From Planctomycetota bacterium (GTDB lineage: Bacteria; Planctomycetota; Phycisphaerae; Sedimentisphaerales; Anaerobacaceae): a stretch of DNA of 50,364 bases. Position numbers and translations under genes: made by a program. Below the pieces are notes generated by a model that saw only the letters and a program-made list of their open reading frames with translations, did not search any database and was not told the DNA's origin. The stretch lies in assembly GCA_022563885.1 (NCBI GenBank), contig JADFMM010000011.1, positions 1-50,364 on the forward strand. The letters are read 5' to 3'. This document shows, one piece after another, positions 1 to 50,364 of the stretch (positions within the stretch are counted from its first letter, which is position 1; each line of letters opens with the position of its first letter).

Positions 1-3000
1 ATCGTCTTCGCATGCAGTGCGTGGAATTGCAGGGATCCAGCGACAGGTTGCAGCAGTCGACCGACTTGATCCTCGATAACAAGAAACTGCGCGAACGAGC
101 CCAGACGTTCGAGTCTCTGCTTCAAGAATTGCAGCAGTCCCGAATCCATCTGGAACAGTCCCTCAAGGACAAGGGCAGTGAGCTGCACACGGTCAACCAA
201 CGCTTGGAGGCGGCCGTCGCGAAGTGTGAGCAGGCGGAGGCTGACATGCAAGGCCAAGTGTCCGGCCTCGAAGCGCACAACGACCAGTTGCAGGAGCAGA
301 TTGACGGTCTAGAGAAACACTGGAATCAGCTACGCCAGGAGTGTACGGATCTCGAGCAGGTCATCGAGTCCCAAGGGACAGAACTGAAAGACACCCAGGA
401 CGCTCTCGACCAGGCCGTCGCCCGGCATCAGCGGGTCGAGACGGATCTGAAGCATCAGATTTCCGCCCTCGAAACCCACAACCAAGACCTGCAGGGTCAT
501 CTCAACGGACTCGAACAGAACCGCGAACAACTCGAGCAGGAAAAGACGCAACTCGAGCAGCGCCTTAAGACGCAGGGCGGCGAACTACGGAGCGCCAACC
601 AGCGCCTGGCAGAGACCGCGGCTGAATCTGAAGAGACGAAGTCCGATTTGCAGAGCAAGATCTCCGGTCTCGAACATCAGCGCGGGGACCTCGAAGAACG
701 CCGAGAGTCTCTGAGTCGAGACCTCCGTCAATCCAGTCAGAAGGTGCAGCAGGTCCTGGCGGAACGCGATCAGATCGAGGCCGACATGCGCGAACAAGTG
801 GCCGGGCTCGAGCGGCACCGAGACCAGATGCAGCAGGAACGGGCTGAATTGCAGCAGCGTCTGGAGGGCCAGGGCATGGACCTCAGGGGCGTTCAGGACA
901 GCCTGGCCCAAACCCGCTCCGAACGGGAACGGGTGGAGGGCGATTTGCGAAATCATTGCGCCGTCCTGGAGTCCCAAGCCCGGCAGCTACAGGAACAGAT
1001 CGGCGGACTCGAGCAGCAGGGGAATGAATGGCAGCAGGCACACGCTGACCTGGAACGACGCTTGCAGAATCAGAGTGAGGAACTCCGGACGGTGCAGGAT
1101 CGACTGGCCCAAGCGACGACCGACCACAAGGAGAGGGAATCTGACCGACGCGATCAGATCGGCATTTGGGAGTCCCGTTCTCAGCAATGGGAGGAGGAGA
1201 CCAGCGAACTGACGCAACAGCTTGATCAGTTGCAGCAAGAACGGAATGTTTTGGAGGAACGCCTGACTCAAACGACATCGGACTACCAAGAGAGCCTAAC
1301 TGAGTCGAGAGATCAGGTCGCAGCGATGGAGTCCCATGTTCAGCAGTTGCAGGAACAGAGTCAAGGCCTCGAAGACCATCGAGATGAGTTGCAGCAGACC
1401 CGTAGGGATCTGGAACAGCGTCAGGAGCAGTTACAGGATGAGCTGCAGGAAGCCCGCGATCACTTGGACCAAACGCTTGCCGAGCGCGAACAGATGGAAG
1501 CGGAAATGCGCCACCAGATTTCCTGTCTGCAAACCCATGCCGAGCAACTGCAGGAGCAGGTCGGCGGACTCGAAGGACACCGGGATGAACTAGAGGGACA
1601 GCGAGGCGAACTCCAGACGGCACACGACCAACTCGTCGAAACGCTTGCGGGAAGGGAGCAGGGCGAAACCGAGCTACGAAATCATCTCTCCGGCCTGGAG
1701 TCTCATGTTCAGCAGTTGCAGGAACAGATCGGCGGACTAGAACAACACCGGGATGAACTCCAACAGACCCAGGCCGATCTGGAACAGCGACTCGAGCATC
1801 AGGTCGGGCAGTGGCAAGATGCCCGGGATCAGTTGAACCAGGCCATCGCGGCACGTGAACAGCTGGAAACGGAGCTGCGCCATCAAGTCTCCGGTCTGGA
1901 ATCCCATGTCCAGCACATTCAAGAAGAGATGGGTGGACTGGAACAGCACCGAAACCAACTGCAGCAAGAAAGAAACGAGTTGGAACAGCGCCTGAACGAC
2001 CACGGTCGCGAGCTGCAGGAGGCCCTGGATAGGGTGACGCAGGTTGCCTCTGAACGAGATCATCGAGAGTCCGAGCTCAATGATCAGGTCTCCGGTCTGG
2101 AATCCCACGCCCAGGAGCTGCAGGCGCAGTTGGGCGGCATCGAACAGCACCGTGACCAACTGCAGCAAGAAAGAAACGAATTGGAACAGCGCCTGAACGA
2201 CCACGGTCGCGAGCTGCAGGAGGCCCAGGATCGGGTGACGCAGGTTGCCTCTGAACGAGATCATAGAGAGTCCGAGCTTAATAATCAGGTCTCCGGTCTC
2301 GAATCCCACGTCCAGGAGCTGCAGGAGCAGATGGGCGGCATCGAACAGCACCGTGACCAACTGCAGCAAGAAAGAAACGAATTGGAACAACACGCCGCCG
2401 ACACAGGTCGCCAATTGCAGGAGGCCCAGGATAGGGTGGCACAGGTTGCTTGCGAACGGGAACAAGCAGAGACAGCGTTACAGAATCAGGTCTCCGGTTT
2501 GGAATCCCGCGTCCAAGAGCTGGAGACGCAGTTGGGCGGCGTCGAACAGCACCGAGACCAACTGCAGCAAGAACGCAACGAATTGGAACAGCGCCTGAAC
2601 GACCACGGTCGCGAGTTGCAGGAGGCCCAGGATAGGGTGACGCAGGTTTCTTCTGAACGAGATCATAGAGAGGCCGAGCTCAATAATCAGGTCTCCGGTC
2701 TGGAATCCCACGTCCAGCACTTACAGGAGCAGATGGGCGGCATCGAACAGCACCGAGGGCAACTGCAGCAGGAACGCGACGAGTTGCAACAACGTCACGA
2801 CCAACTGCTGGGCGACATCGAGAGCGCCCGCCGGAACTGGGAACACTCCGGCTCCGAGCGAGAACGACGAGAGTCTGAGCTCCAAGAACAAGTGTCCGGT
2901 CTGGAATCCCATGCTCAAGACCAGGTGGAACAGATGGGTCGACTTGAGCAACACCGAGACCAACTACAGGAGGGCATAGCGGATCTACAACGACAACTGG

Positions 3001-3137
3001 AGGGCGGCGAGGCCAACCAGGGGCACGCCGATCACGGGTCGGAATACCATGACCCTCACGAACACCACGACCATGGAGAGCACAGCGGGTATGGAGGGCA
3101 TGGAGGGCGCCAAGAGCAGGGAGAGCATGTGTTTTGA
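1..3137 (+). CDS. Giant repetitive coiled-coil protein with His-rich tail (5' partial)
   Basis: The reading frame is open to the left edge, so the true start may lie outside; the first in-window ATG is at 12. About 1,000 residues are almost pure Gln/Glu/Leu/Arg coiled coil. From base 258 a repeat beginning with a V-S-G-L-E-S-H-like phrase recurs at 258, 459, 660, 798, 957, 1158, 1317, 1518, 1686, 1887, 2088, 2289, 2490, 2691 and 2892. Ten of the fourteen steps are exactly 201 bp (67 residues). The last copies are nearly identical in DNA, which points to recent duplication. No membrane segment is visible. The final 38 residues switch to a Gly/His/Asp/Glu-rich tail with ten histidines, a plausible metal-binding segment. 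It ends 29 bp before gspF on the same strand and may belong to that operon. The protein family is not recognised; a structural rod or spacer role is inference. Confidence 0.85.
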   Translation, partial: RLRMQCVELQGSSDRLQQSTDLILDNKKLRERAQTFESLLQELQQSRIHLEQSLKDKGSELHTVNQRLEAAVAKCEQAEADMQGQVSGLEAHNDQLQEQIDGLEKHWNQLRQECTDLEQVIESQGTELKDTQDALDQAVARHQRVETDLKHQISALETHNQDLQGHLNGLEQNREQLEQEKTQLEQRLKTQGGELRSANQRLAETAAESEETKSDLQSKISGLEHQRGDLEERRESLSRDLRQSSQKVQQVLAERDQIEADMREQVAGLERHRDQMQQERAELQQRLEGQGMDLRGVQDSLAQTRSERERVEGDLRNHCAVLESQARQLQEQIGGLEQQGNEWQQAHADLERRLQNQSEELRTVQDRLAQATTDHKERESDRRDQIGIWESRSQQWEEETSELTQQLDQLQQERNVLEERLTQTTSDYQESLTESRDQVAAMESHVQQLQEQSQGLEDHRDELQQTRRDLEQRQEQLQDELQEARDHLDQTLAEREQMEAEMRHQISCLQTHAEQLQEQVGGLEGHRDELEGQRGELQTAHDQLVETLAGREQGETELRNHLSGLESHVQQLQEQIGGLEQHRDELQQTQADLEQRLEHQVGQWQDARDQLNQAIAAREQLETELRHQVSGLESHVQHIQEEMGGLEQHRNQLQQERNELEQRLNDHGRELQEALDRVTQVASERDHRESELNDQVSGLESHAQELQAQLGGIEQHRDQLQQERNELEQRLNDHGRELQEAQDRVTQVASERDHRESELNNQVSGLESHVQELQEQMGGIEQHRDQLQQERNELEQHAADTGRQLQEAQDRVAQVACEREQAETALQNQVSGLESRVQELETQLGGVEQHRDQLQQERNELEQRLNDHGRELQEAQDRVTQVSSERDHREAELNNQVSGLESHVQHLQEQMGGIEQHRGQLQQERDELQQRHDQLLGDIESARRNWEHSGSERERRESELQEQVSGLESHAQDQVEQMGRLEQHRDQLQEGIADLQRQLEGGEANQGHADHGSEYHDPHEHHDHGEHSGYGGHGGRQEQGEHVF
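258..3092 (+). repeat. 201-bp (67-aa) in-frame tandem repeat array, about 15 copies
   Basis: Unit starts at 258, 459, 660, 798, 957, 1158, 1317, 1518, 1686, 1887, 2088, 2289, 2490, 2691 and 2892. The seven copies from 1686 to 2892 are exactly 201 bp apart. Shorter units measure 138 bp (660 to 798), 159 bp (798 to 957 and 1158 to 1317) and 168 bp (1518 to 1686). All differences are multiples of three, so the frame is kept. The downstream copies share long runs of identical bases, while the upstream ones are diverged. Confidence 0.9.
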
Positions 3138-3166
3138 GCGATGACTGATTCGTCCCGGAAAATCCT

Positions 3167-4396
3167 ATGAACCTGGTCTACACCGCATATGACAAGACCG
3201 GAAAGGCCGTCAAGGGCACGATCGACTCCAGCGATGTGGCGACGGCCGGGCAGACGCTGCGCCAAAGGGGACTCCTCGTGGCGGAGATTAGCGCCGGGTC
3301 TACGCCGACGACCGGCGCGAAATCGTCCCGGCGTATGCCGCTGCGCTTTGGGGGCAATGACGCCGCCAAAAACATACCGATGTTTACCCGTCAGCTCTGT
3401 GTCTTCATATCCTGCGGGACGCAGATGTTGGAGGCCCTCCGTTCGCTCGAACGCCAGGCGAAACCGGGCCCGTGGCGCGACACCATTTCCGGAATCTGCG
3501 TGCGGGTCGAAGAGGGCGCCTCACTCTCCCAGGCCCTAGGGGCCTATCCACAACACTTCGACTCCGTCTACCGTAGCCTGGTTTCGGCCGGCGAATCGAG
3601 CGGATGCCTGGCCGAGATGCTGGACCGCGTCGCGACGCTCAAACAGAAGCAGAAGAAGGTACGGCGTTCGATTTCCGGGGCGTTGATCTACCCGATTCTC
3701 TTGATCACCCTCACCCTGGCCATGCTGGGACTGCTGTTGGCCTTCGTGGTGCCCAAGTTCACCCTGCTCTTTGAATCGATGGATGTCCCCTTGCCCGCCA
3801 GTACCAAGGCGCTGGTAGGCATAAGCAACGTCTTTCGGCAGTACTGGTGGGGCGGCTTTCTGCTGATCGGCGGTGGGGTCGTCGGCGCCCTGCGGTTTGT
3901 GGCCACGGAGAAGGGACGGTTGATGCGAGACGCCCTCCTGCTCAAGTTGCCCATTATCGGGAAGATCATAAAAAGTTTTGCCACGGCGCGTATCGTTCGC
4001 CTGCTCGGTGTTCTCATGGCGGCCCACGTGCCGATTCTCGAGGCCTTGAGCCTGGTGAAAGAGGGCGCAGGCAACTCCAAGTATTCAGACCTGATCGCCG
4101 CGGCGGAGAAAAACGTCTCCCAGGGTGAATCCATCAGCCTGGCATTTTCGGATGAAAGTTTGATTGACCCCTCCGTCTATGAAGTCATACACAGTGGTGA
4201 AGCAAGCGGACAGGTCGATCAGTTGTTGTTGAACGTGGCGGGTTTCCTCGAAGAGGACAACGATATCATCGTAAGCTCGCTGACCACGATCATTGAACCG
4301 ATCATGTTGATCATTATGGGCATCCTGGTCGGATGCGTCGCCGTCAGCATGTTTATGCCGCTCTTCGATCTAACGGCGATGACACAGGCAAGCTAG
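3167..4396 (+). CDS. gspF: Type II secretion / type IV pilus inner-membrane platform protein GspF/PilC
   Basis: GspF/PilC proteins form the inner-membrane platform that couples the assembly ATPase to pseudopilin polymerisation. The 409-residue length is standard. The N-terminal YTAYDKTGKAVKGTIDS region is the usual small cytoplasmic domain. Two copies of the T2SSF helical domain follow, the first with a GESSG-like signature (AGESSGCLAEMLDRVA) and the second with a matching SGEASGQVDQLLLNVA. Strong hydrophobic segments lie near residues 175-200, 225-245 and at the C terminus. The ATG at 3167 begins the conserved N-terminal phrase. It lies 29 bp after the coiled-coil gene and 2 bp before pilM, so it is probably co-transcribed with the genes that follow. 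Confidence 0.93.
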   Translation: MNLVYTAYDKTGKAVKGTIDSSDVATAGQTLRQRGLLVAEISAGSTPTTGAKSSRRMPLRFGGNDAAKNIPMFTRQLCVFISCGTQMLEALRSLERQAKPGPWRDTISGICVRVEEGASLSQALGAYPQHFDSVYRSLVSAGESSGCLAEMLDRVATLKQKQKKVRRSISGALIYPILLITLTLAMLGLLLAFVVPKFTLLFESMDVPLPASTKALVGISNVFRQYWWGGFLLIGGGVVGALRFVATEKGRLMRDALLLKLPIIGKIIKSFATARIVRLLGVLMAAHVPILEALSLVKEGAGNSKYSDLIAAAEKNVSQGESISLAFSDESLIDPSVYEVIHSGEASGQVDQLLLNVAGFLEEDNDIIVSSLTTIIEPIMLIIMGILVGCVAVSMFMPLFDLTAMTQAS

Positions 4397-4398
4397 TG

Positions 4399-5457
4399 AT
4401 GAGATTCCGGAGCAAAAAACGAACCGCCATCGGATTGGATGTCGGCAGTCGCATCATCAAAGCGGCCCAACTCTCGCGGGAACAGGGCCAATACCGGATT
4501 GAAGCGCTGACCCTCCTGCCCCGCACAGGAACGGGTGAAACAATCCGGCAGGAGGAAGTCCGGCACTTAAAGCGCACATTGCAGCGTCAGGGCTTCCAGG
4601 GTGCAAAGGTCGTGTTGGCGGTCCCCGACCCGGAACTCCTGCGGTGCAGCATTGAGCTTCCACCCGGTGTCACCGGTGCACCTGTGGCCCAGATGGCACG
4701 CATGGAGTTGTCACGCATGCATCGACTCGAGCCGGACGCCTTCGAAATGGTGTCCTGGGAAATGCCCTTGAAAGATCAGGGGACGTCGGTGAATCGGATG
4801 ATCGCCGTGGGCTGCACGCATGAGGTCGCAAATGCGCATTTGGACGAATTCGAAAGGGGTCGGATGGACGTGGTGGCATTGGACGTTCGCAGTGCGGCTG
4901 CCGCGCGCGCCTGCGCCGGGCTTACCGTACCGATGCCGGCGATTACGGCCCTTCTCGACTTAGGCTGGAGTTCGACGAAACTGCTGCTGGCCTGCGGCAA
5001 CACCGTTATCTACGAACGGGTATTGGAGAGCCCTTCCCTGCGGGCGCTGGCCGACATGTTGAGCAAGCGATTCAACCTCCTGGATAAGACCGCAATTCAA
5101 GTCATTGATGCGGTCGGGTTTTCTGCCACCCAACAGATTGACGATTTTGATCAAAAGTCCATTGAGGTCATACGGCAGATGCTCGTCCAGCACACCGGAA
5201 AGATGGTGGAAGAGTTGAAGGTCCCCTTTGCTTATGCCAGTCATCAACTCTCCGGTGATGGCATCAAACGGCTGCTGCTCATCGGCGGCGGAGCAACGAT
5301 CCCCGGTTTTGCCCGGCATTTGGAGTCGAATGTAGAGATTGAAGTCAAACAGGCGGCCCCCGGCGATGTCATGGAAAATTCACCCGATATACAGACCAAG
5401 GTGGACAATCCGGCCACAACCGTGGCGGTCGGCCTGGCGATGTTCTCTGGAGTGTAA
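4399..5457 (+). CDS. pilM: PilM-like actin-fold ATPase of the pilus/T2SS assembly complex
   Basis: PilM is a cytoplasmic FtsA/actin-fold protein that binds the N terminus of PilN and links the cytoplasmic ATPase to the PilN-PilO inner-membrane complex, as GspL does in type II secretion. The 352-residue product has the expected nucleotide-binding blocks: AIGLDVGSRIIKAAQL near residues 10-25, ALLDLGWSSTKLLLA in the middle, and LLLIGGGATIPGFARHLE near the C terminus. I chose the ATG at 4399, two bases after the gspF stop. An upstream in-frame start at 4333 would overlap gspF by 64 bp and adds residues outside the family. The gene is followed directly by pilN. Confidence 0.9.
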   Translation: MRFRSKKRTAIGLDVGSRIIKAAQLSREQGQYRIEALTLLPRTGTGETIRQEEVRHLKRTLQRQGFQGAKVVLAVPDPELLRCSIELPPGVTGAPVAQMARMELSRMHRLEPDAFEMVSWEMPLKDQGTSVNRMIAVGCTHEVANAHLDEFERGRMDVVALDVRSAAAARACAGLTVPMPAITALLDLGWSSTKLLLACGNTVIYERVLESPSLRALADMLSKRFNLLDKTAIQVIDAVGFSATQQIDDFDQKSIEVIRQMLVQHTGKMVEELKVPFAYASHQLSGDGIKRLLLIGGGATIPGFARHLESNVEIEVKQAAPGDVMENSPDIQTKVDNPATTVAVGLAMFSGV

Positions 5458-5460
5458 GTG

Positions 5461-6078
5461 ATGGTCGATGTCAATCTTGTCCCGGAACAGCGCTTGATGG
5501 CGAAGCGACGCAAGGCCAGAATCCGCATTTGGATTGGACTGGGTGGGGCCTATCTCGCCTTCCTCGGCATGGTCCTATTCTCTGTACATCTGATCTGGAA
5601 GGTCGACGACAGGGCACTGTTGCAGGATTTTGCCAACTCGTCCCGTCGCGTGGAGCAATACCACGCTTCGATTCTGCGGCTTCGCACGGAATTGGCCCGC
5701 ATCTCGGCCACGCTTCAGACCCACAGGATGATCAGCAGTCAACCGGACTGGAGCAAACTGCTGCTGCTGCTGGGAAACACCTTGGGCGACGATGTCGTCC
5801 TGACCTACTGCCGCCTGGTGACCTTGAACAGCGAAGGGACGGAGGTGTCCACCAAGAACCAGGCATCGCTGACCACCGACGCGGTGGCCGCCCTCTTTAA
5901 AGGGCAACGGTACGTATTGACGTTGGCCGGATTCGGCCGTCGGCAGAACGATGTCTCCCAATTCGCGGTTCGCTTGGAACAGAGTGGGCTCTTCGACGGC
6001 GTGAACATGACCAACCAGCGTCGAGAGCACTTCAGGGACGACAGCGCGATTGCCTTCCACGTTGAATGCCGCATTTGA
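5461..6078 (+). CDS. pilN: PilN-like fimbrial assembly inner-membrane protein
   Basis: The product is about 205 residues. It opens with MVDVNLVPEQ, equivalent to the INLLP motif by which PilN docks in PilM. A basic stretch (AKRRKARIR) and a single membrane helix near residues 22-45 follow, then a periplasmic region with a short coiled coil. This is the PilN bitopic layout. A GTG at 5458 would add one residue; the ATG at 5461 is preferred. It starts three bases after the pilM stop, which is consistent with translational coupling. Sequence similarity beyond the N terminus is weak, as is usual in this family, so the assignment rests on motif, topology and gene order. Confidence 0.82.
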   Translation: MVDVNLVPEQRLMAKRRKARIRIWIGLGGAYLAFLGMVLFSVHLIWKVDDRALLQDFANSSRRVEQYHASILRLRTELARISATLQTHRMISSQPDWSKLLLLLGNTLGDDVVLTYCRLVTLNSEGTEVSTKNQASLTTDAVAALFKGQRYVLTLAGFGRRQNDVSQFAVRLEQSGLFDGVNMTNQRREHFRDDSAIAFHVECRI

Positions 6079-6116
6079 ATGAACGAACTGAGACAAACAA
6101 GGGCAGCACTCCCGGC

Positions 6117-6674
6117 ATGAACAATCAGGATAACAAGAAAAAGAGTCTCTGGCACTTAGACCTGACGGGGCTCGCCGTCTGCGTGGGCGTTTCCTGTGTC
6201 GCCTACACCCTGAGTTTGGGACCCCTGCTGAAGCAAAAAGCGAGTCTAGTGACTCAGCGAGAAGAATCGGTCACCCAGACCCGCAACGCAACGGTCGTCA
6301 AGGCCACCTTAAGGACCCTCAAACATCGGGCCATCAAGATACGGGAAGAGCTGGAGAGCACCGACAGGACGCTCGAATCCGCGGACCGAATCAATCACCA
6401 CCTGGCCAGATTGACCGAGTTGCTCACCCACTGCGGCTTGCAGATAAACCACGTTCGGGCGGGCCAGATTCAGCGCGGGCCGAATTGCAATTTTATCCCC
6501 ATCGCAGTCGTGGGCAGTGGGAGCTACCTCGAGTGTCTATCGGCGCTGCATCAATTGCACCGCAACATGGGGGACGTCAGCGTTGTCGGTTTTGATCTCG
6601 AGGGAGTACCGGACAAGTCGGAAGCATTGGGCAACTTCATGTTGGACATGTTTTGGTACACGACTCCGGGTTAA
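6117..6674 (+). CDS. pilO: PilO-like inner-membrane assembly protein
   Basis: PilO pairs with PilN in the periplasm to align the assembly platform. The product of about 185 residues has a Lys-rich cytoplasmic start, one membrane helix (LTGLAVCVGVSCVAYTLSLG), a coiled-coil linker rich in Leu/Glu/Arg, and a C-terminal region compatible with the ferredoxin-like PilO fold. The frame is open from 6066, which overlaps the pilN stop. I prefer the ATG at 6117 because the residue run before it is unlike the family; the choice is not certain. Position between pilN and a GspC/PilP-like gene supports the call more than sequence does. Confidence 0.72.
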   Translation: MNNQDNKKKSLWHLDLTGLAVCVGVSCVAYTLSLGPLLKQKASLVTQREESVTQTRNATVVKATLRTLKHRAIKIREELESTDRTLESADRINHHLARLTELLTHCGLQINHVRAGQIQRGPNCNFIPIAVVGSGSYLECLSALHQLHRNMGDVSVVGFDLEGVPDKSEALGNFMLDMFWYTTPG

Positions 6675-6682
6675 TACTTAGA

Positions 6683-7234
6683 ATGACACTCACAAAACAA
6701 CAAAAGGTCTTCGTCGGCATCTTCGTCTGTGTCGTAGTCGGATTGGTATGTGATCGGACCCTGCTGTTGCCCGAAGGGGTAGGGGCCGAAACGGTGGCGG
6801 ATAATCGTCTCGAGAGACCACCCGTCTCAGCCATGACGGTGCCAAGCCTACCGACCACGCCGGTGGCCAGTGCCCAATTCAAAGAGCGTCTGGATGCCTT
6901 GCTTCCCGGGGATGACCCGGTCATGACTGCCGCCCGAGATGCCTTCACGCTCTCGGCGGCCTGGTCAGGGGGCCACAAACAGAGTGCTGAAGGGTCGGAG
7001 GTCAGCAAGTTCAGGAAGAAGCACCGCCTCAAGGCCTTGATCCTTCATGGACGGGGGCAGGCGGCCTTCGTGGATGATGAGTTCGTTCGCATCGGCCAGG
7101 TCCTGGACGGGTTTCGGCTCGTCGAAATTGACGAAAACTCCGCCACATTTGTGGCGAAGAGCGAGTTCGGCGGAGGTAGGGCCGTCCTCGAAATCAACCG
7201 CACGCGGCCCGATTCGGCGGCAGCGCTGGATTAG
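6683..7234 (+). CDS. GspC/PilP-like periplasmic adaptor protein
   Basis: The product is about 183 residues from the ATG at 6683. A single N-terminal membrane anchor (KVFVGIFVCVVVGLVC) is followed by a low-complexity Pro/Thr linker. The C-terminal block has HGRGQAAFVDDEFVRIGQ followed by a short beta-rich stretch. That order, an alanine-rich strand, a 'G-x-V' turn and then strands, matches the homology region of GspC, GspB and PilP, which links the inner-membrane complex to the secretin. An in-frame upstream start at 6653 overlaps pilO and is less likely. The exact subfamily cannot be fixed by eye. Confidence 0.65.
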   Translation: MTLTKQQKVFVGIFVCVVVGLVCDRTLLLPEGVGAETVADNRLERPPVSAMTVPSLPTTPVASAQFKERLDALLPGDDPVMTAARDAFTLSAAWSGGHKQSAEGSEVSKFRKKHRLKALILHGRGQAAFVDDEFVRIGQVLDGFRLVEIDENSATFVAKSEFGGGRAVLEINRTRPDSAAALD

Positions 7235-7371
7235 TGGACGGTGTGCTCAGGGAAGCAGCACTTTTTTAGAAAGGTGGTTAACCCGCCGCCCTGTCTTGAC
7301 GAGTTGTGACTATGACTAATTTTTGTGACTCTGCATTGTTGGCGTCTTTACAGTGACAAGGGAGAAAGAAC
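7235..7371 (+). other. Spacer before the major pseudopilin
   Basis: This 137-bp spacer is the first real break in the operon. A TTGAC at 7296-7300 could be a -35 element, but no convincing -10 is paired with it, so a separate gspG promoter is only a possibility. GGAGAAAG just before the ATG at 7372 is a good ribosome-binding site. Confidence 0.3.
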
Positions 7372-7854
7372 ATGAAACGAAACAAGCAGCATAAGCAGCG
7401 CAAAGGTTTCAGCCTGCTGGAAGTCGTGATCGTCGTGGCGATTCTCGCGATCCTGGCAGCCATCGGCATCCCCCGGATGAGTCGAGGGTCTCGAGGCGCT
7501 GGTGATTCTGCACTGCGGTCCAACCTGTCCCTCTTGCGGAATTCTATCGATCTATTCACCGCCGAGCACAATGGTGCGTTCCCCGGCGTCGCCACCTTTA
7601 CGGCCCAGGTCACCTCGTTTACGGATGAGTTCGGGGCGACCAGCGCCACCAAAACGGTAACGCACATATTCGGTCCCTACATGCGGAGAGTACCCATCCT
7701 CACGGTCGCCGCGAAAAAGGGAAAAAACGGTGTGAGTGTTGACGGTGCGGGCGACGACGACGGCTGGGTCTATGATCCGAATTCCGGCGCCATCACGCCC
7801 AACACAACGGCGACGGAACTGGACGATGCCGGCGTCAGGTACGATACCTACTAA
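7372..7854 (+). CDS. gspG: Major pseudopilin, GspG type (prepilin N-terminal methylation domain)
   Basis: This is the likely main pseudopilus subunit. A basic leader (KRNKQHKQRK) ends at Gly12, with prepilin peptidase cleavage before Phe13; Glu17 is the conserved +5 glutamate. The hydrophobic helix SLLEVVIVVAILAILAAIG follows. The globular part starts with a Ser/Arg-rich turn and LRSNLSLLRNSIDLF, the form common in planctomycete prepilins of about 160 residues. It ends with an Asp-rich stretch and a C-terminal Tyr. A strong GGAGAAAG ribosome-binding site lies 7 bp before the ATG. It is flanked by spacers on both sides, unlike the tightly packed minor pseudopilin genes. Confidence 0.9.
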   Translation: MKRNKQHKQRKGFSLLEVVIVVAILAILAAIGIPRMSRGSRGAGDSALRSNLSLLRNSIDLFTAEHNGAFPGVATFTAQVTSFTDEFGATSATKTVTHIFGPYMRRVPILTVAAKKGKNGVSVDGAGDDDGWVYDPNSGAITPNTTATELDDAGVRYDTY

Positions 7855-7920
7855 TCCCGAGTAGGTTCGTTGGTCCCCCTAAAGTAAAGGCGCCACCCAT
7901 CACAAAACAAAGTCTGGAGG

Positions 7921-7956
7921 GAGACGCTCAGTCCCGGTCAAGGGGTTGAGCGTCTC
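7921..7956 (+). promoter_or_regulatory. Perfect 10-bp stem-loop between gspG and gspH
   Basis: GAGACGCTCA (7921-7930) is perfectly complementary to TGAGCGTCTC (7947-7956), with a 16-base loop. There is no clean U-run after it, so it is not a textbook terminator. It could be an attenuator or an mRNA stabiliser that keeps the major pseudopilin message in excess over the minor ones. The gspH ribosome-binding site (AGGAGGGG) follows 15 bases downstream. Confidence 0.6.
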
Positions 7957-7984
7957 TGTCTCTTGCGACACAGGAGGGGCGGCG

Positions 7985-8467
7985 ATGACAACGGCGCTAG
8001 TGCGCAATCGGGTGAAGGCGGGGAAGGGTTTCAGCCTGTTGGAGCTTGTCCTAGTGCTCGGCATCCTGATGGCTCTGGCCGCCGTCGGCATCCCTCGCTA
8101 TGGCGCATCCGCAGCCCGTTATCGGGCGGATTTGGTCGCCCAGCGACTGGTCGCAGATCTTCGGCTGGCACGGGGCCATGCCAAGGCCACCAGTGCATCC
8201 CAGTCGGTCGAATTCGACGTCAGTCTCAACCAGTACACCTTGCCCAATCTGGATCCCCTCGATCCCCACCTGGCCAACTACACGGTCAAGCCCTCCGAAC
8301 AACCCTACCGCGCAGTCTTGACCGCCGCGGTATTTGGCAACGACGATGTCGTCATTTTTGACGGGTGGGGCGTTCCCGATAGCGGCGGTAGCGTCACCCT
8401 TCAGTGTGGGTCGGAACAGAGAACGGTTGTCTTAGACGGCCTCACGGGCGAGGCGAAAGTCCAATGA
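7985..8467 (+). CDS. gspH: Minor pseudopilin, GspH type
   Basis: The product is about 160 residues with leader MTTALVRNRVKAGKG. Cleavage is expected between Gly15 and Phe16, and Glu20 is at +5. The hydrophobic helix LLELVLVLGILMALAAVGIP is followed by RADLVAQRLVADLRLARGHA, the pattern of GspH/FimT pseudopilins, then a beta-rich C-terminal domain. The ATG at 7985 is chosen because it has AGGAGGGG directly upstream; the longer frame from 7946 runs back into the hairpin. Its stop overlaps the next start in an ATGA tetranucleotide (8464-8467). Confidence 0.88.
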   Translation: MTTALVRNRVKAGKGFSLLELVLVLGILMALAAVGIPRYGASAARYRADLVAQRLVADLRLARGHAKATSASQSVEFDVSLNQYTLPNLDPLDPHLANYTVKPSEQPYRAVLTAAVFGNDDVVIFDGWGVPDSGGSVTLQCGSEQRTVVLDGLTGEAKVQ

Positions 8468-9603
8468 CCCCACCGATGATCATCCCGGCCAACTGTGTCC
8501 ACCCTCGCAGCAGCCGGCGGACTGCCGGACCATACCGTCTCACCGGCGCACACCGGCAGACGGCATTCACATTGATCGAACTGGTCATGTGTACCCTGAT
8601 CGCAGCGACCCTCATGATGGGCATTGGCTCGACCATGCTGGTCTCCGTACGTGCCCTGCCGCAAGGCGATTCGGCCTCCAGCGCCACCCTCACGGCCAGT
8701 CCGATCGTGGATCAACTCGCCATGGAACTGCAAAATGCCGTGACCATTAACAGTCGTTCCGCGACCATGGTCGAGTTCACGGTAGCCGACCGCGATGGCG
8801 ACGAGGTGGTCGAGACCCTCCGCTGGGAGTGGTCGGGCACGGCCGGAGATCCTCTCACCCGCCAGTACAACGGGGCGGACCCCGTGGCCCTGCTGGAGGG
8901 CGTGCAGGCATTGACGCTCACCTACCATGTGGAACTGTTGACCGAGGAGATCACACCCCAGAACGAGAGCGCCGAGACACTCCTGATCGGATACGAGGCT
9001 ACCGAGAACCTCTATGACCCGGACGTGGACTACAACGAATGGCTGGGCCAGTATTTTCTGCCCTCCCTCCCTCACAATGCCTTGAGTTGGAAAGTCACGC
9101 GGGTGGGGTTCTATGCCAAGGCCAGTGGCCCCCCCGTTCAGGTCGCCAAAGTCCAACTCCGCCTACCCACGGCCCAGAATCAACCCAGCATGACCGTGCT
9201 GGAAGAGAAAACCATGTATGAACACACGCTGACCGGTGGCTTCCTGCTACAGGAGTTCAACTTCTCCAGCGTATCGGGACTCTCTCCGGACCAGGGCCTC
9301 TGCCTGGTCTTCACGGGATCGTCCTATTTCGATGCCTGCCTCCTGAGGGGCCAATCGGCGGGTGCGGCCATGCCCGAAAGTCACTTGGTGTTTTCGGCGA
9401 ACCAGAGTTCCTCTTGGTCGACCTATAACGACAAGGCCCTACTGTTCTCCATCTACGGTACGGTCACGACACCCGGCCTACCCGTGATAGAGAGTGCATA
9501 TTTGCTGAAAACCGTGGACATTGATCTTAGACCGAGTACGCACGACAGCTCCTCCATCCGAACCGGCGTGCCCATTCTCAACCAGCCGAGGGTGATGGAA
9601 TGA
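8464..9603 (+). CDS. Minor pseudopilin, GspJ/PilW-like
   Basis: The 379-residue product is long for a pseudopilin. A 34-residue leader precedes FTLIELVMCTLIAATLMMG. Cleavage is expected before Phe35, and Glu39 is at +5, but the -1 residue is Ala34 instead of the usual Gly. The globular part resembles GspJ/PilW near LAMELQNAVTI. It then extends by about 200 residues that look beta-rich and end in a segment compatible with a jelly-roll-like or carbohydrate-binding fold; I could not assign it. Start and stop both overlap neighbours through ATGA, so translation is probably coupled to gspH and to the next gene. Confidence 0.8.
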   Translation: MTPPMIIPANCVHPRSSRRTAGPYRLTGAHRQTAFTLIELVMCTLIAATLMMGIGSTMLVSVRALPQGDSASSATLTASPIVDQLAMELQNAVTINSRSATMVEFTVADRDGDEVVETLRWEWSGTAGDPLTRQYNGADPVALLEGVQALTLTYHVELLTEEITPQNESAETLLIGYEATENLYDPDVDYNEWLGQYFLPSLPHNALSWKVTRVGFYAKASGPPVQVAKVQLRLPTAQNQPSMTVLEEKTMYEHTLTGGFLLQEFNFSSVSGLSPDQGLCLVFTGSSYFDACLLRGQSAGAAMPESHLVFSANQSSSWSTYNDKALLFSIYGTVTTPGLPVIESAYLLKTVDIDLRPSTHDSSSIRTGVPILNQPRVME

Positions 9604-10118
9604 TGCCGACTCAAGCCAAGTACAAGAGGCCAGCTTATCGCATCGGCGCCTTCACACTGGTCGAATCTGTCATATCGATGGTCATCGTGGGTGTCATGCT
9701 GGTCGCCGCCCTCAATACGGTGGGTGCCTCTCGACTCAATCAATACAAGACATGGACGCGCGCTCAGGGTCGACTCCTGGCCGAGTCCCTCTTGGCGGAA
9801 ATCTTCACACAGCCCTATTCCGATCCCAACGGTGCCCCCCTATTCGGCGTCGAAGTGGGTGAGGATGCCGATACCCGCGACGCCTTCGACGATGTGGACG
9901 ACTATCACACCTGGACATCAAGCCCCCCTACCGAAAAAACAGGCACAGAGATGGCCTCGTGGGGCCGCTGGCGGCGTAGTGTGACGGTCGAGTGGGTCGA
10001 TCCGGCGAATCCCACGCTCGTACAGGGGACGGAAAGTATGGCCAAACGGGTCACGGTCAAGGTCCATTGCGGAGGCATGCCGGTCGCCACGCTGGTCGCG
10101 ATCAAGACCGATCACTGA
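9600..10118 (+). CDS. Minor pseudopilin, GspI/PilV-like
   Basis: The 172-residue product has leader MMPTQAKYKRPAYRIGA, then FTLVESVISMVIVGVMLVAA. Cleavage is predicted between Ala17 and Phe18, and Glu22 is at +5. The following RLLAESLLAEIFTQPY is the hallmark of GspI/PilV proteins, which often have a 'QLAESLL' stretch after the helix. Two adjacent ATG codons (9600 and 9603) could serve as start; the first overlaps the preceding TGA. As in the GspJ-like protein, -1 is Ala. Confidence 0.82.
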   Translation: MMPTQAKYKRPAYRIGAFTLVESVISMVIVGVMLVAALNTVGASRLNQYKTWTRAQGRLLAESLLAEIFTQPYSDPNGAPLFGVEVGEDADTRDAFDDVDDYHTWTSSPPTEKTGTEMASWGRWRRSVTVEWVDPANPTLVQGTESMAKRVTVKVHCGGMPVATLVAIKTDH

Positions 10119-10133
10119 ACATGCGGATAATAC

Positions 10134-11375
10134 ATGAGATATGAATGCAGATGTAGAAACCGGGGCAGCATCTATCTCTTCGTGCTGGCCTCCTCGTTGA
10201 TCATCACCATCATCGGGATGGGATCGTTGTTCGCGGTCCGCGTGCAGAGCCGCTCGGCCCGGACCGCCGAAGCGGCGACCCACGTCCGCCTCTGCGCCCA
10301 ATCGGCCCTGGAGCTGGGGTTGCTCATGGTCACGCAGGATCCGAATTGGCGGACGACCCAAGCCAATGGCCATTGGCTCTCGGGCACATCCCTGGGCGAC
10401 GCGACGCTCAGCCTGGAGGGGATCGATCCGCTCGACGGCGATCTAACCGACAACGAGTATGAACCCCTGGTCTTGACCGGGACGGGCCAAAAGGGACTCG
10501 CCCGCTACAAGACCCAAGTCACCCTGGTCGCCAACGTCAAAGCCCTGGAGGCCCTCAACACCTGTGTCCATGCGAAAAAAAGGCTGCACGTCCACCTAGG
10601 CAATCAGCTCACCGCCTCCGGTGCCCCGGCCTCCACCAACGAGGATCTGGACAACGACGGCACGATCACCGGAGACGTCCACGCCGACACGGTCACCGCC
10701 GCCGGCACCATCACGGGAGAGTTGACCGAAGGCGCCGTCCAAAAGCGACTTCCCGACGCCGCCGTGATCACCGACTACCTCAGTAAAGCAACGACCGTGC
10801 CTTTCACCGGCGATATCGACAAACAACTGCTGACCCCCGCCTACAACCCCTGGGGGGCGGAAAATGCCGACGGCGTCTATTTCATCGACACGGGCGACCA
10901 GGACCTGACTATCAAAGATTCCAGAATCCATGGGACGTTGATCGTCGATGTCGGCAACAAGAAACTCTTTTTGACAGAGTCCCTACTGCTGCACGCCTAC
11001 CGATCGGACTATCCGGTGCTCATCGTCATAGGAAAGTTGAACATCGAACTCAAGAGTGGGGACATCCCGCTGTCGGAGACGGACCTCGGCGTCAACTTCA
11101 ACCCGCCGGGCGTTCCCTACCTAGGCCAGATGGACGACGACACAGACGATGACTATCCCAACGAAATACAGGGCCTCATCCACGTCACGAAGAAACTAAC
11201 GCTCAAAGAGACGGCCCGCATCGTCGGGGCAATCATCTGCGAAGATAAAGTTGATGGTCACGGCGATAACGTGATCGTCCACGATCCGGGTCTCTACGCC
11301 AGCCCTCCGGTGGGTTACACCTATGTGGACGGCATGAAGGTATCGCCCGGTAGCTACCAGCGGGTGGTGGACTAG
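10134..11375 (+). CDS. GspK/PilX-like tip pseudopilin with beta-rich C-terminal domain
   Basis: The 413-residue product begins with a short Arg/Cys-rich leader and Gly11, then SIYLFVLASSLIITIIGMG. It lacks Glu at +5, which is normal for GspK and PilX-type minor subunits. The conserved RLCAQSALELGL helix follows, typical of GspK/PilX. The C-terminal 250 residues have repeated short strands (GTITGDVHADTVTAAGTITG) and a beta-solenoid look that is not part of classic GspK. It ends the plus-strand operon, 15 bp after the previous gene, and converges on ftsK. Confidence 0.72.
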   Translation: MRYECRCRNRGSIYLFVLASSLIITIIGMGSLFAVRVQSRSARTAEAATHVRLCAQSALELGLLMVTQDPNWRTTQANGHWLSGTSLGDATLSLEGIDPLDGDLTDNEYEPLVLTGTGQKGLARYKTQVTLVANVKALEALNTCVHAKKRLHVHLGNQLTASGAPASTNEDLDNDGTITGDVHADTVTAAGTITGELTEGAVQKRLPDAAVITDYLSKATTVPFTGDIDKQLLTPAYNPWGAENADGVYFIDTGDQDLTIKDSRIHGTLIVDVGNKKLFLTESLLLHAYRSDYPVLIVIGKLNIELKSGDIPLSETDLGVNFNPPGVPYLGQMDDDTDDDYPNEIQGLIHVTKKLTLKETARIVGAIICEDKVDGHGDNVIVHDPGLYASPPVGYTYVDGMKVSPGSYQRVVD

Positions 11376-11381
11376 CCGGGG

Positions 11382-11450
11382 TAGTAATCAGTAATCAGTG
11401 CCAGAGTAATCAGTTTTTGGCCCAAACCGATTACTGATTACTGATTACTA
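11382..11450. repeat. GATTACT-heptamer inverted repeat between convergent genes
   Basis: AGTAATCAGTAATCAGT (11383-11399) is the exact reverse complement of ACTGATTACTGATTACT (11433-11449), and flanking T11382 and A11450 also pair. The right arm is three GATTACT heptamers in a row (11429-11449). The left arm has two AGTAATC heptamers plus a third at 11405-11411. The ftsK stop codon (11448-11450, minus strand) lies inside the right arm. It sits between two convergent genes and may act as a two-way terminator; it could also be a dispersed repeat. Confidence 0.8.
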
Positions 11451-14132
11451 TGCCTTTTCCTCCTCCACATCCTTATATTCGTACTCGTACTCATATTCGT
11501 CGTCGGCGTCGGCGGTTTCTCCTTCTTCCGCGGCCTCGTCTGCCTTCGCGACGACCTTGACGACCTCATCCTCATCGTCGTCGCCTTCCAGGTTACCATC
11601 ACTCTCCAAGGCCATGTACTCCTTTTGCCCCTCGCTCACATAGGCCTGCTCAGGGACGGTTTCGACGGGGATCGCCGGCGTGGGCGTCGGGTCCGCTTGG
11701 TCCGCCAAGTCGGCAAATCCGGCTTCTCCATCCGCCTGCATCTGTCGACAGACGGCCTCGTATTCCTTGAGCGTCATCAGCACTTCACGGGCCTGACTGC
11801 CCTTGTACTCGCCGAGAATCCCGGACGCAGCCATCATCTCGATGATGCGCGAGGAGCGGGCATAGCCGATGCTCAAGCGGCGCTGCAGCAGGGAGACGCT
11901 GCCTCGCTTGCACTCGAGTACGATCCGCGCCGCCTCGTCAAATAGATCGTCCTTTTTGATTTCGCTGGTATCGATGGCCTTGAGCTGGGTCAGTTCCGGG
12001 TGGAACTGGGGCTCGGCAATCTCCTTGAGATGATTGACGATCCTGCGAATCTCGGCGTCATCCAGGAAAGTGCCCTGGGCCCGAATCAGATCACTGGTCC
12101 CCGGTTTGAGAAAGAGCATATCTCCCTCACCCAGGAGCATCTCGGCCCCATTCTGGTCGAGAATAATGCGACTGTCCATCCGGGCCGCCACCCTGAAGCC
12201 GATGCGGCAGGGCATATTCGATTTAATGAGTCCGGTCACGACCGTGGCCTGGGGCCGCTGCGTGGCCAGCACGATGTGGATGCCGACCGCGCGGCTCTTC
12301 TGGGCCAGCCGCACGATGTAGCTCTCGATCTCCTTCGGGGCGGTCATCATCAGGTCGGCCAGCTCATCGATGATGATCACGATGTAGGGCAGTTTCTTGG
12401 GGATCTTGGCCTCTTCGTCGGATGTCGTCGGCTTGAAACGATTGATGATCTCTTCGGCGCCCAGTTTGTTGAAGTCGGCGATGTTTTTGACCCTGGCCTC
12501 TGCCAGCACCGCATAGCGTTCATCCATCTTCACCGTGGCCCACTCCAGAATCTGCACGGCCATATCGGTTTCCGTCACGATGGGACACATCAGGTGGGGA
12601 ATGGTGTTGAATGCCGTCATCTCCACCATCTTGGGATCGACCAGCACCAGCTTGACCTCGTCCGGACGTTTCGTCAGCAGGATGCTCACAATGATGCTGT
12701 TTATGCAGATACTCTTGCCCGATCCGGTCGTACCGGCAATCAACAAATGGGGCATTTTGGCCAGGTCGCAGACCAAGGCCTCTCCGGCGGAGTCCTTGCC
12801 CAAGAACAGGGGAATGTTCATCTCCGTCGGCCCGGACCCGGCCAACTCAATCAGATTCTTGACACGAACCTTTTCTTTGTGGCTGTTGGGCACTTCAATG
12901 CCGATCGTGTGTTTGCCGGGCAAGGGCGCAACGACGCGGACCGCCCCCGCACTCAAGGCCCGGGCGATGTCGTTGGAGAGACTGGTGATGCGGCTGACCT
13001 TGATGCCGGCGGCCAACTGCAACTCAAACAGGGTAATCACAGGCCCCGTCTCCGCCGCGACGACCTCGGCATTGATGCTGAACTCGGCCATGAATTGCTC
13101 GAGGGCAGCGGCCTTTGACTTTACCACGCGTTCCTGTTCCTCGGCATAGCCATACTCCGGCTCGGACAACAACGCGAGCGGGGGGAGCGTGTAATCATCA
13201 TAGGTGGGCTGCACATAGGCGCTCTTTCTGGCCCCCTTCGCCTCATTTCGGTGAACGGCCAAGGCCTTGAGTCGCTCGAAGGTCGATTGAGGCTCCTCTT
13301 GCTTTTCGGCCGGGCCTTGATCCTCTTGCCCCTCGTCTTCCAGCTCGTCCTCCACCAACTCCTCGATCCCTTTCTCGTCGTCAAAGTCCTCCTCACCCGC
13401 GTCCGGAACAGACTCAGAAACCCCAGGCTCCAGGGCGGCTGGACGCCTCGCAAGGGCTTGCCCCGCCCGTTGACGGGCGTTCAGTTTGTGCCAAATTTCA
13501 CCTAGGGCGTCCGATCGTTCTCGGGCCAGAGACCAAGCGGGGCGCACGATCCCCATGGCCCTAAGAAAACATTTGCCGGCCCAAATGGGAATAAATAGTA
13601 GTAGCGTGTCCGCCATGAGCATGAGCCCGACCACCCAGATCGCCGACAGCAGAATGAACGAACCCAGCCGGGCGAAACTCGTCTGCAAGAAAGAGTAGGT
13701 CGCGACGCCCAACACGCCCCCCGACCCAATCGGGAAGGCGTAGAGACGATGAGGCCACAGTCCGTAGAAGCTTGCGGAAATGGCCACAGTCAGCAAAACC
13801 AGGCCGATGGTTCGAAGGATGGGCTGGTCGATCTCCCGTTTGGCCAGCTTGGCAACCAGAAGCGAGATAAAATAGATCAGGACCAGGAACGTGCCGGGTC
13901 CCAGGTGATAGAGCAGGTGGTAAGCGAAAAAGGCACCGACAGATCCGCACCAGTTGCCGGGGGGACTGTTGTTGGGATAGACAAAGGGACTGGGCCAATC
14001 GGAATAGTTGAAGCTCACGCAGCTAAAGAAAAGCACGAGACCAAATACAATGCCGAAACAGAAAAGGGCTGCCTGGGCCCCCGCCCCGTAATGCGGGGCT
14101 GCTTTGTTTTTTCGTTTTTTCTTCTTCGCCAC
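11448..14132 (-). CDS. ftsK: DNA translocase FtsK/SpoIIIE
   Basis: FtsK pumps chromosomal DNA through the closing division site. Four to five N-terminal membrane helices are followed by an acidic linker and the motor. The Walker A is LLIAGTTGSGKS, the Walker B is YIVIIIDELADL, and TQRPQ lies in the sensor region. The C-terminal gamma winged helix (LLQRRLSIGYARSSRIIEMM) normally reads polar KOPS sites and contacts XerD. After gamma comes an unusual acidic tail of about 90 residues with an EYEYEYEY run. The frame is open to 14237, but I prefer the GTG at 14130-14132 (VAKKKKRKNK) because the preceding 35 residues are not FtsK-like; the ribosome-binding site is weak. Length from there is about 894 residues. 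Confidence 0.92.
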   Translation of the reverse strand: MAKKKKRKNKAAPHYGAGAQAALFCFGIVFGLVLFFSCVSFNYSDWPSPFVYPNNSPPGNWCGSVGAFFAYHLLYHLGPGTFLVLIYFISLLVAKLAKREIDQPILRTIGLVLLTVAISASFYGLWPHRLYAFPIGSGGVLGVATYSFLQTSFARLGSFILLSAIWVVGLMLMADTLLLFIPIWAGKCFLRAMGIVRPAWSLARERSDALGEIWHKLNARQRAGQALARRPAALEPGVSESVPDAGEEDFDDEKGIEELVEDELEDEGQEDQGPAEKQEEPQSTFERLKALAVHRNEAKGARKSAYVQPTYDDYTLPPLALLSEPEYGYAEEQERVVKSKAAALEQFMAEFSINAEVVAAETGPVITLFELQLAAGIKVSRITSLSNDIARALSAGAVRVVAPLPGKHTIGIEVPNSHKEKVRVKNLIELAGSGPTEMNIPLFLGKDSAGEALVCDLAKMPHLLIAGTTGSGKSICINSIIVSILLTKRPDEVKLVLVDPKMVEMTAFNTIPHLMCPIVTETDMAVQILEWATVKMDERYAVLAEARVKNIADFNKLGAEEIINRFKPTTSDEEAKIPKKLPYIVIIIDELADLMMTAPKEIESYIVRLAQKSRAVGIHIVLATQRPQATVVTGLIKSNMPCRIGFRVAARMDSRIILDQNGAEMLLGEGDMLFLKPGTSDLIRAQGTFLDDAEIRRIVNHLKEIAEPQFHPELTQLKAIDTSEIKKDDLFDEAARIVLECKRGSVSLLQRRLSIGYARSSRIIEMMAASGILGEYKGSQAREVLMTLKEYEAVCRQMQADGEAGFADLADQADPTPTPAIPVETVPEQAYVSEGQKEYMALESDGNLEGDDDEDEVVKVVAKADEAAEEGETADADDEYEYEYEYKDVEEEKA

Positions 14133-14237
14133 GTTCAGCCCCAGCAGAACGACTGGAAACCACCCTCCGGCGAGCGATGTCGCCTCATCACGAAGGTGCC
14201 TCACGACGCCGGTGCTACACCACACCTGGAAAATCAC

Positions 14238-14658
14238 GCAGAAGGGCCCTGCGTCTGCTAGTCATATCGGCCGAGCCCGGCGTTTATCTGCACTTTTGTC
14301 GCGTTTACCGGGTGGGAATCTCGCTGCAGAGGGGAGAAAAAAGGGCCTGGTTCATGTCCGAGTCACGTTCCCGATCGTTGTCGTGATCGCACTCGTCATC
14401 GAAACAGAGAATTGGGGCAATCAGGGGCATCGATTACGACAACGGCTACGCCAGATTGCGACCAAGAGGAGTGGTACACGGACTGGCACCTATGCGAGGA
14501 TACTTTTGAACCAGGCTAAAAAAAATACCCCGAGCGAATCCTTTCGCAACGGGGCAACGAAAAACACTAAACATGTGTCTGCTACCGGCTTAGGCCCAGC
14601 AGCATTCTTTAAAAATCACCACTAACCGGCCATGCCATCGGAGACGCGAGTCCAACAA
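14238..14658. other. Non-coding spacer between ftsK and the TPR lipoprotein gene
   Basis: This stretch of about 420 bp holds no convincing gene. The plus-strand frames through it lack recognisable motifs. Its one clear feature is the terminator at 14517-14554. The ftsK promoter is expected in the rest, but no confident -35/-10 pair was found. Confidence 0.5.
14517..14554 (-). terminator. Rho-independent terminator of the TPR lipoprotein gene
   Basis: On the minus strand CCCCG and GCGAA pair with TTCGC and CGGGG around an AGGA loop (14528-14554), followed by TATTTTTTTT (14517-14527). The stem and U-run are in the right order for transcripts coming from the TPR gene, whose stop codon is about 105 bp upstream. 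Confidence 0.8.
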
Positions 14659-15357
14659 TCACTGTTGTACTACGATTTCTTGCGATTCGAGAGCAGGGTC
14701 CACCGGCGCCTCCACCACGACTCCCATCTTGCCAAGCTCGCCGGCAACATCCGCCTGGGCCGGATCGTATCCAAAACTCTTGGTAAAGTAGGCCTTCGCC
14801 TGCTCGAGGTCTCGGCGGACCAGGTAAAAATACCCCAACTGCCTGTGGGCCTCAGCCGACTGAGGAGCCAGTAGCACCGCCTGATCGAACGACCGCAAGG
14901 CAAAGGCATCTAAGCCTTCGTCACCCAACGCTTTAGCAAATTTTACCATCTCCACGGGACTCGCAAGCAACTGTCGCTGATACTTGGCGCAGAGGCGATC
15001 GGCCGCCGCTTCGTCGCCCGTTGCCACGTGGGACTTTATGTTGGCAGCCTGACTTTGACGATGGGCCGGATCAAGACCCAGCGCGGTCCTGATGTGGTAC
15101 CCTGCCTGGTCCCATAGGCCTTCCGATTGATAGTGCCGACCCAGTTCACAGTGCAGGTCCGCGTTGGCAAAGTCAGACTTCAATCGCTGCTGCAAGTAAC
15201 TTTCCTTGTCGGGCACCACGCTCATGTTCGTCGTTGACACCAAGGGCATCGGTTGATTGCATCCGGCCAGCAACCCAAGAAAAAGGCAGAAACACGTCAA
15301 CCCCGCCATACGGTGATCTGTCTGGTAAAGAAACGCTGCTCTGCCTGATAACGTCAT
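14659..15357 (-). CDS. TPR-containing lipoprotein
   Basis: The N-terminal signal region ends in a lipobox LLAGC, so the protein is probably lipid-anchored. The rest, about 200 residues, is helical with TPR-type repeats: ADLHCELGRHYQSEGLWDQA, then a pair near AFALRSFDQAVLLAPQSAEA and RQLGYFYLVRRDLEQAKAYF. TPR proteins act as scaffolds; the partner is unknown. I prefer the ATG at 15357 because GGGGAG lies about 7 bases upstream; the frame is open to 15390, and an ATG at 15309 directly before the hydrophobic core is an alternative. A good terminator follows. No neighbour suggests a pathway. Confidence 0.78.
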   Translation of the reverse strand: MTLSGRAAFLYQTDHRMAGLTCFCLFLGLLAGCNQPMPLVSTTNMSVVPDKESYLQQRLKSDFANADLHCELGRHYQSEGLWDQAGYHIRTALGLDPAHRQSQAANIKSHVATGDEAAADRLCAKYQRQLLASPVEMVKFAKALGDEGLDAFALRSFDQAVLLAPQSAEAHRQLGYFYLVRRDLEQAKAYFTKSFGYDPAQADVAGELGKMGVVVEAPVDPALESQEIVVQQ

Positions 15358-15390
15358 TTCCAGGCTCCCCGACGACATAAGCCCTTCCAT

Positions 15391-16301
15391 CCTTACAAGT
15401 TGTTTTCGTTCGATATAATGAACAGGTGCATTCTCGCTGGACGACTAGGCACTTGCAAGGAAAAAACCGACACTTGTCCGATAAAGTTTAGGTATCCAAG
15501 AGGATAATGTCACTCGCTCTGCTTGAAGCAGACTTTATTTCTATGCTGTGAAGTTGAATTGCAACGGCAGTCGACCGATACTGATACTGGCAAGAATGAT
15601 TGTCCTGGGGCCCTACCATTGAATCGACCGGACTCGCCGAAACAAATGGGGCAACCCGATGCATCAGGAGCATCGCCAAAAACATTTGACTGACCCGATC
15701 GAACTCTCAGAAAAACTGCTCGACGCATTGCCGATGTCACGACCTCGGAACATTCCCGAGGACCAAGCCTTATGATCGCGCCGCATCACAACGCCAAATC
15801 GGATCGCCGCCCACTGCGACCAGAAGTCTTTTCATATGAAGCACTTTCGCGACATGGGTGTGAAGGAGATCGGGCAAGATCAAGGCATAGCCTGGAACCA
15901 TTCAGGGGTACCACTCAAACATGGCGCGGACCAGTCGATCGACGCAAAGAGCGTGGTGCCTATCCTAGCAGGTCCTTCACAGACAGTTACGAGAAAAACA
16001 CTTGAGGCTATGTTCGGTGCCCATTAAATTACCTGTTTCCACAATAGAATTATAAGTTAGTGTATTTAAGTAAAATAAGTCGGCACCAACGAAGAGGAAT
16101 AGGAGGAACACGCCTAACCCCAGGGCTAACCGTTCACCGATCATGTCGAGCAGAGGTGAACCGCAGAATATCGACACGGAATGTCCAACGGTGAAGTTAA
16201 CGTGGCTCATGAACTTTTTCATCAGACACTTGACTTTCCTTGTTCGATATTCAACGGTTCAAACCACCCTTGCCATGACTCCTATAATGTGAAAACCCTG
16301 T
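15391..16301. other. Gene-poor spacer with dispersed repeats
   Basis: More than 900 bp hold no gene I can support. Short frames (for example 15488-15685 minus, 15836-16027 plus) have no recognisable motif and no ribosome-binding site. Two pieces of a dispersed repeat occur here: 16152-16196, which on the minus strand reads NFTVGHSVSIFC and recurs at 40928-40973, and TTCCTTGTTCGATATTC at 16235-16251. AT content rises around 16040-16080. The region looks like eroded sequence beside the sigma-factor pseudogene. Confidence 0.5.
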
Positions 16302-16830
16302 TTGGTCTGGGAAGGAAACATTTTGCGGGCAAGCCCGGCTCGACGTCGCCCAGGTGATGGCGGCAGAGGGCCATTGATTGACCTCCTGACGCGTCAGTCT
16401 GACGCCTCACTCGCCGGCCTGTTGGCTTGGGCGTGGAGGGAGGCCCAGGACGTGATACAGGATGTGTCGGTGCAAGCACTTGAACACCAACATTTGGAGT
16501 TCACGGACCAAGAAGCAGGCGCCTGGTTGATACGAACGACGGCGAATCGGCTGCAAACTGGAACACCGAAAAGCGAAACCTGAAACGCCGGCATCGATAT
16601 AGCCGGTATGTGCTGCAGGAGATCTTACCCAAGCTAAACGCATCCAGGCCCCCAGACATGGATGCCGACGCGGTGGACACGGTGACATGCTGAACGAGGC
16701 CCTCAATGAACTGAGTGAGACCCTGTTTGGTGCCTCTGGTCTTGCGATACTACTGTGAAATGAATTTCACCGAAATGGGCCAAGTTCTGCCTGGTTCAAT
16801 TCTGGGTTACAGGACTCGACGTAGTAATCG
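16302..16830 (+). pseudogene. Frameshifted ECF sigma-70 factor remnant
   Basis: Region 2 is readable in one frame (AQDVIQDVSVQALEH, then AWLIRTTANRL, ending about 16555). After a shift the next frame reads NTEKRNLKRRHRYSRYVLQE to a stop near 16690. MLNEALNELSETL continues from 16687, and after another shift near 16735 the frame gives LRYYCEMNFTEMGQVL with TRR, the helix-turn-helix of region 4. All blocks occur in the right order for an ECF sigma factor, but at least two frameshifts and internal stops break it. No intact start or ribosome-binding site is obvious. Such sigma factors are abundant in Planctomycetota, so a recently decayed paralogue is plausible. Confidence 0.75.
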
Positions 16831-16865
16831 CTGCTCTTCGGATTGCGATGGGGGCATTCTTTGAG

Positions 16866-17879
16866 TCAAGCCCTGGAGTAGGAAGAAGACCATCCGTTGC
16901 CGCGACCGCGTCCCAGGAGAGCCGCCGCCTCTTTCGCAAAGTATGTGATGATGATGTCCGCACCGGCACGCTTGATCGACAAGAGCATCTCCAGCATGGC
17001 AGCCTCTCTATCGAGGTATCCTGCCTCGGCAGCGGCATTGAGCATCATGTATTCGCCACTGACGTTGTAGGCGGCGATGGGCAGCTTGAATTCCTGTTTG
17101 GCGCGACAGATGATGTCCAGGTAGGGCAAGGCGGGCTTCACCATGAGCATATCCGCCCCTTCATCGAGATCCAAGGCCATCTCGGCGAGGGCCTCGCGGG
17201 CATTGCCGGGGTCCATCTGATAGCTGCGGCGATCCCCGAAAGAGGGGGTGGAATCGGCGGCGTCTCGAAAGGGTCCATAGTAGGCGGAGGCATACTTGGC
17301 CGCATAGGACATGATGGCCACCTCGGGACATCCATTCTTTTCCAGGGCCTGGCGCAGGACGGCGATACGCCCATCCATCATGTCCGAGGGTGCGACGATG
17401 TCGGCGCCGGCTTCTGCGTGGCACAACGCGACCTTGGCCAACAGCGCGCAAGTGGCGTCATTGTCTACCCTTCGCTCTTTCAGGACACCGCAGTGACCGT
17501 GCACGGTATACGCGCACAAGCAGACATCCGTGATCACCAGTAGGTCGGGACAGGCTCGTTTGATCGCCTGGATGGCCAGCGGCACCGCGCCTTGAGGCGA
17601 CCAGGCCTCGGAGCCCTGCTCGTCTTTCTGCCCGGGAATCCCGAAGAGCAGCACGGCGGGAATACCCAATTGGGCCACCTCCAGGGCCTCGACCGCGACA
17701 CGGTCGGGAGAAAAGTGATAGCATCCCGTCAGGGATCCAATCGGTTCCTGGACGCCCTCCCCGGGACAGACAAACAGGGGGTACACCAAATCGTTTTCTG
17801 TCAGGACTGTTTCACGCACGAGGCGACGCATGGTCGCATTGGTGCGCAATCGCCGCAGTCGTCTTTCTGGAAATCTCAT
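16866..17879 (-). CDS. hemB: Delta-aminolevulinic acid dehydratase (porphobilinogen synthase)
   Basis: HemB condenses two 5-aminolevulinate molecules to porphobilinogen in tetrapyrrole synthesis. The 337-residue length is standard. The zinc site is [14 protein letters not shown] with Cys120, Cys122 and Cys130. The two Schiff-base lysines are Lys195 ([16 protein letters not shown]) and Lys248 ([12 protein letters not shown]). [12 protein letters not shown] and AYNVSGEY are the other family blocks. So this is the cysteine-rich, zinc-dependent type, not the Asp-rich magnesium type. No strong ribosome-binding site precedes the ATG at 17879. No other haem gene lies nearby. A MITE-like element occupies the spacer upstream. 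Confidence 0.97.
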
Positions 17880-17970
17880 GCGATGCTATTCGAGATGCCC
17901 CCACGCACGCCGTGAAGCAGGTTGGCAATGTGAAGATTTTGTCACTACCACCATCATGGAATCACCCTGA

Positions 17971-18150
17971 GGGATCGGCAAGAAATAAATTGGACAACTT
18001 GGGGTCCAAGTGTGCCCCATATTGGGTCGCGCCCGATTGAGCGAAACCACAGGCGTAGCTGTTCTACGTCGCGGATTCCGCGATTGAGAAGCGATCCAAG
18101 ATGGGGTGCAATTGGGCATTCAAAAGGCCAAGTTATTTCTTGCCGGTCCC
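17971..18150. mobile_element. MITE-like inverted-repeat element, family 1, copy A (180 bp)
   Basis: The ends are GGGATCGGCAAGAAATAA and, on the other strand, GGGACCGGCAAGAAATAA. The arms remain imperfectly complementary for about 50 bp inward, and the whole element is a long imperfect palindrome. A second copy in opposite orientation lies at 38343-38582 and carries 60 extra central bases. No transposase is encoded. The right end abuts the stop codon of the STAS gene. No clear target-site duplication is visible. Confidence 0.8.
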
Positions 18151-18539
18151 TAAGCTTGTTCAACACTGTCTTCAATGGCGTCAGAGGTCATCGACTGCAC
18201 AGCGGACCGTCTATCGGGGAAGAACTTGAAAATCTTGTCGAGGTTGGTGATCTTGAACACCCGCTGAAGTTGACTGTTCGTGTTGCAGATCGCCACCAAT
18301 CCCTCCCAGTCTAACAGCCTCGCCCGAGTCTCAAGAATCAACCCCAGCACTTGAGAGGAGAAGAAACTCACCTGATCGAAGTCAAAGATCACTCTGCCCG
18401 GCTGGTTCTCGTCGATAAAGGTCTTTAACAGGCGAGCAGATTGGGCAATGCCGTCCAGGTCGCTCACAATGCTCTCGGTAAACTCGACCACGGCAACGCC
18501 GCCTTCGTTCACAATTCGGATGTCCGCCCGTTCGTTCAT
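18150..18539 (-). CDS. STAS-domain anti-sigma factor antagonist
   Basis: STAS proteins of the SpoIIAA/RsbV type release a sigma factor by binding its anti-sigma kinase, switched by phosphorylation of one serine. The 129-residue product has the usual order: an early VAVVEFTESIVSD strand-turn, VIFDFDQVSFFSSQVLGLIL with the candidate phospho-serines Ser61/Ser62, then LVAICNTNSQLQRVFKITNL. The usual D-S-S-G-L motif is F-S-S-Q-V here, so it is divergent, and phosphorylation should not be assumed. The ATG at 18539 starts the domain. No partner kinase is adjacent. The TAG stop is fused to the inverted-repeat element that follows, so the last residues (DSVEQA) may be affected by the insertion. Confidence 0.88.
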   Translation of the reverse strand: MNERADIRIVNEGGVAVVEFTESIVSDLDGIAQSARLLKTFIDENQPGRVIFDFDQVSFFSSQVLGLILETRARLLDWEGLVAICNTNSQLQRVFKITNLDKIFKFFPDRRSAVQSMTSDAIEDSVEQA

Positions 18540-18605
18540 GGGTGCTGTTTGGCCCTCTCAATAAGTTCGTCACCTATTATCCCGTATTGATTCGGCCTCG
18601 TCGAG

Positions 18606-18628
18606 AGTTATTTCTTGCCGGTCCCTAA
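18606..18628. repeat. Solo terminus of element family 1
   Basis: These 23 bases are identical to the right end of copy A (18131-18153), including the three bases outside the inverted repeat. Nothing on the left resembles the rest of the element, so this is an isolated end, left by deletion or produced by abortive insertion. Confidence 0.75.
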
Positions 18629-18667
18629 CCTCCGCGACTTGCATTCCCCCATCCCTGGGCGTAGGCT

Positions 18668-18818
18668 AGGCTTTGTCAGAGAACTCCATCGTCGGCCCGA
18701 GAGCGAGTGTTTTTTCGTCTGGCAAAGACGGCGAAGCAGGCGATATTGGTTTCATCGTCGATGCAGCCGGGCGAAAAACAAGCCGCTCGAAGCCAGATCG
18801 AGTTTTCTGACACAGCCT
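18668..18818. mobile_element. MITE-like element, family 2, full copy (151 bp)
   Basis: The left end reads AGGCTTTGTCAGAGAACTC and the right end, on the other strand, AGGCTGTGTCAGAAAACTC. The inner right arm reads TCGATCTGGCTTCGAGCGGC on that strand, and the same run recurs at 42995-43012. No coding capacity was found. Related copies lie at 21213-21303, 41529-41560, 42976-43013 and, as a core fragment, 40736-40880. Confidence 0.75.
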
Positions 18819-18889
18819 TGACTCTTTCAGAATAATCCTTCGTCAAGTCGTTGTGACCGCCCAGTTTGTAAAGTAAAGAGCACAGGACT

Positions 18890-20872
18890 ATGAGACACAG
18901 CGAGCAGGAACGCGCCATTGGGCTTCTCCTGTCCGATGAGGGGCCACTCGCCGAGACGCTGGACCACTACGAGGTACGGCCCCAGCAGAGGGAGATGGCC
19001 TCTGCCGTCTACCGGGCCTTTACGTCCAAGCGTCATCTGGCCGTTGAGGCGGGCACCGGTGTGGGCAAGACCTTTGCCTATCTCGTGCCGGCCATAGAAC
19101 ACACGGCCCAAGAGGGTGGCAAGGTCCTGATCAGCACCTTCACGATCACACTCCAGGAGCAACTACTCCTCAAGGACCTGCCCTTGCTCGACACGTGTCT
19201 GTCCCGTGGCTTTACTGCCAAACTGGCCAAGGGGCGGGGCAACTATGTCTGCCGGCGGCGGCTCAACTTCGCCTCGAGTCGGGCCCATCGCCTCTTGGGC
19301 GGCTATGCCGCCGAACTCGAGAGGCTGCAGACTTGGGCCGCCCAAACGGAGGACGGCTCCCTGGCCGATTGTGACTTCCTCCCCAAGAGCACCGTGTGGG
19401 ACAAGGTCAAGAGCGAACATGGTAACTGCCGAGGACGGTCCTGCGACCACCACGAGGACTGTTTCTATTGGCGGGCCCGTCGAGAACTGGAAACAGCGGA
19501 CATCGTCGTCGCCAACCATGCCCTGCTCTTCAGCGACCTGACGCTGAAACAGGAGGGCTATGCCCTGATGCCGGATTACAGCGCCGTCGTGCTGGATGAA
19601 GCGCATACGGTGGAGCGCGTCGCGGAGGACCACTTCGGCCTCAACATAGGCTACCAGCGTGTCAGCTACGTGCTGGACAGTCTTTACAACCCGCGTACCC
19701 GCCGCGGCCTCTTGGTAGATAGCAAGGCGGGCAGCGCCATTGACACCCTCTGTGAAGCCCACTCTCAAGCCGCCACCTTCTTCGAAGCCGTGACCCAGTG
19801 GCACGACCGAAACAGGCAGAAGACCCAGGGACGGTGTGAGCCGCACGTAGTGGAGGACTGCCTCACCGGCCCACTCAAAGAGGTCACGCGTCTCCTGCGC
19901 CAAGAGATCGCCGCGAGCGACGATGAAGATGAAAAGGGAGAGATGACCCGCTACGCCGACCTCTGTAAGGCCCTGGTACGGGACACCAAGGCCTTCCTGA
20001 AACAGCCGGACGACGGCCATGTCTACTGGATCGATTCAGAAGCGCACGACATCCGCTCGGTCCGCTTACGGAGTGCGCCCATCGATGTGGGCCCTGATCT
20101 GCAGCGCTGCCTGTATGAGCCCTTTGACTCCATCGTCCTCACCAGCGCCACCCTCAGCACCGGCGGCATCCAAGACAAGAAGGGATTCGACTTCTTTATC
20201 TCCCGCATCGGCCTCACGGAGTATGACGGTCTGCAGTTGGGCTCTCCCTTCGACTACGAGCGGAATGTCACGATCTACATAGAGAAGGATCTTCCCAATC
20301 CCAATGCACCGGAATTCGTCGAGTCCGCCACGGAGACCATCAAGACCTACCTCAACAAGACCGACGGTCGAGCCTTCGTCCTCTTCACCAGCTACCGCAT
20401 GCTGGACCGGATCGCCGACCAGATCGAGAGCTGGTGTCGGCAAGAAGAGATCACTCTGCTCCGCCAGGGCGGCCACCTCGACCGTTCGGCCTTGCTAACG
20501 CGATTCAAAGCGCCGGGTCGTCACACCTTGTTTGGCACGGACAGTTTCTGGCAAGGCGTCGATGTCCCCGGCGAGGCGCTGCAAAACGTGATCATCACGC
20601 GTCTGCCCTTCGCCGTGCCCGATCAACCCCTGCTGGCCGGTCGCCTGGAGCAGATTCGCGATGCGGGCGGCAATCCCTTCTTTGACTACCAACTGCCCGC
20701 CGCGATCATCAAGTTCAAACAGGGCTTCGGCCGCCTCATCCGTTCCAAGAGCGACAGTGGCATCGTCGTAATCCTGGATAGCCGCATCGCCAGCAAACCC
20801 TATGGCATGCAGTTCCTGGCCAGCATCCCCAAGTGTCGCGTGGAAATAGTGTCCAGGAAAAATGATCCGTGA
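18890..20872 (+). CDS. dinG: DinG/XPD-family superfamily 2 DNA helicase
   Basis: DinG-type helicases are 5'-3' translocases that resolve R-loops, D-loops and G-quadruplexes. The 660-residue product has a Walker A (AGTGVGKT, residues 54-61), DEAH at 236-239 and motif VI QGFGRLIRS near the C terminus. Four cysteines, Cys121, Cys180, Cys185 and Cys191, lie between motifs I and II and match the iron-sulfur cluster of XPD/DinG helicases. LTSATLSTGG and GTDSFWQGVDVPG are further conserved blocks. No exonuclease domain is fused at the N terminus. An AGGA sits shortly upstream of the ATG at 18890. The stop overlaps a remnant ORF at 20862. Confidence 0.93.
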   Translation: MRHSEQERAIGLLLSDEGPLAETLDHYEVRPQQREMASAVYRAFTSKRHLAVEAGTGVGKTFAYLVPAIEHTAQEGGKVLISTFTITLQEQLLLKDLPLLDTCLSRGFTAKLAKGRGNYVCRRRLNFASSRAHRLLGGYAAELERLQTWAAQTEDGSLADCDFLPKSTVWDKVKSEHGNCRGRSCDHHEDCFYWRARRELETADIVVANHALLFSDLTLKQEGYALMPDYSAVVLDEAHTVERVAEDHFGLNIGYQRVSYVLDSLYNPRTRRGLLVDSKAGSAIDTLCEAHSQAATFFEAVTQWHDRNRQKTQGRCEPHVVEDCLTGPLKEVTRLLRQEIAASDDEDEKGEMTRYADLCKALVRDTKAFLKQPDDGHVYWIDSEAHDIRSVRLRSAPIDVGPDLQRCLYEPFDSIVLTSATLSTGGIQDKKGFDFFISRIGLTEYDGLQLGSPFDYERNVTIYIEKDLPNPNAPEFVESATETIKTYLNKTDGRAFVLFTSYRMLDRIADQIESWCRQEEITLLRQGGHLDRSALLTRFKAPGRHTLFGTDSFWQGVDVPGEALQNVIITRLPFAVPDQPLLAGRLEQIRDAGGNPFFDYQLPAAIIKFKQGFGRLIRSKSDSGIVVILDSRIASKPYGMQFLASIPKCRVEIVSRKNDP

Positions 20873-21002
20873 GGATCACTTCAGAGAAACGCACTTGCTG
20901 CCCGCCCTGAAAGCAGGATTCATTGAGATAACCCTCTCTAGTATACCGGGGAGCAGCAAGCGAGAATACCGCCTGACCAAGAAAGGCCAGGCAATCGTAT
21001 AA
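20862..21002 (+). pseudogene. C-terminal fragment of an AlbA_2/RecG-like transcriptional regulator
   Basis: A 46-codon frame starts inside the dinG stop region and reads HFRETHLLPALKAGFIEITL, then REYRLTKKGQAIV and a stop. This resembles the C-terminal winged-helix end of AlbA_2/HATPase-type putative regulators, where a similar 'FR...L.PAL.AG.IE.T.P' phrase is followed by 'YRLT.KG'. The catalytic N-terminal part is absent, so it is a relic. It lies just upstream of the defence-like AAA gene. The match is from memory of the family, not from a search. Confidence 0.55.
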
Positions 21003-21328
21003 GGGCGAATACAGCGATAGGAGGGCTCAAAAGAAACCGTTGCAGCAATACGACGCGTCGCGAGCTATTCGACGACGCCAAGGCGCCATCGACGCACAGC
21101 GGGAAGACTAACCGTCAACTTGCAAAACAGTTGATGTCATTGCGGAGTATGCGGACGCTGTTTACTTTTCGCTGGCGGCTTGTATGATAAGTTTCAAACG
21201 TATCTCTGTGCGAGGCTCTGTCTGAAAACTCGATCTGGCTTTCCCTCGGTTCTGAGCCTTAGGGTCGAAGACGGCCCGACGACGGGGTCTTCAGACGGAG
21301 CCTAGCAGAAGACCGGAGTTAATAAACC
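21003..21328. other. Spacer between the regulator relic and the AAA-DUF4276 pair
   Basis: This 326-bp stretch contains no supportable gene. Its right part is occupied by a family 2 element (21213-21303). GGAG at 21315-21318 serves as a ribosome-binding site for the AAA gene at 21329. Confidence 0.55.
21213..21303. mobile_element. MITE-like element, family 2, short copy (91 bp)
   Basis: The left end is AGGCTCTGTCTGAAAACTC, continuing with GATCTGGCTT as in the full copy. The right end on the other strand is AGGCTCCGTCTGAAGAC. The centre differs from the 151-bp copy. It ends 25 bp before the AAA ATPase start codon and so lies within its leader region. Confidence 0.68.
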
Positions 21329-22537
21329 ATGAATACTACTATCGAAAGCATACGCCTTAAAAACTTCAAGGCCTTTAAGGACGTCACCATACGCGATATT
21401 CCGCGAATGTGCGTGGTCGTGGGCGCGAACGGCACAGGGAAATCGACTTTGTTTGACGTCTTCGGCTTCCTTCGCGATTCCCTGACGAACAATGTGCAGA
21501 TCGCCTTAAGCAAACGCGGCGGCTTCAAGGAAGTCAGGACCCGGGATGCAGAAGGAGCCATCGAAATCGAGTTGAAGTTCCGGTTTCATATGACCACGAA
21601 AACCACCCAAAAAACACCTCTCGCAACATACACCCTCGCGCTCAATGAGAGAAACGGACAGGTGTTTATTGAACGCGAAGAACTTCGCTATAGGCGAGGA
21701 AGTCATGGTCAACCGTGGAAGTTTTTAGCCTTCTACAATGGCGAGGGGGAGGCCGTCACCAATGAGTTCGATGATGTGGACGATGAATCTAAGCTCTCAC
21801 GAGAAAAACAGACTTTGGCGAAACCAAGTATCCTGGCGATCAAGGGACTGGCGCAATTCAAACGCTACCCAGCGGTTATGGCACTTGGCCAGATGATAGA
21901 AAACTGGCATGTCTCCGATTTCCATATCAGCGCCGCCAGAAGCTTGCCCGATGCGGGATACGCTGAACATTTGTCGCGTGAAGGAGAGAATCTTGCTCTG
22001 GTTACGCAATACCTTTACGAACACAAAAGGGATGTATTCGATGCGATCTTAATCAAAATGGCCAACCGGGTTCCCGGCATTTCAAAAGTGGAAGCCAAGA
22101 CTTCGGAGGAAGGAAGAATTCTCTTGCGATTTCAGGACGGCGCCTTCAAGGACCCGTTTCTCGCCCGTTATGTCTCTGACGGCACCATCAAGATGTTTGC
22201 TTACCTTGTGCTTCTTTACGACCCTTCCCCGCATCCGTTGCTCTGTGTGGAAGAACCGGAAAATCAACTTTACCCGAAGCTCCTATATGAATTGGCCGAA
22301 GAATTCAGTGCCTATGCGTCCAAAGGAGGCCAGGTATTCATCTCTACTCATTCCCCTGACTTTCTCAATGCTGTTGAGTTGGACAGCGTTTTTTGGCTGG
22401 CCAAGGACAAAGAAAGTGGGGTGACGAATGTCAAACGCGCGAAAGACGACAAACAGATCGCAGCATTCATGGCCGAGGGCGACAAGATGGGTTACCTGTG
22501 GAAGCAGGGATTTTTTGGAGGGGTCGATCCCCTATGA
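21329..22537 (+). CDS. AAA_21/OLD-like ABC-type ATPase, probable defence ATPase
   Basis: The 402-residue product is an SMC/OLD-like ATPase. It begins with IESIRLKNFKAFKDV, then a Walker A VVGANGTGKSTL (Lys38). A signature-like YVSDGTIKMFAYL precedes the Walker B LLCVEEPENQLYP near residue 305, and an H-loop ISTHSPDFLN lies near residue 338. There is no fused TOPRIM domain; the next gene, overlapping by four bases, supplies a TOPRIM-like protein. This split resembles OLD nucleases and several two-gene phage-defence systems. An older regulator relic and a MITE-like element lie just upstream, consistent with a variable locus. The ATG at 21329 is preceded by GGAG. The defence role is inference from architecture. 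Confidence 0.87.
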   Translation: MNTTIESIRLKNFKAFKDVTIRDIPRMCVVVGANGTGKSTLFDVFGFLRDSLTNNVQIALSKRGGFKEVRTRDAEGAIEIELKFRFHMTTKTTQKTPLATYTLALNERNGQVFIEREELRYRRGSHGQPWKFLAFYNGEGEAVTNEFDDVDDESKLSREKQTLAKPSILAIKGLAQFKRYPAVMALGQMIENWHVSDFHISAARSLPDAGYAEHLSREGENLALVTQYLYEHKRDVFDAILIKMANRVPGISKVEAKTSEEGRILLRFQDGAFKDPFLARYVSDGTIKMFAYLVLLYDPSPHPLLCVEEPENQLYPKLLYELAEEFSAYASKGGQVFISTHSPDFLNAVELDSVFWLAKDKESGVTNVKRAKDDKQIAAFMAEGDKMGYLWKQGFFGGVDPL

Positions 22538-23100
22538 GGACGCTTGTCGTTTTTACAGAAGAAATGTCTGCCAAGGTTATGCTGGAATCACTATTGCCGC
22601 GTCTGTTGCCGCAGGAGATCCATATTCAGTGTATCGATTTTGAGGGCAAGCAGGACCTGGAGAAGCAACTGCCCATAAAGTTGAAGGGTTGGAGAACGCG
22701 TGACACCTGCTTCGTCATCCTACGAGACCAGGACAGCGGCAACTGCCATCACATCAAGAGAAATCTCAGGAGCATTTGCGATGCGGCAAACAAGCCGGAG
22801 GTATTAATTCGTATTGCATGTCACGAACTGGAGAGCTGGTATTGGGGAGACTTAGCCGCAGTGGAGGCCAGTCTGGAAATCGACGGATTAACCGCTTTTC
22901 AAGCAAAGGCGAAGTACCGGAACCCGGACGCTATCATACATCCTTCCGCTAAACTAAAAAAGGTCACTAAGAATCGCTATCAAAAGGTCGGAGGATCCCG
23001 CGTCATCGGAAGACACTTATCACTGGATAATAACCGCTCAAGGAGCTTCCGAAATTTCATACATGGGGTTCGCCGGATCATTGCCTTCGAAGATGATTGA
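22534..23100 (+). CDS. DUF4276 family protein, TOPRIM-like partner of the AAA ATPase
   Basis: The 188-residue product starts with MRTLVVFTEEMSAKVMLESL, with the early Glu9/Glu10 expected of a TOPRIM fold. FVILRDQDSGNC supplies the D-x-D (Asp65, Asp67), and RIACHELESWYWGDL is the characteristic C-terminal block of DUF4276. Toprim folds in OLD-type systems cut DNA or RNA; whether this one is a nuclease is not known. The start is the ATG at 22534 with GGAGGGG upstream; it overlaps the AAA stop as ATGA, so the two are surely co-translated. A longer upstream frame from 22393 lies inside the AAA gene and is rejected. Confidence 0.85.
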   Translation: MRTLVVFTEEMSAKVMLESLLPRLLPQEIHIQCIDFEGKQDLEKQLPIKLKGWRTRDTCFVILRDQDSGNCHHIKRNLRSICDAANKPEVLIRIACHELESWYWGDLAAVEASLEIDGLTAFQAKAKYRNPDAIIHPSAKLKKVTKNRYQKVGGSRVIGRHLSLDNNRSRSFRNFIHGVRRIIAFEDD

Positions 23101-23230
23101 AAACTGCCAATGCGAACCAATGAATGCGACTGAAATCATGGTGTATACACATGTATTTGGTCTTCTGGATTCGACCTATAACTGACTCAAGGGGTTCAGA
23201 AGCAAGTCCTCAACGAAATGGAGCAACACC

Positions 23231-24910
23231 ATGCGTCTACTAGGCTTAATGATCTTACTCTGGCCCATCAGTGTTGCCTATGCTCAGGAAACAAGCAATC
23301 CCGATCCCAACCGCTTTTCGAAGAGCTTCGCCGCCTTTGCCGAGCAGGATCGCGATCATCCCCTTGAGAAGAGAGGCACTGTCTTCGTCGGCAGTTCCAG
23401 TGTGCGGATGCTGGACATCCCCAAGTACTTCCCCGGGATCGTTGCGCTGAATCGGGGCTTCGGCGGCGCCCACATCTCCGATGTCAATCACTACCTGGAG
23501 CAGGCCGTGCTTCAGTATGAACCGAACACAGTGGTCTTCTTCTGCGGCGGCAATGACCTCTGGTCCGGCAAGTCACCGGCCCAGGTCCGGGCAGACTTCG
23601 ACGCATTTACGCAACGCCTCTTCGATCGAGTGCCGAAGGCCAAGCTGATCGTCCTGGCGACACGGCCCAGTCCCAAGCGTATCCGCATCATCGAGCAGGA
23701 ACACCAACTGAACGCGCTCTTCGAGGCCGCGGCGGATCGGGACAAACGCGTGACCTATCTAGACGGATCGGCCTCGCGTTTTCTGGATGAAGCGGGAAAG
23801 CCCCGACCGGAACTCTATGCCGAAGACCAACTCCACATGAACCACGCCGGCTATCTGATCTGGGGCGAAATCATCCGGCCTCACCTCAGGCCCCTGTTCT
23901 TGGTGGGTGGGGACATTTCCACCCTGGCCAAGATCGAGCAACTCGGCGGGACCTTTCGTCACGACAACGATGCGGGTGACTGTATCGCCATCCTCAGAAG
24001 CCAAGGATGGAACTGCTTTCGCCTGCGTCTCTTCGTGCAACCCACGATGCGCAACGCCGTGGTCCAGGACCTGCCCTACACGCTGGCCCTGGCCAAACGA
24101 ATCAAGGAGTCAGGTGCTCAACTGCTGCTGAACTTCCATTACAGCGACACTTGGGCCGATCCCGGGCACCAGAACAAGCCGGCCGCCTGGGCCGGTCTGG
24201 ACTTCGACGCCCTGGTACGTCGGGTCAAAAGCTATAGTGCGGAGACCATCGCCGCCTTCAAGGCCGTGGATGTCTTGCCGGACATCGTGCAGGTCGGCAA
24301 CGAAATCACGCCCGGCTTTCTCTGGCCCGATGGCAAGGTCTATCGGGAGAACGACTCGGTCGAACACTGGTCCGAGTTCACCACCCTGCTCAAGGCCGCC
24401 ATTGAAGGTGTCAGGCAACCTTTGGATGAGACGGACCTGGTGCGTGTTATGATTCACATCGACGGCGGAGGTCGGCGCGCCAAGACCAGGTACTTCTTCG
24501 ATCGCATCCTAAAGCATGGCGTTCAGTTCGACGTCATCGGCCAGAGCTACTATCCCTGGTGGCATGGCACGCTGGAAGAGGCGCGGCAAAACCTAAGCAA
24601 AACGGCAGTGGCCTATCGCAAGGACATCGTCATCGTAGAGACCGCCTACCCTTGGCGGGGCGCGCAGTGGTGGGCCAATCGGGACAACATGGCCTGGCCG
24701 ATCACCTCGGAGGGCCAATCCACCTTTCTCGCGGAACTCGCCGATACGGTCCGTCAGACCGCGGAGAATCGGGGTTTGGGTATCATCTATTGGTACCCTG
24801 AGGCGATCAACGTCGCGGGTATGAATATCTGGAACGGCGGCGCGACCGCCATCTTCGATGAGGAGGGTAATGTGTTGCCTGGTGCCAAGGCGATGGCGCC
24901 AGCTGAGTGA
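23231..24910 (+). CDS. Secreted SGNH hydrolase fused to GH53 endo-beta-1,4-galactanase
   Basis: A Sec signal peptide ends near residue 18 (AYAQE). Residues 50-220 form an SGNH/GDSL hydrolase: GSSSV at 54-58, FCGGND with Asn108, and DQLHMNHAGY with Asp199 and His202. From about 228 a glycoside hydrolase family 53 domain follows: GDISTLAKIEQLGG, VQVGNEITPG with the acid/base Glu358, and IVIVETAYPW with the nucleophile Glu470. GH53 enzymes cleave beta-1,4-galactan side chains of pectin. The fused SGNH domain could remove acyl groups from the same substrate; that is inference. A GGAG lies just before the ATG. It converges with a sulfatase gene, the first of the degradation island. Confidence 0.9.
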   Translation: MRLLGLMILLWPISVAYAQETSNPDPNRFSKSFAAFAEQDRDHPLEKRGTVFVGSSSVRMLDIPKYFPGIVALNRGFGGAHISDVNHYLEQAVLQYEPNTVVFFCGGNDLWSGKSPAQVRADFDAFTQRLFDRVPKAKLIVLATRPSPKRIRIIEQEHQLNALFEAAADRDKRVTYLDGSASRFLDEAGKPRPELYAEDQLHMNHAGYLIWGEIIRPHLRPLFLVGGDISTLAKIEQLGGTFRHDNDAGDCIAILRSQGWNCFRLRLFVQPTMRNAVVQDLPYTLALAKRIKESGAQLLLNFHYSDTWADPGHQNKPAAWAGLDFDALVRRVKSYSAETIAAFKAVDVLPDIVQVGNEITPGFLWPDGKVYRENDSVEHWSEFTTLLKAAIEGVRQPLDETDLVRVMIHIDGGGRRAKTRYFFDRILKHGVQFDVIGQSYYPWWHGTLEEARQNLSKTAVAYRKDIVIVETAYPWRGAQWWANRDNMAWPITSEGQSTFLAELADTVRQTAENRGLGIIYWYPEAINVAGMNIWNGGATAIFDEEGNVLPGAKAMAPAE

Positions 24911-24973
24911 TGCGGGCCAGGCGCTGTCAAGAACGAAGGAGTGCCGAGTTGTGTGATGCCGCTCCCAGCGTGC

Positions 24974-26452
24974 TTAGTAATCCCGAAAGGGGCCTCTCGG
25001 TTCGGCGGCATCCATGGCTCGACGCCAACGATCAAAATGCGCCTGCATCTCTTTCAACTTGTCGGGCCGCTCCTGCGACAGATCATGTTGTTCGCCAATA
25101 TCGCCAGATAGATCGAACAATCCACCGCCCTGCTCGGACGCGACCCACTTCCAATGGCCGACTCGGGCGGCCTTGTCCTCTTTGCGTTGCCAGAACATTT
25201 CGGTTCGCGGCGACGCCGCCGAGCCGGTCAAGACAGGCATCATGTCATAGCCGTCCAAAACGAGACCCGCAGGCGGTCGCAGACCCGAAGCCTTCAAAAG
25301 GGTCGGTAGAATCTCCATGGAGGAGAGAAAGGCATCACGGGTGGTGCCGGCCGGGATGCGGCCTGGGTAGCGAATGATACAGGGCACGCGAATGCCGCCT
25401 TCGAACATGCGGCCTTTGCCGCCCCGCAAGGGTGCATTGTCACTGCTCCCACCTCCGCCGTTGTCGGAGAAGAAAATGACGATGGTGTTGTCTGAGAGCT
25501 TGTATTCGTCCAGCACTGCCAGAATCGCACCGATGGCTTGATCCATGCAGGTGATGGCCGCCAGGTTTTCCAGACGCCTCAAGGCCCGGTTGGCCACCCG
25601 GGCCGGTTTGCCATACTTCGATCTCTGGTCATAGCCGGCCTGCGCCTGTAACTCCGGGTAGGCGGCCTTGAAGCGATCGGGGCCTTGAGCAGCGCTGCGG
25701 ATCTTGGGGTCAAGATTGGAGGCACTGTGCGGGGCGTTGAAGGGGACATAGAGGAAGAAGGGCTGTTTATGGTATTGGCTGAGGAATCGCAGGGCCTCGC
25801 GCTGAAACAGGGTCGTGCAGTAGACCCCCTTGTCTTCTGTGGTGGGACGGTTGTTGCGATACATGGAGGGCACGCCGTAGCGCTCGTGCGTATAGTAGTC
25901 GATCCCCGTATTGCAGAATCCGTAGAAGTCATCAAATCCCCGCGCCAAAGGCAAAAACCTCTTATGGACACCCAAATCCCATTTGCCAAAGATGCCACTG
26001 ATGTAGCCGGCGGGTTTGAGCAACTCCGGCAGCAGGCGTTCCCGCACATCCATTCCGCCGATGCGCTCAAAGGTCACGGCGTATTCAGCGGGCGTATAGT
26101 GGTGTCCATAGTCAGGTGCTTCATTGCGGATCATGTCATATACGCCGTGACGCTGGGGATAGCGTCCGGTTAGCAAACTACCCCGACTGGGGGTGCAAGC
26201 CGGCCAGGTCACGTAAAAATTGGTCAGCCGGACCCCTTGAGCGGCCAAGCTATCCAAGTGGGGTGTCTTGACTTCGCTGCTGCCAAAGCAACCCAGGTCG
26301 TGATAGCCTTGATCGTCACTGACCATCAATAAGACATTTGGAGGACGATCGTCCGCTATGGCAATGCTTGCCACCAACATCGAATAGATGCAAACGACAA
26401 TACTCGATAGGACGCAAGCTGTGTTCCGCACAATGTCACCTGAGTCTAACAC
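24974..26452 (-). CDS. Secreted sulfatase (formylglycine type), arylsulfatase-like
   Basis: The 492-residue product has an N-terminal hydrophobic export signal ending near residue 33. PNVLLMVSDDQGYHDLGCFG binds the active-site metal. PACTPSRGSLLTGR carries the CxPxR motif with Cys86, which a formylglycine-generating enzyme must convert. VIFFSDNGGGG and GGIRVPCIIRYPGR are further family blocks. The substrate cannot be assigned by eye; sulfated polysaccharide is likely from context. The frame begins with GTG at 26452 and includes the whole signal region; an ATG at 26380 would cut it short. It lies 410 bp downstream of the PIG-L gene and is probably separate from the operon behind it. Confidence 0.9.
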   Translation of the reverse strand: MLDSGDIVRNTACVLSSIVVCIYSMLVASIAIADDRPPNVLLMVSDDQGYHDLGCFGSSEVKTPHLDSLAAQGVRLTNFYVTWPACTPSRGSLLTGRYPQRHGVYDMIRNEAPDYGHHYTPAEYAVTFERIGGMDVRERLLPELLKPAGYISGIFGKWDLGVHKRFLPLARGFDDFYGFCNTGIDYYTHERYGVPSMYRNNRPTTEDKGVYCTTLFQREALRFLSQYHKQPFFLYVPFNAPHSASNLDPKIRSAAQGPDRFKAAYPELQAQAGYDQRSKYGKPARVANRALRRLENLAAITCMDQAIGAILAVLDEYKLSDNTIVIFFSDNGGGGSSDNAPLRGGKGRMFEGGIRVPCIIRYPGRIPAGTTRDAFLSSMEILPTLLKASGLRPPAGLVLDGYDMMPVLTGSAASPRTEMFWQRKEDKAARVGHWKWVASEQGGGLFDLSGDIGEQHDLSQERPDKLKEMQAHFDRWRRAMDAAEPRGPFRDY

Positions 26453-26862
26453 TTTTCATGGGAACTTCAAAACGACCTTCGCAAATCTTGCGTCTTCTTG
26501 TGAACCACAGAGGTCACAGCCCGGCCTTCGGCCGGAACCAAAAAAAGTGACGCGCGCCCACTCGTTTCACTCGTTCAAGGCGCCAAGCCGCAAAGATCTC
26601 AAGTACGTTTTCTTCTTGGCGGCTTTGCGCCTTTGCGCGAGTCCATAAACCATTGTAACTGAAGAGAGTTGTGCTTTCTCCAGTGACATTATCTGGAAAG
26701 GTTTTCAAGTTCTTGCGCCCTTGTAATACAGTGAGCACAGAGAAATGAAAGAGGAGAGCAACGGCGATAGCCTCTCTGTGACATCGGTGTCTGTGGTTCA
26801 AAACTCTCTTCGTTGCGGCCGAAGGCCGCTTTGCCGAACAGCAAATATCAGCGGATGCTCTT
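26453..26862. repeat. Palindromic-repeat cluster between sulfatase and PIG-L genes
   Basis: No gene is visible. An inverted pair AAGGCGCCAAGCCGCAAAGA (26577-26596) and TTCTTGGCGGCTTTGCGCC (26613-26631) forms a 57-bp palindrome. The 13-bp palindrome CGGCCTTCGGCCG occurs at 26522-26534 and as CGGCCGAAGGCCG at 26816-26828. GAACCACAGA with TCACAG (26501-26518) is mirrored by CTGTGACATC with CTGTGGTTC (26777-26800). These resemble REP-like dispersed palindromes. Confidence 0.65.
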
Positions 26863-27816
26863 TCACCTGCTAGAGAAGAAGGGAAAGAGTTGTTTCAATT
26901 CTTCCTTGGAAGGACGCCGACCATACTCACAGATCTCAAAGGCTTCGGCATACTGGATCTGTTTGCCCCGTTCAGATCCATACCATTCGATAAGATCCTT
27001 ACGAAAACGATCGGCCGTACCGGAAAAACGACCCCCAAAACGCTCACGCACGGTTTGCTCTCTTTTGCTCTGTTTGTCCGCATCGTCGGGGTAGAGTCGC
27101 TCAGAGCCATTGCACCCCCCTTCCAGCGTCTGCGAGGCAAGGGCCACTACGGCATCCAGTTTCTTGTCAATGACCCGATCGATACCCACGACAATATCCG
27201 GATCGAAGGGATTGGGCTTCTGAAAACGATCCTGGTAGTAGAGGAACACCGGGTTCTTATCCAAATAGGGCACGTCCGGGCAGAAGAAGGGGACCGTGAC
27301 CATGTAGCCGGCGTCCTGCATCAAGATGGACGTATAGCGGTGATCGGGATGGTAGTCGTTGGGGCGGTGACTCATGACGATGTCGGCCCGCCACTGACGA
27401 ATGACCTTTACAAACTTCCGTCGGTTCTCCAAGGTGGGCATGATCTCCCCGTCGTGGATGTCGAGCACCTCTGTTTCGATGCCCAGAAGCTCGGCACATC
27501 GCTCGACCTCGGCCGTCCGTCGTTGCGCCAGCGGTCCGCCGGCGATGCCCCAGTGGCCAATGTCACCATTGGTGGCCGCGACAAACTTGACATGGTGTCC
27601 CTGGGCGGCCCACAGGGCAGCCACGCCGCCGGCCTGAAACTCATTGTCGTCCGGATGGGCGCCGAAGCAGATGATCCGCAGTTTGCCGTCTTCAGATATT
27701 GGGGCAGGTGCGGGCTTGCGCAGGGCCGCGTCGGCCGTTCCGACAATGACCATCCAGACAGTGCTCAGGAGTAGGGTTTTGACAGACATCAGTGTGGGAA
27801 TCCTTTGGTTTTCCAT
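26863..27816 (-). CDS. Exported PIG-L family deacetylase (LmbE-like)
   Basis: PIG-L/LmbE proteins are zinc-dependent N-deacetylases of glycoconjugates. The 317-residue product has an N-terminal signal (MSVKTLLLSTVWMVIVGT). The zinc-binding motif AHPDDNEF has His54, Asp56 and Asp57. A second ligand block, HRPNDYHPDHRY, has His156 and His159, and RRTAEVERCAELLG is typical. CAGGAG lies 10 bases before the ATG at 27816. It follows the sulfatase 27880-29316 by 63 bp and is probably the last gene of that operon. A role in removing N-acetyl groups from the polysaccharide substrate is plausible but not proven. Confidence 0.88.
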   Translation of the reverse strand: MENQRIPTLMSVKTLLLSTVWMVIVGTADAALRKPAPAPISEDGKLRIICFGAHPDDNEFQAGGVAALWAAQGHHVKFVAATNGDIGHWGIAGGPLAQRRTAEVERCAELLGIETEVLDIHDGEIMPTLENRRKFVKVIRQWRADIVMSHRPNDYHPDHRYTSILMQDAGYMVTVPFFCPDVPYLDKNPVFLYYQDRFQKPNPFDPDIVVGIDRVIDKKLDAVVALASQTLEGGCNGSERLYPDDADKQSKREQTVRERFGGRFSGTADRFRKDLIEWYGSERGKQIQYAEAFEICEYGRRPSKEELKQLFPFFSSR

Positions 27817-27879
27817 GGCATGGGTCTCCTGTTCAACAGACGATCATGATTTGTCTTTTTCCAAGCGAATACGCAGTTA

Positions 27880-29316
27880 TCACTTGATCAGTTGTATCTC
27901 AACCGGCTTGATGCTCTGCCGATGTGTCTCTGCAATCTGCCTGAGTTTCTCGATCACCTCGGGATGGTGTGCCGCGATGTTATACTTCTCAGACGGGTCA
28001 TGCTCTAAATGGTACAGCTCAGGCGTGTCGTGCTCTTGACGATCGGGACCGTCGCCGTAACACCCCTCGGTGATGAAGTGAGCCTTCCACGGTCCGACCC
28101 GCACGGCATAGAGTTTCTCCTCACGCCAATAGAAGACACGATCGCGTGGGCTCGTTCGGGTTTTACCCTGGAGTAGCGGCGCCAGGTTGTAACCGTCCAG
28201 TATGCGATCCGTGGGAGCCACAGCCCCTGAGAGGGCACAGAAGGTCGGCAGCAGATCCATGGTCGCCCCCATCTCCATCTGCACGCCGGGCTTCACCTGC
28301 CCCGGCCACCAGAAGATCGTGGGCTCACGCATGCCCCCTTCGAAGGTCGTGCCCTTGCCGTGACGCAGCAATCCCCCCGACCCGCCATGCGTATGGAAGG
28401 GCAGCCAGGGACCATTGTCGGAGGTAAACACCACCAGCGTGTCCTCGGCCAGGTCCAGATCCCTGAGCGTGTCTAAAATCTGGCCCACACCGGCGTCGAT
28501 CTCTTCGATCACGTCACCGAAGATCCCCCGTCGGCTCTTGCCAACGTGACGCTCACCCGCATAGAGCGGGATGTGCGGTAGATTGTGGGCGAGGTAGACG
28601 AAGAAGGGCCGGTCCCGATTCTCCTTGATGAAGGCAATCGCCTTATCCGTATAGCGCTGGGTCAGCGTGTGCTGATTGGCCGGCCGCTCGATGACCTCGG
28701 TGTCATGAAGGATGGGTACGTCGTATTGTGCGATGGGCGCGACATAGTGGGCATCCTTCCGTCCGGTCTTCTGATAATTGGGAAAGCCCTTCTGACCATC
28801 CATGTCATTGGAGTAGGGTATCCCCCAATAGGTGTCGAAACCATGTGCCGTGGGTAGAAACTGCGGCAAGTGGCCCAGGTGCCATTTGCCGACCGCCGCG
28901 GTGGCATAGCCGACCGTTTTCAGCAGTTCGGCGATCGTCGTTTCACTGGCAGGCAGTCCCCCCTTGGAATTCGGAAACAACACCCTGCGCTCGGCCGACA
29001 TCATGCCGCTACGGTTGGGCAACCTGCCGGTGAGAAGGGCCGCCCGGCTAGGGGTGCAGACCGAGGCGCCCACGTAGAAGTTGGTCCACTTCTGTCCCTC
29101 GGCCGCCATGCGGTCCAGATTCGGTGTACGTATGGTGGGGTGACCAAAGCAACCGAGATCCCCATAACCCAAATCGTCGCAGAAGATGACGATGAAATTC
29201 GGCTTTCGATCGGGTCGGGCCGCGGGGCAGAGGGATGGCCAATAGAGAAGGAGGAGTGCGACACACCCAACGAAATGGATGGCGGGACGTGTGACATGAG
29301 CGTTTCTGCAATTCAT
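27880..29316 (-). CDS. Secreted sulfatase (formylglycine type)
   Basis: The 478-residue product begins with an export signal and KPNFIVIFCDDLGYGDLGCF. GASVCTPSRAALLTGRLP carries the CxPxR motif with Cys87 as formylglycine precursor. VVFTSDNGPWLPFHTHGG and GMREPTIFWWPGQV are family blocks. An AGGA sits about 10 bases before the ATG. It differs from the neighbouring sulfatase in the central domain, so the two are likely to cut different sulfate positions. It is 51 bp downstream of the DUF1080 gene and 63 bp upstream of the PIG-L gene, in an operon. Confidence 0.91.
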   Translation of the reverse strand: MNCRNAHVTRPAIHFVGCVALLLLYWPSLCPAARPDRKPNFIVIFCDDLGYGDLGCFGHPTIRTPNLDRMAAEGQKWTNFYVGASVCTPSRAALLTGRLPNRSGMMSAERRVLFPNSKGGLPASETTIAELLKTVGYATAAVGKWHLGHLPQFLPTAHGFDTYWGIPYSNDMDGQKGFPNYQKTGRKDAHYVAPIAQYDVPILHDTEVIERPANQHTLTQRYTDKAIAFIKENRDRPFFVYLAHNLPHIPLYAGERHVGKSRRGIFGDVIEEIDAGVGQILDTLRDLDLAEDTLVVFTSDNGPWLPFHTHGGSGGLLRHGKGTTFEGGMREPTIFWWPGQVKPGVQMEMGATMDLLPTFCALSGAVAPTDRILDGYNLAPLLQGKTRTSPRDRVFYWREEKLYAVRVGPWKAHFITEGCYGDGPDRQEHDTPELYHLEHDPSEKYNIAAHHPEVIEKLRQIAETHRQSIKPVEIQLIK

Positions 29317-29367
29317 AGGCGATATTTCCTTTCATCCCATCTGTGCGGCAAGGGTGCCCTTCTTGTC

Positions 29368-31986
29368 CTAGAGGCGTTTGATCCGTATATTGCGATACCA
29401 GACCGGCCGGCCGTGGTCCTGCAGACCAATGTGCCCTTTCCGGGCAAAGTCTTTGATCGCGGTTGCGAACTTGTTGCGTCTTCCATCCGGGTTTTGGTTG
29501 CCGGTGGTCCAGTGGTCCACATTCATGTCGATGATCTGCTTGCCATTGAGCACGACCTGGATCAAATTGTCCTGGCAGGTGACTCTGCACTGATTCCACT
29601 CACCGGGTGGCCGAATGGCATTATCCGTCGGAGCCAGGCAGTCATAGATCGCACCGGCGGTCCCCTTATTGCTCAGTCCCTGCCTGCCATAGGAGTTGGC
29701 GACCTGGATTTCCATGCCCGTATAGACCGGATCCTGCAGGTTTGGCGTTCTGATGAAGATGCCGCTATTGGTCCTATCCGTCACCCTGTATTCCAACTCC
29801 AGAACGAAGTTGTCATACTGCTCTCGGGTCCAGAGGTAATCGAGATTGTGCTCTTTGCCATCCATCTCACGCCGGACCGTCAAGACGCCGTCGTCGATCA
29901 CCCAGGCATTGTCCGAACCCGGGCCCTTCATCCAATGATCCGTCAGGTCTTTTTCCCGGCCGCCAAACAGCGTGACGGCGCCGCTGGAGGTCTCGACGTC
30001 CGTCCCATCGAGAGATCGAATCCAGATGTTGCGAAACTGGATGAGGCTCGAGGCGGGACTGTATGTGCCGGTCTTCTTATTGAACCCACCGTGGTGTTGC
30101 AGGACAATCGGCCCCCGGGCCGGTATCCCTGGAATCTGCGCGTCTTCGATAACGATTTTCCCATTGAGCATCATCGTTACACTTTCGCCCACCATGGTAA
30201 TATCCATGGAGTTCCACTGCCCAACAGGATAATCCGCATGCTCCCTGGGCACGGCTGCGGCCCGCTGCTCGGGGGTCAGGGATTTGTCTTTGCGAATGGA
30301 CCACATCTCTCCCGATCCCACCGGCCAACACCAGAGATTGACCTGGCTCCTGCCGGTGCCGCGGAGGAAGATACCCGAATCGGCGTTGGGCGTGAGCGTC
30401 TTGATGACCTTGCCGTTCTCATCCGTCTTCAGCGACCCGTCCGGAAGGATGGTAGGCATGTTATAGAGCCCCGAAGTCCTCTTAAACCGCCATTCGATAT
30501 GGAGGGCATAGTCCCCATAAGAGGCCTCCGTCACCAGATTCTTACTGCCCGTGGCCTCGGACATGGCATCGTAGTCAATGACCCCATCGACAACCTTCCA
30601 GTGGCCGTTGTCTCCCGCTGGGACCTTCCAACCACTCAGGTCTTTCCCGTTAAAGAGCGTCTTGTACCGGGACCACTCGCGCCAGGTGGGATAGGTGCCA
30701 TGGGCCGGCAGCTTCTTGCGTACGCCTGCGGTGCTGGGGTTGCCATGGTTATAGAAAACGTACAGGCCGCCCTTGCCGGCAATGACCACATCGTTCCGTC
30801 CGTCTGCATTCATGTCTTTGATATTGATCTTCATGCCCACACTGACGACGTAGTTCGGCACGGGATTCTGCATCTCGCCGGGATAGTGGGGCAGATGATT
30901 GAAGGAGAGAATGTGTCGCTCGAACTTGCCTCCCTGGATGTCATACCAGAAGACGTAGAGCGGTTCGCCCGCCCCAATATCCGCGCCGTGGTGTGCGAAC
31001 AAACGTTTTCCCGCCACCAGGTCGAGCTTACCGTCACCATTGAGATCTCCCAGGGCCATGGTGTGGAACTGACTGTATTCGGTCTCGATCCAATGGGTTT
31101 CGAAGGTCCGATTGCCCCCTCGGTCGACCCTCTGTTGCAGCCACGCCAGGCCATAGGCATGGGCGGATCCGATCAGGATATCGTTCAAGCCATCCTCGTC
31201 CACATCGTGGACCAGGATGGGATGCGACCCGCTGCCGGCTTGCTGTTTGGCCGCGGCAAATCGATAGTCGGCATGAAAGGGCCAGGTCTTGGCCCGGACG
31301 TTTTTCGGTTGTTCATACCACCCGACCGGTGTCACGATATCCACGCGCCCGTCCATGTTAATATCACCGAGGCCATTGCCGTGCATGTCTCCTTGGGTGC
31401 CAATGACGTGTTCCACAAACCAGGGGGCACGATCGATGTGTTCCAGCCACGTCATCCCCTGCCCCTCGACCAGACTCCAGTGGTTCACCAGGATGTCCTC
31501 ATCACCGTCACCGTCGATGTCACCATGAATCACGCCCTCCATGTTGTAGGCCAGGTGAATTCGCGTAGACTTCCATACGTCTTCATTGTTACCGGGATTC
31601 TCATACCAGAAGGCCCCCTTCATGAACATCCAACCGGAACTGACCACATCGGGTCTGCCGTCGAAGTTCACATCCATGGCGAATTCACTGTTATCTTCCG
31701 TCTCGGGTCCGTTGATCTCGGCCCCGTCACGAAAACGTGTGTGCTTGGTCCAATGCGGATTCTCATACCAGTTCCGACCACTGGTGATGTCCAAATCTCC
31801 ATCCCCGTCTATATCCAGGACCGAGGCACATTCGCTAAAGGGACCAAACCAGTAGGTGTGGTTGGCCGGATCATGAACGGGCCCATCGATCTTGACGGGG
31901 CTAAAGATTGTTTCCGTCGCGAACAGAGGTTGCGGAACATTCAGCGACAGACAGAAGAGACCGATCCAAAGCAAACGGCGTTTCAT
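29368..31986 (-). CDS. Secreted FG-GAP/VCBS repeat protein with two DUF1080 domains
   Basis: The 872-residue product starts with a Sec signal ending near residue 24. Residues 25-430 hold FG-GAP-type calcium-binding repeats, such as DIDGDGDLDI, DVNFDGRPDVV, DIDGDGDEDIL and DVDEDGLNDIL. The first DUF1080 (3-keto-disaccharide hydrolase-like) domain is at about 440-660 (YKTLFNGKDLSGWKV, then SGIFLRG). The second, at about 670-872, begins VTLFGGREKDL and has NSGIFIRT. DUF1080 domains are frequent in planctomycete polysaccharide loci and have a lectin-like fold. A beta-propeller fused to two such domains suggests a large extracellular substrate-binding or hydrolysing protein. It lies between DUF1501 and sulfatase genes in an operon. 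Confidence 0.88.
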   Translation of the reverse strand: MKRRLLWIGLFCLSLNVPQPLFATETIFSPVKIDGPVHDPANHTYWFGPFSECASVLDIDGDGDLDITSGRNWYENPHWTKHTRFRDGAEINGPETEDNSEFAMDVNFDGRPDVVSSGWMFMKGAFWYENPGNNEDVWKSTRIHLAYNMEGVIHGDIDGDGDEDILVNHWSLVEGQGMTWLEHIDRAPWFVEHVIGTQGDMHGNGLGDINMDGRVDIVTPVGWYEQPKNVRAKTWPFHADYRFAAAKQQAGSGSHPILVHDVDEDGLNDILIGSAHAYGLAWLQQRVDRGGNRTFETHWIETEYSQFHTMALGDLNGDGKLDLVAGKRLFAHHGADIGAGEPLYVFWYDIQGGKFERHILSFNHLPHYPGEMQNPVPNYVVSVGMKINIKDMNADGRNDVVIAGKGGLYVFYNHGNPSTAGVRKKLPAHGTYPTWREWSRYKTLFNGKDLSGWKVPAGDNGHWKVVDGVIDYDAMSEATGSKNLVTEASYGDYALHIEWRFKRTSGLYNMPTILPDGSLKTDENGKVIKTLTPNADSGIFLRGTGRSQVNLWCWPVGSGEMWSIRKDKSLTPEQRAAAVPREHADYPVGQWNSMDITMVGESVTMMLNGKIVIEDAQIPGIPARGPIVLQHHGGFNKKTGTYSPASSLIQFRNIWIRSLDGTDVETSSGAVTLFGGREKDLTDHWMKGPGSDNAWVIDDGVLTVRREMDGKEHNLDYLWTREQYDNFVLELEYRVTDRTNSGIFIRTPNLQDPVYTGMEIQVANSYGRQGLSNKGTAGAIYDCLAPTDNAIRPPGEWNQCRVTCQDNLIQVVLNGKQIIDMNVDHWTTGNQNPDGRRNKFATAIKDFARKGHIGLQDHGRPVWYRNIRIKRL

Positions 31987-32055
31987 GGTGATACTCTTTC
32001 AACTAAGGATGGACATTCCAAAAAACCACAAACACACAATATTGGGACACAGGGC

Positions 32056-33507
32056 TTAACCCAAAATCTCTCGTACGACTCTGCCATGAACGTCGGTCAG
32101 CCGGAAGTGACGACCCTGGTAGGTATAGGTGAGGCGTTCGTGATCGAAACCGAGGCAGTGAAGCAGCGTGGCTTGGATGTCATGAACGTGAATCGGATCT
32201 TTGGCGATGTGGAATCCCAGATCATCGGTGGCCCCGTAGACCATTCCCGGCTTAATCCCGCCGCCAGCCAACCACATGGTGAAGGCCTGGGGATGGTGAT
32301 CTCGCCCCAGCTTGCGACCCAGGGCCGGATTGTTTTCTACCATGGGTGTGCGGCCGAACTCGCCACCCCAGATGACCAGCGTCTCATCCAGGAGGCCCCG
32401 CTGCTTCAGATCCTTGATCAGGGCGGCGGATGCCCGATCGGTCGCCTTGCAATTCTTCTTCAGATTCCCGGCCACGTCGGAATGGGCATCCCAGCCCTCG
32501 TGGTAGATGTTGATGAAGCGGACACCCCGTTCCACCATGCGTCTGGCCAGGAGACAGGCCCGGGCGAAACTCGCCTTGCCGGGGTCGCATCCGTAGAGCG
32601 TCAATGTCGCCTCGCTCTCCTGGGACAGATCCATCAATTCCGGGGCCGAGGACTGCAGACGATAGGCCATTTCATAGGAGGCGATGCGCGTCTGAATCTC
32701 GGGATCGGCAAGCGCCTCGTGTCTCATCCGGTTGAGTTCACCGATCAGATCCAAGGAGTCTCTCTGTAAGGCCTGATCGACGCCTTGGGGATTGCTGACG
32801 TTGAGGATGGGGTCCCCCTGATTGCGGAAGCGCACCCCGGCATAGACACTGGACAGAAACCCGCTGGACCAATTGGCCGACCCGCCGCTGATCCCCGAGC
32901 CGGTCGACATCACCACGAAGGCCGGCAGGTCACGCGCCTCGCTGCCCAAGCCGTAGGTGACCCAGGAGCCGATACTGGGTCGTCCCGGCTGCGCGAAACC
33001 CGTGTTGAAGAATATCTGGGCGGGGGCATGGTTGAATTGGTCGGTATGCATCGATTTGACCAAGCAGATGTCATCCACCACTTCCGCCAAGTGGGGCAGC
33101 ATCTCGGAGAGTTCCGTGCCACTTTGTCCATGCCTGGCGAACTTGTACTGCGGCCCCAAGACGGCTGCGTCGGGTCGAATGAAGGCATAACGCTGGCTGC
33201 CAATGACCGAAGGCGGTAGGGGCTTGCCCTCCAGCTTGGCCAGTTCCGGTTTGTAATCGAAGAGATCCAATTGGCTGGGGGCACCGGCCATGAACAGGTG
33301 GATCACACTCTTGGCCTTGGGTGTAAAATGTGGCTCGCGCAGGGCAAAGGCATTGGAAACGCCTGCGCCTGCCCTGCCCGACACTGCGTCGGTCAGCAGG
33401 CTCGCCAGTGCGATCTTTCCCAGGCCGACACCACATTGGTTGAGGAACCAGCGGCGAGTCCGCTGCCCGGGATCCCGATTCGACTCAAATGGCTCTTGAC
33501 AGTTCAT
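32056..33507 (-). CDS. DUF1501 protein with Tat signal
   Basis: The 483-residue product has a twin-arginine signal, RTRRWFLNQCGVGLGKIALA, so it is exported folded. Family blocks include SVIHLFMAGAPSQLDLFDYK near the N terminus, then HAPAQIFFNTGFAQPGRPSI, GVRFINIYHEGWDAHSDV and VIWGGEFGRTPMVE. DUF1501 belongs to the alkaline phosphatase/sulfatase fold superfamily. It almost always neighbours PSD1 cytochromes, as here. The exact reaction is unknown. The ATG overlaps the PSD1 stop as ATGA (33504-33507), so the two are coupled. It is 69 bp upstream of the DUF1080 gene. Confidence 0.92.
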   Translation of the reverse strand: MNCQEPFESNRDPGQRTRRWFLNQCGVGLGKIALASLLTDAVSGRAGAGVSNAFALREPHFTPKAKSVIHLFMAGAPSQLDLFDYKPELAKLEGKPLPPSVIGSQRYAFIRPDAAVLGPQYKFARHGQSGTELSEMLPHLAEVVDDICLVKSMHTDQFNHAPAQIFFNTGFAQPGRPSIGSWVTYGLGSEARDLPAFVVMSTGSGISGGSANWSSGFLSSVYAGVRFRNQGDPILNVSNPQGVDQALQRDSLDLIGELNRMRHEALADPEIQTRIASYEMAYRLQSSAPELMDLSQESEATLTLYGCDPGKASFARACLLARRMVERGVRFINIYHEGWDAHSDVAGNLKKNCKATDRASAALIKDLKQRGLLDETLVIWGGEFGRTPMVENNPALGRKLGRDHHPQAFTMWLAGGGIKPGMVYGATDDLGFHIAKDPIHVHDIQATLLHCLGFDHERLTYTYQGRHFRLTDVHGRVVREILG

Positions 33508-36500
33508 GGTTTGGTTATGGCCTCATCCAGGTTCATGACGACGCGAGCCAAGGTCACCCAGGTGCCCGCGTCCGCGGGAGCCTGCTCGGCCTTCTCTCCA
33601 AGAATCTCCTCGCTTGACAGCGACTGGGAAGCGAATCGATCCTGCTGCTTCCGGTAGAACGTCGTTAGTTTTTCGAGTTCCTCCCGCGTGGGATAGCGAG
33701 TCAAACACCGCCGGAAGAGATGGGTCATGCGCTCCTCGGTGCTGCCGTCATATTCAGCAATCGATTTCCCCAGCGCTTGGGCCATCTCCATAAACATGGC
33801 ATCATTGAGCAACGTCAGCGACTGCAGAGGCGTATTGGATCGCTCCCGCCTCGGGACGCAAGCCTCTCCGCTGGGCGCATCGAAGGTCATCAGCATGGCA
33901 AAGGGCGCCGTTCGTTTGGCATAGGTGTAGAGGCTGCGCCGGTAGCGGTCGGCGCCGTCACTCGACTTCCATTTCAACTGCCCATAGGCCCCTTCCGTCG
34001 TCACGCTTGGAGGCTGCGGGGGAAATACACTGGGCCCGCCGATCTTGTCCGTCAGGAGTCCGCTGGCCACCAAGGCCGAATCCCGAATCATTTCCGCCTC
34101 CAGCCGCAAGCGTGGTCCCCGGGCCAACAGCCGATTCTCAGGATCGATTTCAAGGTGCGAAGGTGTCACACGTGACGCTTGACGGTAGGTCGCACTCATC
34201 ACGATGGTTTTCAGTAAGGCCTTCATGGACCAGCCTCGCTCCATGAAGTCGACGGCCAACCAGTCGAGTAGATCCGGGTGTGAAGGCCTCTCGCCCTGGG
34301 TGCCAAAATCTTCGGTCGTGGCGACCAGTCCGCGTCCAAAGAGTGCCTCCCAATGGCGATTCACCACCACCCGAGCCGTCAGGGGATTGTCCCGAGACAC
34401 CAACCAGCGGGCCAATCCCAGGCGATTTCGGGGTGCATCGGCCGCGATTCTCGGCAAGGCAGCAGGCACACCGGGCTCGACGGCCTGCCGAGGTTGCAGA
34501 AAATCTCCCCGATGACGTACATAGGTTGTCCTCGGATTCTCGGCAGAACGCTCCTTCATCACCAGGGTCGTGGGAAATTTGGGCATGGATTTCTCGAGTC
34601 TTTCAATGGCCTGGCGCTGCTCTTCGAGTTCCGGAGCCATGGTCGAAAAGTAACGCTTCAACGTGTTCAGTTCGTCCTTACTATGCCGATCCTTCAGCAG
34701 CAGGGCCTGAATCGAATTCGGATAGGCGGCGGCCTGTGCGTCCCGCTGAGAAGTGCCCCAGATGCGAAATCGTCCCAGCCCGGCCGCATAGTAGCGCTCG
34801 AACAACATCTCAACCGTCACGTGATCCACACCGGTGATCGCATGCGTTAGGCGAAAGACGGCACTGTGGTCTCTGCCCTGGCCGCCCTTGATGGACCAAC
34901 CGCTCTGTAAATCGTCATCGAGTGCCTTCTCCGCCTTATTGGCCCCATTGGAAAAACTCTCGGTAGCGGATTGGATTTCGACTTCATGGCCGTCTACGAA
35001 GAGGTGAAAACTGGACAGCCAGAAATCGCCGGCGGGACCTTCATAGTAGACAGTGCCCGGGCCCCCGTTCGGCAGGCGGTCGTCGGCGAGGACTTCCAAA
35101 CGAATCGCACGCAAGCCCTCTAGATCATTTTTTAGCTCAATGCGGTAGGTATCGCTTTTCGTGAAATCTCCGGAGGCGAACACAGAGTGATCCTTCTCGA
35201 CGGCAAGATAGGGTACGTTGCTGGAGGCTTCGGTCGGTTCCAATAGCGTCCATGCCACGGCCTTCGATTGCTCGACGTCGAGCCACTCTGCGAACTTCTC
35301 TTCAAGGTGTTCCCGACGTCGAACCTCCAAGGGCCGCTCATCGGGAATCTCCTTGCCGAAGCGCAGGCGAAACTTGCCGAGCGTGTGGCCGTCGCCGTGG
35401 TGCTGAACCAGCTTGATCGTCCATGCAACAGCCCCTCCACCGGGAATAGCCTGTTTAATAGACTGCTTGAGGAAAAACGTGGCCGTCCGACGGACATTCA
35501 AGGGGTCGACCCCTCCAATCGCCCAGCCGGTATCCGTCTTTCCATCGATGGCATGTTTCGCTGGAAACTTGGGCTGGGCATAATCGACCTGCACGTCGGC
35601 AAATTCGACTTGTATCGGCGAGTCTACGCTCCCGGGAAACGTCACCGAGGCCGCGATCTCGCTCAAGACGAAATTGCCGTTGTCCGCCCGGCCGGGTCCA
35701 CTCTTGGGTAGCGATTCATCCGTCAACGCTTCCAACATCAAATAAGCGATATCGGATTGGGAGGTGTTGAAGCGGAGGGTATAGGTATCCTTTGCGCTGC
35801 GTTTGCCCTTGACCAGGAAGATCCCGCCGTCGATGAGCTCCGCCTCGGCGCCCTGCTCCGAGTGAAACGCCGCGGGCATCTCAGGCTCGAACCATTCGAT
35901 CTCCAGATTCGGTGGAAACTGACCGATCAAATTCGCTTGCATGCGTTGGATCTCTTGTTCAATGGCCTCTCGCCTGGCGAACACATCGGGTTTTGGGATT
36001 TCGATTCGTGGCTCATCGGCGTTGTCCAGAAGGGCCATGAATCGATAGTACTCCTCTTGGGCAATGGGGTCATACTTATGCGAGTGACACTGGGCGCAGG
36101 CCATGGTAAGCCCTAGCCAAGTCGTCGCGGTCACATGCACGCGATCCACCATGGCGTGAAACCGATATTCCAGGGGATCGATGCCGCCCTCTTCGTTGAT
36201 CATGGTGTTACGATGAAACCCCGTGGCGATGACTTGGTCCTTCGTTGCCTGGGGGAGCATGTCACCGGCGATCTGCTCGACCGTAAAACGATCGAAGGCC
36301 ATGTCCTCATTCAACGCGTTGATCACCCAGTCCCGGTAGGCCCAGATGGAGCGGGGCCGATCCTTTTCATAGCCGTTGGTGTCTGCATAGCGGGCAAGAT
36401 CCAGCCAGCGCCGCGCCCATCGTTCACCGAAGTGCGGAGAGGCCAATAGGTGATCGATCAACTGTTCATAGGCATTGGGCGAGGCGTCACGGACGAACCG

Positions 36501-37076
36501 ATCCGCCTGCTCGGGCGTGGGGGGCAATCCGATCAGATCCAAGTAGGCTCGCCTGACCAGGGCATAGCGATCGGCCGGTGGTGAAGGCGAGAGACCGGCC
36601 TGCTCCATTCGGGCCAAAACAAAGAAGTCCATCGCCGTGCTGGGCCACTCCTTCTGCTCGACTGGCGGATAGGGCCTCTGTACCGGCCTGATGAACGACC
36701 AGTGCGGCTGATACGCCGCACCCTCGGCAATCCATCGTTTTAACAGTTCCTTTTGTGGCGTTGTCAAGGGACGTTTGGCCGCGGGAGGCGGCATCACTTC
36801 ACCGGGATCTGCGGACATGATCCTGCGAACCAGTTCGCTTGCCTCAGGATCACCTGGCACAATGGCCGCCTCTCCGGTTTTCGAAGGCCTCAGCGCTCCC
36901 TCCCGCATATCAAAGCGCAATCCCGCCTTGCGCACCTTTTCGTCGGGACCATGACACTCGAAACAATGGAAGGAGAACAGGGGACGAATCTCTCGCTGAA
37001 AATCGACCGATTCGGCTTGCGCGGTGACCGCGCTCGCGAGCGTTACGCAAAGCACAAGTATCCGAATTCCCGTCAT
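33504..37076 (-). CDS. PSD1/DUF1549/DUF1553 planctomycete cytochrome protein
   Basis: The product is 1,190 residues from the ATG at 37076, after which comes a Sec signal (MTGIRILVLCVTLASAVTAQ). The frame is open to 37163, but those residues lack family character. A PSCyt1 haem motif, CFECHG, lies at residues 38-43. DUF1549 follows, with WARRWLDLARYADTNGYEKD and a second CxxCH in CAQCHSHKYDP. DUF1553 forms the C-terminal third (RWLVSRDNPLTARVVVNRHW). Between them two related inserts, about 420-580 and 630-775, each have a YTLRFNT- or YRIELKN-like start and a later DTGW or SGWSIKGG block; they look like discoidin or galactose-binding beta-sandwiches. Usual PSD1 proteins are shorter. It heads the operon with DUF1501. 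Confidence 0.9.
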   Translation of the reverse strand: MTGIRILVLCVTLASAVTAQAESVDFQREIRPLFSFHCFECHGPDEKVRKAGLRFDMREGALRPSKTGEAAIVPGDPEASELVRRIMSADPGEVMPPPAAKRPLTTPQKELLKRWIAEGAAYQPHWSFIRPVQRPYPPVEQKEWPSTAMDFFVLARMEQAGLSPSPPADRYALVRRAYLDLIGLPPTPEQADRFVRDASPNAYEQLIDHLLASPHFGERWARRWLDLARYADTNGYEKDRPRSIWAYRDWVINALNEDMAFDRFTVEQIAGDMLPQATKDQVIATGFHRNTMINEEGGIDPLEYRFHAMVDRVHVTATTWLGLTMACAQCHSHKYDPIAQEEYYRFMALLDNADEPRIEIPKPDVFARREAIEQEIQRMQANLIGQFPPNLEIEWFEPEMPAAFHSEQGAEAELIDGGIFLVKGKRSAKDTYTLRFNTSQSDIAYLMLEALTDESLPKSGPGRADNGNFVLSEIAASVTFPGSVDSPIQVEFADVQVDYAQPKFPAKHAIDGKTDTGWAIGGVDPLNVRRTATFFLKQSIKQAIPGGGAVAWTIKLVQHHGDGHTLGKFRLRFGKEIPDERPLEVRRREHLEEKFAEWLDVEQSKAVAWTLLEPTEASSNVPYLAVEKDHSVFASGDFTKSDTYRIELKNDLEGLRAIRLEVLADDRLPNGGPGTVYYEGPAGDFWLSSFHLFVDGHEVEIQSATESFSNGANKAEKALDDDLQSGWSIKGGQGRDHSAVFRLTHAITGVDHVTVEMLFERYYAAGLGRFRIWGTSQRDAQAAAYPNSIQALLLKDRHSKDELNTLKRYFSTMAPELEEQRQAIERLEKSMPKFPTTLVMKERSAENPRTTYVRHRGDFLQPRQAVEPGVPAALPRIAADAPRNRLGLARWLVSRDNPLTARVVVNRHWEALFGRGLVATTEDFGTQGERPSHPDLLDWLAVDFMERGWSMKALLKTIVMSATYRQASRVTPSHLEIDPENRLLARGPRLRLEAEMIRDSALVASGLLTDKIGGPSVFPPQPPSVTTEGAYGQLKWKSSDGADRYRRSLYTYAKRTAPFAMLMTFDAPSGEACVPRRERSNTPLQSLTLLNDAMFMEMAQALGKSIAEYDGSTEERMTHLFRRCLTRYPTREELEKLTTFYRKQQDRFASQSLSSEEILGEKAEQAPADAGTWVTLARVVMNLDEAITKP

Positions 37077-37246
37077 TAAACCGTGATCTCTTCCTTCGGA
37101 TGCCAGAGCTACGAGCCAGGCCGATTCTTCGACTTCAGTATCTATCCCTGGTCGCCTTGTCATTACCCACCGGCGAAAAAATGATAGTTCGTGCCAGTAT
37201 TGGCTGGCTATTATGGCTGACCTGGTGATTATAGGAGATCTTGAGC
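37077..37246. other. Divergent spacer between PSD1 and the AAA_14 relic
   Basis: The PSD1 operon must start here on the minus strand. No confident promoter was identified. An AGGAGA at 37233-37238 serves the relic at 37247. Confidence 0.4.
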
Positions 37247-37423
37247 ATGTTTACACGTGATATTATTGGCTCCCTTGATGAGTGGAGGCGGAACACCGAA
37301 AGAAAGCCACAAACCCTCCTCGCTGCTCGACAGCGGGGTACAACTGCTGAATCCGTTCTACTCAACCTGCATTTGGATCAGGCCATCAATCTCCGCCTTT
37401 CCCGCTACGGTTCGTTGAGATGA
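37247..37423 (+). pseudogene. N-terminal relic of an AAA_14/DUF4143 ATPase running into rarD
   Basis: The frame begins MFTRDIIGSLDEWRRNTERK, which closely fits the start of AAA_14/DUF4143 ATPases ('MF.RDI...L..W......RKPL.LRGARQVGKT'). The expected Walker A has decayed to PQTLLAARQRGTT, and the rest is unrelated. A good AGGAGA lies 8 bases before the ATG. The stop codon at 37421-37423 overlaps the rarD ATG as ATGA, so the remaining leader ORF could be translated and coupled to rarD. The comparison is from memory of the family. Confidence 0.6.
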
Positions 37424-38304
37424 CGAACCGAGGGAAATGGTATGCCATTGCGGCCTATGGTCTCTGGGGCCTGTTTCCGCTCTATTGGAAACAGCTCACC
37501 TCTGTTGTGCCGCTGACACAAGTGCTCGGACATCGCGTGGTCTGGTCCTTCCTCGTCTTGCTGATCATCATTCGCCTAAGAAAACATGGATCCCTCTTGA
37601 GGGAGGCGCTGCATAGCCCCCGAGAGTGGTTCACCTATGCTCTAGCCGCGGTCTTGCTCGGTTCGAACTGGCTTCTCTTCATCTGGGCTTTGATGTCCGA
37701 CTTCGTCGTGGAAGCCAGCCTGGGCTATTTCATCAACCCCCTGCTGAACGTGCTGATGGGCGTCGTTTTTCTTCGCGAACGGCTGCGAAGGGGACAGTGG
37801 TTCGCAGTGGGACTGGCCGCCAGCGGTGTGCTCTACCTAACGTTTATCTATGGCGCCCTGCCTTGGATCGCTCTGGTGCTGGCCACCTCTTTCGGACTCT
37901 ACGGGTTCATCAAGAAAACCGCCCGGCTGGGACCCATCGACAGTTTGACATTCGAGATGGGCCTCTTATTCCTACCGGCGCTGCTGTACCTGATCTGGAC
38001 CGATGTCACAGGAGAGGCAGCCTTCTTTCACTCCGGATTCAAAGCCGATTGCTTCATGGTGTGTGCGGGCGTTGTCACCACCGTCCCCCTGCTGCTATTT
38101 GGGGCCGCCACCCGACGGATCCCTCTGTCGTTGATCGGCATGATTCAGTACTTGGCCCCCACGATGCACTTGCTGTTGGGCGTCTTTCTTTATCACGAAC
38201 CCTTCACGCGTGCCAGATTGATCGGTTTCAGCTTTATCTGGATGGCGCTGGTGGTCTTCGCACTCGAAGGGCTCTATACCCTCAAGAAATCAAACGACAA
38301 ATAA
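37420..38304 (+). CDS. rarD: EamA-family transporter RarD
   Basis: RarD is a DMT/EamA permease first linked to chloramphenicol sensitivity; the physiological substrate is unclear. The 294-residue protein has about ten hydrophobic helices. The N-terminal MTNRGKWYAIAAYGLWGLFP and LGHRVVWSFLVLL are the signature RarD opening, and QYLAPTMHLLLGVFLYHEPF is the conserved C-terminal motif. The ATG at 37420 overlaps the stop of the upstream relic. A MITE-like element lies 38 bp downstream. Confidence 0.94.
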   Translation: MTNRGKWYAIAAYGLWGLFPLYWKQLTSVVPLTQVLGHRVVWSFLVLLIIIRLRKHGSLLREALHSPREWFTYALAAVLLGSNWLLFIWALMSDFVVEASLGYFINPLLNVLMGVVFLRERLRRGQWFAVGLAASGVLYLTFIYGALPWIALVLATSFGLYGFIKKTARLGPIDSLTFEMGLLFLPALLYLIWTDVTGEAAFFHSGFKADCFMVCAGVVTTVPLLLFGAATRRIPLSLIGMIQYLAPTMHLLLGVFLYHEPFTRARLIGFSFIWMALVVFALEGLYTLKKSNDK

Positions 38305-38342
38305 GAGGCAGCGGATGAGGTCTGGACTTGGAATGGTGCTTA

Positions 38343-38582
38343 GGGAACGGCAAGAAATAACTTGGACTTTTGAATGCTCAATTGCACCCCATCTTTGATC
38401 GCTTCTCAATCGCGAAAACAGCGGCTTCCTTGGGTCAAACCTAGCTGCGATAGCAGCATAAAAAGCATCCCAAGCAATCCGCGACGTAGGACAGCTACGC
38501 CTGTGGTTTCGCTCAATCGGGCGCGACCGAATATGGGGCACACTTGGACCCCAAATTGTCCAACTTATTTCTTGCCGATCCC
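38343..38582. mobile_element. MITE-like inverted-repeat element, family 1, copy B (240 bp)
   Basis: This is the second copy of the element at 17971-18150, in the opposite orientation. The ends are GGGAACGGCAAGAAATAA and, on the other strand, GGGATCGGCAAGAAATAA. It differs from copy A by a central block of 60 bp. Short frames on both strands cross it (for example 38290-38541 minus), with a similar frame over copy A and the 60-bp block in frame, but there is no ribosome-binding site or known motif. It follows rarD and precedes a gene on the other strand. Confidence 0.82.
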
Positions 38583-38683
38583 TTATTGGCTCAATACGGC
38601 CAGTCTAGTGCTTCCAGCTTTTCTTGACAAAAATGTAATCTTTGGCAAGCACAGATCAGGGATTTACGGTTGATTCTTTGCCA

Positions 38684-40651
38684 CTAGTCCGGATAGCCCC
38701 GAAACCGGAAGAGTCTCTGCGTCCCCGGAATTCTCGTAAGCTCGAAATCGATGACATGTTGGCTGCCCTCATTCTTGACCTCTTTCGAGATGGCCGACCA
38801 ATAGCCCGCAGCGGATGCCTTGAGTTGCAGGGTCTCCGGCTCTGCTTCGCCATAGCTCAGTTCATATGTCCCATTGGTAAAGTCGCCCCTCCCCCCGCGC
38901 AGTCGCATGCTCTGCACACTATCCACAAAGGTGATTACAAAGCTGGGGATTTGCTCACCGCTCTCTGCGTCGACGACCTTCCCTCGCACTTGTAGGGCTC
39001 GCCTCAAATGAATAGAGACTTCGTCCTCGGATGCCGCCGCCACAAAATTTCTTGCACTGACGTAACCCCGTTTCATGATAGTGAAGCGAACATCGTTGTT
39101 CGGCATGTTCGGTACCTTAAATATACCCAGTTTCTCGGTATCCACCATACGCATATCATAGTATGGATGCTCCCGCAGTGGTTTGGCCGAAAACTCGGCC
39201 CCTCCAATCGGCTGTTCGTCTAAGTTTACTACGCGAAACGATATGGTTCTTCCCCGCTCCAAGCGAAATTCCAGGGGCCGGAGGTTCTGTTGAGGGTCAA
39301 AGGGTTGTAGTGCAGGTGCGTAGTCCGGTGCCTCAACAACGACGGCTGATGCACCACGATAGTCGGACTCGTCTTTTGAGCACATCAGACGAAATCCTCC
39401 TGATTCATCCGTCAGCGTATAGATGAGATCGTGGCTTTGTTGCATCAGCATCACGGTCGCCCTCTCGACAGGGCGCCCCTGGTCATTGTACACGTTTCCT
39501 GTCAGTGTCAGCCCTTTGGCAAGAACCCTGCTATGATTGAGAGCTTGAGCGTTGAGTAACGCTTCGCCACTGATTCGTCTCTTTCGTCCATTATTACCGC
39601 CATAGTCTGGGTGTTTGATACTCAAGTAAATCCGTTCAACGCCGAAGGGTAGGCCCTCCACCTTCCAACGTCCCTCTGAATCTGTATGAACACAGCGACT
39701 GACAGAGACCATGCCACCTTGTAGATTCGTTTCTGGCGAAAAGATAATACCAGGACGCGCAGAAGTAGAAGCTTGCAGATTGACCTCTGCCGAAGCAATG
39801 CCGTGACCCTCAGAGTCTTGGACGATTCCACCGGCGGACATGCCTCTTCTCATTTCGAACACGTGCCGCTCCGGCAGATTCGAGCCCGGGCGGTTCTCCC
39901 AGGTGATTGGAGAAAAGCCCTGCTTTTGGGCATTGATGAGTAGTATGTTCGGTTTGTGTGGAAGCCTTGTCTGGCAGCGTCCCTGAGCATTGGTGACTTG
40001 TATCGTCTGGTAGGGGAGATCAGTGTCCTGATAGGTAAAATCACCGACAATCACCACCGCATCGCCCATAGGCTTCTGGCTCTCTTGATCAAGCACGGTA
40101 ATCTCAATTGGGTCCATTTCACCGCCTACCGAGTCAATACCACCAGACGGCTCTGCCAAAAGCTTCAAGTGAATGCGAAAGCGTGTTGCATGTCTGCGTC
40201 CCCGACAGGTTATCCAACTAAGCTTCAGGGTGGCGTGTCGCATACTTGTCTCGTTTACATCATTGGGTATAGCCGTAAACAGCGATACTGGGTCGCCAGA
40301 GTTTTTCAGCACCTGGTTATTTCCGTCGAGCAATTCTACCTTCATTTGCCAAGTTATTTCTTTCGCAGGCAACCAACCAACAGACGCTGTCACACTCCAA
40401 GCATGGCCAGCCGTATTCTCAAGTCGTATCGATTTGACCACCAGAAGCTCAGGGTATTTGGAGGTACCTACCACCCTATCGACAGGAAGGTCCTCCTGAA
40501 AGGCTAGCGCTCCTTCATATACAAATGAGCCGGGAGATGGGTTACTGCCAACCTCCCTGCCCGATGTGTGAGTGCCCGACTCCGCACTCACCGCCGAGCC
40601 AACCCAAGCTATCATCGCTACCGCTGTAATGAACTCCACACTTGTCCGCAT
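38684..40651 (-). CDS. Secreted protein with carboxypeptidase-regulatory-like repeats
   Basis: The product is about 655 residues from the ATG at 40651, which has AGGAGAAG seven bases upstream; an upstream ATG-type frame to 40729 is disfavoured. The signal peptide is MRTSVEFITAVAMIAWVGSA. Several beta-sandwich repeats of the CarboxypepD_reg type follow: GIVQDSEGHGIASAEVNLQA, GNVYNDQGRPVERATVML and GKVVDAESGEQIPSFVITF. There is no visible catalytic motif. In Planctomycetota such proteins are common, often large and of unknown role, and may bind extracellular polymers. Confidence 0.83.
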   Translation of the reverse strand: MRTSVEFITAVAMIAWVGSAVSAESGTHTSGREVGSNPSPGSFVYEGALAFQEDLPVDRVVGTSKYPELLVVKSIRLENTAGHAWSVTASVGWLPAKEITWQMKVELLDGNNQVLKNSGDPVSLFTAIPNDVNETSMRHATLKLSWITCRGRRHATRFRIHLKLLAEPSGGIDSVGGEMDPIEITVLDQESQKPMGDAVVIVGDFTYQDTDLPYQTIQVTNAQGRCQTRLPHKPNILLINAQKQGFSPITWENRPGSNLPERHVFEMRRGMSAGGIVQDSEGHGIASAEVNLQASTSARPGIIFSPETNLQGGMVSVSRCVHTDSEGRWKVEGLPFGVERIYLSIKHPDYGGNNGRKRRISGEALLNAQALNHSRVLAKGLTLTGNVYNDQGRPVERATVMLMQQSHDLIYTLTDESGGFRLMCSKDESDYRGASAVVVEAPDYAPALQPFDPQQNLRPLEFRLERGRTISFRVVNLDEQPIGGAEFSAKPLREHPYYDMRMVDTEKLGIFKVPNMPNNDVRFTIMKRGYVSARNFVAAASEDEVSIHLRRALQVRGKVVDAESGEQIPSFVITFVDSVQSMRLRGGRGDFTNGTYELSYGEAEPETLQLKASAAGYWSAISKEVKNEGSQHVIDFELTRIPGTQRLFRFRGYPD

Positions 40652-40998
40652 CGTTCTTCTCCTAAGTTTTCTCGAATCACTGCCACCATGAACTGCCTGC
40701 TTAAAGCCCCTAACAACATAATTCCGCATTCAAACGGCTTATTCTACGTCTGGACGGCGTCAGGCTCCATCGACCATCCTCGGATGGCTTGCGTCGAGTT
40801 CCCCACGCTGGCGCTCCGGAGAAGCCTTGCCAGACGCAGAAACGCTCGTTCTTGGTGCGACGATTCATTTTGATAGGCACTCTAAGCCTCTCATGCATGG
40901 CATGTGTTAGTGAAAGGTGTGCCAGTCGCAGTAACTTCACCATTGGACATTCCTGTTCGATATTCTGCGCTTCGTTTCTGCAGGGAATGATCGGTGGT
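40652..40998. repeat. Spacer with diverged family 2 core and NFTxGHS repeat
   Basis: No gene is supported in this 347-bp spacer. Bases 40736-40880 are similar to the core of the full family 2 element (TTGCCAGACG followed by AAACGCTCG on this strand). Bases 40928-40973 hold the repeat that recurs at 16152-16196, encoding SNFTIGHSCSIFC in one frame. The NTF2-like gene ends at 40999, minus strand, so a promoter for the regulatory-like gene also lies in this spacer. Confidence 0.6.
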
Positions 40999-41502
40999 CT
41001 ACTTCAGTTTATTCCATTCCTCTTCGGTGGCCTTCGATTTCTGGTATTCCATCATGATTTTCCAGTCCTTCTTTTTGATAAGCAGGGCTTCAAAGTGGAT
41101 GTAATCTCTGACGGTCTTTCCATCAGCACTCACTGTGGAATAGAGAAACATCCCCGTCTCGTGCGCCGTCGTCTCATCACCCAGGCGCTGGCTGAATCTA
41201 AACGAGACACTCGCTTTGATCTTACCCGACTTCGTATCGATAAACCCCTGTTGCCACTTCATCAGCGCTATGGCCAAGGGATAGGCCTCACTGCGCGTGC
41301 CAGCCACCAGAACGCCGTCGGGATGACAAGTCGCTCGATAGCCTTCAAAGTCCCCCTTATTGACACAACGAGACACTTCAGACCAGTAAGCATCTAATTC
41401 CTTAATCCTCTGTTGGCTTATCTCCACCCCGTTGACGCCTTCTGCAGCAGCGACCACCGGGACGATAATTGACATGAAGAATAAAACGCTCATCTTTTTC
41501 AT
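40999..41502 (-). CDS. Exported NTF2/SnoaL-like small protein
   Basis: The product is 167 residues from the ATG at 41502, preceded by AGAAAGGA at a good distance; a TTG seven codons upstream is possible. A Sec signal (KKMSVLFFMSIIVPVVAAAE) is followed by an NTF2-like alpha+beta domain. The first helix KELDAYWSEVSRCVNKGDFE, then YRATCHPDGVLV and a beta-sheet with SVSFRFSQRL and TTAHETGMFLYS, fit DUF4440/SnoaL-like folds. Members bind small molecules or act as cyclases; no catalytic residue is clear here. It is followed by a family 2 mini-element and the ceramidase-like gene on the same strand. Confidence 0.72.
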   Translation of the reverse strand: MKKMSVLFFMSIIVPVVAAAEGVNGVEISQQRIKELDAYWSEVSRCVNKGDFEGYRATCHPDGVLVAGTRSEAYPLAIALMKWQQGFIDTKSGKIKASVSFRFSQRLGDETTAHETGMFLYSTVSADGKTVRDYIHFEALLIKKKDWKIMMEYQKSKATEEEWNKLK

Positions 41503-41528
41503 ATGCTTTTCCTTTCTGGACAAGGCAT

Positions 41529-41560
41529 TAGGCTGTGTCGGAGTTTTCCGACAAAGCCTA
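41529..41560. repeat. Minimal family 2 palindrome (32 bp)
   Basis: TAGGCTGTGTCGGA is followed by a short loop and TCCGACAAAGCCTA, giving a 14-bp stem with one mismatch. The ends match the family 2 termini but no inner sequence remains. It lies between two minus-strand genes and could fold as a terminator-like hairpin. Confidence 0.72.
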
Positions 41561-41570
41561 GTGCGTCTTC

Positions 41571-42941
41571 TCAGCGTCCCTCGGCAAGCAGTTCCTTCAT
41601 CGCCGCCATCAGCACGCCCTCCACCTGGGGAGCGACCCGCGAGGCGTCAGGACTCGTCTCGTATCCACCCTGCGAATATGAGATCTCCGTGCCGATATAG
41701 CCCGGACCATAGTCTCCGTAAGCGGCCATACACACCATGCTGTCCGGCTTGAAGGCCTGCGCCGCAATCTGGTACTCTACAAAAAGCTCACCCGGCAGGT
41801 GCAATACACTGGCAGCGCCCAAGTGGAGGCAGGAGATCTCGGTTTCATGGCCGCTGTTATGTCTCTGTAGCCATGCCAAATGCGATGCGGCCCCAAGTCG
41901 CTTGGTGGCCTCGGCATTGGCATCATCCAACAGCGCTAGCAGATCCTGTTCCACCAAATGCCTGGCAATGGGAAGCCGCACGCGTTTGACACGCCAGCGA
42001 ATATCCGAGCCAACAATCGGAGTCTTTACCGTTGATTGCCAGGCCCGCTGCATGCCGTCGGCCAGGCGCTGGGCCAGAATTGGTCGCATCTTCTCCGAGC
42101 CGTCATTATACTTGCCGGCGGCGATGTTGCCGCCGGCGCCGCTAAAATGAATATGCGTGAGGCCGGGATACTTCGCCTCGCATAGGCTGCGGGCCATACC
42201 CACAAAGTCCGCGGACACGTCGCCCTGGCCATAGTGGCTCATCGGATGGGTCGCGTAGTAGCTCAACATCGCAATCGCTTCGTCACCCTCCCAAAAGCTG
42301 AGCAGACGCACCCAGGGATCGATCAGGCCTTCGGGTTCGTCGATGGTGGCAGGATCGGTGCAACTGCTCCAACGCATGACCCTCACCCGACCGTCGCTGC
42401 CCAGGATGCGTCGGTTGGAGGCCACTTTTTCAACCCTGGCCTTGCCGACACCGAGATGGGTCACGGGCCGGGCATGGGCCACTGCCTCTTGGATGGCCTT
42501 GACGCAACGGTCGATCGTCTGGTGGGCAAAGGGGATGTCAAAGTGCTCCGTCTCCATGCCACGTTGCTGAAGCAGGGCCGCCGCGGCGAAATCGCAGCGC
42601 GGGCCGTCATGCTGGTGTAGGGCGTGAAGGGCGACTCTGTCCCGGGTCGTGCCGGCCGCCCGGGCCAATGCCTCGCGCCACTGATCGTGGCCGCTGTTAC
42701 TGATCCCGATCCAATCCACGGCACACAGGACAATCGGTTTATCCCGCCCCATCAGGACAATGCCCCGGGCGCTGAGCGAATCATCGATCTTCCGCGTCAA
42801 GGCATAGGCCACCGGACTGCCAATGGGTGGGGTCGCGTCTACGTTGAAAGTGGCGATGCGCAGAGTCTCGTCACCTCTTGCCGGCAGCGCGAAACAGCAT
42901 AGCCCCATCAGTACTATGACACTCGCGGTTAGATATCGCAT
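41571..42941 (-). CDS. Neutral/alkaline ceramidase-like secreted hydrolase
   Basis: The 456-residue product has a signal peptide (MRYLTASVIVLMGLCCFALP) and begins RIATFNVDATPPIGSPV. It has VALHALHQHDGPRCDF and YYATHPMSHYGQGDVSADFV as expected zinc-binding and active-site blocks, and THIHFSGAGGNIAAG later. These match the ceramidase-N-terminal family, numerous in Planctomycetota and probably not all ceramidases. An AGAGG precedes the ATG at 42941. The locus is isolated from the polysaccharide operon by intergenic repeats. Confidence 0.85.
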   Translation of the reverse strand: MRYLTASVIVLMGLCCFALPARGDETLRIATFNVDATPPIGSPVAYALTRKIDDSLSARGIVLMGRDKPIVLCAVDWIGISNSGHDQWREALARAAGTTRDRVALHALHQHDGPRCDFAAAALLQQRGMETEHFDIPFAHQTIDRCVKAIQEAVAHARPVTHLGVGKARVEKVASNRRILGSDGRVRVMRWSSCTDPATIDEPEGLIDPWVRLLSFWEGDEAIAMLSYYATHPMSHYGQGDVSADFVGMARSLCEAKYPGLTHIHFSGAGGNIAAGKYNDGSEKMRPILAQRLADGMQRAWQSTVKTPIVGSDIRWRVKRVRLPIARHLVEQDLLALLDDANAEATKRLGAASHLAWLQRHNSGHETEISCLHLGAASVLHLPGELFVEYQIAAQAFKPDSMVCMAAYGDYGPGYIGTEISYSQGGYETSPDASRVAPQVEGVLMAAMKELLAEGR

Positions 42942-42975
42942 GGCATGTACCTCTTTCCGATAAACTTCGATAACA

Positions 42976-43013
42976 AGGCTGTGTCGGAAAACTCGATCTG
43001 GCTTCGAGCGGCC
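42976..43013 (+). repeat. Family 2 half element
   Basis: AGGCTGTGTCGGAAAACTC followed by GATCTGGCTTCGAGCGGC matches the reverse complement of the right arm of the full copy (18780-18818) almost base for base. No partner arm is found downstream. Confidence 0.75.
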
Positions 43014-43480
43014 CCTTTTTCAAATTATTTACCCACGGATCCTTCGAGATAATTTTACATCATTACCACGGAGAAGCCAGTCTTGGGGAAAGGTTCAAGC
43101 TTCGCTTGAATTAAGGTCTTCTACCATGGAGAGCATGAAGACACATGAAGGGCTCTCGCCGAGGCTTAAGGGGGTGATCCTTTCTTGGAAGGCTTCTGCT
43201 GTGACGTGGGCTGCGCCAGGCTGGCCCACTCTGTATGGAACGGCTTGGTTGTGCCGCGAAAGGGCCGTTCAAACAATGCGTCAGCACATAAGAGCAAGAA
43301 ACTTCCATCCGCTTCACTCACAAACCCATAGGGCCACTCCATTCACTAAACCAGCCGTCATGCGAGGACAAGCCCGTCTCGGCGTGGGAAACTTGTTTCC
43401 CTAAGCGGAGACGGGCGCAGGACTCCTTCGCAGAAGCCTGCGCAGCAGGGCAGGACGGCGATCTGAGCACAAGCCAGACG

Positions 43481-43786
43481 TCATGACGACGCGACAACCT
43501 TCATGTCTCTCCATGATGTTAGAAAATACACCCTTACGCGCTCAGACAATGAGACCCAACTAGTGCTCGAGTACTGAGAGCAAGCTATTACATTGCCCGG
43601 TTGAAGTTTTTCTCCATCTTTTCTCTGCGTTCTCTGCGAGCTCTTCGAGAGCCAAACTTTTTCTCGTTCCGGCCGAAGGCCGGTCCGTGATCTATGAATT
43701 CCCTGTGGTGCAGCGTAGACCATGCCCATGCCACCCTGGCCAAGCTTGCTCGTGATTTTGTAGTGGGCGATGGTGGTGTTGATCAT
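43481..43786 (-). pseudogene. Truncated Ser/Thr protein kinase 5' end (copy 2) fused to repeat
   Basis: The minus-strand frame starts MINTTIAHYKITSKLG and continues QGGMGMVYAA, the glycine-rich loop of a bacterial Ser/Thr kinase. At about 43725 the homology ends and a repeat containing CGGCCTTCGGCCG (43670-43682) takes over. No kinase core, lysine or HRD motif follows. AGGAC lies just before the ATG. The same opening occurs at 43955, differing at three third-codon positions only. The frame is open to 43481 but the rest is repeat. Confidence 0.7.
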
Positions 43787-43793
43787 GGTGTCC

Positions 43794-43955
43794 TCATTCT
43801 AGATAATTTCTCACGGAGCCACGGAGACACGGAGGAATGTTGCTTCTCCCCCTGTTTTCTCCGTGCCTTTGTGCCTCTGTGAGAGATAATACTGGTTCCG
43901 GCCGAAGGCCGAGCTTGCTCGTTATTTTGTAGTGTGCGATGGTGGTGTTGATCAT
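43794..43955 (-). pseudogene. Truncated Ser/Thr protein kinase 5' end (copy 1) fused to repeat
   Basis: The frame at 43955 again starts MINTTIAHYKITSKLG and breaks at the final Gly codon, which is shared with the palindrome CGGCCTTCGGCCG (43899-43911). After that it runs through the 76-bp CACGGAG element. The frame extends upstream to 44021, but the ATG at 43955 is the kinase start. It is probably a kinase gene remnant interrupted or replaced by repeats. Confidence 0.65.
43809..43884. repeat. 76-bp CACGGAG inverted-repeat element
   Basis: TCTCACGGAGCCACGGAGAC (43809-43828) is imperfectly inverted to the end at 43856-43884, where GTGCCTTTGTGCCTCTGTGA is read. Such 'cacagagg / cacggaga' palindromes are known as dispersed non-coding repeats in many environmental bacterial genomes. 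It separates the two kinase fragments. Confidence 0.65.
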
Positions 43956-44114
43956 GGCGGGAGTGTAACGGAATATCGTGCTGCTGTCAGCCACCGGCGA
44001 GCTTCTTGCCTTGCTTGTCATGGACCCTATTGGGTATCGCTATTTATCTGGCACAAACCGCATGCCAGAGACTATGATCTCTGCGCAGTTTGTGAATTCG
44101 CTGTTTCCTTGAGG

Positions 44115-45650
44115 ATGCTGAGGGTGCAAGAACCCTATATCAAACGTATCTTGTCGGCACAGGTGTATGATGTGGCTGTGGAAACACCCATCGACGCGAT
44201 GCCTGCGCTCAGCCAGGCGCTGAACAACCAGGTTCTCAGCAAACGCGAGGATCTGCAGACGGGCTTCAGTTTCAAGCTGCGGGGGGCGTATCACAAGATT
44301 TCACGTCTCTCGCCAGCCCAACGCAAGAGAGGCGTGGTGGCGGCATCCGCCGGGAATCATGCTCAAGGCGTCGCGCTGTCGGCTCGCACACTCCGTACCG
44401 CGGCCACCATCGTCATGCCGGTGACCACACCGGCCATCAAGGTCGACTCCACCAAGGCCTTGGGGGGCAAGGCGGTTCGGGTGATCTTGCATGGGGACCG
44501 CTTCGATGATGCCTGTGACAGGGCGCTGGCCATCTGCCGTCAGAGCGGCGCCACTTTTGTTCACCCCTACGACGATCCCGATATCATCGCGGGACAGGGC
44601 ACCATCGGCGTGGAGATCCAACGCCAGTGCACCGGAGCCCTGGACAAGGTCTTTATTCCCGTGGGTGGCGGCGGACTGCTGGCCGGCATCGGGGTCTACC
44701 TCAAGTATGTGCGGCCCGATACCAAGATTATTGCGGTTGAATGCGAGGAGTCGGCCTGCCTGAAGGCGGCGCTCAAGGCCGGTAAACGCGTCACCCTCCC
44801 CCATGTGGGCATTTTTGCGGACGGCGTGGCCGTGGCTCAGATCGGCAAGGAGCCCTTTCGTCTGGCCTGCAAGGTGGTCGACGATTGCGTCACGGTCAGC
44901 AACGATGAAATCTGTGCCGCCATCAAGAAGAATTTCGATGATACCCGTTCCATTGCCGAGCCCGCGGGAGCGCTGGCCCTGGCAGGCCTCATCAAATACG
45001 TCCAGCGAAAAAGGCTCCGCCGGCAAACCCTGCTGGCCATCAACAGCGGCGCCAATACCAATTTCGATCGCCTGCGCTACGTGTCGGAACGCTACGGGAT
45101 CGGCCAGCAGACCGAGGCCATGTTTGCGATTACCATTGCCGAGTCGGCCGGCACTCTGCTGTCACTGTGCCAGACCCTGGGTGGTTTTGACATCACGGAG
45201 TTTAACTACCGTTGGCACGATCCCAAGTCCGCCAACATCTTTGTGGGACTCAAGCTACCCCATGGCGGCCAGGACAGACGCAAGATCATGCAGAAGCTCC
45301 GCAGGCGGGGTCTCAAGATTCAGGACCTATCCGGCAATGAAATGGCCAAGCTGCACGTGGGCTATATGATCGGAGGTCGCCTCGCGGCGCACCAAGACGA
45401 ACGCATCTTCCGTTTTGAATTTCCCGAACGCCCCGGCATCCTCCAGGAGTTCCTGACGATGATGCGCAGTCGTTGGAACATCTCCCTCTTCCACTACCGC
45501 CAACACGGCGGCACCTACGCCAATGTCCTCATCGGTCTGCAGGGGCTGCCCGGCCAGGATCATGCCATGGAAGCATTCCTCGAAGAGTGGCCCTATCCGC
45601 ACTGGGAAGAGACCAACAATGTGGCCTGCAGGCTCTTCTTGAGGTCTTGA
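44115..45650 (+). CDS. ilvA: Threonine ammonia-lyase, biosynthetic type
   Basis: IlvA deaminates threonine to 2-oxobutanoate, the first committed step of isoleucine synthesis. The pyridoxal phosphate lysine is Lys54 in FSFKLRGAYH. AASAGNHAQGVA and VGGGGLLAG are the substrate and phosphate loops. The C terminus holds two ACT-like regulatory domains (ESAGTLLSLCQTLGGFDITE and then FEFPERPGILQEFLTMM), the form inhibited by isoleucine in other bacteria. From the ATG at 44115 the length is 511 residues, typical of the family. The frame is open to 43932, but that part overlaps repeat sequence. GTG at 44124 is an alternative start. It converges on the oxidoreductase gene with a 13-bp gap. Confidence 0.95.
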   Translation: MLRVQEPYIKRILSAQVYDVAVETPIDAMPALSQALNNQVLSKREDLQTGFSFKLRGAYHKISRLSPAQRKRGVVAASAGNHAQGVALSARTLRTAATIVMPVTTPAIKVDSTKALGGKAVRVILHGDRFDDACDRALAICRQSGATFVHPYDDPDIIAGQGTIGVEIQRQCTGALDKVFIPVGGGGLLAGIGVYLKYVRPDTKIIAVECEESACLKAALKAGKRVTLPHVGIFADGVAVAQIGKEPFRLACKVVDDCVTVSNDEICAAIKKNFDDTRSIAEPAGALALAGLIKYVQRKRLRRQTLLAINSGANTNFDRLRYVSERYGIGQQTEAMFAITIAESAGTLLSLCQTLGGFDITEFNYRWHDPKSANIFVGLKLPHGGQDRRKIMQKLRRRGLKIQDLSGNEMAKLHVGYMIGGRLAAHQDERIFRFEFPERPGILQEFLTMMRSRWNISLFHYRQHGGTYANVLIGLQGLPGQDHAMEAFLEEWPYPHWEETNNVACRLFLRS

Positions 45651-45663
45651 CGGCAAGGGCCAC

Positions 45664-47097
45664 TCATACGGTGTCCGGGATGACGTAGGGTCGACGGTAG
45701 CTGCGTTTCAGGAGTCTGTTGGCCTTGTGTGCAAACTCTCCGGTGAATCGTTCCATCGTCGGATCCATCTTGAGCATGGGGCCGAGAATGCAGGGTGTCT
45801 GCTTCAGATCGATGTGGTTGACGAGCAGGTGCTCATGCAGGCGGTTCAATGATTCCTCCAGAGCGGCATTGCCGCCGATCGAGTTCATGATCTGATCGGG
45901 GGAGGCCTCTTTGCCGACCCGATAGGAGATATTGCCCATGTGACAGAGGGCGGCGGAGAGATGGCCTTCAAGCACTTCCGCGGTCAGGTCGGAGCGTTTG
46001 CGGCTGCGAACGGCCTTGATGAAGTTGGCCTTGTGGCTGCCGCCTCCGTCCCGCGCGAATTGTTTAATCTTCTTGCCCTGCTTGTCATAGGCCCAACCGC
46101 CCACGAAATAGCCTCCTTCGCATTCGACCACGACACCCCCACGGGTATCCCGGTAGTGGTCCATGGCGGAGCCGCCCTTGCTCGACGGTAGACCCCGCAG
46201 TTCAAAGAGAATCGGCACGGGCTGATAGTCGTAGTAGACAAGTTGCGTGTTGGGCGTTTCGCCGTCGTCGTCGTAGCCGAATCGACCGCCGAGAGAGAGT
46301 ACGCGGGGCGCCAGTTGATTGTGGTCGACGATCCAGCGACAGATGTCCATCCAGTGAATGCCGTTGTTGCCGAAGTCTCCGTCACCCGTCGGCCAGACCC
46401 AGTGCCAGTCGTAATGCAGACTCTTGCGCATCAGGGGCGTCTTCGGCGCGGGACCACACCAGAGGTCATAGTCCACGGATTTGGGAATGGCCTGGGGACC
46501 ACTGACCTTGCCGATGCTGTCACGTCGTACGTAGCAGATGCCGCGGACCAGTTTCATCTTGCCAAGGTTCCCCTGGCGGATGTATTCAATCGCCTCCTGC
46601 AGACCCGCATCGGAGCGCCGCTGGGTGCCGGACTGCACGATGCGATTGTATGTGCGCGCCGCGTTGACCATCTGACGGCCTTCCCAGACGGTGTGCGAGA
46701 CCGGCTTCTCCACGTAGACGTCCTTGCCCGCCTGACAACCCCAGACGGTGACCAGGGCATGCCAGTGATTGGGCGAGGCGGTCACCACGGCATCGATGGC
46801 ATCGTCCTCGAGGAGTCTGCGATAATCGACGTAGGTATCCACGCGCTCGCCGCGCTTGCTAAATTCTTCGGTCTCACGGTCAAGCAGGCTCCGATCGGGA
46901 TCACAGACAGCCACCACCCGCACACCCTCCATCTGGCGGAACCACTTGATGTGATTGCGGCCCTGATTGCGGATGCCGACCACGGCCACCCGAATATCGT
47001 CGTTGGCGCCGAGAACGCGAGAAGAGGGCAATGACAGTGTTGCACCCGCTGCAAGCGTTCCCTTGATGAATCTTCGACGTGTGATTGATCGTTTCAT
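45664..47097 (-). CDS. Tat-exported Gfo/Idh/MocA family oxidoreductase
   Basis: The 477-residue product has a twin-arginine signal (ITRRRFIKGTLAAGATLSLP), so it probably folds with NAD(P) before export. The Rossmann start is DDIRVAVVGIRNQGRNH. The conserved VEKPVSH block contains the catalytic-site lysine, and SPNHWHALVTVWGCQAGKDV is typical of planctomycete members. Such proteins oxidise sugars or cyclitols and suit 3-keto-sugar pathways together with DUF1080 proteins. GAGGTGA lies just before the ATG. The following sulfatase on the same strand is 80 bp upstream and could share a transcript. Confidence 0.9.
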   Translation of the reverse strand: MKRSITRRRFIKGTLAAGATLSLPSSRVLGANDDIRVAVVGIRNQGRNHIKWFRQMEGVRVVAVCDPDRSLLDRETEEFSKRGERVDTYVDYRRLLEDDAIDAVVTASPNHWHALVTVWGCQAGKDVYVEKPVSHTVWEGRQMVNAARTYNRIVQSGTQRRSDAGLQEAIEYIRQGNLGKMKLVRGICYVRRDSIGKVSGPQAIPKSVDYDLWCGPAPKTPLMRKSLHYDWHWVWPTGDGDFGNNGIHWMDICRWIVDHNQLAPRVLSLGGRFGYDDDGETPNTQLVYYDYQPVPILFELRGLPSSKGGSAMDHYRDTRGGVVVECEGGYFVGGWAYDKQGKKIKQFARDGGGSHKANFIKAVRSRKRSDLTAEVLEGHLSAALCHMGNISYRVGKEASPDQIMNSIGGNAALEESLNRLHEHLLVNHIDLKQTPCILGPMLKMDPTMERFTGEFAHKANRLLKRSYRRPYVIPDTV

Positions 47098-47177
47098 GGG
47101 TCACCTCTTTTCTCTTTTGGTCGGGGTTTTCTTGAAAAATTATTCTTAACTCTCGAATCAACAAGTCATCAGAATCC

Positions 47178-48665
47178 TCATTTGTTCTTGAATGAAGGGT
47201 GCTGGGGCGCGCCGCCAAGGTAGGGATATTCGTCGAATTGATCCCCTTGCCCGAGGGCACGGGGATCGCCGGTTCGTTGAAGTTGATCCATTAACTGTGC
47301 GGCCAGGACAGCCTTCACGGACGCGTAGGCGGGATTGTCCGCTAGATTCACCAGTTGCTCCGGATCCTGGATGCAGTCGTACAGCTCTTCTGCGGGGCGC
47401 ATGCCAAAAGACAGATCCCAGAGGCGTCGGTGGTGATCGTCCAGGTCCTTGTTATCGTTCATGTAAGTCTTGGTGGGGCCGTTGTCACAATCGGCCAGCC
47501 AGGCGCCGGGGACGGCGGCCTGACGATAGTTGGGCGTTCCCGAAGGCCAGCGATCCGGCTTGAAGTTTGCAATGTAGAGGAAGGCATGGTTGCGGATGCC
47601 CCTGCAGGGATACCCGCCCATGTGACCTTCCTGGCCGGGTACGTGTCGTTCCTTTCCATGTAGAACGAAGGCGCGGCTGTCTGGCTCGACGACTCCGTCC
47701 TTTTCACTCGTCAGGAGGGTGATCAGACTCCTGCCGGTCATGACCTGGGGAATGGCGACACCGGCGATCTGGAGAAAAGTCGGCGCCAGATCGGTCAGGC
47801 TGACGAAGTCTTCGATCCTGCGTCCGGGGTGCTTGATCTTGGCGCCCCAGCGAATGGCCAGGGGAACGCGTGCACCGGAATCGTAGAGATTGCTCTTGCA
47901 CCTGGGAAAGGGCATACCGTGATCACCGGTCATCACGATGATGGTATTCTCGATTTCCCCGATCTCTTCGAGTTTCTCCAGGGCGGCAGCGACGTCCCTG
48001 TCGAAACGCTGGACCTCGAAGTAATAGTCCGCCACATCCCCGCGAACCGCAAGGCTATCGGGAAAACACTCGAAGAGCCGAATCTTGCTCAGATCCATGC
48101 CACTCTTGACCCCCGAATTCAGGACATAGCCCCGATGGGGATCGCTCGCCCCCAGGAAGAAACAGAAGGGCGCTCCCCTGGGTCGGGCGTCGAGGAACTC
48201 AGCAAAGCCCTTGTTGTAGCGCTTGCCGGCGGGATGTTTCTCCCAGTCCGTCAACTTGCCCGGGCCCCAACTCTTGCGCCAGGAACCGACGTGATATCCG
48301 CTCTCTTCCAGCAGGAGCGGATAGGTCGGCGTACTGGGATGAAGCGTACTCCAGAGGTTTCCACCGGGCCCCAAGCGCCAGTGGAACTGGCCGGTCAGGA
48401 GGGCATTGCGCGAAGGCGTGCAGGAGGGTGATGAGACATAGGCATGCTCGAACAACACCCCTTCCCTGGCAAGCCGATCGAAGGCGGGCGTCTTGACCAC
48501 CGGATCACCGTAGGCACCGGCGTGGGGCCAGCCCCAGTCATCGGCGATGGCAAAGAGGATGTTGGGTCGTTTAGCACCGTTCTGATCCCCATGGAGCAAC
48601 GGGACAGTCGTCAAAAGGATCACGACGACAAGCAAACGTTTGATGAACGAGAGTCTCATATTCAC
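47178..48665 (-). CDS. Secreted sulfatase (heparan N-sulfatase-like)
   Basis: The 495-residue product has a signal peptide (SFIKRLLVVVILLTTVPLLH) and RPNILFAIADDWGWPHAGAY. SPSCTPSRNALLTGQFHWRL holds the CxPxR motif with Cys82. IVMTGDHGMPFPRCKSNLYD is typical of the sulfamidase/heparan N-sulfatase branch, though the substrate is not settled. The GTG at 48665 is the better start because AGGAGGG lies seven bases before it; the ATG two codons later has the same site farther away. It probably heads a transcript with the Gfo/Idh/MocA gene. Confidence 0.88.
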   Translation of the reverse strand: MNMRLSFIKRLLVVVILLTTVPLLHGDQNGAKRPNILFAIADDWGWPHAGAYGDPVVKTPAFDRLAREGVLFEHAYVSSPSCTPSRNALLTGQFHWRLGPGGNLWSTLHPSTPTYPLLLEESGYHVGSWRKSWGPGKLTDWEKHPAGKRYNKGFAEFLDARPRGAPFCFFLGASDPHRGYVLNSGVKSGMDLSKIRLFECFPDSLAVRGDVADYYFEVQRFDRDVAAALEKLEEIGEIENTIIVMTGDHGMPFPRCKSNLYDSGARVPLAIRWGAKIKHPGRRIEDFVSLTDLAPTFLQIAGVAIPQVMTGRSLITLLTSEKDGVVEPDSRAFVLHGKERHVPGQEGHMGGYPCRGIRNHAFLYIANFKPDRWPSGTPNYRQAAVPGAWLADCDNGPTKTYMNDNKDLDDHHRRLWDLSFGMRPAEELYDCIQDPEQLVNLADNPAYASVKAVLAAQLMDQLQRTGDPRALGQGDQFDEYPYLGGAPQHPSFKNK

Positions 48666-49056
48666 GGTTTACCCTCCTGGAAAGCCATATCAAGGTGAAG
48701 TCTTAGAGAGACGAACATACCACGAATTCTACGCCAAAGCGTTCTCCAAGTCTAATACAGAGCGACTTATTGGGGTAGTGGCTTGGTCTCAACTTGTCAT
48801 CTCTCGGCCTTCATTCGGCGTGCATAGCACAAGCGCTGTCCCTGGGTCATCCAAGGTTCTTCGACACACGCCCACTGGACATCATCCTTGAATCTACACC
48901 CGAACATGACAATAATGCGCCTTTCCCTATGAAACAGCCGCAAGACTCTTTCAGGACGAATAGGGTCACCAAGAGATCGTCGCATACGATTGGGTGAAGC
49001 GGTGCTGCGTGAATAAGTCTTCTTCCGGTATGCAGAGCATCTAGAAGGGTGAAGTC
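48666..49056. other. Divergent spacer between two sulfatase genes
   Basis: About 390 bp separate divergent sulfatase genes and must hold both promoters; no confident elements were found. Short frames (48640-48891 plus, 48797-48985 minus) have no motif or ribosome-binding site and are not called. AAGGGTGA just before 49057 serves the last gene. Confidence 0.5.
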
Positions 49057-50364
49057 ATGAAAGCCATGCCTGTCTCAAGGACGCGAAAGAAGCGATTCAC
49101 TGTTGCCATGACGGTATTGGCATGGAGTTTGATCTCGGTCATGGGGAATTCTGTCGGAGCAGCCCAGCACCGTCCCAATGTCATCGTCATTCTCTCCGAC
49201 GATCAGGGATGGGGGGACCTGAGCGCAAATGGCAACAGCAACCTTGCAACCCCGCACATCGATTCCCTGGCCGCTGAGGGTGCGAAGTTCGACCGTTTTT
49301 ATGTCTGCCCCGTCTGTTCACCCACCCGTGCCGAGTTCTTGACGGGTCGCTACCATCCGCGGAGCGGCGTGTACAGCACGTCGGCCGGGGGCGAACGGAT
49401 GGACCTGGACGAAACGACGATTGCCGACACCTTCAAGGCGGCGGGGTATGCCACCGGGGCCTTCGGGAAGTGGCACAATGGCATGCAGTATCCTTATCAT
49501 CCCAATGGACGCGGCTTCGACGAGTACTACGGATTCTGTTCCGGGCACTGGGGTAACTACTTCAGCCCTCCCCTCGATCACAACGGAAAGATCGTCAGGG
49601 GCAAGGGATTCGTGATCGATGACTTTACCGACCGGGCCATCGCATTCATCGAGCAGAGTAACAGAGCCGGCAAGCCCTTCTTCGCCTACCTCCCCTACAA
49701 CACGCCCCATTCTCCCATGCAGGTGCCCGACCGCTGGTGGGACAGATTCAAGGACAAAGAGCTGGAGATGCACAACCGCGATCCCCAGCGTGAGAACGTG
49801 GCCCACATTCGGGCGGCGCTGGCCATGTGTGAGAACATCGACTGGAATGTGGGCCGATTGCTTGCCAAACTCGATGACCTGAACATCGCCGAAGAGACCA
49901 TTGTCGTCTACTTCTGTGACAATGGGCCCAATGGATGGCGCTGGAACGGCGGCATGAAGGGCCGCAAGGGCTCGACGGATGAGGGCGGCGTGCGGTCGCC
50001 GCTTCATATCCGCTGGACCGGCAAGATCAAGCCCGGCACGGTTCCCCTGCAAATCGGTGCAGCGATTGACCTGCTGCCCACATTGGCGGATCTGGCGGGC
50101 ATCTCTCTCCGCGGAGAGAAGCCGTTGGACGGCATCAGCCTCAAACCCTACCTCATGAAGGATTCACGGAAGTGGCAGTCGCGCTTGATCTTCTCTCATT
50201 GGCGTAACCGGGTGAGTGTGCGTACACAAACACACCGCCTGGATCATCAAGGCCAGCTTTTCGACATGGTAAATGACCCGGGCCAGAACCGTGACATCTC
50301 CAAAGAACAGCCTCGGCTCACCCGGCAACTCCTAAAAGCGGCAGCCGATTGGCGACAGACCGTG
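49057..50364 (+). CDS. Secreted sulfatase (formylglycine type), 3' partial
   Basis: The frame starts at the ATG 49057, with AAGGGTGA upstream, and is open through the end of the window (436 codons), so the C terminus is missing. An N-terminal basic and hydrophobic signal ([19 protein letters not shown]) precedes [36 protein letters not shown] is the CxPxR motif with Cys87. [20 protein letters not shown] and [11 protein letters not shown] are family blocks. It is divergent from the sulfatase at 47178. Its C-terminal part and any operon partners lie outside. Confidence 0.9.

Follow-up and report, generated by a model that had tools for sequence, protein, structure and literature searches.

The window, by which we mean the whole stretch of 50,364 nucleotides analysed, carries two adjacent and co-oriented genes at positions 21329 to 23100, here called A and B. 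As the sequence-only reading had proposed for this ATPase and DUF4276 pair, the stop codon of A and the start codon of B share an ATGA, because B starts at the ATG at 22534 and A ends at 22537. A longer ORF listed for B begins at an upstream TTG (22393); starting B at 22534 reproduces the 4-nt overlap typical of relatives. Profile searches suggested with that reading returned AAA_21 on A (E 4.6e-30) and DUF4276 on B (E 1.3e-16), both above the Pfam cut-off. Pfam gives DUF4276 no assigned function and names AAA_21 a putative AbiEii toxin. The features of the locus are listed below; residue conservation is counted over 81 homologues.

20862-21002, + strand: relic, a C-terminal winged-helix fragment of a Fic-like regulator (PF21247 Fic-like_C, E 6e-8, 46 aa)
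21212-21304, no strand given: MITE- or REP-like palindrome, short and dispersed, directly upstream of A (from genome matches)
21329-22537, + strand: gene A, 402 aa, ABC-type ATPase of the AAA_21/AAA_15 kind, HEC-01 ATPase without a TOPRIM domain
21422-21448, + strand: Walker A of A, residues 32-40 (GANGTGKST) with Lys38; G32, N34, G37 and K38 identical in 81/81
22175-22186, + strand: ABC signature-like SDGT, residues 283-286 of A, identical in 81/81
22238-22261, + strand: Walker B region of A, residues 304-311 (LLCVEEPE); E308 and E309 identical in 81/81
22349-22351, + strand: H-loop His341 of A, identical in 81/81
22534-22537, + strand: ATGA overlap of the A stop and B start (from the sequence; likewise 4 nt long in 70 of 84 related loci)
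22534-23100, + strand: gene B, 188 aa, DUF4276, predicted nuclease with a TOPRIM and a helical domain
22558-22560, + strand: Glu9 of B, candidate TOPRIM glutamate, 81/81; metal A, compare E400 of Bp OLD
22726-22734, + strand: Asp65-x-Asp67 of B, candidate TOPRIM DxD, 81/81 each; analogy with Bp OLD D455/D457
22825-22833, + strand: Glu98-Leu-Glu100 of B, 81/81 each; E100 proposed to bind metal B, compare T506-x-E508 of Bp OLD
22984-22986, + strand: Lys151 of B, proposed as the catalytic lysine in the helical domain, 75/81; analogy with Bp OLD K562

The regulator relic expected at the flank was present and overlaps the end of the helicase gene upstream. Repeats had also been said to flank the pair, which was borne out on the upstream side: the repeat at 21212-21304 (~93 bp) matched at least 41 other places in the 6.5-Mb genome (E up to 1e-3, with scoring applied to 40 of the 199 candidates from a first look), and the copy in L116 lies in an intergenic gap and has clear inverted ends. 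It looks like a MITE or REP element. We found no repeat bracketing A and B on both sides, the matches obtained being short and weak, and the segment downstream of B (23101-23230) is single-copy in the genome.

The other 31 ORFs of the window, compared with PADLOC at E 1e-20, matched only DinG-type helicase models and, once, a mad8-like model; among them we found no convincing defence gene besides A and B, no full MADS operon and no match to Hma models. No Rfam match occurred in 18500-26000. The helicase gene (18890-20872) was considered as a third component and rejected, because what lies upstream in the closest relative of the pair (L031) is a DNA polymerase III alpha gene, read from the opposite strand; Cas type IV labels on this helicase were discarded as generic helicase matches. 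Downstream of B, one ORF (23231-24910) encodes a fusion protein with a GDSL-like esterase domain and a GH53 domain, and a sulfatase adjoins on the other strand. Two more distant ORFs (28870-32766, 1299 aa; 40789-41394, 202 aa) had no Pfam match at E 0.001.

The scan of defence databases proposed earlier, when the exact type had been left open, named it: both proteins matched PADLOC HEC-01, A with PDLC04144 (E 8.9e-200, residues 4-401) and B with PDLC04143 (E 1.2e-80, residues 1-184). The next systems matched by A (AriA, PDC-M07 and mad3) were weaker by more than 150 orders of magnitude, and we rejected the AriA matches as generic ATPase matches. All 14 PADLOC matches of B at E up to 1 were HEC-01 models. 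As in HEC-01, the window holds two adjacent genes, A then B, with near full-length matches, co-oriented and overlapping in ATGA. PADLOC labels its best ATPase model HEC-01B and its best DUF4276 model HEC-01A, the reverse of the other HEC-01 models matched. HEC means Hma-embedded candidate, a name that records discovery; in contrast to the Hma embedding behind it, the copy in the window stands alone.

Judged by its sequence, the locus is thus a real, intact copy of a catalogued candidate defence system. Several HECs, including HEC-06, are described as active in the part of PMC12988326 available to us, which cites a 2024 preprint and does not name HEC-01 there. In our literature search the term DUF4276 occurred in no paper found, and no paper found described HEC-01 as a system, with the possible exception of PMC12724379 (D. 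piger prophages). HEC is absent from PMC9252829, and both DUF4276 and HEC-0 are absent from PMC13092281. Since both proteins match PADLOC HEC-01, the kind is already catalogued, although uncharacterised; our contribution is a proposal for its mode of action.

Predicted folds and the candidate active site of B

Lys38 of A, singled out in the sequence-only reading, is the Walker A lysine, and the absence of a TOPRIM domain from A was upheld, no Pfam TOPRIM match appearing at E up to 1. The predicted model of A (pLDDT 91.8) was closest to SMC and Rad50 heads and to PtuA (Z about 20-22), ahead of OLD. Judged by sequence and model together, A is an intact ABC-type ATPase. Its tail contains four residues that are invariant among the 81 homologues (G384, G388, L390 and W391) and could form a docking surface for B.

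The model of B (pLDDT 92.5, pTM 0.88) consists of four strands alternating with helices (3-8, 30-35, 58-66 and 91-96) followed by helices, the last at 170-182, an arrangement that corresponds to a TOPRIM domain plus a helical domain. Its best PDB match was 6nk8, the C-terminal region of a class 2 OLD (Z 12.4, 167 of 188 residues aligned, rmsd 3.7, identity 13%), followed by another class 2 OLD C-terminus (6njv, Z 10.6) and Ts OLD (6p74, Z 9.8). The matches after OLD were mostly unrelated folds with Z of at most 8.7; lumazine synthases reach that value, and a Z near 8 therefore carries little meaning for B. AriB of PARIS (8ux9_A) scored Z 8.0 and GajA Z 7.1. Foldseek returned only two chains of 6nk8 at E < 0.001. 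In a viral fold library no match passed E 0.001; the one lead was a phage protein resembling RloB (E 1.5e-2). Plain sequence searches of B against the PDB gave chance matches only, and against Pfam at E up to 1 DUF4276 was the sole match, OLD-like_TOPRIM (PF20469) being absent.

The acidic residues that had been assigned to TOPRIM-like positions in B (Glu9/10, Asp65 and Asp67) were found in the sequence where they had been placed. In Bp OLD, according to the part of PMC6755086 available to us, metal A is served by E400, D455 and D457 and metal B by E404, T506 and E508, with help from K562 in the helical domain; the corresponding part of PMC7049728 describes Ts OLD as keeping this residue set with an arginine in place of the lysine. 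The candidate residues of B (E9, DxD, ExE and K151) follow in the same order as in Bp OLD, K151 being the first residue of a model helix (151-159). These equivalences rest on fold order and spacing, that of E98-x-E100 with T506-x-E508 on spacing and helix position. An hhalign comparison of B with 23 OLD-like C-termini placed E9 on the glutamate of the OLD VEG motif and DxD on DxD, at a weak probability of 20-29%. E404 has no equivalent residue in B, where position 13 is an Ala in the window's protein and in 72 of 81 homologues, so the metal B site is not fully matched. The TOPRIM fold and metal A site of B are well supported by the model and by conservation, and the metal B site and catalytic lysine are proposals drawn from analogy with OLD. 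The fold and invariant residues make DUF4276 a testable nuclease candidate with named positions (E9, D65, D67, E100 and K151), and they put HEC-01, perhaps together with MAD3-MAD4, alongside OLD, Gabija and PARIS.

Pairing, defence context and transfer

We scanned for relatives with eight B sequences and analysed the best 80 of at least 550 confirmed loci, which belong to many phyla, together with four viral contigs from IMG/VR; phage genomes searched with B gave no match. An A-like ATPase lay just upstream of B in all 84 loci, with an overlap of 4 nt in 70, 1 nt in 10 and another arrangement in 4. Within the window's phylum, HMMs of A and B detected an A-like ORF at 28 of 29 other DUF4276 loci; in the remaining one (L025) a stop codon interrupts the DUF4276 match. 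The same was true of 20/20 longer stretches, mostly overlapping these 29 loci, and of 0/20 control stretches from the same genomes, 10 of which were shorter than the full 18.6 kb. Taken together, these counts establish that the neighbourhood of A and B is not due to chance.

The distances of A and B were correlated over 81 pairs including the window's (r 0.76; 0 of 999 permutations reached this value), in keeping with joint inheritance, and B diverged about 1.5 times as fast as A. These pairs leave out 4 of the 84 loci, in which A was truncated at a contig end or only partly covered by the BLAST match. Two loci stood out individually. In L024, B is open, and A is spread over two frames that overlap (243-539 and 389-1477), resembling a frameshift. 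In L109, identity to the window's proteins is 78% for A and 49% for B, an unusually wide difference that may reflect partner exchange.

Ten chosen neighbours of the pair in related loci were scanned with PADLOC. The pair lies between HmaB and HmaC in two loci (L066 and L092) and is followed by HmaC in a third (L048); in others it sits between HsdS and HsdM (L054), directly before HsdR (L085) or after a DrmD-like helicase (L076), and the neighbour tested in L097 had no PADLOC match. On the Meiothermus plasmid pMtWR-220 the pair is inside a type I restriction-modification (R-M) locus, between the subunit S and R genes. On Synechocystis pSYSM it adjoins a cysteine desulfurase, with a phosphorothioation-associated methyltransferase and DUF4007 nearby. 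No defence gene is annotated near the pair on a Pseudanabaena plasmid, and in an Aeromonas record the region of the pair is without annotation.

At E 1e-20, 104 neighbours matched 186 PADLOC families compared with 26 for 104 control ORFs. In these counts a single protein can contribute many families, and the control ORFs were taken from genomes different from those of the neighbours. Among 44 whole genomes, with loci chosen for long contigs, N6_Mtase occurred within 5 kb of the pair in at least 5 (0.51 expected, P 1.9e-4) and Methylase_S in at least 4 (0.41 expected, P 8.7e-4); within 15 kb the numbers were at least 6 (1.50 expected) and at least 5 (1.21 expected). All were counted by eye and are lower bounds, and the two enrichments are not independent because both genes often belong to the same R-M locus. 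Enrichment in defence islands, which the earlier reading had made its test, was thus seen in part: the pair occurs near N6_Mtase and Methylase_S above expectation, but most loci, the window's included, are outside islands, and most immediate neighbours of the relatives are ordinary, non-defence genes. Some relatives are within Hma, type I restriction or phosphorothioation loci, and most stand alone.

DUF4276 was detected in 51 of 294 genomes of the phylum and in none of the seven same-order genomes listed. The closest relative among the matches listed, L031, is in a Nitrospirae MAG (A 91% and B 80% identical, the latter 78% over the full alignment). For comparison, HemB of the window is 58% identical to that of the L031 genome and 64-65% identical to those of five same-order genomes; the sixth has 52% identity and the seventh no match. 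DNA similarity between the window and L031 was confined to 21340-23080, inside the two genes. Here dS was about 1 and dN/dS 0.05 for A and 0.11 for B. The G+C content is 0.50 for A and 0.49 for B, compared with 0.572 for the window. Because the common DNA is confined to the two genes, these sequence data fit horizontal transfer as a bare two-gene unit, under purifying selection. The cassette is common to very divergent bacteria. Its carrier pSYSM is a plasmid of a laboratory cyanobacterium, Synechocystis PCC 6803.

Comparison with known systems and proposed mode of action

In class 2 OLD proteins (Bp and Xcc OLD, GajA) the C-terminal TOPRIM and helical domains have the fold predicted for B, and E, DxD, ExE and K follow one another as they do in B, whereas the counterpart of E404 is missing from B. 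Class 2 OLD is one polypeptide, and the HEC-01 pair is two. OLD-like working rather than OLD proper is therefore the appropriate description: ATPase and TOPRIM are not in one polypeptide, as in OLD classes 1 and 2, but in two ORFs, the OLD-like_TOPRIM profile does not match B, and the TOPRIM fold with a class 2 helical domain is found in the predicted model, as fold only.

In Gabija a GajB helicase follows GajA, whereas here the downstream gene is the GDSL/GH53 protein; the GajA model matched A at E 2.9e-17. In Septu, PtuA aligns end to end with the fold of A (Z 20-21), but its partner PtuB is an HNH protein, compared with the TOPRIM-like DUF4276 here. For MADS, A matches MAD3 (NF047739, E 1.5e-35) with 123.2 bits against an NCBIfam cut-off of 420, and B matches MAD4 very weakly (E 0.015) with 15.4 bits against a cut-off of 160, so that both stay far below the thresholds for that system. 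All nine MAD4 loci examined (L195-L203) contained an A-like (HEC-01A-like) ATPase, and one MAD4 protein (G021:C279) coincides with a sub-cut-off DUF4276 match, which gives MAD4 the look of a divergent DUF4276 protein.

Fold, motif conservation and defence profiles thus agree with the earlier proposal of a split OLD-type ATPase and TOPRIM effector, a reading that is well supported by the predicted fold and the motifs. We consider it probable (roughly 70%) that A and B form a free-standing candidate defence cassette of the HEC-01 kind and act as an OLD nuclease would if divided between two polypeptides. A dimer of A would bind and restrain B, and a phage signal together with ATP would switch the A-B complex. 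B would then nick or cut nucleic acid, DNA more probably than RNA, at a two-metal site in which E9, D65 and D67 hold metal A and E100 metal B, with K151 assisting.

More tentatively, and with slightly less than an even chance in our estimation, HEC-01 would be a further OLD class, in which an ABC ATPase controls, as a separate protein, a free nuclease subunit of class 2 type with TOPRIM and helical domains and a two-metal site that includes a catalytic lysine, and the same A-B module would have been taken up whole by Hma, type I R-M and phosphorothioation loci and by MADS (as MAD3-MAD4). If this is true, one plug-in sensor-nuclease unit underlies several named systems, since each would have taken up the same module.

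PARIS (AriA/AriB), which has been called a possible class 4 OLD, offers the strongest alternative, with the same layout of an ABC ATPase and a TOPRIM protein on separate genes. A would then sense a phage protein and free B as a toxin that cuts tRNA or other RNA and aborts infection. TOPRIM domains also occur in RNases such as RNase M5, as mentioned in the part of PMC6755086 available to us, and B does match AriB (8ux9_A). However, B resembles OLD C-termini much more closely than it does AriB (Z 12.4 against 8.0), no AriB model is among the 14 PADLOC matches of B, and A scores HEC-01 far above AriA. We regard such toxin release as rather unlikely.

Two overlapped genes that spread horizontally, mostly outside defence islands, and an ATPase family named for AbiEii toxin would also suit a self-maintaining toxin-antitoxin or addiction module whose protection from phage is only incidental. 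The repeated embedding of the pair in Hma and type I R-M operons and its enrichment near R-M genes argue against this, and we judge it improbable. A chromosomal DNA-repair or recombination pair, composed of an SMC/Rad50-like head and a nuclease and having no defence role, is more doubtful still. The best folds of A are indeed SMC and Rad50 heads, and an OLD-family ATPase from an archaeon reportedly functions in the cell cycle, not in defence (in the part of PMC12796447 available to us), but the patchy occurrence of DUF4276 (51/294 genomes of the phylum, 0/7 listed for the order), transfer as a cassette and foreign base composition all point away from such a role. A decayed or non-functional remnant, which the regulator relic and dispersed repeat just upstream might suggest, is very hard to reconcile with two open frames and motifs that are all intact, and we rejected degeneration of the pair on its dN/dS values relative to L031.
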